21,673 bases of DNA, taken from positions 1 through 21,673 of the IMG/VR virus record IMGVR_UViG_3300035201_000031. One strand, 5' to 3'. Origin of the DNA: a virus. The notes below the pieces were generated by a model. It did not search any database. It saw nothing but the letters and a program-made list of their open reading frames with translations, and was not told the origin of the DNA. The translations under genes and the position numbers were made by a program. Shown one piece after another: positions 1 to 21,673 of this stretch (within the stretch, counting starts at the first letter, position 1; each line of letters begins with the position of its first letter).

Positions 1-2
1 AA

Positions 3-311
3 TTCGTGGAACTATCCCTGCCTCAGGTTGAGAAGTGGCTCCGTATTTATCCCGCGCTGAAATCGGCTGTGGAGAAAGCAACCGCTGACCATGAGCATCG
101 TATGGTTCAACTTGCCGCTCACCACGCCGAACGGGACGGAAAACTTGCCATCGCAATCCTCGAACGCCGTCACGCGCAGTGGAATAAAACCGAGAGGCAG
201 GAAATCAAACAGGAAACGCAGGGAACCGTCAGTCCGGAGCTATTGCGGGCATTGGCGGGAGCACCTGAGAGGGTTAGACCACGGGAGGGTACGCCCCCCA
301 TAGCGTCATAG
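3..311 (+). CDS. terS: Terminase small subunit, C-terminal part (5' truncated)
   Basis: The frame is open to the window edge, so the N-terminus is missing; the GTG at 6 is probably internal or coincidental. The visible part starts with what looks like the end of a helix-turn-helix (LSLPQVEKWL), followed by a long charged helix (YPALKSAVEKATADHEHRM) and the phrase ILERRHAQW. This pattern (recognition helix with a Trp, then 'Y/DPxF..A.ExA', then 'LERRHPxxW') is common in small terminases of the HTH type, which bind the packaging site and hand DNA to the large subunit. The large terminase begins 41 bases downstream, which supports the call. The C-terminus is proline- and arginine-rich with no recognised domain. 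The family call rests on pattern and position and could not be tested by search. Confidence 0.62.
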   Translation, partial: FVELSLPQVEKWLRIYPALKSAVEKATADHEHRMVQLAAHHAERDGKLAIAILERRHAQWNKTERQEIKQETQGTVSPELLRALAGAPERVRPREGTPPIAS

Positions 312-352
312 TATATAATATACCCCCCTCAAATTATCGGAGCACCAAAAAA

Positions 353-1846
353 GTGGCCCTAAGACTAAAGAACCCCCTGAAATCAGCTAAAATCTCTAAG
401 AAAACGGCTGGTGAAATACAGACAAAGGTAGCTAAAAAGGGAGATAAGCCCCTAACTAAGCGTGGAATAGTGGAGCGATCTGCTAATTTGGAGAACTTCC
501 CTGAGTTATTTCTGGGCATGAAGCCGTATGAGTGGCAGAAACGCGTTCTAAGCGATCTTAATTTCAAGGAGGCCCGTGTAGCCATGAAGGCAGCAAACGG
601 CTCAGGAAAGACCGCTGTGGTCGCAGGAGCGGCTGTTCTGTGGCACATGATAAGATTCCCTCAAAGCCTGACGATTACGACGGCTGGGGTGTGGAGACAG
701 GTGGAGGATCAGTTATGGCCTAACCTTCGTAAGTATATTGCCAATCTGGGTGACGGGTGGAGGGTTACGAGTAATGAGCTAGAGCACGCGAATGGGTCTA
801 GGGCTATTGGGTTTAGTACGAATGATGCTGGTAAGTTTGAGGGCTGGCATAGGCAGGGGCCGTCAGACAACCTTATGATGATAGTTGATGAGGCTAAGAC
901 TGTTCCTGATTCTATATACGAAGCTATAGCTAGGTGTCAGCCCAGTCGATTGCTAGTGATGTCAAGTCCGGGGGGGCCGTCTGGTGCTTTCTACAGGGCA
1001 TTTACTAAGGAGGCTAGTTATTGGGATACGCATAGTGTCACGGCCTTCGACTGCCCACATATACCTAAGGATTGGATTGATGAGCAGACGGAGAAGTGGG
1101 GGATTGAGCATCCGTTGGTGAGGTCTATGATTTATGGGGAGTTCATGGACTTGGGCTCTGAGAACTTGGTGATACCTTACAACAGTTTACAGTTCTGCTA
1201 TCAGAATCCTCCGTCGAAGAGGTCTGGTAGAAAGCTGGCCTTCTGTGATTTTGCGGCGGGGGGTGATGAGAATGTGCTGTGTGTGCGGGATGGGAATGAG
1301 ATATTGCCCCTTAAATGCTGGAAGGAGAGGAACACGATGGAGGGTGTGGGGCGGTTTATTATGGAGTTTAAGAAGATGGGGCTGGAAGCGCAGAATATAT
1401 ACGCTGATGCGGGAGGTCTGGGTATTCCTATGTGTGATGCTTTGGCCGAGGCGGGCTGGGTGGTTAACAGGGTAAATAATGGCAGCAGGGCGCATGATGA
1501 CAGGCACTATGGGAATAGAGGGGCAGAGATGTGGTATGAGTCTGCTCGCATGATTGAGAAGGGTGATGTACGTTTGCCTGAGGATGATACTTTAGTTGAG
1601 CAGCTTACCACTAGACTGGGGAAGACTAACAGTAAGGGTAAGCTAATGCTGGAGAGCAAGGATGATATGAGGTCTAGGGGGCTTAATTCGCCGGACAGGG
1701 CTGATGCGCTGGTTGGAGCTTTAGCTTGCGGTGGAGTTAATAACCCAGCAGTCTTGGGATCGCGCAAGAGCGTCTTCGATCTTATCTGGCCGGATGAGGA
1801 TGCTTATGAGTCTAGTTATGGGGTGGCTGGTATGGATGCAGGATAA
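353..1846 (+). CDS. terL: Terminase large subunit (packaging ATPase/nuclease)
   Basis: The 497-residue motor protein that cuts concatemeric DNA and pumps it through the portal. The N-terminal ATPase shows a Walker A loop, KAANGSGKTA (79-88), a Walker B strand MMIVDE ending in Asp179-Glu180, and a coupling motif SSPGG (204-208). The C-terminal RNase H-like nuclease has acidic residues at the expected places: Asp299 (FCDF), Asp352 (YADAGG) and Asp448/Asp451 (SPDRADAL). Length is normal for the family. The GTG start at 353 is chosen because GGAG lies at 339-342, about 10 bases upstream, and no better ATG precedes the conserved region. The stop overlaps the next start as TAATG. The first 40 residues are very basic and may contact DNA or the small subunit (inference). 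Confidence 0.95.
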   Translation: MALRLKNPLKSAKISKKTAGEIQTKVAKKGDKPLTKRGIVERSANLENFPELFLGMKPYEWQKRVLSDLNFKEARVAMKAANGSGKTAVVAGAAVLWHMIRFPQSLTITTAGVWRQVEDQLWPNLRKYIANLGDGWRVTSNELEHANGSRAIGFSTNDAGKFEGWHRQGPSDNLMMIVDEAKTVPDSIYEAIARCQPSRLLVMSSPGGPSGAFYRAFTKEASYWDTHSVTAFDCPHIPKDWIDEQTEKWGIEHPLVRSMIYGEFMDLGSENLVIPYNSLQFCYQNPPSKRSGRKLAFCDFAAGGDENVLCVRDGNEILPLKCWKERNTMEGVGRFIMEFKKMGLEAQNIYADAGGLGIPMCDALAEAGWVVNRVNNGSRAHDDRHYGNRGAEMWYESARMIEKGDVRLPEDDTLVEQLTTRLGKTNSKGKLMLESKDDMRSRGLNSPDRADALVGALACGGVNNPAVLGSRKSVFDLIWPDEDAYESSYGVAGMDAG

Positions 1847-2121
1847 TGGGCGTAAAGACACACAACTTCAGCACTGGGAAATTCAAGATACACATTGAGG
1901 ACATTGACGGGCTTTGTATAGACTCTGACGTAATTCCCGATAAAGAAAAGTCCATCACTATAAGCCCCCGACTGAAAGGCAGAAGAAGGTTAGAGGTTAT
2001 TATACATGAATGCCTCCATGCAGAGTATCCGTCTATACCTCAAGAGAACGAGGAGCAATGGGTTGATACTGCCGCACTTAACATTTCAAAGCTCCTTTGG
2101 CGCATGGGATATAAGGAATAA
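1846..2121 (+). CDS. Small HEXXH-motif protein, putative minimal zinc metalloprotease-like protein
   Basis: A 91-residue protein whose start overlaps the terL stop (TAATG). Residues 50-58 read EVIIHECLH, a hydrophobic strand followed by a true HEXXH (His54, Glu55, His58), the zinc-binding signature of gluzincin/ImmA-IrrE/SprT-type proteins. A downstream acidic stretch, ENEEQWVDTAA (67-77), is placed where such families have their third ligand (inference). The N-terminal half is beta-like (FKIHIEDIDGLCIDSD, then KSITISPRLKGRRR), resembling the strand order before the HEXXH helix in small phage metallopeptidase-like proteins. No signal peptide or membrane segment is seen. Its substrate is unknown, and it could be a non-catalytic zinc-binding fold. 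Position directly after terL suggests late expression. Confidence 0.7.
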   Translation: MGVKTHNFSTGKFKIHIEDIDGLCIDSDVIPDKEKSITISPRLKGRRRLEVIIHECLHAEYPSIPQENEEQWVDTAALNISKLLWRMGYKE

Positions 2122-2327
2122 TGTATTTTACTCTATTCTATTATACTCTACTCTCTTGTGAGTATTCTGGAGAAGGTCGGAGAAACCGGAGAAAGGCTTT
2201 TGGGGATTGTCATAGGATGGAAAAATTATTACGAATAGTGGAGCGCGAATGCGTATGGTTTGCGGAGAGATTCCGTGACGGCTCGCTCTCTCTGGGGGTT
2301 CTTGAAACAAAGCATTCGTGCTACTAG
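2121..2327 (+). CDS. Doubtful small ORF in a poorly explained stretch
   Basis: A 68-codon frame overlaps the previous stop by TAATG and runs to 2327. The first 30 residues are odd (Tyr/Leu/Phe-rich, then Arg-rich) and have no Shine-Dalgarno site in front. The last 36 residues, from an ATG at 2217 (MEKLLRIVERECVWFAERF), look more protein-like and may be the real product, but the ribosome site is weak. I do not recognise the sequence. The stretch 2122-2331 otherwise holds three closely spaced GGAGAA copies (2169-2193) and no confident gene. Confidence 0.25.
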   Translation: MYFTLFYYTLLSCEYSGEGRRNRRKAFGDCHRMEKLLRIVERECVWFAERFRDGSLSLGVLETKHSCY

Positions 2328-2331
2328 ATAT

Positions 2332-2493
2332 ATGGGATGGATAGAAGGAATACTTGGAGCTACTGGTGCTGGATTATCTATCTGGCTGTGGTGGCTCAGG
2401 AACAGGACTGCGACAAAAAAGGAGAAGAAGGATCAAAATGCTGCGGATAGCCACAAGCACAATGCTGATGTTATTGATGACCTCTTGCGGTAG
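2332..2493 (+). CDS. Small membrane protein overlapping a lipoprotein gene (i-spanin-like or holin-like)
   Basis: A 53-residue protein from the ATG at 2332. The frame is open upstream to a TTG at 2260, but the ATG gives a compact protein with one N-terminal hydrophobic segment (WIEGILGATGAGLSIWLWWL, about residues 3-22), followed by a highly charged tail rich in Lys, Asp and His. Its 3' end overlaps the lipoprotein gene in another frame by 56 bases, the arrangement of overlapping inner-/outer-membrane spanin pairs. Against an i-spanin role, the tail is very short to reach across a periplasm, and the positive residues directly after the membrane segment favour a cytoplasmic C-terminus. It could instead be a small holin-like protein. 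Start choice is uncertain because no strong ribosome site is seen. Confidence 0.5.
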   Translation: MGWIEGILGATGAGLSIWLWWLRNRTATKKEKKDQNAADSHKHNADVIDDLLR

Positions 2494-2665
2494 CATTGGG
2501 CTGCTTCCAGTCACCAGACTACCGGAGGGCAACGTCAAGCGTCTGACGGAAATGCCTGAGTTTCAGTCCGTAAAGGAATCCTCAGAGGGGGTTAAGCGTT
2601 GGGCGAAGGAAGCCTTGCACTCAGTAAACGACTTAGAATATCAATTAAGGATTAAAGATGACTAA
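2438..2665 (+). CDS. Small lipoprotein, putative outer-membrane spanin (Rz1-like)
   Basis: A 75-residue protein with a typical lipoprotein signal: a short basic start (MLR), a Met/Leu-rich hydrophobic core and a lipobox-like LMTSC with Cys17 as the lipidated residue. The mature part is about 58 residues, charged and mostly helical, with little Pro. The ATG at 2438 is chosen over the upstream in-frame ATG at 2354 because it starts the signal peptide and has AAGGA at 2428-2432. It overlaps the membrane-protein gene upstream (56 bases) and the portal gene downstream (8 bases). In T7 the spanin genes 18.5/18.7 sit next to the terminase genes; here the pair follows terL. The role in outer-membrane disruption at lysis is inferred from signal and architecture, since Rz1 proteins share little sequence. 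Confidence 0.6.
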   Translation: MLRIATSTMLMLLMTSCGSIGLLPVTRLPEGNVKRLTEMPEFQSVKESSEGVKRWAKEALHSVNDLEYQLRIKDD

Positions 2666-4505
2666 CAGGGCAGAACTACACGACAAGATAACTGGCGACA
2701 TTAAGGGTAGGTCAAGGTGGGAGCAGCGTCAAAGCCTATGGTACGAGATGCGGCACACCGGACTCCGAAGGAAGAATAAGCCTTGGAACAATGCAAGCGA
2801 CCTTCACTTCCCTTTATCTGACTCTGTTGTTGAGAGACTGAAACCGTTCTACTATATGCAGATCGTGGGGATGGACACCATAGCCTCATTTATTCCGATG
2901 AGACAGCAGGATGGGGGATTAACTGTTACAGCCGAGCGGTGGTTTGATTATAAGATAAAAGAGAGCACTAACTTTTTATCAGAGGGGCTTACATGGATAG
3001 ATCACGGGCTGATGAGCGGAAGGTCAGTTGTTAAAATCTATTGGGACGCTCAGAAGAAGAAGGTTCAGTACGATGCAATAGACCCCATGATGATTGTGGT
3101 TCCCGAAAAGACTCGCAACCTTCAGGAGTCAGAGCGGGTAGTGAATATAATGCAGATGAGCGTAGATTCGTTTAAGAGCAATCCACTCTATTCCGGCGTT
3201 GACGTAAACGAGATACAGTCCAAGAGGGGCAAGGTCGGCAACAGTAATGAAAAAGAGGTGAACACATATCGCCGCGAAGGAATTAACTATAGCTCTGACC
3301 TGAACAGGATAATTCTGTGGGAGGTTTATGAGAAGAAGGACGGCAAGGTTTTTGTCCAGACGTTCTGCCCAGAGGTTGCCAGCATGGATGTTCGTCCGAT
3401 AATGGAGCTGGATTACAACCACGGCAGTTACCCATTCGTTGATTTCAGTTACGAGATAAAGGACAAGGGCTGGTATTCCCCCAGAGGAGTTTGTGAGATA
3501 CTAGCACCGTTTGAGTCTTCGCTTTGTAAGATGTGGAACGAGAAGCATGATGCTATGACTCTCTACAACCGCCCGATGTTTAAGACGGACAGAGATATTC
3601 CCAACAGCAGTAACATTAGACTTTCCCCTGCCCAGATACTTCCGGTTGGTTTAGCTCCCGTGCAGATGAGCAGCCCTCCGATTAGCTGGGATCAGGAAAT
3701 CGAGATGACACGATATATCGCGGAGCAGCGTATAGGTATGCCCGACTTTGGCGTACAATCAATGCAAAATAAAGGCGACAGACGAACGGCAACCGAAATC
3801 AACGCGATCAGCGGATTAATGGCTGAATCGAATGACCTACGCGCCCGTGTGTTCCGCTTGTCCCTCGGATCACTATATCGGCAGTCTTGGAACCTCTATC
3901 TGCAATACAACAAAGAGGACTTAGACTTCCGGTATCGTGAGGATAATGGACGGATTGAGCCAGAAGCCTTTATGGGCGATTACGTTATCGAGCCAAAAGG
4001 CGGGCCTGACAGCCAGAACAGGGCACTGAAACTGCAACAAGCAATGCAGAGGAAGCAGTTGTTCGCTGGCTCACCGTTCATTAACCAAGCAGAACTGGAC
4101 AGATCAATACTGGAACTGGACGACCCAAGCCTTGTTAGAAGGATGTTCCTAGACCCTCAGATGAGGCAGCAGCATGAAGGGCTTGAGGAGGCTAATAACA
4201 TAGGAATAATGGAAACCGGATTCCCTGTGCCAGTCAGGGGGGATGAGAATTTTGAAATAAGGATAGGAGTTTTGGTTCAATATCTGGATCAGAAGATGGG
4301 ATCGGGTGAAGGAATATCAGAGCAAACTCAACAACTAATCGTTATGCGTATAAGTGAATTGCTGGACGCCTATGAACAGGCCAACCCGAATGCAGCAAGG
4401 CAGCTACGCAAACAGCTCGCCGACTCAGCCGCCTCTTTGGCCGAGGAAAGGCAGATGGGTGCATTGCCGGATGGGGAAGAAGAACAACAGCAAATGCCGC
4501 AATGA
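2658..4505 (+). CDS. Portal protein
   Basis: A 615-residue protein expected to form the dodecameric ring at the packaging vertex, through which DNA enters and leaves. Residues 42-54 (PWNNASDLHFPLS) match the 'PWxxASNxHFPL.D' phrase near the N-terminus of many podovirus-type portal proteins, followed by the helix VVERLKPFYYMQI. The middle contains the alternating strand/helix wing and stem region (for example AIDPMMIVVPEKTRNLQESE). The C-terminal third is helical, ending in an acidic, Gln-rich tail (EEEQQQMPQ) as is common in portals. Length fits the family. It lies between terminase and scaffold/capsid genes, the usual order. The start overlaps the lipoprotein stop. The last 35 bases overlap the start of the HNH gene. 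Confidence 0.88.
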   Translation: MTNRAELHDKITGDIKGRSRWEQRQSLWYEMRHTGLRRKNKPWNNASDLHFPLSDSVVERLKPFYYMQIVGMDTIASFIPMRQQDGGLTVTAERWFDYKIKESTNFLSEGLTWIDHGLMSGRSVVKIYWDAQKKKVQYDAIDPMMIVVPEKTRNLQESERVVNIMQMSVDSFKSNPLYSGVDVNEIQSKRGKVGNSNEKEVNTYRREGINYSSDLNRIILWEVYEKKDGKVFVQTFCPEVASMDVRPIMELDYNHGSYPFVDFSYEIKDKGWYSPRGVCEILAPFESSLCKMWNEKHDAMTLYNRPMFKTDRDIPNSSNIRLSPAQILPVGLAPVQMSSPPISWDQEIEMTRYIAEQRIGMPDFGVQSMQNKGDRRTATEINAISGLMAESNDLRARVFRLSLGSLYRQSWNLYLQYNKEDLDFRYREDNGRIEPEAFMGDYVIEPKGGPDSQNRALKLQQAMQRKQLFAGSPFINQAELDRSILELDDPSLVRRMFLDPQMRQQHEGLEEANNIGIMETGFPVPVRGDENFEIRIGVLVQYLDQKMGSGEGISEQTQQLIVMRISELLDAYEQANPNAARQLRKQLADSAASLAEERQMGALPDGEEEQQQMPQ

Positions 4506-5031
4506 GAAGAGAGACTATAAGAAGTATTACGAAGAAAACAGAGAGAGAATAAGGGAAACTCAGCGGCTATATTATCAGCGCAATAAGAAGAGGCTTCGTG
4601 AAAGGGCTTCCTTGTATTATTACGCGAACAGGAAGAAGGTGCGCGAAGACCAGAAGGTGTACTACGATAAGTACAAAGACCTTATAAATAAGCAGCGCAC
4701 TGAAAAGATGAGGAATAACCCAGAGCTAAGAATTGTAGCAAATCTGAGATCAAGGCTGTCGTCTTATATTTCTGGAAAAAGTAAAAGAACCCTGCAACTG
4801 CTCGGATGCGAAAGAGATCATTTAATTACCCATTTGCAAGTTCAGTTCAAAAAGGGGATGAATTGGGATAATTATGGGAATAAGTGGGCAGTAGATCATC
4901 ATATACCAATCACAGCTTTTGACTTAAATAATAAGAAGGAATTCGAGGCTTGTTGGCACTTTAGTAACTTGAAACCTATGTGGGTTAAGGATAATATAAG
5001 AAAGGGTAATAAGATATGCTTAGAAAGATAA
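4471..5031 (+). CDS. Free-standing HNH endonuclease with Tyr-Tyr repeats
   Basis: A 186-residue protein with a C-terminal HNH nuclease domain: WAVDHHIPI (139-147), the middle FSNLKPMW (164-171) and DNIRKGNK (174-181), the usual 'DHIxPL...NLxPLW...NixKg' layout. Before it lie four units with Tyr-Tyr pairs at 19, 34, 49 and 64, an exact 15-residue period of the form YYxxNxxxxRE; such basic helical repeats precede HNH domains in many phage proteins and probably contact DNA. The ATG at 4471 is chosen because it just precedes the basic repeats; the longer frame from 4354 would only read the portal gene out of phase. The gene is richer in A/T than its neighbours and sits between portal and scaffold, which fits a mobile homing-endonuclease insertion (inference). 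No intein or intron is evident. Confidence 0.85.
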   Translation: MGKKNNSKCRNEKRDYKKYYEENRERIRETQRLYYQRNKKRLRERASLYYYANRKKVREDQKVYYDKYKDLINKQRTEKMRNNPELRIVANLRSRLSSYISGKSKRTLQLLGCERDHLITHLQVQFKKGMNWDNYGNKWAVDHHIPITAFDLNNKKEFEACWHFSNLKPMWVKDNIRKGNKICLER

Positions 5032-5330
5032 GGGCTATGATGCTCTTTGCCAGAGAGATCGGTTGGGTTAATGAGCCTAGCTGGACAAACGAGGATGCCA
5101 AGGTTCTTGAGTTATTCCTCAGTTCAGACACGGGAAAGAAGTTAGGCATGACATTGTTGAATATGGTCATCAAAACTCAGTCTAGTTGTATAGAGAGTAA
5201 AAAAGACCTTGAATATAGCGCAGGATTTGCTAATGGTTTCAAGGGTGCGGTTAGTAGCATAGAATCTCTAGCCGACAATAAACTTTACGGGGGCTCAGAA
5301 GAGGATGAGCTGAGTAACCTCGAACTATAA
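5016..5330 (+). CDS. Conserved-looking phage hypothetical protein, 104 residues
   Basis: I do not recognise a function. The protein has a basic, Met-rich N-terminus, a segment with several Trp/Asn (GWVNEPSWTNEDAKVLELFL) and a C-terminal amphipathic helix around YSAGFANGFKGAVSSIESLA (67-86), a phrase I associate with small proteins encoded between portal and scaffold genes in similar phages (from memory, untested). The tail is acidic. It overlaps the HNH stop by 16 bases. Starts at 5016 or at 5037/5040 are all possible; the ATG at 5037 is preceded by TAAGGG with a short spacer. Position suggests a head-assembly or packaging accessory role, but nothing in the sequence proves it. Confidence 0.6.
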   Translation: MLRKIRAMMLFAREIGWVNEPSWTNEDAKVLELFLSSDTGKKLGMTLLNMVIKTQSSCIESKKDLEYSAGFANGFKGAVSSIESLADNKLYGGSEEDELSNLEL

Positions 5331-5392
5331 AGACATCCTAACAATACATTTCTGGTTTGTGTCGATCAGGAATGAAATATAAAGACACGCCA

Positions 5393-5419
5393 CAGGATAG
5401 CACGGTGCGGGTTATCTTG
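5393..5419 (+). promoter_or_regulatory. RNA hairpin upstream of the scaffold gene
   Basis: Bases 5393-5401 (CAGGATAGC) can pair over nine positions, two of them G-U, with 5411-5419 (GTTATCTTG), leaving a nine-base loop. No U-run follows, so it is not a standard terminator; an mRNA processing or translation-control element is possible. It lies in the 110-base gap 5331-5440, one of the few intergenic gaps in the block. The same gap holds a 17-codon ORF (5372-5425) spanning the hairpin. A 10-base direct repeat, TATAAAGACA, lies at 5326-5335 (its 5' end inside the preceding gene's last codon and stop) and at 5378-5387 within the gap. Confidence 0.35.
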
Positions 5420-5440
5420 AAATAATGCACAAAGAGAACC

Positions 5441-6406
5441 ATGAGTGAAGAAGTAGAAGGTAGGACATTGGAGCAGTTACAGGATATGGCTGCGGAACAG
5501 GATAGGTTATCGGGCTACGGTGAAGGTGAGCATCCCGCTGAAGTACCCGCTGCTGAAATTGAGCAACGGAGAAATGTAGGATCAGAACCTAAACCGGAAC
5601 CAGAAAAACCTAAAGAGGAAACAAAGATTGAGGCTCCTGAGTCTAAGTCCGAGAAGCCCTCCCCTGAACCGGAAGCTGCCGCTGGGCCTCCAGAAGTACC
5701 TGATAGTTCTTTGACAGTTGAAGTTGACGAAAGAACGAGTAAGTCTGAAAAACGGCTTAACGAATCTTGGCGTAAACTTAATGCCACTAAAGAGGAACTG
5801 GCCGATAAGGAGCGTGAGCTTGAGGAACTGAGAGGAACCTTGAATGAACGAGCCCAGCCAGCAGCCTATGTTGATGAGGACGGGAATACCGCAGAGGATT
5901 ATGATGCCGCTGCCAAGAACTTTGAACTGGATGGCGAAGGCCGATTAGCTGAAAAGGCTAGGGAGCAAGCCGAAAGGGTAAGGGAAATGGGGCGGAACAA
6001 CCAAGTGGAAAGAAACGATAATCAGTTCAAGAAGGAGTGGGGCGACAATTTTGATCGTGCCGCAGATTCATATCCTGAACTGAGAGACGCTGACTCCACA
6101 TTCCGTAAGGCGGTAAATGGAATCCTTCAGGAAAGACCTGTGCTCGCTACATATTCAGGAGGCATTGTTGACGCAGCAGATATCGTTGCCATGCAGATGA
6201 AAGTCGAATCTTCAGGACAACTTCAGGAACAGATCAACACTCTTCAGAAGGAGAATGATGGTCTAAAAACTAAACTATCCATTGGTGGCTCCGAGCCCTC
6301 ATCGGCCCCTGTAGGGTCTAGGGCATTTAGCGAGTTGACCTCGGAAGAACAGTTTGCGGAATTACAACGCCGCGCTGCCGAAGTCGATGCCGCTGTAGCT
6401 CACTAA
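5441..6406 (+). CDS. Scaffold protein
   Basis: A 321-residue, very acidic, low-hydrophobicity protein directly upstream of the major capsid gene, the standard place for the internal assembly scaffold. Residues 48-90 are rich in Pro, Glu and Lys and likely disordered. Residues 100-137 form a predicted coiled coil (KRLNESWRKLNATKEELADK onward). Residues 160-200 are another charged helix, and a further coiled coil lies near 257-280 (QLQEQINTLQKENDGLKTKL). The C-terminal helix (300-321) may bind the capsid protein, as in other scaffolds (inference). There is no protease signature. The start at 5441 has only a weak AAGAGAA-like site and overlaps the stop of a 7-codon ORF (5425-5448). Identity is based on composition, coiled coils and position. 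Confidence 0.82.
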   Translation: MSEEVEGRTLEQLQDMAAEQDRLSGYGEGEHPAEVPAAEIEQRRNVGSEPKPEPEKPKEETKIEAPESKSEKPSPEPEAAAGPPEVPDSSLTVEVDERTSKSEKRLNESWRKLNATKEELADKERELEELRGTLNERAQPAAYVDEDGNTAEDYDAAAKNFELDGEGRLAEKAREQAERVREMGRNNQVERNDNQFKKEWGDNFDRAADSYPELRDADSTFRKAVNGILQERPVLATYSGGIVDAADIVAMQMKVESSGQLQEQINTLQKENDGLKTKLSIGGSEPSSAPVGSRAFSELTSEEQFAELQRRAAEVDAAVAH

Positions 6407-6423
6407 TGGAGGAAACGCATTAA
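6406..6423 (+). promoter_or_regulatory. Capsid-gene leader: Shine-Dalgarno within a 5-codon ORF
   Basis: The scaffold stop overlaps an ATG (TAATG) that opens a five-codon frame ending at 6423, three bases before the capsid ATG at 6427. The only good ribosome site, GGAGG at 6408-6412, lies inside this mini-ORF and is 14 bases from the capsid start, longer than the usual 5-9. It could serve the capsid start from a distance or act through reinitiation. Confidence 0.4.
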
Positions 6424-6426
6424 ATA

Positions 6427-7440
6427 ATGGCTACACTATCAACAACCAATCCCGCGTCGATTGCTAACGAGTATCAAACATACTTCAGTAAGCAGTTGTT
6501 AGATTACGCGGTACAAGGTTTACGAAAAGCTGAGTTCGGAAAAACTGCACCACTACCAAAAAATGCTGGTGCTCAGACTATCCGATTCTTCCGCTTTAAT
6601 GAACCATCAGCATCCAGCGTGGTAGACCTCACTGAAGGAACCGCGATGGCATCTAGCGCATATCGTGAGCTGACGCTTGCTTATGTCGAGGCGACCCTGA
6701 ACCAAATCGGTCAGGTAATCGCTGTAACAGACGTACTCAACGCTACCTCGCTACTAAACATCATGTCCCAAGCCATCAAAACAAATGGTGAGGACGCTGC
6801 GTTATACTGTGACAACCTCATTCGTAACGAGCTGGTTAATTCCGGTGACACCGATGAGAGTGACAGTCGCACCAAGAAGTATTCTGGAACAGCTACCACA
6901 TTTGCTGAACTGGACGCCTTGACGGATGCGAACGGTAAAATTGACGCAACCGACCTATTGGACAGTGTTACCCAGTTGAAGATCAATCGTGCTCCCCAAA
7001 TTTCTGGGCAGTATGTTATGATCGCTTCACCTCAAGTAACACGCGACCTAATGAACAACTCTGACTGGCTCGAAGCCCATAAGTACAGTGCTGTTCAAGG
7101 TTTGTTTAAGGGCGAAGTGGGCTCGTTCCACGGCGTGAAGGTAATCGAGGACACTAACCCATACATAGAGGGATCAGCCGCCGATAAAGGTACTTATAAT
7201 GCCTCCGGTGATGTATTCTCATCTATCATCTTGGGTGGTGACGCCTTTGGTGTTCCGGCATTAGCTGGCGACTCACCGAAGTCTCCCTCAATAGTTATTA
7301 CGGACACTCCCGATAAGAGCGATCCGCTTAACCAAACCACGACAATCGGCTGGAAGGCACATTACACCGCTAAGGTACTGAACGAAAATTGGTTCATCGT
7401 CCTTCGCTCGAAATCTGCCTACTCGCATGGTGGTTCCTAA
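6427..7440 (+). CDS. Major capsid protein, N4-gp56-like family
   Basis: A 337-residue shell protein. The N-terminus (NEYQTYFSKQLLDYAVQGL), then the phrase TIRFFRFNEPS and a nearby TEGT, is the pattern of the N4-gp56 family of HK97-fold capsid proteins: a short N-arm, the 'YFSK+LLxxA' helix, then 'v.f.rf..l......L.EG'. The core contains a helical segment (LLNIMSQAIKTNGEDAALYC) and the later 'VMIASPQVTRDLMNNSDWLE' segment found in the A-domain region of this family. The C-terminus ends in beta strands (TTTIGWKAHYTAKVLNENWF). No long N-terminal pro-region is present, matching a scaffold supplied as a separate gene. Followed by a possible weak terminator. Family assignment by recognition, strongly supported by context. 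Confidence 0.93.
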   Translation: MATLSTTNPASIANEYQTYFSKQLLDYAVQGLRKAEFGKTAPLPKNAGAQTIRFFRFNEPSASSVVDLTEGTAMASSAYRELTLAYVEATLNQIGQVIAVTDVLNATSLLNIMSQAIKTNGEDAALYCDNLIRNELVNSGDTDESDSRTKKYSGTATTFAELDALTDANGKIDATDLLDSVTQLKINRAPQISGQYVMIASPQVTRDLMNNSDWLEAHKYSAVQGLFKGEVGSFHGVKVIEDTNPYIEGSAADKGTYNASGDVFSSIILGGDAFGVPALAGDSPKSPSIVITDTPDKSDPLNQTTTIGWKAHYTAKVLNENWFIVLRSKSAYSHGGS

Positions 7441-7454
7441 GACTGAATAATCAA

Positions 7455-7490
7455 GCTGGGGGAGCGTAAGAAACTCCCTCGGCCTTTACA
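7455..7490 (+). terminator. Possible weak rho-independent terminator after the capsid gene
   Basis: A 10-base-pair stem (7455-7464 with 7474-7483, two G-U pairs, G/C-rich centre GGGAG/CTCCC) has a nine-base loop CGTAAGAAA and is followed by CTTTACACTTT, a poor and interrupted T-run. It lies in the 63-base gap after the capsid gene, where many phages attenuate transcription so capsid mRNA exceeds downstream mRNA. The imperfect tail makes it uncertain. Confidence 0.4.
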
Positions 7491-7503
7491 CTTTAAGGTT
7501 CTG

Positions 7504-7758
7504 ATGCCGTTATACGTTTACGAGAATGACAGTGGAGATAGAGTGGAGGAGTTAAGGTTGTCCAAGGATAAGGATGTGTGCCCAGAGGGATACAAGAGGG
7601 TGGTCATTCCTCAACCCGTAGCCTTCACGGGAGTAGCTTCAAACCCAAGCAATATGAAAGATGGAGTTTTGAAGGGGTACTACAAGCAGGAATGCGATCA
7701 CGGCAGCAAATGGAAGTCTGAGTTCAGCAAAAAACAAATTAAACAAGCATGGGGGTAA
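7504..7758 (+). CDS. FmdB-like small protein with lost zinc cysteines
   Basis: An 84-residue protein. The N-terminus MPLYVYENDSGDRVEEL closely follows the opening of FmdB-type zinc-ribbon proteins ('MPxYxYxCxxCGxxxE'), and CPEGYKRVVIPQPVAFTG (26-43) follows the second half ('CPxCGxxxRRVIS..AFxF.G'). The first CxxC is replaced (Asn8-Asp-Ser-Gly) and only Cys26 of the second pair remains, so metal binding through the ribbon is unlikely. The C-terminus is basic (KSEFSKKQIKQ). Ribosome site AAGG at about 7494 supports the start. FmdB-like proteins occur near capsid genes in some phages; their role is unknown. The similarity is by eye and partial. Confidence 0.5.
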   Translation: MPLYVYENDSGDRVEELRLSKDKDVCPEGYKRVVIPQPVAFTGVASNPSNMKDGVLKGYYKQECDHGSKWKSEFSKKQIKQAWG

Positions 7759-7761
7759 CTA

Positions 7762-8106
7762 ATGCCTAGAGAAGATATTAATGATGTAGGAACGATGGTG
7801 TCCAACACAACTTGGGACAACGATCTAATAGTTCGTAGGGGAGGTGGCGTAATGCTGGGCCTTCTAGGGTCATCTAAAAAAACGAGCGCACAATGGGTTA
7901 TGGTGTTCGATAGCAAGACTGCCGTAAGTGACGGGACAGCCCCCGCGATACATCCCATATTCATAGCGGCTGAAGATAACTTCTATATTGAGGTTCCGGT
8001 ACGAGGAATGAACTTCGAGAGCGGTATTTATGTAGCCAACTCAACCACCAACACAACGCTCACCTTGGGTTCTGCCGACTGTTGGTTTACGGCGGTGATA
8101 ATATGA
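7762..8106 (+). CDS. Small beta-rich hypothetical protein, possible virion decoration or fibre-base protein
   Basis: A 114-residue protein with no recognised domain. It is predicted mostly beta: GGGVMLGLLGSSKKTSAQWV (27-46), HPIFIAAEDNFYIEVPV (64-80), then GIYVANSTTNTTLTLGSADC (88-107). The pattern (short strands, 'GIxVANSTT', 'SADCWF') resembles small beta-sandwich proteins encoded next to fibre genes in environmental phages, but I cannot name a family. The G-rich site GGGGG at about 7751 supports the ATG at 7762. The stop overlaps the fibre start as ATGA, so translation is probably coupled. A role at the capsid surface or fibre attachment is inference from position. Confidence 0.55.
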   Translation: MPREDINDVGTMVSNTTWDNDLIVRRGGGVMLGLLGSSKKTSAQWVMVFDSKTAVSDGTAPAIHPIFIAAEDNFYIEVPVRGMNFESGIYVANSTTNTTLTLGSADCWFTAVII

Positions 8107-11100
8107 GTCAAAGTAGTTCAACTTTAGTCGGCCATGATGCTCATCTCTGGACGGAAAGCGGCGATGATGTCTACCGCAGTTCCGGCAATGTCGGCATAGG
8201 TGCTGCGTCTCCAACCTCTCCCCTTCATGTAGAAAAATCGGTCATGGGCAATAGTGATTACCTTGCCTACCTATACAACGGTGATTCCGGTACAACACAC
8301 CACGGACTTAACGTACAGATAGCTGCCTCGGATGCAGGGTCATATGGTCTGCGTGTTAGCACAGGCTCCAACACTAACTCTCTTGCCGTGATGGGGGATG
8401 GCAACGTCGGCATAGGTACTGCGTCTCCGAGCTCTCCCCTTCATGTCCAAGGTGTAGCATCCGGTGTTGGTCTACGAATTGAAGATACGGGAGTAACTGA
8501 TGGAATTTACTTTTACGAGAATGGAACAGCCCTTGGAGTCCTCGGTTATGGTGATGACGGGAATATAGTAACTGGTGCTTCCGCTAATTCAATGACACTG
8601 CGAGCAACGAACGCACTTCACTTCGCTACAAATGGAAACAATTTAAGGGCTACTATAGATTCTTCGGGCAACGTCGGCATAGGTACTTCGTCTCCGTCAC
8701 GAAATCTATCCGTATATGGAGCCTCTCAATCCAACATAGCACTGTTCACATCTGGAACCGGAACCACAACCAGTGACGGGCTACAGCTAATAACGGACGG
8801 TGCGGCTGCTTATCTTGAGTTCCGCGAGAACGGCCCGATGCACTTTGCAACCAACTCAAGCCAACGCATGACCATTTCTGCGGCGGGCAACGTCGGCATA
8901 GGCACTGCGGCTCCATTAGCCAAAATTGACGTTTTGGGAAGCGACTCGTATCTGGGGATGTTCAGGAACACGCAAGGGGGAATCAGACTTCAAACGGATT
9001 CTTCGTTAAATCATATTGTTAGTAGAGGTGCCGCCGACAGCGGGTATAGAGATTTGGAAATCAGAGCAGCCGCTAGTGGTTCGGGAATGACAATCACAAC
9101 CGGAGGCAATGTCGGCATAGGAGGTACTCCAGCAGCTAAATTATCCGTGATGGGAGATAATGCGCTGCGTACTGTATTGCAGATAAAAGAGGAAGGGGCT
9201 GGTGATCCTAGTATATGGTTTACTCTGGATGACTCTGTTGGAACCCCGTTTGCTATGGGTGTGGACAACAGCAACAGTGATTCATTCGTAATTGCTGGCA
9301 GTTATGACCTAAACTCTAATCCGAGATTAACAATCGACTCGTCAGGCAAGGTCGGCATAGGTACTACGGCTCCGTCTAAAGCACTTCATGTGGTCGGGGG
9401 GTCTGGAGACGCTATTCTTGTCGATAATAAAATCACTGGAGCGGGGAGTTACCTAATCCTTGATACGGCAAGTGCTGGCGATTTAGTCGTAAGGACGGCT
9501 GGCTCTCATCTGATGTCTGTAAACAGCACGGGCGTTGGTATAGGCACTGATGATCCAACAAACGCAAAGCTAGTAATAAACCACGCAGGCACATCAACTC
9601 CCACAGATAGCATAGAGCTGTTGGGAACCTCCATAACTACGGGGGGAGGAACTGGACTTTTCCTAAAAGCCTCAAACTCCACGACAGCATCTAGGTTCGG
9701 AGCGAGGGTACATACAGTTCGGGAGGCAACAAACAACGGGGCTACATCGCTTGTGTTTAGCACGGACGACAGTTCCTCGTTGAATGAAGCTATGCGAATC
9801 GACTCGGCAGGCAGGGTCGGCATAGGAGGTACGCCAATATCGGACTCAAAGCTGGATGTTTCGGGCGCGGGGACGCAACGGGTTTATGTGCGTGAAACAG
9901 GCTCCACTGTTAGCACGAAACTCTTGTCAACCACATCAAAAGGGGTGATTGGGACAGAGACGAACCATAACTTTGAAATTGCGACCAATGACGCAACAAG
10001 ATTAATCATCGACTCGTCAGGCAAGGTCGGCATAGGAGGCACACCAGTTAAACCCCTGCACGTCTTTGGAGATGCTGGAATGTCTGTTCAGAGAAGCACT
10101 GACGATAGCGTATTTATTATAAATAATGTAGGTGATGAGTGGCTTTTACAATCCTCCTTCGGATCAACAGGCTCCTATGACCCGATTGTGTTTAAGACAT
10201 CGGACGCCGTGCGGATGCGGATTGAAGCCAATGGGGCAATTGGAATTGGCGGAGCAAACTACGGGACTTCAGGTCAGGTCTTAACCAGCGGAGGTTCTGG
10301 AGCCGCCCCAACTTGGGAAGATGTTTCGGGCGGCAGCAGTGCTTGGACAACTAGCGGGGATGATATTTATTACAATACTGGCGACGTCGGAATAGGCACT
10401 ACGTCTCCGACAGCAAAGATTGAAATAGTCCAAACAGCGGCAACCCGTGGATTCCAAGTCATCCGCAATGAAGATCAAGCTAACACCGAGGCTCTTGCTT
10501 ACTTCACGGACGAACACCCTTCAAGTACTCAAGCTACTGTCCGAATCCGAAACGATGGTACTGGTGATGCGTTACAGGTCATGGATGGCTCTAGCTCCGC
10601 ACTTATCGTCGATGGGTCGGGCAAGGTCGGCATGGGTACTGCGGCTCCGTCGCAACAACTTGACGTAAGAGAGGATCACAATGGGTCAACGATTATTCAA
10701 GCAACCAATGAGGGCACTGGCGCGTCCGCACAAACCCAATTAAGGGTCAAGTCCAACTCTGCACTCGGACTCATCACTATCCAAGATGACGGTTATACTT
10801 CGTCCGGTCTTTACCAAGCAGACGCGCTTTCGATTTTCGCCGCAAGCACGGCATCTGGAGGTTTGATTCTCGGCACTGAAGGCGACCATGATGTTTCGTT
10901 CTATCAGAATAACGCATCTAAAATGACCCTCGATGGCACTGGGTTGGGCATAGGCACTTCGTCTCCTGATAAGGAGTTACATATACATCACGCATCTTCT
11001 GCGGTTATCAAAATATCAAATGATACAACAGGACAAGGGGCTACTGACGGGTTTTTGTTAGGACAAGCTGCTGCTGCTGGTGCGATTGAGCTATGGAATT

Positions 11101-11729
11101 TTGAAAACTCATATACACGGTTTGCTACTAATAATGCCGAACGGATGCGAATCGACAATTCAGGCAACGTCGGCATAGGTACTGTGGCTCCGTCTGGCAC
11201 TTGTCATATCGTATCTTCTGACTCAAATACCCAGTTAATCGTTGAGGGTACAGGGACTAACGCTCACACCAGAGTAAACCTAAAGAGTCAAGGCACTGGT
11301 AGTGGTATCATACAGGTTCAAGGTACTGAATGCCTACGGATCGGGGCTAGAGGCCAAGTTCAAACGACCGCGAAGGTTATCACTCCAAGCTCATCTGCTA
11401 CCGTCACTTACGAAGTGGACATGGGCGGGAGCAATATCCAGAACCTCGTATGCCATGAAGATAATCAGGATATTACAATTAATGTAACCAATATGGACGC
11501 AGCCCGTGCGATTAAGCTGCACGTTGATTTTAGCAATGTTTCATCATTTAGCTCACTAACAGTAAATTGGAACACTAACCAAATTTATGACGATATGGCA
11601 GGAGGCATGGTTGACGGTATAGGTGACGACTTGATTGGAGCAGGTACTTTCTATAACTATATGGTTGATCTTGTCGCATACGGAACCAGCGCAAGTGATG
11701 TTTATGGCTCTGCTACTCAATTCTCATAA
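8103..11729 (+). CDS. Giant repeat-built tail fibre
   Basis: A 1208-residue protein made of about 14 modules, each with a VGIG core in the phrase 'SG(N/K)VGIGTxxPxxxLHV' and 50-105 residues between cores, the trimeric beta-fibre architecture seen in many phage fibres. First core at residue 30, last near 1023. Residues about 720-770 (GTSGQVLTSGGSGAAPTW, then AWTTSGDDIYYNTGDVGIG) repeat the N-terminal LWTESGDDVYRSSGNVGIG block, suggesting a two-unit fusion. The C-terminal 130 residues differ (ITINVTNMDAARAIKLHVDF and onward) and probably form the tip or receptor-binding end. No S74-type intramolecular chaperone is visible there, although this repeat is often followed by one. The ATG at 8103 is chosen because of its ATGA overlap. 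Binding target unknown. Confidence 0.85.
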   Translation: MSQSSSTLVGHDAHLWTESGDDVYRSSGNVGIGAASPTSPLHVEKSVMGNSDYLAYLYNGDSGTTHHGLNVQIAASDAGSYGLRVSTGSNTNSLAVMGDGNVGIGTASPSSPLHVQGVASGVGLRIEDTGVTDGIYFYENGTALGVLGYGDDGNIVTGASANSMTLRATNALHFATNGNNLRATIDSSGNVGIGTSSPSRNLSVYGASQSNIALFTSGTGTTTSDGLQLITDGAAAYLEFRENGPMHFATNSSQRMTISAAGNVGIGTAAPLAKIDVLGSDSYLGMFRNTQGGIRLQTDSSLNHIVSRGAADSGYRDLEIRAAASGSGMTITTGGNVGIGGTPAAKLSVMGDNALRTVLQIKEEGAGDPSIWFTLDDSVGTPFAMGVDNSNSDSFVIAGSYDLNSNPRLTIDSSGKVGIGTTAPSKALHVVGGSGDAILVDNKITGAGSYLILDTASAGDLVVRTAGSHLMSVNSTGVGIGTDDPTNAKLVINHAGTSTPTDSIELLGTSITTGGGTGLFLKASNSTTASRFGARVHTVREATNNGATSLVFSTDDSSSLNEAMRIDSAGRVGIGGTPISDSKLDVSGAGTQRVYVRETGSTVSTKLLSTTSKGVIGTETNHNFEIATNDATRLIIDSSGKVGIGGTPVKPLHVFGDAGMSVQRSTDDSVFIINNVGDEWLLQSSFGSTGSYDPIVFKTSDAVRMRIEANGAIGIGGANYGTSGQVLTSGGSGAAPTWEDVSGGSSAWTTSGDDIYYNTGDVGIGTTSPTAKIEIVQTAATRGFQVIRNEDQANTEALAYFTDEHPSSTQATVRIRNDGTGDALQVMDGSSSALIVDGSGKVGMGTAAPSQQLDVREDHNGSTIIQATNEGTGASAQTQLRVKSNSALGLITIQDDGYTSSGLYQADALSIFAASTASGGLILGTEGDHDVSFYQNNASKMTLDGTGLGIGTSSPDKELHIHHASSAVIKISNDTTGQGATDGFLLGQAAAAGAIELWNFENSYTRFATNNAERMRIDNSGNVGIGTVAPSGTCHIVSSDSNTQLIVEGTGTNAHTRVNLKSQGTGSGIIQVQGTECLRIGARGQVQTTAKVITPSSSATVTYEVDMGGSNIQNLVCHEDNQDITINVTNMDAARAIKLHVDFSNVSSFSSLTVNWNTNQIYDDMAGGMVDGIGDDLIGAGTFYNYMVDLVAYGTSASDVYGSATQFS
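8175..11215 (+). repeat. Dispersed VGIG-encoding repeat cores in the fibre gene (about 14 copies)
   Basis: The 11-base core GTCGGCATAGG occurs exactly at 8190, 8406, 8673, 8892, 9111, 9351, 9816, 10026 and 11169. Near copies are at 9534, 10386, 10626 and 10944, and a divergent one is near 10239. All are in the same reading frame. Flanks often continue as TACTGCGTCTCCG-like sequence. Spacing varies from roughly 150 to 320 bases, so this is a protein-module repeat, not a CRISPR array. Confidence 0.9.
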
Positions 11730-11752
11730 AATAAAACAAACAAATAAATATT

Positions 11753-12109
11753 ATGCCTAACACATACGCATACACTCGTCTGGAACCCTTGGTAACGACA
11801 CAGGAGGTTAATGGCCAGCAAGAAAAAGTCGTAGAAACCCTAGTGGCTGGAATGACGGCTCAGAGTGATGATGGATACAGTGCCTACATTGACACTGCTA
11901 TCTCCTGCCCACTCGACCCAGACAACTTCGTCACCTTTGATGAGATTGATGAGGCTTGGGCGGTTGCAAAGGCTGAAGCTGTTGCCGAAGAGAAGGGCTG
12001 GAAGGCGTCTTTGGACAAGCAGATTGAAGCTGCCCGTACACGGCCACTACCAGCTAAGTTCAAGTTTCAGGAGCCTGCACCGGAGCCTGTAGTGGAACCC
12101 GCTGAATAA
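11753..12109 (+). CDS. Putative fibre-associated or assembly protein
   Basis: A 118-residue acidic protein. The N-terminal half is beta-like (YAYTRLEPLVTTQEVNGQQE, then VVETLVAGMTAQ), followed by a segment SCPLDPDNFVTFDEIDEAW (51-69), a helix (70-98) and a Pro/Glu tail. The layout, a beta N-terminus with 'xxFxxxDELtE..v..W' and then a short helix ending in 'lP', resembles small proteins that follow fibre genes in many phages, some annotated as DUF7936-like; this is memory-based and weak. The leader 11730-11752 is A-rich with no Shine-Dalgarno site, unlike most genes here. Function unproven. Confidence 0.5.
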   Translation: MPNTYAYTRLEPLVTTQEVNGQQEKVVETLVAGMTAQSDDGYSAYIDTAISCPLDPDNFVTFDEIDEAWAVAKAEAVAEEKGWKASLDKQIEAARTRPLPAKFKFQEPAPEPVVEPAE

Positions 12110-12139
12110 TTCTAGGATACTTCGGGTGGAGTGATAATT

Positions 12140-12298
12140 ATGAACGATCTGGAATGGATGAAAGTGTTCGGGGTAAACGGAGGTGTTTTCGCCACTGTAT
12201 CCCTGTCTGACTTTGAGTTGGTTCTAAAGATACTAATGCTTGTTCTAACCTGTGTTTGGACTGGTGTAAAAATTGTTAAACTTATGAAGGACGATTAA
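12140..12298 (+). CDS. Putative class II-type holin, T7 gp17.5-like
   Basis: A 52-residue protein with GGAG at 12128-12131 before the ATG. The N-terminal part is mildly polar (MNDLEWMKVFGVNGGVFATV), then SLSDFELVLK leads into a hydrophobic membrane segment ILMLVLTCVWTGVKIV (31-46) and a basic end (KLMKDD). The phrase 'sLs..E.vl.i....yt..ki.k' is similar in layout to the T7 lysis protein gp17.5 and to small holin-like proteins in related phages. T7 gp17.5 also follows the fibre gene, so synteny agrees. A holin forms inner-membrane lesions that time lysis. Only one clear membrane span is seen; the first part may be a second weak one. The similarity is by pattern. Confidence 0.55.
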   Translation: MNDLEWMKVFGVNGGVFATVSLSDFELVLKILMLVLTCVWTGVKIVKLMKDD

Positions 12299-12301
12299 GA
12301 T

Positions 12302-12400
12302 ATGCCGCACGGAAAAGGAACATACGGGAGTAAGGTAGGCAGACCACCCAAGAAGGGTAAAAAGAAGCCTAAGAAAATAAAAAGTAAACCTAGAGGATAA
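12302..12400 (+). CDS. Tiny highly basic peptide with AT-hook-like GRPPKK
   Basis: A 32-residue peptide, nearly half Lys/Arg, containing KGTYGSKVGRPPKKGKKK and ending KSKPRG. The GRPxK core resembles an AT-hook minor-groove binder, though the usual RGRP is VGRP here. It starts 3 bases after the holin stop, has AAGGA upstream, and is followed one base later by the next gene, so it lies in a coupled run of micro-genes and is very likely translated. I recall similar 'GKGTYGSKxGRPxKK' micro-proteins in environmental phages (untested). It may bind DNA or RNA or be packaged, but function is unknown. Confidence 0.55.
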   Translation: MPHGKGTYGSKVGRPPKKGKKKPKKIKSKPRG

Positions 12401-12401
12401 T

Positions 12402-12575
12402 ATGAAGAAAGACAGTATATTAAATGGAGTAATTAGACACATACTAACTGCTGGCGGTGGAGCACTGGTGGCAAAGGGTGTTGTGGCTGAGACTGAGATA
12501 GAGGCACTTGTAGGTGCTTTGATTACAATTATCGGTGTAGTGTGGTCGGCACTAGCCAAGAAGAAGAAGGAATAA
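12402..12575 (+). CDS. Putative holin, Pam3-gp28-like
   Basis: A 57-residue protein with AGAGGAT just before the ATG. It shows two hydrophobic stretches: VIRHILTAGGGALVAKGVV (10-28) and ALVGALITIIGVVWSALA (35-52), joined by an acidic turn (AETEIE) and ending KKKKE. The 'iRH.LT..GG.LVAKGv.....eai.GAi.tl.GvvWS...KK' pattern is that of small two-span holins such as the Pam3-gp28 family. It probably acts in the inner membrane at lysis. Having a second holin-like gene 100 bases away suggests a holin/antiholin pair or two lysis timers (inference). No endolysin lies in the window. Confidence 0.7.
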   Translation: MKKDSILNGVIRHILTAGGGALVAKGVVAETEIEALVGALITIIGVVWSALAKKKKE

Positions 12576-12576
12576 A

Positions 12577-13611
12577 ATGCCAGATTTAAGCCGTGGGCAC
12601 ACATACAGCAGTGGAGATGAGGTTAATCACAGTAACCTTAATAATCTTGTTGGGAACGCCACCATAAATGATAATTCTATAACGGCTGCAAAAATAGCCA
12701 GTGGTGCGGTGACTACCACGGAGATTCTTGATGCCACAATTGCAACGGGTGATATTGCTAATGACGCTATAACCTATGCTAAGATTCAGGACACCGTTAC
12801 TGACAATAGGGTTCTTGGGGCTGGAACTGCTGGCACTGTCTCGGAGGTACAAGTAAATTCCGATATGCTCGCTACTGATTCCGTAGCTACGGCTAAGGTT
12901 GCTGACAATGCAATCACTCTCGTCAAGCTGGAGGACGGAACTCAGGGTGATATTCTATATTACGGCGCGTCTGGTGCTCCAGCAAGGCTAGGGTTTGGAA
13001 CCTCTGGGCAAGTCCTTAAAACCCAAGGCACGGGGGCGAATCCGGTTTGGTCTACGTTAGTGACAGCATTTGCACAGGCTTCGCTAACCGGAACCAAAGA
13101 GGTTTATAACCATTCATCCGAGTCCGTTGACCCCGTTGAAGGCACGCGTGATGATGAAGAAGCGTTCTGGCTTGTCGAGGATGATAACGGTGACAGCATG
13201 GACTTGAGCCTAACCGTAGCAAGCGGAAGTAAAGTTAAGCTGACTATTGACCTAGAAACTGACACAAACCACTCCCCCATCGGCGTAGGTGTCCGCGTTC
13301 AACGAACTGTTGATAGTGGGACAACTTGGACTGACCTTCCGCGAGGAGATACAGCGTCAACTAGAGTCCGTTGTGCTTTCACCGTCACGCACGGAAATGA
13401 CCAACGCAATACAGGTCGCTCAACTTGGCATTACATTGATAGTCCTGCATCTACAAGCGTTCGTTACCGAGTGATTTACACCGTTCACCCTAATTACCAT
13501 ATCTATCTGAACAGGGAATACAGTCTGGACAGTGACGGGGATTCAGGAGGGGTAAGCACTTCGGAGTATCGGTCTACCTCTTACTTTCTGGCCGAGGAAA
13601 TTCAGCAATAA
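12577..13611 (+). CDS. Second tail fibre / receptor-binding type protein
   Basis: A 344-residue protein. Residues 25-120 contain repeats of the 'NxxITxAKIAxGAVTTxEI' and 'NDAITYAKIQD' type, the short beta-turn repeats found in fibre shafts. Residues 122-160 carry GDILYYGASGAPARLGFG and GTSGQVLKTQGTGANPVW, the same linker family found inside the giant fibre. The C-terminal half (about 165-344) is a Thr/Ser/Asp-rich beta domain (LTVASGSKVKLTIDLETD, GVGVRVQRTVDSGTTW) and may be the tip. AAGGA directly upstream supports the start. Two different fibre genes suggest either two fibres or a base and a distal part of one fibre. Target unknown. Confidence 0.75.
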   Translation: MPDLSRGHTYSSGDEVNHSNLNNLVGNATINDNSITAAKIASGAVTTTEILDATIATGDIANDAITYAKIQDTVTDNRVLGAGTAGTVSEVQVNSDMLATDSVATAKVADNAITLVKLEDGTQGDILYYGASGAPARLGFGTSGQVLKTQGTGANPVWSTLVTAFAQASLTGTKEVYNHSSESVDPVEGTRDDEEAFWLVEDDNGDSMDLSLTVASGSKVKLTIDLETDTNHSPIGVGVRVQRTVDSGTTWTDLPRGDTASTRVRCAFTVTHGNDQRNTGRSTWHYIDSPASTSVRYRVIYTVHPNYHIYLNREYSLDSDGDSGGVSTSEYRSTSYFLAEEIQQ

Positions 13612-13620
13612 TGGAGTAAT

Positions 13621-14268
13621 ATGACCAAGGCAGCATTAGCGCAATTTGTGGCAGATAAGGTTCAGAAAACCGACCAAGGAAGCCTTAACTTACTGAAGTC
13701 ATTCATTGACCGAAGATATGAGATGATATGGGATTCTGCATTATGGAGAGAGAGTCTTGGAACAACATCATACACGGTAGCTATAGATACTCAGGAAGTT
13801 ACCCTTGACTCAACTGTTGACTTCCCTGTTGCCGCAGTGTGGGATGATAAGGAAATTACTCCTGTTGACTACTCGGCAGTATTCCAGATAGACCCAACCC
13901 TCTTCAATGACTCAGGAGAAGTGGTTAACTTTATTGTAACAGCAAAGAGTAGCTCTGGGGCGGCGAAGATTAAATTACTAAGGAAACCTAAAGAATCCAA
14001 GACGCTCCTTATTCTGGGAAAACTCAAGATTACGTCCCTTGGAGACTCTGACTCTCCGCTTATCAAGGGCACAGATAACTCCCTGCTTGCTTTCGTTGAG
14101 GGAGATATGCTTGAGCACTTACGTCAGTACCAGAAAGCTCAGATGAAATATCAAGAAGCAGCCTCCCAGCTACAGATAGCTAAAGACATGGAGAACCATC
14201 AAGCTGCTTCAAACACAAGGATAATACCGGAGGTTAAGAGTGATTGGAACACAACTGACTTCTTATAA
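13621..14268 (+). CDS. Tail adaptor / tubular-protein-A-like head-tail connector
   Basis: A 215-residue protein. The N-terminal helix pair (LNLLKSFIDRRYEMIWDSALW, about 22-42) with Trp37 and Trp42 and the following 'TSYTVAIDTQEVTLDSTVDFP' is the pattern of podovirus adaptor proteins that dock under the portal (T7 gp11 type), which have a small alpha bundle and a beta insertion. The C-terminal helix (EHLRQYQKAQMKYQEAASQL) is long and charged, again as in adaptors. It is followed directly by a nozzle-like gene through a TAATG overlap, the usual order. GGAG at 13613 gives a normal ribosome site. No enzyme motif is seen. The exact family is unverified. Confidence 0.72.
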   Translation: MTKAALAQFVADKVQKTDQGSLNLLKSFIDRRYEMIWDSALWRESLGTTSYTVAIDTQEVTLDSTVDFPVAAVWDDKEITPVDYSAVFQIDPTLFNDSGEVVNFIVTAKSSSGAAKIKLLRKPKESKTLLILGKLKITSLGDSDSPLIKGTDNSLLAFVEGDMLEHLRQYQKAQMKYQEAASQLQIAKDMENHQAASNTRIIPEVKSDWNTTDFL

Positions 14269-15836
14269 TGCCCGTACACTACAATGACGGTCTTGACGAC
14301 CAGCTTGCTTACGACCTCACTGGCACTTTCATAGGCGGTCAGATAAGCAATGTACGCGCAAATCTCCTAAAGGACTCTCAGTTTTCAGAAGCCAAGAACA
14401 TGGACATAGACAGGTTTGGTGCTATAACCACCCGTCGAGGCACATCTTTGGTTGGCTCAACATTAACCAATCCCATCTTAGGATTAAGCTACTTTGACAC
14501 TCCATCCTACGAAGAGATACTGGCTGTATCCAACGGAGTCCTCTATAAGTCTACTGGCTCCTCTTTCTCATCCGTATCTGGCTACTCGCCTCAGGCAACA
14601 AGCAATGTCGAGTTTGCTCAGTTGGTTGATAAGGTTTATATGTCCAGCGGTGAGACTTCATCAGACCCAGACACTACCTATTACGTTGGCGGTGGGACAT
14701 CATGCACTTCCGTATCAGCAGCCCCTAAGAGCAAGTATCTGGTGACTCACACTAACAGGCTATTCGCCGCCAACACTGAGAATTACGATGATGAAGTGGC
14801 TGCGAGTGATCTTTTGGATGGGGGTACTTGGGGCTCATCATTCCAGTTCAGGGTTGGAGGTGGTGAGGGCGATCCGATTGTCGGAATAGTTAGCTGGTAT
14901 AACTTTAATCTGCTTGTGTTTAAGAAGAGGTCTATTCATGTCATATCCACAGACCCCTCCCAGACAACGGCAGCTAACTGGAATGTTCACAGGATTGATA
15001 ATACGGTTGGGTGTGAGAGTCACAGAACCATAGCTCAGGCAGGGGCAGATGTTTTCTTTCTTGCTAGAGATGGAGTTAGGACTGTCAGGACTATTTTATC
15101 CGGTGCTCAATCTTCCGTGTCCGAGCCTATATCCATACCTGTTGATGACTACATAAAGAGGATTAACTGGAGCCATGCCTCAAAGAGTTGCGCTAAGTTT
15201 TGGAATAATAGATACATAATAAGTGTTCCTATTGATAGCTCTACCACACCTAATTACACTCTTGTCTTTAATACTATAACTAAGTCTTGGTCTGGGTACT
15301 GGACTGGGTGGACTCCATTGTGCTTTTCTGAGTCTGGGTTTTCCAGCTTTCCTAAAATGATAATGGGAGATAGCTCTGGGAATGTATCTACATGGCTTGA
15401 CTATATTTCCGAGTCGTCAGAATCAATCTCTACATTTCAGGATAATGGAACTGATTATGCCTCCAAGCTGGTTACTAGGGCTCATGTGTTTGGTGACCAT
15501 CTGTCTCCCAAGCTAGGGAACCATGTTGATGTTGAGCTTAAAGGTCATATTGCGGGATCAGAGTCCGGCAGCTTCCTGACTACTCTTGATGGTGCTGGAG
15601 GCTCCGCTGAAATATCTCTGGACGATGGGGTATCTAATGCAGGAACCACCAACTCCCTGCCGATTAATTTGCCATTCAACCTCCCCACAGTTCGGGTTTT
15701 CAATAAGTCATATAACCTAACTACGCAGGGTGAATTTAACGAGATTCAGTTTACAGTACACTGGTCTAGCGGTTATCTTCATCTTAGGTCTATTAAGGCA
15801 AGTGCTTATATGAACACAATGGCTCTGGAGAAATGA
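14268..15836 (+). CDS. Tail nozzle / tubular-protein-B-like or stabilisation protein
   Basis: A 522-residue protein. Residues 30-60 carry RANLLKDSQFSEAKNMDIDR and GAITTRRGT, the 'N.. ... E..N..i.. .G.i.rR.G' opening typical of podovirus nozzle and DNA-stabilisation proteins. The rest is almost entirely short beta strands with Gly/Ser turns (LAVSNGVLYKSTGSSFSSVS, DVFFLARDGVRTVRTILSGA, NTITKSWSGYWTGWTP), consistent with a beta-propeller nozzle. It would form the tail tube end through which DNA leaves. The start overlaps the adaptor stop and the end overlaps the next start, so the three genes are probably translated as one unit. Length is somewhat shorter than T7 gp12; direct family relation is not proven. 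Confidence 0.75.
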   Translation: MPVHYNDGLDDQLAYDLTGTFIGGQISNVRANLLKDSQFSEAKNMDIDRFGAITTRRGTSLVGSTLTNPILGLSYFDTPSYEEILAVSNGVLYKSTGSSFSSVSGYSPQATSNVEFAQLVDKVYMSSGETSSDPDTTYYVGGGTSCTSVSAAPKSKYLVTHTNRLFAANTENYDDEVAASDLLDGGTWGSSFQFRVGGGEGDPIVGIVSWYNFNLLVFKKRSIHVISTDPSQTTAANWNVHRIDNTVGCESHRTIAQAGADVFFLARDGVRTVRTILSGAQSSVSEPISIPVDDYIKRINWSHASKSCAKFWNNRYIISVPIDSSTTPNYTLVFNTITKSWSGYWTGWTPLCFSESGFSSFPKMIMGDSSGNVSTWLDYISESSESISTFQDNGTDYASKLVTRAHVFGDHLSPKLGNHVDVELKGHIAGSESGSFLTTLDGAGGSAEISLDDGVSNAGTTNSLPINLPFNLPTVRVFNKSYNLTTQGEFNEIQFTVHWSSGYLHLRSIKASAYMNTMALEK

Positions 15837-16363
15837 CTGATGACCACTCCACAAGATTTAGAATTACTGATATCATTAGCTTCTGTCGGGGGAGTGACAC
15901 CAGAGGGCTCTGTTTCGGAGGATGGCCGGACAATATCTTGGGCATATACCTCAGGTTCCACCACGAAAATGGAAGTCTCTGTCTCGTCGAGGAGGCTGGT
16001 GTACTGGTCGGGATGGGAGTGGGATTCAGAATCAATGAAAGTGACTTGGATCGGCATTGGCAACCCTTCAACCCAGAGGGCGACAGTTTCTACCTCTCGG
16101 ACGTTATATGTTCGGAAAGGTGGGTCGTGGACACTATCATCGATGAGATTGAAAAAAGGGCTCCCGATTGGAGAGAACTCAAGCTATTCGCTATTAGACA
16201 TGGTAAGAGAAGAAGGATTCCACCAGAATTAATTGAGAGGGTTTTATATGGAAATAAGCGGCCCAGTAATAAAAGGAAGGCAGTATCAGGACAAGGTTCC
16301 GACTGCGAATATACTAATGGAGAAAGCAGCACCAGCAGGGGTGTATGTAGGGAGTGCGTTTGA
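15833..16363 (+). CDS. Small virion-region protein, possible GNAT-like (acetyltransferase) fold
   Basis: A 176-residue protein whose ATG overlaps the nozzle stop (ATGA). Residues 36-95 show a strand-rich run (LGIYLRFHHENGSLCLVEEA, then GVLVGMGVGF, later DSFYLSDVICSE), a helix (VVDTIIDEIEKRA) and a final strand (RELKLFAIRHGKR), a layout like short acetyltransferase-fold phage proteins. The usual acyl-CoA loop (Q/RxxGxG/A) is not visible, so catalysis is doubtful. Residues 139-176, after RVLYGNK, lie in the overlap with the next gene and are Ser/Arg/Lys-rich. A competing frame, 15840-16232, looks less like protein. T7-type phages have small internal-virion genes at this point, so a particle role is possible. 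Confidence 0.5.
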   Translation: MTDDHSTRFRITDIISFCRGSDTRGLCFGGWPDNILGIYLRFHHENGSLCLVEEAGVLVGMGVGFRINESDLDRHWQPFNPEGDSFYLSDVICSERWVVDTIIDEIEKRAPDWRELKLFAIRHGKRRRIPPELIERVLYGNKRPSNKRKAVSGQGSDCEYTNGESSTSRGVCRECV

Positions 16364-16580
16364 TATTAACGGATCGCTACTAGGAAGGTCTTTTGTTTTT
16401 ATAACAGACTATTCCCCTGAGGTTGCAGAAACTTACATTACCGGATACTGGGGTAAGGAGCTTTATGGTAAGTTTATTGGTGTGGAAGATATGGTAAAAC
16501 TAGATAGGGACGACATGAGACATCTTTATGATAATGCAATGAACGCTTGGGAGGATCACAATGTACGAGCAATGCCTTAA
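16248..16580 (+). CDS. Compact riboflavin-kinase-like protein (flavokinase fold)
   Basis: A 110-residue protein with GAGAGGG at 16235-16241 before the ATG. It aligns by eye along its whole length with riboflavin kinases, which turn riboflavin and ATP into FMN: GPVIKGRQYQ, then PTAN (18-21, whose Thr and Asn bind the metal and nucleotide), GVYVG (31-35), a strand around GRSFVFITDY, ETYITGYW with Glu61 at the catalytic base position of human RFK, ELYGKFIGVE (71-80) and KLDR (84-87). The glycine-rich loop before PTAN is shorter and less Gly-rich than usual. There is no FAD-synthetase half as in bacterial RibF. It lies inside the structural gene block. It may be an active kinase or a reused fold; I consider family membership likely, activity open. 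Confidence 0.72.
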   Translation: MEISGPVIKGRQYQDKVPTANILMEKAAPAGVYVGSAFDINGSLLGRSFVFITDYSPEVAETYITGYWGKELYGKFIGVEDMVKLDRDDMRHLYDNAMNAWEDHNVRAMP

Positions 16581-17514
16581 TATAGCTAAGAAGATAACTG
16601 AATCATACCGCAATAAGTGGTGGGCTGCGGCTGATGCCGTTAACAAGGGAACCCCACCACCGCCAGCAACTCCAAACTATGCCGAGGCGAACCGTGAGGG
16701 GATCATTGCCGATGTGGAGAGTCTCCCTGCTCGGAAAGCTATTGAGGCTGCTGCCAAGATGGGTGGGCATGGTCAGGTTACAATAGGTGACAGAGCTATT
16801 GATTACGATTTCCGTGGAATATCTGACCTAGATCAACAGGTAGGAAATCTGGAGGGGTTCTCCCGCAGTGCAGATACTATGGCCCAGACTGCTCTTGATA
16901 TCCAGAAGAAGTACGGTGCTCAGTTTGCTGATGAGGCATTGAAGCGGATTGAGGAGTCCGACCCTACGGGCTTTAAGGTTAGGAAAAGGCTTGCTGAGAT
17001 GACCCTAGCCGAGCTTGAGAAAGGAACTCAGTTATCTGATGAGGAGGTTAGGGTTGCGGAACAAACATTCAGGCGTTCAGCGTCAGCGCGAGGAGGGTCT
17101 ATGCTTGGCACTGCTCCGGCGATGCAGGAAACCTTATCTCAGTACAACATGGGCAGGAGGTTATTAGGTGATCGCATGAACATGGCTAGAGCATATATGG
17201 GTATGCCTCAAACGGCTCAGTTCGGTCAGGTGGCTGGTGCTCAACAGGGTGCGGCTCCGTTAATGGGTCAGCAACTACAGCAAGGTATGGGAGTGAATCC
17301 TAATGCTGGTGCTCTGGGTACTCAGTTTGCAGCTAATGTTTTCGGGACACAGGCGAGTATATACGGAACTCAAATGCAGAATCAAAGTGATCCGTTCGGG
17401 GCGGTTCTTGGAGGTGTAGCAAAAATAGGAATGACAGGTTTTGCTGGTGGCCTTGGAGGGATTGGTCAGGATGGTGGATTCTGGGGCGGTGTAGGTGGAG
17501 CATTTAGAAAATAA
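16561..17514 (+). CDS. Internal virion / head-tail region protein
   Basis: A 317-residue protein with GGAGG at 16550-16554 before the ATG, overlapping the previous gene by 20 bases. Residues 1-20 include a charged helix; 33-37 are Pro-rich. Residues 38-190 are charged, mostly helical and Ala-rich (LPARKAIEAAAKMGG, YGAQFADEALKRIEES). Residues 195-250 carry phrases such as LLGDRMNMARAYMGMPQTAQF followed by GQVAGAQQGAAPLMGQQLQQ, which I associate with a widespread, unnamed phage family encoded next to ejection proteins. The C-terminus is glycine-rich and mildly hydrophobic (GFAGGLGGIGQDGGFWGGVG), perhaps a membrane- or capsid-binding tail. No enzyme motif. Likely packaged in the particle (inference). 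Confidence 0.6.
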   Translation: MYEQCLNIAKKITESYRNKWWAAADAVNKGTPPPPATPNYAEANREGIIADVESLPARKAIEAAAKMGGHGQVTIGDRAIDYDFRGISDLDQQVGNLEGFSRSADTMAQTALDIQKKYGAQFADEALKRIEESDPTGFKVRKRLAEMTLAELEKGTQLSDEEVRVAEQTFRRSASARGGSMLGTAPAMQETLSQYNMGRRLLGDRMNMARAYMGMPQTAQFGQVAGAQQGAAPLMGQQLQQGMGVNPNAGALGTQFAANVFGTQASIYGTQMQNQSDPFGAVLGGVAKIGMTGFAGGLGGIGQDGGFWGGVGGAFRK

Positions 17515-17529
17515 TAGGAGAATATAATT

Positions 17530-19854
17530 ATGGCGGAATATGGATTTGAAAAAGGCTGGAACGCTGCTGGTAGCGCACTAGACGAAATGAGGCAGGGCTG
17601 GAATGATGCCTCCAGAAGAAAAAGGGATGAGGCCGAGGCCAAGCTAGTTAAGAAGAAGGCTAGGGAGCTGGGGCTTAATATAAGGTCTAAGAAAAAAGGT
17701 GGATACTGGGATGAAAAGACCGACCTACCTAAATCTAGCTCCTTTTACCTAGAGAAAGCTAGTGAGCAAACTGATCCAGCAAGGAAAAAGGTTTATGAGG
17801 AGCTTGCTAAAGAGTCTGGTATGGAGTCGGGGCCGCTTACAGGGCAGTATCATGAGCGAGTAACAGCGGAAACTGGCGGTATGGTTGCTGATACTGATAA
17901 AAAGAAGATAGCCAATAGACAGGAAGGTGCCAAGGCAAGGCAGCTAGAAGCTGTTACTAAAGAATTAGGAAAATCTCCAGATGCCTACAAGAGAATTGCT
18001 GCGTCTCAAGTCATAAAGGGAGAAGTTGATATAGCTTCCACTGTAGCGGCTACTGCTAAGACCAAAGAAGAGACAGTGGGGCTAAAACATTCAAACAGCG
18101 TATTCATTGAAAACAACAAGGCGAACAACGCTCTGAACAAAGCAGAAAGTGAAGCGAGGGTAAAAGAAAGCGGGGAACGCCTCTTAAAAATTCAGCAGGA
18201 GATGGCCGCCACCGCTGCCACATCCGAGAAGGTGATAGAGCACAATGAAGTCCTTGACGATTATTCTGCAAGTGTATCAGAGATGATAGGCAGGGTGAGT
18301 GATGGTGAAAATGTATTACAAGACCTAAAAACAATAAGACAGGCAATAGCCGAGATGCCAACTTTCGTGTCAGGGAGCGTCACTGCAACGGAATCCGTTA
18401 ATGCCAAGAGGGATGCGCTTGTAGCTCAGTTAAAGGTTAAAGAGCAAGAGTTGGTTAGCTCAAAACAGTTCAGGATAGCCAAGGAAAAGGAGGCTAATTC
18501 TGTAACCGCCATGTCTTATATTAATGGAGATCCAAAACTTAAATCTTTATATAAGAGCCTAGAGGGCGACCCAATATCACAGGCTGAAATGGAGATACCT
18601 ATTTGGGTGGCTGAAAGGCTTACTGATGCTGGTGTGCCTCTTGGGGTTATGAGGGATAAAGATTTCAACGAGCAAGTCATGAGGGTTGTTCCGCACCCAG
18701 ACCCAAATAAAAGACATTTCCCTGATGGTAAAGGTGGCTGGCAGTTTGATCCGAAAACGGGAAAGCTGTATACCAGAATGGTCATGATGGAGAATAGTGT
18801 CATGAATAACCTAGATGACTTTATAGGGGTCTGGAAAGCCAAGAGGACTCCTACTCCCATGGTTCGCGACTCACTTACTACAGGCGGACAAACGGGCCAA
18901 AGTGGAAAAATTGACATTGGATTAGGCAGCGCGACACCACCGCCGCCTAGGTATCAGGAATCTATGGAATCATCAGCAGCCTTCAGGGAGGGGAAAGACA
19001 TTGATTTTGAAACATACGAAGGAAAAACTACTGGCGGGGAGATTGATGAAGTCCTCCATAGCTTGACTAATCGTGAAGAGGACAACCTTGCAACCGCAGT
19101 TAGGGGAATGACTGAGGAACGCAGAAAGGAAATGTACGATAAAACTCGTATGTCGAAGCAATGGCTTGATTATCACCTTGATAAGCCCTCTACTCCCGAA
19201 ACCCCACTACCGTATCACAGCCGCTCCGCTGCCCCTGCTGTTTCCACTCCGGCTGCTGCTCCACCCGCATCTCCAGCCGCCCCTGAACCAACTCCACAAA
19301 CCGAGCCAAATGAATCTGAGTTGAGAAGTCTTTCCGGCATAAATGAAGAGCAAGCTAAGGCACTGGACAAACTCGATGTGGATTGGAGAGATTCCAAGCT
19401 ATCTGGCCCTAACTTAATAAGCAATGAAATATCCTCTGCCTCTAGGGAAGTTGAAAGGATTAAGGGGTCGATTAAGGAAAAGTCTACTACTCTTAAAAAA
19501 GGACACGCCGCCACAAAGCTTTCAGACCTATCAGGCATTGGAGGAACCACTAGCGCAGTAAATCTATCTCCAAGGGAAAAAATTGCTCTCAGGAAGGAAA
19601 TTGAGAGAGATGAGATCGAATTAAAGGCAAGAGAGAAAAAACTTATAGAGCTTCAACGCCTCCTTAGCCCAAGAGATTCTAGCCCTTGGGAGGGTGGTGG
19701 TTCTCTTTCTATGGGGAGACTTCCTGAAGATAAGAAAAAGAAAGAAACCAAGCCAAAGCCGCGTAAGTATCGAAGCCCAAGCATGAATCCGAACCTTAAT
19801 CCTAATTTGATGCCTAAAAAGAGCCTTAAGGCAACTGATAAGGCCGAAGGATAA
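17530..19854 (+). CDS. Large helical internal/ejection-type protein
   Basis: A 774-residue, strongly charged and mostly helical protein without cysteine-rich or enzyme motifs. Residues 1-50 are basic and amphipathic; 180-330 look like extended coiled coil (ARVKESGERLLKIQQEM and onward); 350-440 form a more globular part with several Pro and Trp (GGWQFDPKTGKLYTRMVM). Residues 556-593 are a Pro/Ala/Ser linker; 635-712 form another coiled coil (LRKEIERDEIELKAREKKL). The tail is very basic with an NPNLNPNLMP repeat. AGGAGA at 17516-17521 supports the start. Place and composition fit podovirus proteins that are ejected into the cell with the genome (T7 gp14-gp16 type), but no sequence similarity is evident to me. 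Confidence 0.6.
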   Translation: MAEYGFEKGWNAAGSALDEMRQGWNDASRRKRDEAEAKLVKKKARELGLNIRSKKKGGYWDEKTDLPKSSSFYLEKASEQTDPARKKVYEELAKESGMESGPLTGQYHERVTAETGGMVADTDKKKIANRQEGAKARQLEAVTKELGKSPDAYKRIAASQVIKGEVDIASTVAATAKTKEETVGLKHSNSVFIENNKANNALNKAESEARVKESGERLLKIQQEMAATAATSEKVIEHNEVLDDYSASVSEMIGRVSDGENVLQDLKTIRQAIAEMPTFVSGSVTATESVNAKRDALVAQLKVKEQELVSSKQFRIAKEKEANSVTAMSYINGDPKLKSLYKSLEGDPISQAEMEIPIWVAERLTDAGVPLGVMRDKDFNEQVMRVVPHPDPNKRHFPDGKGGWQFDPKTGKLYTRMVMMENSVMNNLDDFIGVWKAKRTPTPMVRDSLTTGGQTGQSGKIDIGLGSATPPPPRYQESMESSAAFREGKDIDFETYEGKTTGGEIDEVLHSLTNREEDNLATAVRGMTEERRKEMYDKTRMSKQWLDYHLDKPSTPETPLPYHSRSAAPAVSTPAAAPPASPAAPEPTPQTEPNESELRSLSGINEEQAKALDKLDVDWRDSKLSGPNLISNEISSASREVERIKGSIKEKSTTLKKGHAATKLSDLSGIGGTTSAVNLSPREKIALRKEIERDEIELKAREKKLIELQRLLSPRDSSPWEGGGSLSMGRLPEDKKKKETKPKPRKYRSPSMNPNLNPNLMPKKSLKATDKAEG

Positions 19855-19861
19855 TTAGCTA

Positions 19862-21673
19862 ATGTCCGACATTATAAAGCTATGGAGGGTTAAATACCCA
19901 GACCAGACTGCTGGCAAAAGTGATAGGGAGATTGCATTAGCTATTGCGGCTAGTGACCCTGCTGCTGTCTATAGGCATCGCTCAATAAGGGATCACGTTG
20001 AAGCAGCAAAGAGGGACACAGAAAGGTCTAATGGTGCAGCGTTTGACAGTGATACAGTACGAAGGAATCACGAAAGACTAAACAGCAACCGAGAGCGTGG
20101 GATATTCTCTACCTACCTAGATGATCCCCGTAAGCGCGGTGTCTTGATGTCTAAACAGGCTGATCTTATATCATCATTCGCTGGCCCTAAGAAAGAGTTT
20201 ACCCGTGAGGACGCAGCCAAACTTGTCCAGATAAGAAAGGAAATGGAGGAGCTTGAGGTTTCCCCACACTTCAAAGAGTTCCAAGAGGCTACTGGGTTTG
20301 TTGATTCTTGGGGTGAGTTCTGGGGGTTAAAGGAAACTCCGGCTATTTTAGCTGAAGTAACTACTGAATCCTTAGCCGCCCTACTCCATCACGGCTGGGA
20401 TAAGATCGGTGCTGGGGTTGCTGGCGGTGCTGGCACTGGTGCTGCTGCTGGTGCTATAGGTGGGCCTCTTGCTGGAGCTACTGCTGGTGCTGGTGCTCTG
20501 TGGGGAGGTGCTGCTGGAATGGGTAAGACATCCTATAACTTATCTGCCTCCTCCAAGTTCCTAGAAACCATCGAGGCTACTGTAGGCAGGGATGTGATGG
20601 ACGACCCTCAGGCTTTGTTTGATGTCATAAATGATCCTGACAAGATGAAGCAAGCAAGGGCGAAGGCTATTAAGTACGGCTTACCTGTGGCTGTATTTGA
20701 TACTATGTCTTTGGGCATTACTGGAAGGGCCGCTACCGTGGCTGGAAGAATTTCCACTGCTGCTGGCTCCAAGGCTAAGGCGATAGGGGCTAGGACTTCC
20801 GCTAAAATACCAAAGACGGGGTTATTAGATGAGGCTGCTAGGATTTCCCTTTTGGGAACCGAGAAAGCCGCCCCGTTCCTAGCCCCGACAGCTTTTCAGG
20901 GTGTGCTTGGTGGTGCTGGTGATGCCTTTGGTCAGTTGGCATCCGAGGGTAAGATTGACGATTGGAAGAGTGTATTCCGTGAGGGTATAGCAGAGTTCGG
21001 GATGGCTCCATTTGACCTGACTGTAGGGCATCTAACCAAGGACATGACCCCAGAACACGCCAAGGCACTTAATGATAGGATTAATGATTTCAGGAAAGCT
21101 GGCGTTACTTCAGACCAGCAGAAAGAGGGTGTTCAGATAGATTTGGATCGTGGAGACTTAACCAAGGGCGAGGCTGAAGTATACAATTTACACATTGACG
21201 AGGTTTATCAGGTAAAGAGTAGGGACGAGAAGGCTATTCCCCCAAGTGAAGAAGGTGCTATATCCAGAACCGGACACAAAGAGGCTCTGAAAACAATCAA
21301 CGCTGCTACAGACAGAGCCATAAGGCAAGCAGCCAGAGATTATGCAGCAAGAGCAAGCCAGACACCAGATGCCCAACCTGTATCTGAGATTGTTGTAGGC
21401 AAGGTGGCTGATGTTGACAAGTACAATTCCTTGGAGGATGCGGAGGAAAGACAGGATATGGTAGACCGTGATATCGTCACCATAGAAAGGAATCCATCTG
21501 CCGACAGACTGAAAGAGATAGCAAAGAAGAAGGGAATTAAAGCAAGCACTACTGTAACGGCGGCAGGGCAACAGAGACTATCCTTAAAGGGTGAATCAAT
21601 GGAGCTTTCAAATGCAATCGAAATTCTTACAGGAGCATTGGGTAAAAAGGATTTCAGTGTTCTCGCAAGCCCT
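19862..21673 (+). CDS. Very large internal/ejection protein with glycine-zipper membrane segment (3' truncated)
   Basis: The frame runs open from the ATG at 19862 for 604 codons to the window end, so the C-terminus is missing. GAAGGAT at 19846-19852 precedes the start. Residues 1-180 are charged and helical. Residues 181-220 are a Gly/Ala-rich segment with repeated small residues (VAGGAGTGAAAGAIGGPLAG), like the glycine-zipper spans of phage ejection proteins that insert in the host membrane. A second Ala/Gly-rich stretch (270-310) and a segment AFQGVLGGAGDAFGQLASEG (344-363) recall large polyvalent internal proteins of environmental phages. The region after 400 is charged, without recognised enzyme motifs. 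Role in forming a DNA-entry channel is inference; enzymatic domains may lie beyond the edge. Confidence 0.7.
   Translation, partial: MSDIIKLWRVKYPDQTAGKSDREIALAIAASDPAAVYRHRSIRDHVEAAKRDTERSNGAAFDSDTVRRNHERLNSNRERGIFSTYLDDPRKRGVLMSKQADLISSFAGPKKEFTREDAAKLVQIRKEMEELEVSPHFKEFQEATGFVDSWGEFWGLKETPAILAEVTTESLAALLHHGWDKIGAGVAGGAGTGAAAGAIGGPLAGATAGAGALWGGAAGMGKTSYNLSASSKFLETIEATVGRDVMDDPQALFDVINDPDKMKQARAKAIKYGLPVAVFDTMSLGITGRAATVAGRISTAAGSKAKAIGARTSAKIPKTGLLDEAARISLLGTEKAAPFLAPTAFQGVLGGAGDAFGQLASEGKIDDWKSVFREGIAEFGMAPFDLTVGHLTKDMTPEHAKALNDRINDFRKAGVTSDQQKEGVQIDLDRGDLTKGEAEVYNLHIDEVYQVKSRDEKAIPPSEEGAISRTGHKEALKTINAATDRAIRQAARDYAARASQTPDAQPVSEIVVGKVADVDKYNSLEDAEERQDMVDRDIVTIERNPSADRLKEIAKKKGIKASTTVTAAGQQRLSLKGESMELSNAIEILTGALGKKDFSVLASP

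Follow-up and report, generated by a model that had tools for sequence, protein, structure and literature searches.

A predicted riboflavin kinase-fold protein encoded at a fixed position in the ejection operon of uncultured podoviruses

Analysis of the whole IMG/VR record IMGVR_UViG_3300035201_000031 (21,673 bases, here called the window) identified a 110-amino-acid (aa) protein that is, by profile score and predicted fold, a member of the flavokinase domain family of the riboflavin kinases (RFKs). The reading that we favor, with a probability of roughly 0.55, is a minimal single-domain RFK-fold protein that binds Mg-ATP, probably transfers phosphate, is fixed in the ejection operon of uncultured podoviruses, and acts there. 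The TAN residues of the Mg-ATP motif and the glutamate at the catalytic-base position are invariant among 37 distinct phage homologues, and the flavin-facing parts of the domain are changed.

The window is a podovirus late region, in which profile matches identified the terminase (353-1846), the portal (2658-4505), and the major capsid protein (6427-7440). An open reading frame (ORF) between the portal and the scaffold region (4354-5031, plus strand) has a C-terminal part that looks by eye like an HNH endonuclease (VDHHIPITAF...NLKPMW). The capsid gene is followed on the plus strand by a 1215-aa fibre-like protein with many degenerate "GNVGIGT..P...L.V" repeats (8082-11729), a 215-aa tail accessory (gp4-like) protein assigned by position and size and conserved here in relatives (13621-14268), and a 522-aa tail nozzle or DNA stabilization protein matching PHROG 578, head closure Hc3 (14268-15836). 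A GNAT-like gene at the position of T7 gp13 comes next (15833-16363, plus strand), and the RFK-like gene lies between it and three genes, also on the plus strand, that by position and size probably encode the ejection proteins: the first (gp14/gp7-like, 317 aa, 16561-17514), with no Pfam match above the cut-off, the second (gp15-like, 774 aa, 17530-19854), and the third (gp16-like, 19862-21673), which is open at the contig end. In a related 38-kb record, a third ejection-type protein of about 2,335 aa is split over two loci (L103/L104) and has no Pfam match.

The RFK-like gene occupies positions 16248-16580 on the plus strand, stop codon included, and is preceded by a ribosome-binding site, GAGAGG (16236-16241), that ends 6 nucleotides before the ATG. 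The motifs listed in the initial annotation were recovered in this 110-aa ORF: PTAN at residues 18 to 21 (16299-16310), GVYVG at residues 31 to 35, Glu61 (16428-16430) within ETYIT, LYGKF at residues 72 to 76, and KLDR at residues 84 to 87. KLDR, which that annotation had also counted as a riboflavin kinase motif, fails as one, being no counterpart of the conserved "LR.E..F.S" of RFKs, which the phage protein does not have. The gene overlaps that of the first ejection protein by 20 nucleotides and carries the GGAGG ribosome site of the latter within its own 3' end (16550-16554); this overlap and the internal site make translational coupling of the two genes probable. Between the window and its relative L003 the dN/dS of the RFK-like gene is approximately 0.11, with four-fold sites free to change, and by this measure the gene is under purifying selection.

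Homology to riboflavin kinase is supported by several searches. The Pfam family PF01687 (Flavokinase) scores the protein at 25.8 bits, above its cut-off of 19.6 (E = 1.3e-5), and matches all 26 relatives scanned (E values up to 0.1, best 7.5e-8), and no other family is convincing. A profile built from the phage family finds the RibF of Thermotoga at 2.4e-6 and that of Streptococcus pneumoniae at 0.004, and a profile-profile comparison between the phage family and seven RFKs gives a probability of 96.7% and an E value, for that single pair, of 4.4e-10. The AlphaFold model made from 26 sequences (pLDDT 92, pTM 0.82), which supersedes an earlier one made from 7 sequences (pLDDT 74), predicts a six-stranded antiparallel barrel (residues 3-8, 20-23, 31-39, 44-52, 59-64, and 76-85) followed by a helix (residues 87-105). 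The top 32 Foldseek matches of this model in the PDB are all riboflavin kinases, with human RFK (1q9s) ranking first (E = 2e-4), followed by the Thermotoga, S. pneumoniae, Schizosaccharomyces pombe, and Corynebacterium ammoniagenes enzymes, at moderate TM-scores of about 0.5 to 0.65. In a viral structure library, the best match is the giant-virus riboflavin kinase of Fadolivirus (A0A7D3R2S5). The initial annotation had made the RFK assignment depend on a flavokinase profile match and on an RFK-like barrel, and both were found. Its remark that the FAD synthetase part is absent also holds, as the ORF contains no N-terminal FMN adenylyltransferase domain and scores 20.4 bits against the NCBIfam equivalog of the bifunctional enzyme (ribF), far under the cut-off of 306. 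It is very improbable that the resemblance is due to chance or that the ORF is spurious. A single-sequence phmmer search of the protein against the PDB returned noise and no RFK, as such a reading would predict, but it is already refuted by the profile and fold results, the 26 of 26 Pfam matches, the purifying selection, and the conservation of the start codon and the neighboring genes.

Conservation within the phage family was assessed on the 37 distinct homologues, drawn from about 40 contigs, among which divergence reaches 68%. Residues G5, V7, G10, K16 (16293-16295), T19, A20, N21, G31, G46, E61, Y63, L72, Y73, Y94, and A97 are invariant wherever the position is present. The retention of the catalytic residues, proposed from the window's protein, extends to the family, with T19, A20, N21, and E61 the same in all 37 sequences; the proline of PTAN varies once (36 of 37). 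PTAN and GxY are known RFK motifs, and PTAN is part of the Mg-ATP site (PMC2972280; for PTAN also PMC6010069), while the glutamate serves as the catalytic base (PMC5428420, PMC2972280). The GxY motif reads GVY in the window (residues 31 to 33, 16338-16346), and its last position is tyrosine in 83% of the phage family and tryptophan in the remainder. The (D/E)LYG turn (residues 71 to 74, 16458-16469) is as in RFKs. When the 21 columns conserved across seven RFKs (six with solved structures plus that of Escherichia coli) were compared with the 19 near-invariant columns of the phage family, 11 coincided with the same residue (hypergeometric p = 4e-5), representing the barrel core, PTAN, the glycine of GxY, the glutamate, and the tyrosine of DLYG.

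Two flavin-facing elements of RFKs are changed. The glycine-rich flap I (GRxLGF or GRGSKxLGI) is replaced in the alignment by a loop that has about three residues fewer and ends in K-(V/P), and the C-terminal flavin lid (LR..F.S...L......D) is missing, with all five RFK-conserved columns (R, F, S, L, and D) differing. The C-terminal helix (residues 87 to 105, 16506-16562) instead carries a phage-specific Y94-D95-x-A97 where RFKs have the LR..F.S part of the lid, and K16, P57, Y94, and D95 are new invariant or near-invariant residues of the phage family. The matching elements of the C. ammoniagenes enzyme, namely, L1c-flap I, L6c, and helix alpha1c, shift so as to cover the flavin ring (PMC5428420). 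Constraint on the Mg-ATP and base residues is thus complete, but the parts that face the flavin are altered. Because flap I and the C-terminal lid, two defining substrate-binding elements, are not found, we do not assign the protein to riboflavin kinase (EC 2.7.1.26). The loss of the lid makes riboflavin doubtful as the substrate, and together with the shorter flap I it points to a possible change of acceptor away from riboflavin or to a possible loss of catalysis. These changes count against FMN formation by the protein but not against a function like that of an Mg-ATP kinase with this fold.

The position of the gene is the same throughout the family. A first scan found 9 loci, and profile and neighbor-based scans extended these to the 37 distinct proteins on about 40 uncultured contigs, which range from 97 to 118 aa in the sequences seen and are 36 to 97% identical to the window's protein in the 26-sequence alignment. 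Wherever a contig extends far enough, the gene order is nozzle, GNAT-like, RFK-like, and ejection protein. A search with the RFK-like protein as the sole query returned only this slot, which means that neighbor-based searching does not account for the fixed position. The structural locus described for the window is accordingly kept in every relative found to have the gene. Six contigs (L057, L058, L059, L060, L061, and L067) are without it; in these the GNAT-like gene directly abuts the ejection gene, and a profile search of the six records found no RFK-like copy elsewhere in them. They make up a single clade (support 91/87) adjacent to the group that contains the window, and deeper branches carry the gene, a pattern that fits one loss. 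Distances between RFK-like proteins correlate with those of the nozzle (0.61) and the ejection protein (0.64; Mantel test, 0 of 500), and the gene appears to be vertically inherited, congruent with the structural genes. No real relative of the family was found in the cultured phages searched or in two scans of bacterial genomes. Several candidates were rejected. L014 (36% identity over 64 residues) is a chance match to a RecT-like gene, and weak matches in Erwinia and Dickeya jumbo phages are likewise due to chance, no ORF at the place inspected in pEa_SNUABM_33 resembling the family. RibF matches in the phage collection were mostly short unannotated contigs, the annotated ones being bacterial ribF, and the sole RibF match in IMG/VR (L111) is a fused bacterial RibF after a TruB-like gene.

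The GNAT-like neighbor probably has an overprinted partner. The GNAT-like gene matches PF00583 weakly in 5 of 16 relatives. Its core (15833-16243) is conserved, and its tail is variable, as judged from the differing stop positions: the frame enters the RFK-like gene by approximately 115 nucleotides in the window, L003, and L010 and ends at the RFK-like start in L006 (counterpart at 7588-8010) and L007. A second conserved ORF of 130 aa (15840-16232, plus strand) spans nearly the whole length of this gene in the +1 frame. In 23 representative relatives, the +1 frame is open for 106 to 136 codons, compared with about 41 to 71 expected from resampling synonymous codons with each contig's own usage (p = 0.00 to 0.03 in all relatives except L067, 0.06). 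Four-fold sites differ less in the GNAT-like gene than in the nozzle gene in 12 of 12 pairs, by about 2- to 9-fold in most (0.07 against 0.62 between the window and L003), and the +1-frame protein is 35 to 80% identical between relatives. This strong constraint on synonymous sites suggests that the stretch (15833-16243 and 15840-16232) is probably dual-coding. Among contigs of the window's group and of the clade without the RFK-like gene, the +1 frame has an invariant start methionine, one relative with TTG being the exception; no ATG is conserved at the start in the more distant group, which makes dual coding less certain in that group.

One branch of the initial annotation, in which the protein would be a genuine riboflavin kinase that raises FMN in the infected cell as the product of an auxiliary metabolic gene, is unlikely. 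The Flavokinase match and the conserved catalytic residues agree with it, but the flavin-lid residues are lost, the window encodes no companion FAD synthetase, and no thyX, a possible reason for making flavin, was found in 13 related records. Further, no flavoenzyme was found among the selected larger proteins scanned in two related genomes; that scan gave an integrase, a DnaA-C/nuclease-like protein, a cytosine methylase, a DnaG-type primase-helicase, and a metallophosphoesterase. The integrase (L110, 4363-5520) suggests that some members of the group are temperate. The marks of auxiliary metabolic genes, namely, variable position, patchy presence, and a close cellular relative, were not found either. 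That the gene is never seen away from the ejection operon, together with the lack of a flavoenzyme in the genes sampled, indicates that it is not a routine metabolic gene and leaves the FMN-raising role without positive support.

Another possibility, though we consider it doubtful, is that the RFK fold is catalytically dead and has only a structural or assembly function in the virion, PTAN and the glutamate being retained because they help folding or hold a ligand. Such a protein would be in keeping with the fixed structural locus, the loss of the flap I glycines and the LR..F.S lid, and the newly fixed K16, P57, Y94, and D95. However, T, N, and Glu, the most catalysis-specific residues, belong to the small set without any variation across the 37 sequences, and a dead scaffold would be expected to have lost at least the base somewhere. 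Plant and type II FAD synthetases that are without RFK activity, or are thought to be without it, have lost PTAN from their RFK modules in this way (PMC2972280). The invariance of TAN and Glu in the 37 sequences, set against that loss, favors a retained kinase. Work in the ejection module, as opposed to the flavin economy of the host, is favored by the likely expression with the virion genes, as suggested by how the operon is laid out, by the single position kept despite deep divergence, and by a loss confined to one clade; a point against an ejection-module kinase is that one subclade lives without the gene.

We therefore prefer the RFK-fold protein acting in the ejection operon, which may be a working kinase adapted to a job in the virus particle. 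Judged from the retained TAN and Glu, it would still bind Mg-ATP and would probably still transfer phosphate. The recipient could be riboflavin or a changed acceptor, which the phage-specific C-terminal helix (Y94, D95, and A97) would hold in the place of the lost lid. The operon layout suggests that the protein would be made late with its neighbors and could help to assemble, load, or operate the ejection apparatus. It could do so from within the particle or, if not packaged, as an assembly factor comparable to the small protein encoded at this place in T7-like phages. Its position suggests that it may be packaged in the particle. In a narrower version, which is tentative and doubtful, the protein would be an active RFK-fold kinase, of small molecules or of proteins, that is packaged alongside the ejection proteins or has them as its target, and it would provide an ATP- or flavin-dependent step in building or operating the DNA-ejection machine. 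If active, the protein would be the first cofactor-chemistry enzyme built into a phage ejection module and, at about 100 residues, among the smallest kinases known; if inactive, it would be an ancient enzyme fold reused by viruses with its catalytic residues preserved. From our searches and to our knowledge, the flavokinases in tailed-phage data are limited to virome reads or to probable contamination from the host, and none is a constant part of a virion operon. The literature searched yielded no report of an RFK within a structural operon of a phage and mentions riboflavin kinase only at the virome level (PMC8876492, PMC6008428).

The phage protein shares the six-stranded barrel and helix with the RFK module of RibF (Thermotoga maritima 1mrz and C. 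ammoniagenes 5a88), and G.V..G, PTAN, GxY, the catalytic Glu, and DLYG are common to both in the same order. Unlike RibF, it has no FMN adenylyltransferase half, lacks about three residues of flap I, and carries the YD.A helix in place of the LR..F.S lid, with its gene in a virion operon. Monofunctional eukaryotic RFKs (human 1q9s and S. pombe 1n05) are stand-alone domains, as is the phage protein, but are about 150 aa long compared with 97 to 118 aa, and the phage protein is without their GRGSK flap and lid motif. The Fadolivirus RFK is likewise a small virus-encoded RFK fold, only 20% identical to the phage protein, from what we take to be a giant virus and not a phage. We know of no RFK-like gene described at this place in the ejection operons of T7 or P22. 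In those operons (13-14-15-16 in T7 and 14-7-20-16 in P22), one or more small proteins are encoded after the nozzle and directly upstream of the three ejection proteins, as in the window, and T7 gp13 corresponds to the GNAT-like neighbor rather than to the RFK-like protein.
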